Source of the DNA: Spirochaetales bacterium
GTDB taxonomy: Bacteria > Spirochaetota > Spirochaetia > DSM-16054 > Sediminispirochaetaceae
Direction of reading: 5' to 3'
DNA: 5,531 bases
NCBI GenBank assembly: GCA_021767325.1
Contig: JAASTM010000195.1
Location: 1-5,531, forward strand
Each line of letters opens with the position of its first letter. The stretch's first letter is position 1. This document shows, in pieces, positions 1-5,531 of this stretch. A model generated the notes under the pieces. The model was not told the DNA's origin and searched no databases. It was given only the letters and a program-made list of their open reading frames with translations. The translations under genes and the position numbers were made by a program.

Positions 1-1
1 A

Positions 2-163
2 ATACCGATCCCACCCCAGGGCAGCGTGAGCGATCAGAATAGCACGCTGCAACTGCTCGATATAGAAATCGGCATCGACTCACGCTACAACGAGTGGGAG
101 CTCTCCTACTCCATCCGCCGGAACGACGTGTATCAAGGGATGCACCGCGTAGAGTACGATTGA
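2..163 (+). CDS. C-terminal end of an unidentified protein, possibly an outer-membrane beta-barrel
   Basis: This is the 3' end of a gene that begins before the window; 53 residues are visible before the TGA stop. It is the only forward frame open across this stretch, as the other two hit stops within about 45 bases. The peptide has two stretches of alternating polar and apolar residues, around LQLLDIEIGI and EWELSYSI, resembling a closing amphipathic beta-hairpin, and ends in GMHRVEYD. This pattern is common in outer-membrane barrel proteins such as the LptD/OstA group, but too little is visible to name a family. The final residue is Asp rather than the usual aromatic barrel terminus, which weakens the barrel reading. 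Coding status is fairly secure; function is not recognised. Confidence 0.6.
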   Translation: MPIPPQGSVSDQNSTLQLLDIEIGIDSRYNEWELSYSIRRNDVYQGMHRVEYD

Positions 164-168
164 ATAGC

Positions 169-197
169 TTGACTCATTTCCGGTCTGTACTTACTCT
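169..197 (+). promoter_or_regulatory. Possible sigma-70 promoter of cysK-cysE
   Basis: TTGACT at 169-174 matches the -35 consensus at five of six bases. A 17-base spacer separates it from TACTCT at 192-197, a weak -10 box matching at three of six. It lies in the 55-base gap between the upstream partial gene and cysK, the only place a dedicated promoter could sit. The predicted start near 204 would leave a leader of only about 15 bases that still includes the ribosome site. No riboswitch or T-box could fit in this gap. Confidence 0.3.
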
Positions 198-206
198 TTA
201 ACTAAC

Positions 207-211
207 GGGAG
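207..211 (+). promoter_or_regulatory. Ribosome binding site of cysK
   Basis: GGGAG ends seven bases before the ATG at 219. This is normal Shine-Dalgarno spacing and supports that ATG as the start. Confidence 0.65.
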
Positions 212-218
212 AATCACT

Positions 219-1151
219 ATGCATATCTATGATAATGTAAACCAATTGATCGGACGTACACCGCTGGTCAGGCTAAACCGGCTCACCAAAGACCTGCCGG
301 CCGACATCGCGGTCAAGTTGGAATATAGCAATCCGGCCGGATCCGTAAAAGACCGAATTGCACTTTCGATGATCGAAGCCGCCGAAAAAGAAGGCACCCT
401 CGACGCCGAGACAGTAGTAATAGAACCAACCTCTGGGAATACCGGAATCGGATTGGCGCAAGTATGTGCTGTTAAAGGCTATCGGCTCATCATTGTCATG
501 CCCGACAGTATGTCACAGGAACGCCGTAAGATTATCCGAGCCTACGGCGCCGAATTAGAGCTGACACCGGCCGATGAGGGCATGAAGGGCGCCATCCGGA
601 GGGCAGAGGAGCTTGCCTCGGGCCTTCAGAAGAGCTTTATCCCGAGTCAGTTTACGAACCAGGCCAATCCACAGGCCCATCGCGATAACACCGCAGAGGA
701 GATCTGGAACGACACCGACGGCACGCTGGCAGCATTTGTTGCCGGAGTTGGTACCGGGGGTACCGTTACCGGTACAGGCGAAAAGCTAAAACAAAAGCGC
801 AGTGACATCAAGATCGTCGCCGTAGAACCGGCCGACTCGCCGGTTCTCTCCGGAGGGCAACCCGGATCTCACAAGATCCAGGGTATCGGTGCCGGATTCA
901 TCCCCGACATCCTCAATACTGAGGTATTCGATGAAGTACTCACGGTCAGCAACGACGAGGCCTTCGACACTGCCCGCCGTCTGACCCGTGAAGAAGGGGT
1001 CTTCTGCGGCATTAGCTCAGGTGCCGTTGTAGCGGCTGCCCTGAAACTGGCCTCCCGTGAAGAGTTCCGGGATAAACTAATCGTGGCCCTGCTTCCCTCA
1101 GGTGGAGAGCGGTACCTGTCTACTCCACTGTACGACTTCGGACAGGATTAA
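219..1151 (+). CDS. cysK: Cysteine synthase A (O-acetylserine sulfhydrylase)
   Basis: This PLP enzyme of the cytoplasm makes cysteine from O-acetylserine and sulfide. It has 310 residues, the usual CysK length. Visible hallmarks in order are IGRTPLVRLN near the N-terminus, the PLP lysine in GSVKDR (Lys44), the substrate-binding loop PTSGNTG (70-76), the glycine-rich phosphate loop GTGGTVTG (178-185), KIQGIGAGFIP (219-229), SSGA (266-269) and PSGGERYLST (293-302). NPAGSVKDR also resembles CysM, but the KIQGIGAGFIP and LLPSGGERYLST segments are of the CysK type. The ATG at 219 has a good ribosome site. The gene sits directly before cysE, so the enzyme lies next to the source of its substrate. 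The start of the homologous region at residue 5-10 also supports this start codon. Confidence 0.95.
   Translation: MHIYDNVNQLIGRTPLVRLNRLTKDLPADIAVKLEYSNPAGSVKDRIALSMIEAAEKEGTLDAETVVIEPTSGNTGIGLAQVCAVKGYRLIIVMPDSMSQERRKIIRAYGAELELTPADEGMKGAIRRAEELASGLQKSFIPSQFTNQANPQAHRDNTAEEIWNDTDGTLAAFVAGVGTGGTVTGTGEKLKQKRSDIKIVAVEPADSPVLSGGQPGSHKIQGIGAGFIPDILNTEVFDEVLTVSNDEAFDTARRLTREEGVFCGISSGAVVAAALKLASREEFRDKLIVALLPSGGERYLSTPLYDFGQD
824..847 (+). repeat. Perfect 9-bp inverted repeat inside cysK
   Basis: AGAACCGGC at 824-832 is followed by a six-base loop and its exact reverse complement GCCGGTTCT at 839-847. The RNA would form a stable GC-rich hairpin. It lies within codons for the conserved VEPADSPVL segment and has no T-run after it, so it does not look like a terminator. 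It may be only a by-product of codon choice. Confidence 0.5.
1144..1147 (+). promoter_or_regulatory. Ribosome binding site of cysE within the end of cysK
   Basis: AGGA lies in the last codons of cysK, seven bases before the ATG at 1155. A ribosome ending cysK would stand on this site, so the two genes are probably translationally coupled. Confidence 0.6.
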
Positions 1152-1154
1152 AGC

Positions 1155-2075
1155 ATGGCTGCAGAGAATGGCACCGCTGCCGGTGCCCCCGAACAGGAAT
1201 CCTTTATTGAAAGAATCGCCCAACAACTGTCGACCAGTGAGGTGCTGAGCAGTATTTATCACCACGGGTTCGAACAGGTTCCAATGCCATCCATCGAGGT
1301 ACTCTCAGAGATTATTGAAGAATTACGGGCGGTACTGTTTCCGGGGTACTTCGGCGATCCCGGCATCAAAGACCGACTCCTGCACTACCACCTCGGGGCG
1401 ATACTCGACAACGTATACCACCAGCTTTCCGAACAGGTTCGGCGGGGGTACTGCTTTGAGTGCGGTCACCGTACGAGCGGAGTATGTACCGACTGCCAGG
1501 TGCAAGCCGAGGACACCGTCCAGCAGCTGATCGAGCAGCTTCCGGCTATTCGCCATCTCCTGTCCACTGACGCGATAGCTGCCTACGAGGGCGATCCGGC
1601 CAGCCAGAGTGTCGGCGAGACAATTTTCGCCTACCCCAGTATGCATGCCCTAACTAACTACCGCATTGCCCACGTATTGTACAAGCTGGAAGTTCCACTC
1701 ATTCCCAGAATCATCACCGAAATCGCTCATTCCAGAACCGGAATCGACATCCACCCGGGCGCACGGATCGACGAACGCTGCTTCATTGACCATGGCACCG
1801 GAGTAGTCATCGGGGAAACCTCCATTCTCGGCAAAAACGTACGTCTTTATCAGGGCGTTACACTAGGCGCCCGCAGCTTTCCACTCGATAAAAACGGCAA
1901 ACCCATCAAGGGTATCGACCGCCATCCGATTCTCGAGGACGATGTCATTATTTACTCGGGAGCAACTCTTCTGGGCCGTATTCGCATCGGAAAAGGAGCG
2001 GTCATCGGTGGAAATGTATGGCTAACCGAAGATATCGAGCCAGGCACCACCATCCGAGCCAACTTCAACCAGTAA
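1155..2075 (+). CDS. cysE: Serine O-acetyltransferase with a cysteine-tetrad insert
   Basis: This enzyme acetylates serine with acetyl-CoA to give O-acetylserine, the CysK substrate. It has 306 residues against about 270 in E. coli CysE. The N-terminal helical part holds LFPGYFG (61-67). The C-terminal left-handed beta-helix starts near TGIDIHPGA. Asp198 and His213 (in FIDHGTG) match the E. coli catalytic pair Asp143/His158 with the same spacing, and His257 in IDRHP matches His193. ARSFPLDKNGKPIKG is a longer loop than in E. coli. Two features are odd. Cys100, Cys103, Cys111 and Cys114 form a zinc-ribbon-like tetrad between the helical segments. The protein also ends in RANFNQ, without the GVPARIVG-type tail and C-terminal Ile used to bind CysK. 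The start is set by the AGGA site and the 3-bp gap to cysK. Function is secure; metal binding is inferred. Confidence 0.92.
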   Translation: MAAENGTAAGAPEQESFIERIAQQLSTSEVLSSIYHHGFEQVPMPSIEVLSEIIEELRAVLFPGYFGDPGIKDRLLHYHLGAILDNVYHQLSEQVRRGYCFECGHRTSGVCTDCQVQAEDTVQQLIEQLPAIRHLLSTDAIAAYEGDPASQSVGETIFAYPSMHALTNYRIAHVLYKLEVPLIPRIITEIAHSRTGIDIHPGARIDERCFIDHGTGVVIGETSILGKNVRLYQGVTLGARSFPLDKNGKPIKGIDRHPILEDDVIIYSGATLLGRIRIGKGAVIGGNVWLTEDIEPGTTIRANFNQ

Positions 2076-2101
2076 AAGCAAAAACCCGAGCAAACTAGTA
2101 A

Positions 2102-2118
2102 TACTTTTTAGTACTTTT
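2102..2118 (+). repeat. Direct repeat TACTTTT spaced by one helical turn, at the promoter
   Basis: TACTTTT occurs at 2102-2108 and again at 2112-2118, ten bases apart. TAGTA also occurs twice, at 2096-2100 and 2109-2113. The second TACTTTT copy overlaps the -35 box of the fusion gene, so the A/T-rich repeat could be a regulator site or an UP-like element. No binding protein can be named. Confidence 0.35.
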
Positions 2119-2143
2119 CACGTTCTGCAGCCGGTATTATACT
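2115..2143 (+). promoter_or_regulatory. Sigma-70 promoter of the fusion gene, predicted leaderless
   Basis: TTTTCA at 2115-2120 matches four of six -35 bases. A 17-base spacer leads to TATACT at 2138-2143, which matches five of six -10 bases. Transcription would begin about seven bases later, near 2150, that is two to four bases before the ATG at 2153. This is the best-formed promoter in the window, and it makes the in-frame GTG at 2144 an unlikely start because it would lie upstream of the transcript. Confidence 0.6.
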
Positions 2144-2152
2144 GTGGCTGTT

Positions 2153-4063
2153 ATGAAAGTGCATTCTGAATACGGACAATCATGGTTTCTGGCTGCAGCT
2201 CTCATCGACGGACCACGAAACCTCGAACAGTTGAAAGAGTACTACCATATAGTCGCCCGCCGCTTCGGTATGTTTATCAATGTAATGGAAAAGCGGGACA
2301 GTCTTATGGGGGCGAAAAAAAAGGATCACCTCGACCTCGATGAGAATCTACGGCAAAACCTGCGGGATCTTATCTCCCACGGCTGGATAGAGCACAGTGA
2401 CGGACTCTACAAAATCACCGATATCGGCCGTACACAGGCCGAGCTGATGCTCAGAGATCTGGAGCGCAGCGGCCGCATTTTAGAAAAGGCCACTCAACCC
2501 GAAACCGTTTCCCAGGTTACCCTGATCGTGCACTTCGTGCTGGCGGCGGTAAAACTGCCGGCGGCGGTGCTCTCCGGAAGTGTAGGTCTTTTGAACGATT
2601 CCCTGGACACTCTTATGGACGGAATATCGAGTCTGTTCGTGTACTTTGGTGTTCGAGCCGGAAGGGAACGGCTGGTAAGCTATGTGTTGCTGCTGTTCAT
2701 GAGTATCACCGGCCTTTACTCTTTGTTTGAAGCCGTCCGCCGCTTTATACATCCTGTCGATCTTCAGGGGGATCTCACCACCTTCGCAGCTGTATCCGTC
2801 TCCGCCCTACTCTGCGCAGTATTATGGCTATATCAGAAGTTCTCCGGCCTGCGCCACAGCTGTATTCCCCTGATAGCCCAGTCCATTGATTCCCGCAATC
2901 ATATCATAGTGGCCGGCGGAGTTGCCGCTGGTCTCGTGGCCGCCAAATACAACATCATGCTTCTGGATCAATTGGTTGGACTGATTGTTGCAGTACTCAT
3001 ACTCAAAGGCGCCGTCGAACTGCTGATAGATTTGCTGCGCAGCAGCGGCGAGGAAGAACTCGATCTGAGCAAGTACGGGTTTCAACGACTGGACCGGCAT
3101 CGTCACCGCCAGTTCGTACGATGGTTTCTATACGAAATAGAAAAAGAACGCATCACTAGCCGCGAAGAGATGTTCAAGGAGGCCTATGCCGCCACCGACT
3201 TCAACCAAATTGCCTCTCTGCGGGCACTCGGCCTGGCGGAACAGCGGGGCCGCGAACAAAAGATAGAAGCCGCAGCCCAGGAAGTCTTCACTCGTGGGCT
3301 GGCCGAAGAAATTGGGGTCGACCGCACATCAACTAACCGACCTCAGACCTCTAATAACTCCTCCATACTGAGGCTGACCCCTGCCGGCAAGGCTGAGCTG
3401 CAGCGCGCTCTATCCGACAACTGGAGCATCACTTACAGCGGTTACCTCTCGCTTCTCATCCGCAGCCTTGTCATAACCCTCTTCTTCTCCATTGTATGGG
3501 CAGCCGGCCGAGGATTAATAATTCTCCTGAACAACTGGATCGTACCACTCGAAACCTGGTCCGCATCCAGCGGGATGCCAGCCTGGCAGCTGGTCCTCAC
3601 ACAGGACATCCTCACTCGGGGTCCAATCGATTTAACACCGATCCACCTGATCGGGTTCCTCATAGGATTGGTACTATTCTACAACGGCCGGATGATCTCG
3701 CACCGCGCAGCCCATGCCATCCACCATGCTCGAGAAAAAATCTCCGGGCGAACCGAGAAACCGCGCTATCTGATTACCGGAGGCCCCTTCGCCCGTAGAC
3801 GCCATCCCATGTACACCGGCCATCTGCTCATTACTATCGGGGTGGCCCTCGCCCTCCACTCGGTCTATGCCCTGGTGTGGTCGGCTCTGGCGGTACTCGT
3901 TCAGATGACCGGTGCGTTCTACGAAGAGCGGCGCCTGGAGGGATGGTTTCCGCAGGAATACCCAGAATACCGCCGCAGGGTAAAACGACGCTTTCTATCC
4001 TCGACGCAGTGGGTTATAATAGCAGTAACATACCTTGCCGCATGGGTAGGTATCTTTTTTTAG
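2153..4063 (+). CDS. Winged-helix / CDF cation transporter / winged-helix / ICMT-like methyltransferase fusion
   Basis: This integral membrane protein has 636 residues from the ATG at 2153; a GTG at 2144 would add three. Residues 8-112 resemble a PadR-like winged helix, ending in YKITDIGR. About 120-296 give six membrane helices of a cation diffusion facilitator (LSGSVGLLNDSLDTLMDG), with metal-site candidates Asp152/Asp156 in TM2 and Asp246/His250 in TM5. Residues 316-425 hold a second winged-helix-like module with LTPAGKAEL, in place of the usual CDF cytoplasmic domain. About 430-636 are an ICMT-like membrane methyltransferase: GGPFARRRHPMY (His551), the EER motif (Glu591, Glu592), EYPEYR (Tyr603, Tyr606) and a last membrane helix. 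CzcN and NccN of Cupriavidus, linked to metal efflux genes, belong to the ICMT-like family. Likely metal transport plus SAM-dependent methylation; metal and methyl acceptor are unknown. No Shine-Dalgarno precedes it. The reading frame is intact throughout. Confidence 0.82.
   Translation: MKVHSEYGQSWFLAAALIDGPRNLEQLKEYYHIVARRFGMFINVMEKRDSLMGAKKKDHLDLDENLRQNLRDLISHGWIEHSDGLYKITDIGRTQAELMLRDLERSGRILEKATQPETVSQVTLIVHFVLAAVKLPAAVLSGSVGLLNDSLDTLMDGISSLFVYFGVRAGRERLVSYVLLLFMSITGLYSLFEAVRRFIHPVDLQGDLTTFAAVSVSALLCAVLWLYQKFSGLRHSCIPLIAQSIDSRNHIIVAGGVAAGLVAAKYNIMLLDQLVGLIVAVLILKGAVELLIDLLRSSGEEELDLSKYGFQRLDRHRHRQFVRWFLYEIEKERITSREEMFKEAYAATDFNQIASLRALGLAEQRGREQKIEAAAQEVFTRGLAEEIGVDRTSTNRPQTSNNSSILRLTPAGKAELQRALSDNWSITYSGYLSLLIRSLVITLFFSIVWAAGRGLIILLNNWIVPLETWSASSGMPAWQLVLTQDILTRGPIDLTPIHLIGFLIGLVLFYNGRMISHRAAHAIHHAREKISGRTEKPRYLITGGPFARRRHPMYTGHLLITIGVALALHSVYALVWSALAVLVQMTGAFYEERRLEGWFPQEYPEYRRRVKRRFLSSTQWVIIAVTYLAAWVGIFF
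3992..4020 (+). promoter_or_regulatory. Possible internal promoter for ahcY
   Basis: A perfect -10 hexamer TATAAT at 4015-4020 lies 17 bases after TTTCTA (3992-3997), which matches three of six -35 bases. The predicted start near 4027 would give ahcY a leader of about 55 bases containing its strong ribosome site. It lies in the last codons of the fusion gene, where the Trp-Val-Ile-Ile codons produce the TATAAT, so it may be accidental. Confidence 0.4.
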
Positions 4064-4066
4064 AAT

Positions 4067-4073
4067 AGAGGAG
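4067..4073 (+). promoter_or_regulatory. Strong ribosome binding site of ahcY
   Basis: AGAGGAG ends seven bases before the ATG at 4081 and is the best Shine-Dalgarno in the window. It lies in the 17-base gap after the fusion gene and fixes the ahcY start. Confidence 0.8.
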
Positions 4074-4080
4074 CATTGCA

Positions 4081-5364
4081 ATGACGGATAACAACGGCCA
4101 CAAATCGAAAATCAAACAGTCTTCACTCCGCAACCCCGATCTCGCCCCACAGGGCCGCAAAAAAATCGAATGGGTTGCCAAGCGGATGGATATTCTCAAT
4201 GAGATCAAACAGATCAACTCAGAGGTAAAACCGCTGAAAAACCGCCGAGTAGCCATTTGCCTCCACCTCGAAGCGAAAACCGCCTACATGGCCACCGTCA
4301 TCCGCGACCTCGGTGCCGAGGTAATAATCTCCGGCAGTAACCCTCTTTCTACTCAGGATGATGTAGCCGCCGGGTTAGCCTCAATGGGAATCGAAGTTCA
4401 CAGCTGGTACGGAGCCAGCACCGACGAATATTACGGTTTCATAAACAAACTCATAGATTTCGAGCCCGATCTGATCATCGACGACGGCGGAGATCTGGTG
4501 GCCACGCTTCACTCCAGCCGGCGCGAACTTCTGGAACATATCATCGGCGGTGCCGAAGAGACCACAACCGGTATTCACCGTCTCCGCGCCATGGAAGCCG
4601 CCGGGGAACTCAAGTTCCCTATGATTGCCGTAAACGATGCCATGTGTAAATATCTGTTCGATAACCGTTATGGCACGGGTCAATCAGTGTGGGACGGCAT
4701 TATGCGCACCACCAACCTGGTTGTTGCCGGTAAAACCGCAGTGGTCATCGGCTACGGCTGGTGCGGCAAAGGTGTTGCCATGCGCGCAAAGGGCCTCGGT
4801 GCCCGCGTTGTCGTCTGCGAAATCGATGCCATTAAAGCCTCGGAAGCCTGGATGGACGGATTCGAGGTCATGCCCCTGGAAAAGGCCGCTTCCAAAGGTG
4901 ACTTTTTCGTAACCGTTACCGGCTGCAACGATGTTATTCGCAAAGAACACGTTCAGCAGATGAAAGACGGTGCTATCCTCTGCAACGCCGGCCATTTCGA
5001 CGTGGAAATTTCCAAACCCGACCTGCAAGCCCTGTCTTCACGGGAGGATGAGGTGCGCACCAACATCCGCCGCTACGACTTGGGCGACGGCCGGTCAGTC
5101 TATCTGCTGGCCGAAGGGCGCCTGGTCAACCTGGCGGCCGGCGACGGCCACCCCGCCGAGATCATGGATATGACCTTTTCCCTGCAGGTCTCTTCCCTAT
5201 TGTACCTAATCGAGGCTGGCAAGCTCGATGCGAAGGTGTACACCGTCCCCGAGGAGATAGACCAAGGCGTAGCTGAGCTCAAGCTGTCGTCCCTCGACCT
5301 CGAGATAGATCAACTCTCGGACTCCCAGCGTGAGTACCTCGAAAGCTGGTCCTCCGGCAGTTAA
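4081..5364 (+). CDS. ahcY: Adenosylhomocysteinase (S-adenosylhomocysteine hydrolase), short Thermotoga/archaeal type
   Basis: This NAD-dependent cytoplasmic enzyme splits S-adenosylhomocysteine into adenosine and homocysteine, relieving product inhibition of methyltransferases. It has 427 residues. Visible motifs are HLEAKTAYM (62-70), NPLSTQDDVAA (87-97), IDDGGD (133-138) with the catalytic Asp, EETTTG with Glu160, Lys190/Asp194/Asn195 (human Lys186/Asp190/Asn191), the Rossmann NAD loop GYGWCGKG (224-231), GHFDVEI (His305) and GRLVNLAAGDGHP (His357). It lacks the human-type C-terminal Lys/Tyr extension that closes the neighbouring subunit's NAD site, as in the Thermotoga enzyme. About 20 residues precede the conserved NPDLAPQGRKKIEW region. 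Some archaeal relatives prefer S-inosylhomocysteine, so the substrate is probable rather than proven. It follows the methyltransferase fusion by 17 bp and is probably co-transcribed with it, perhaps with an additional internal promoter. Confidence 0.94.
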   Translation: MTDNNGHKSKIKQSSLRNPDLAPQGRKKIEWVAKRMDILNEIKQINSEVKPLKNRRVAICLHLEAKTAYMATVIRDLGAEVIISGSNPLSTQDDVAAGLASMGIEVHSWYGASTDEYYGFINKLIDFEPDLIIDDGGDLVATLHSSRRELLEHIIGGAEETTTGIHRLRAMEAAGELKFPMIAVNDAMCKYLFDNRYGTGQSVWDGIMRTTNLVVAGKTAVVIGYGWCGKGVAMRAKGLGARVVVCEIDAIKASEAWMDGFEVMPLEKAASKGDFFVTVTGCNDVIRKEHVQQMKDGAILCNAGHFDVEISKPDLQALSSREDEVRTNIRRYDLGDGRSVYLLAEGRLVNLAAGDGHPAEIMDMTFSLQVSSLLYLIEAGKLDAKVYTVPEEIDQGVAELKLSSLDLEIDQLSDSQREYLESWSSGS

Positions 5365-5387
5365 CCCTGCTGTTCGAAAAATGGTGC

Positions 5388-5400
5388 TATCCAAAGGATA
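5388..5400 (+). repeat. Small hairpin after ahcY
   Basis: TATCC and GGATA form a five-base-pair stem around an AAA loop. It is followed by A-rich rather than T-rich sequence, so it is not a convincing intrinsic terminator. It is the only stem-loop close behind ahcY. A separate 8-base palindrome TTGGCCAA lies at 5410-5417 and could be an operator half-site, without further support. Confidence 0.25.
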
Positions 5401-5453
5401 AAACTCAGCTTGGCCAAAACTTAGATTGATGATTGTGCACCCCATACAGTAAG

Positions 5454-5462
5454 TGCTATACT
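5454..5462 (+). promoter_or_regulatory. Extended -10 promoter of the downstream gene, predicted leaderless
   Basis: TGCTATACT is an extended -10 element: TGn followed by TATACT at 5457-5462. A weak -35, TTGTGC, sits at 5433-5438 with an 18-base spacer. The predicted transcript start near 5469 is about four bases before the ATG at 5473, and no Shine-Dalgarno is present. The layout copies that of the fusion gene promoter at 2138-2143. Confidence 0.55.
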
Positions 5463-5472
5463 CAAAATAGTT

Positions 5473-5531
5473 ATGGCTAATTCAACACCAATTTTCGTAA
5501 AGCGGGATGTCATCGCGGTGCTGTTTCTCGC
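5473..5531 (+). CDS. N-terminal start of an unidentified protein
   Basis: An ATG opens a frame that runs to the window edge, giving MANSTPIFVKRDVIAVLFL. The positively charged VKRD followed by IAVLFL may be the start of a signal peptide or first membrane helix, but nineteen codons do not allow a family call. Support for a real gene comes from the well-placed extended -10 element just upstream and from its position after ahcY on the same strand. Confidence 0.5.
   Translation, partial: MANSTPIFVKRDVIAVLFL

Follow-up and report, generated by a model that had tools for sequence, protein, structure and literature searches.

A CDF-fold core fused to a membrane methyltransferase in a Spirochaetales bacterium: a possible coupling of metal handling to methylation

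Gene content of the window

The window, i.e., the whole stretch of 5,531 nucleotides analyzed here, carries four genes, all on one strand, the third of which is the fusion gene under study. Its features are presented in Table 1. The fusion gene begins 77 bases downstream of the serine acetyltransferase gene. When the sixteen related genome loci described below were searched with tblastn, cysK, the acetyltransferase and ahcY were found in none of them; a conserved cys/ahcY operon was rejected on this result, and the gene context in the window may be accidental. A promoter-like TTTTCA-17-TATACT is present at positions 2115-2143, shortly upstream of the fusion gene, with a scan count at chance level; the promoter and terminator scans as a whole gave results at chance level, and Rfam yielded no match at the gathering score. 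As a separate observation, the serine acetyltransferase (1155-2075) presents an N-terminal stretch at residues 100-114, CFECGHRTSGVCTDC, whose two CxxC pairs resemble a small zinc ribbon, which is unusual for a serine acetyltransferase.

Table 1. Features of the window and of the fusion protein.
Feature	Positions	Strand	Evidence
Cysteine synthase A (cysK)	219..1151	+	TIGR01139 457.4 bits, cut-off 350.95
Serine O-acetyltransferase (EpsC type)	1155..2075	+	NF041874 157 bits, cut-off 150
Fusion gene, 636 aa: PadR-like winged helix, CDF core, PadR-like winged helix, ICMT/PEMT-like methyltransferase	2153..4063	+	ORF, Pfam, model, homologues
Winged helix 1, residues 1-115, PadR-like fold, last helix runs on into TM1	2153..2497	+	
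Six-helix CDF core, residues 116-300	2498..3052	+	
TM2 DxxxD, D152 and D156, first half of presumed metal site	2606..2620	+	Both in 118/118 non-gap rows; align to YiiP TM2 DxxxD
TM5 DSRNH, D246 and H250, second half of presumed metal site, inverted relative to HxxxD	2888..2902	+	Both in 119/119 non-gap rows; align to YiiP HxxxD
Winged helix 2, residues 311-421, PadR-like, in the position of the CDF cytoplasmic domain	3083..3415	+	
ICMT/PEMT-like membrane methyltransferase, residues 427-635	3431..4057	+	
RHPMY motif, R550-Y554	3800..3814	+	R 74, H 71, P 74, Y 57 of 75 long forms; aligns with RHPMY of 4a2n
EER motif, E591-R593	3923..3931	+	E591 in 71/75, E592 in 67/75 long forms
S-adenosylhomocysteine hydrolase (ahcY), 17 bases past the fusion gene	4081..5364	+	TIGR00936 591.2 bits, cut-off 497.6

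Domain layout of the fusion protein

The single intact frame that a sequence-only reading had proposed was confirmed as an open reading frame. The Pfam models scoring above cut-off were PF01545, PF04191 and, narrowly, PF02544, with PF04140 and the winged-helix models below theirs; in the NCBIfam scan, no model passed its own cut-off. The predicted structure is confident (pLDDT 89), its domains agree with that reading, and together with the fold matches it bears out the winged helices proposed on both sides of the CDF core. The predicted domain assignments are thus supported by Pfam, by the model and by fold matches. Both parts of the protein are found in 75 of the best 120 of 134 protein matches, so the fusion is real: the many separate homologues with the same fusion rule out an assembly error or a chance joining.

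The CDF core and its inverted metal site

PF01545 scored 58.5 bits against a cut-off of 26.6, and the model presents the six-helix transporter fold, so the CDF assignment holds for fold and Pfam family, yet it does not extend to a CDF of the ordinary type. In comparison with YiiP/FieF and the ZnT CDFs, which belong to PF01545 and present HxxxD in TM5 and a cytoplasmic domain, the fusion protein presents DxxxH and winged helices instead, a TM2-TM3 loop about 14 residues shorter (as measured against YiiP with a profile built from 52 family members), and an attached methyltransferase. The C-terminal cytoplasmic CDF domain is absent, with a winged helix in its position. An ordinary CDF is therefore ruled out by the TM5 motif, the loop length and the missing C-terminal domain. 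The NCBIfam model of the CDF superfamily, TIGR01297, scored 61 bits, under its cut-off of 82.35.

The TM5 inversion, i.e., D-xxx-H instead of the usual H-xxx-D, is present in 259 of 259 proteins covering the motif, a total that includes 140 of 140 further proteins beyond the first alignment (138 with DSRNH and two with DARNH), and D272 of TM6 is kept in 120 of 120 rows. For comparison, 32 matches to ordinary CDFs in the same sixteen genomes gave 31 stretches, of which 26 were readable once five wrong-frame reads were omitted. Their second TM5 place is D in all 26 and H in none, and their first is H in 17, N in five, Q in two, D in one and F in one. According to the available part of Montanini et al. 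(PMC1868760), the TM5 motifs are HxxxD, DxxxD, TxxxS/T and VxxxD, with D-xxx-H not among them; instead of the HxxxD or DxxxD given there for TMD V of the Zn-, Fe/Zn- and Mn-CDF groups, DxxxH was found in 119 of 119 non-gap rows.

The methyltransferase domain

RHPxY and EE are motifs of ICMT-like methyltransferases, visible in the alignment with 4a2n, and both are present in the window protein. PF04191 (PEMT/ICMT-like) scored 37.2 bits against a cut-off of 25, and PF04140 (ICMT) 19.5 against 24. The ICMT-like assignment proposed from the sequence is thus upheld through PF04191 and the motifs, with PF04140 itself below its cut-off. Similarity to Ma-ICMT (4a2n), eukaryotic ICMT (5vg9), MddA and LmtA comprises membrane helices, RHPxY and EE, and common profile matches. 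The fused domain differs from ICMT, MddA and LmtA in being attached to a transporter core and in scoring far under the NCBIfam cut-offs: 31.4 bits against an equivalog cut-off of 160 for NF040696 (protein-S-isoprenylcysteine O-methyltransferase), 26.6 against an equivalog cut-off of 270 for NF045656 (methanethiol S-methyltransferase MddA), and 18.8 against 325 for TIGR04571 (lipid A phosphate methyltransferase LmtA).

Among the 75 long forms, the fusion homologues P0059, P0060 and P0063 lack the RHP motif. In these three proteins the CDF core is intact and the enzyme looks decayed.

Distribution of the family

Homologues were gathered by words shared with the query, a procedure that favours conserved motifs. 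The best 120 of 134 protein matches comprise 75 proteins with the CDF core and the C-terminal part (including the window's own), 42 short forms without the C-terminal part, mostly of 390-460 aa, and three fragments or unclear cases. Later sets were the best 120 of 643 matches to an archaeal short form and the best 120 of 506 from a further search.

The sixteen related genome loci are distributed among five spirochaetes, five Anaerolineae-type Chloroflexota, and one each labelled Aminicenantes, KSB1, Gammaproteobacteria, Deltaproteobacteria, Desulfuromonas and Methanomicrobiaceae. L001 and L002 carry fusions, L003 a contig-edge piece of a fusion, L014 both parts in two overlapping frames, and the remaining twelve the short form. 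When DNA-pattern scans for QS[IV]DSRNH were applied to sets of 392, 400, 142, 249 and 199 genomes (some included twice), genuine matches were found in seven genomes, all of them already seeds (G001, G002, G004, G008, G009, G013 and G015); this is a lower bound, given that the pattern overlooks DARNH members and the genomes are samples. Pattern matches in G198, G218, G517 and G912 were rejected, as tblastn found no CDF there. The plasmids searched gave no match at E <= 1e-20, the viral contigs gave 21 pattern matches with zero relatives, and the first scan of genome contigs with a single sequence gave 27 pattern matches, also with zero relatives.

In the Aminicenantes genome (G001), PF04191 matches at C14:25920-26189 and C74:28994-29254 fall within open frames 626 and 572 aa long, which are possibly other ICMT-like multidomain proteins.

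Separate methyltransferase genes beside short forms

A PF04191 gene lies within 2 kb of the short form in four of the twelve short-form loci (L004, L008, L009 and L013), and none is nearby in the other eight, a count in which L015, cut off at a contig edge, and L016, whose frame is broken, are scored as having no such neighbour. If genes are taken as independent, at least four in twelve would arise by chance with a probability of 1.2e-5 for flanks of 3 kb and 6.7e-5 for flanks of 5 kb. In comparison, no PF04191 gene lies within 5 kb of any of the 32 ordinary CDFs from these genomes (Fisher p = 0.0036 versus the short forms). The neighbour in the archaeal locus L009 is the sole PF04191 gene found in that genome; in L008, the PF04191 gene is upstream of the short form and shares its frame, the two being separated by a stop; and in L013, ten PF04191 genes lie on one contig within 15 kb. 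The same domain order and the separate parts as adjoining genes are hence both found, which supports the earlier proposal that the two activities work together. On the contig containing part of L013 (G013, C108:15801-30491), a class I methyltransferase was recognized by eye among the ten ICMT/PEMT-like genes beside the short-form CDF.

Exchange of the methyltransferase partner

The ICMT-like partner named in the sequence-only reading is right for the window, yet the partner is not always ICMT-like. Fusions to class I methyltransferases are found among the homologues of the archaeal short form, and at least six protein clusters present the same kind of core fused to such an enzyme (P0088 and P0253, which a motif rule mislabelled as class I, are left out of this count). 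P0162, P0219, P0229, P0230 and P0231 carry one class I type; the enzyme of P0256 is also of class I but distinct, and scores 40-45 bits to the others. In the three of six clusters that were scanned, the fused domains match several class I models, those of ArsM and UbiE among them, at scores far under the cut-offs. Class I genes also adjoin the short form in L007 and lie between the ICMT and CDF genes in L004.

In a quick unrooted tree of 89 chosen rows (40 of 70 ICMT fusions, 28 of 172 short forms, six class I fusions, three decayed fusions and twelve loci), six changes are needed for the ICMT label (at least four on starred branches) and four for the class I label (at least three on such branches); three label changes may be one gain and two losses, and some changes may be losses. 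The ICMT fusion P0210 is nested among short forms near the archaeal L009, and its ICMT part is closer to the stand-alone ICMT of L009 (138-149 bits) than to that of the window (37-42 bits). A similar enzyme is thus seen both split and fused. P0229 and P0256 are sisters on the CDF tree with different class I methyltransferases, as if the partner had been exchanged. Given that ICMT-like and class I partners both occur, the link is between the CDF core and SAM-dependent methylation rather than ICMT alone, and there seems to be a joint need for metal handling and methylation.

Proposed function and alternatives

From the observed architecture, conservation and recurrent methyltransferase linkage, we infer, with a probability of about 0.35, that the protein couples metal handling to the methylation of a ligand (a thiol, a sulfide or a metalloid), where transport, the identity of the metal, the acceptor, the dimer and the coupling itself are all part of the inference. 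In its favour, the metal-site residues are invariant, RHPxY and EE are mostly kept, and the linkage to a methyltransferase recurs. The membrane protein would probably form a dimer, in which the CDF-fold module would move or bind a divalent soft metal at the D, D, D, H site, and the attached SAM-dependent methyltransferase, working within that membrane, would have as its target either the ligand of the metal or a toxic co-substrate. The most likely acceptor would be a small thiol, a sulfide or a metalloid species. A thiol turned into a thioether by methylation would lose its affinity for the metal, which would then be free for export; the SAH hydrolase of the adjacent ahcY gene would clear the resulting SAH. 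As dimerizing and sensing parts, the PadR-like domains may take the place of the usual CDF cytoplasmic domain.

Several observations point to a thiol or sulfide acceptor. The gene sits after cysK and the serine acetyltransferase and before ahcY, and in nine of the sixteen loci the isolate names start with "Zod", which we take to stand for Zodletone spring. Abstracts describe this spring as sulfide-rich. On the metal side, a Fur-family gene (L010:1594-2037) lies directly upstream of the short-form CDF of L010; a DtxR-like protein near the L009 genes was recognized by eye alone. MddA is ICMT-like. Outside the family, the strongest parallel is the S-methylation of H2S and methanethiol, which is performed by two unrelated enzyme kinds, integral-membrane MddA and the UbiE-family MddH and MddM2 (PMC12904073, in its available part). 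The UbiE-family enzymes are of the class I SAM type, as are the fused domains of P0162, P0219, P0229, P0230 and P0231; the likeness to MddH is one of class, and the matches, far below cut-off, come from ArsM- and UbiE-type models. Counting against the coupling to thiol methylation are the eight short-form loci without a nearby PF04191 gene, the missing RHP of P0059, P0060 and P0063, the MddA, ICMT and LmtA models that score far below cut-off, and the absence of D-xxx-H from the TM5 motifs of Montanini et al. in the available part of that paper. We suggest only tentatively that these proteins form a class of methylate-and-export machines, in which a CDF-fold exporter with an inverted D-xxx-H site and PadR-like sensors would work with a SAM methyltransferase, with one or the other of two unrelated folds, that methylates a thiol, sulfide or metalloid ligand of the exported metal at the membrane.

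A lipid or quinone acceptor is a serious rival. Phospholipid methylation is also served by two unrelated folds, so a lipid acceptor fits nearly as well. It is possible, if somewhat doubtful, that the enzyme methylates a membrane lipid or quinone next to the transporter, so that less metal enters or the pump is tuned, as the unlinked CzcN might do. The fused domain scores as PEMT, a phospholipid methyltransferase family, the lipid A phosphate methyltransferase LmtA is among its matches far below cut-off, UbiE-type quinone methylases are among the sub-cut-off matches of the class I partners, and ICMT-like genes occur in metal clusters. This remodelling of the envelope is, however, harder to reconcile with a family found in an archaeon (L009) and several bacterial phyla with differing lipids and, weakly, with the fact that no lipid gene was seen next door by eye among neighbours of which few are annotated.

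It is rather unlikely that the CDF fold no longer transports, and instead binds metal at the inverted site and switches an attached or neighbouring methyltransferase through the winged helices. The inverted TM5 pair, the shorter TM2-TM3 loop, the lost C-terminal domain and the two regulator-like domains flanking the core would suit such a sensor, as would the H260D and D264 changes of PtdMTP1, which abolish function according to a table in the available part of Montanini et al. (PMC1868760). Nevertheless, the site residues of TM2, TM5 and TM6 are invariant, and eight of the twelve short-form loci have no nearby PF04191 gene to control.

The domains had also been described as DNA-binding-like, from which a membrane-bound one-component transcription regulator could follow, with PadR-like domains that bind DNA and the CDF core as metal receptor. 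The resemblance is one of fold: both winged helices match PadR regulators, including 5x11, an entry of a PadR-operator complex, while the PadR Pfam model is not among the matches of the fusion protein at E <= 1. Winged helix 1 is slightly basic overall (mean +1.0), and winged helix 2 of the window protein has a charge of +3. Yet the putative recognition helices have a mean net charge of -0.5 and -1.6, and the wing of winged helix 1 of -1.2, over 116-118 rows, in a comparison that covered the recognition helices and wing 1 of the family. Since recognition helices and wing 1 are on average slightly acidic, DNA binding is unsupported. PadR regulators appear to share the fold of both winged helices, whereas those of the fusion protein sit in a membrane protein and have recognition helices that are not basic; a DNA-binding regulator as main role is disfavoured by this charge and improbable.

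Least probable by our estimate is methylation of a protein, either the transporter itself or a partner cysteine or carboxylate: both parts are in one chain and ICMT methylates protein C termini, but C221 (TM4) is the only cysteine among the invariant residues of a 28-row alignment and, to our knowledge, prenylated CaaX proteins are generally absent from bacteria.

Relation to known systems

We know of no substrate for the CzcN-type ICMT-like proteins of metal-resistance clusters. CzcN is described as an ICMT-like protein of czc clusters in the available parts of PMC7563307, PMC12029693 and PMC3056050, the latter two of which mention a regulatory role; the parallel drawn earlier with CzcN as a separate gene is supported (PMC7563307, PMC12029693). 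The operon arsR-czcD-STE14-ompR of Cellulomonas sp. Y8 (PMC8832061, available part) means CDF and ICMT-like genes as neighbours are already in print. As in the fusion, the czcD-STE14 operon and the czcN clusters encode a CDF or other metal efflux gene with an ICMT-like gene; these are, however, separate genes, for which the available parts of the sources describe neither winged helices nor a class I alternative, whereas the fusion family has both. The window's methyltransferase is thus not a stand-alone gene of a metal efflux cluster, as a CzcN-type accessory would be, but is fused, with cysK, serine acetyltransferase and ahcY genes as neighbours. The proposal of an undescribed system may stand for the fused form, since no CDF-methyltransferase fusion was found in the open-access literature searched (titles and abstract openings among the matches listed), but not for CDF and ICMT-like genes in one operon, which PMC8832061 reports in its available part.

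If true, a methylate-and-export machine would, as far as is known from the literature searched, be the first case in which CDF metal handling is physically coupled to methylation. Given that an ICMT-like methyltransferase is here in one chain with a CDF core, and can be replaced by an unrelated one, the substrate question becomes testable in a single protein, and the inverted D-xxx-H site is a natural test of the determinants of CDF metal selectivity.
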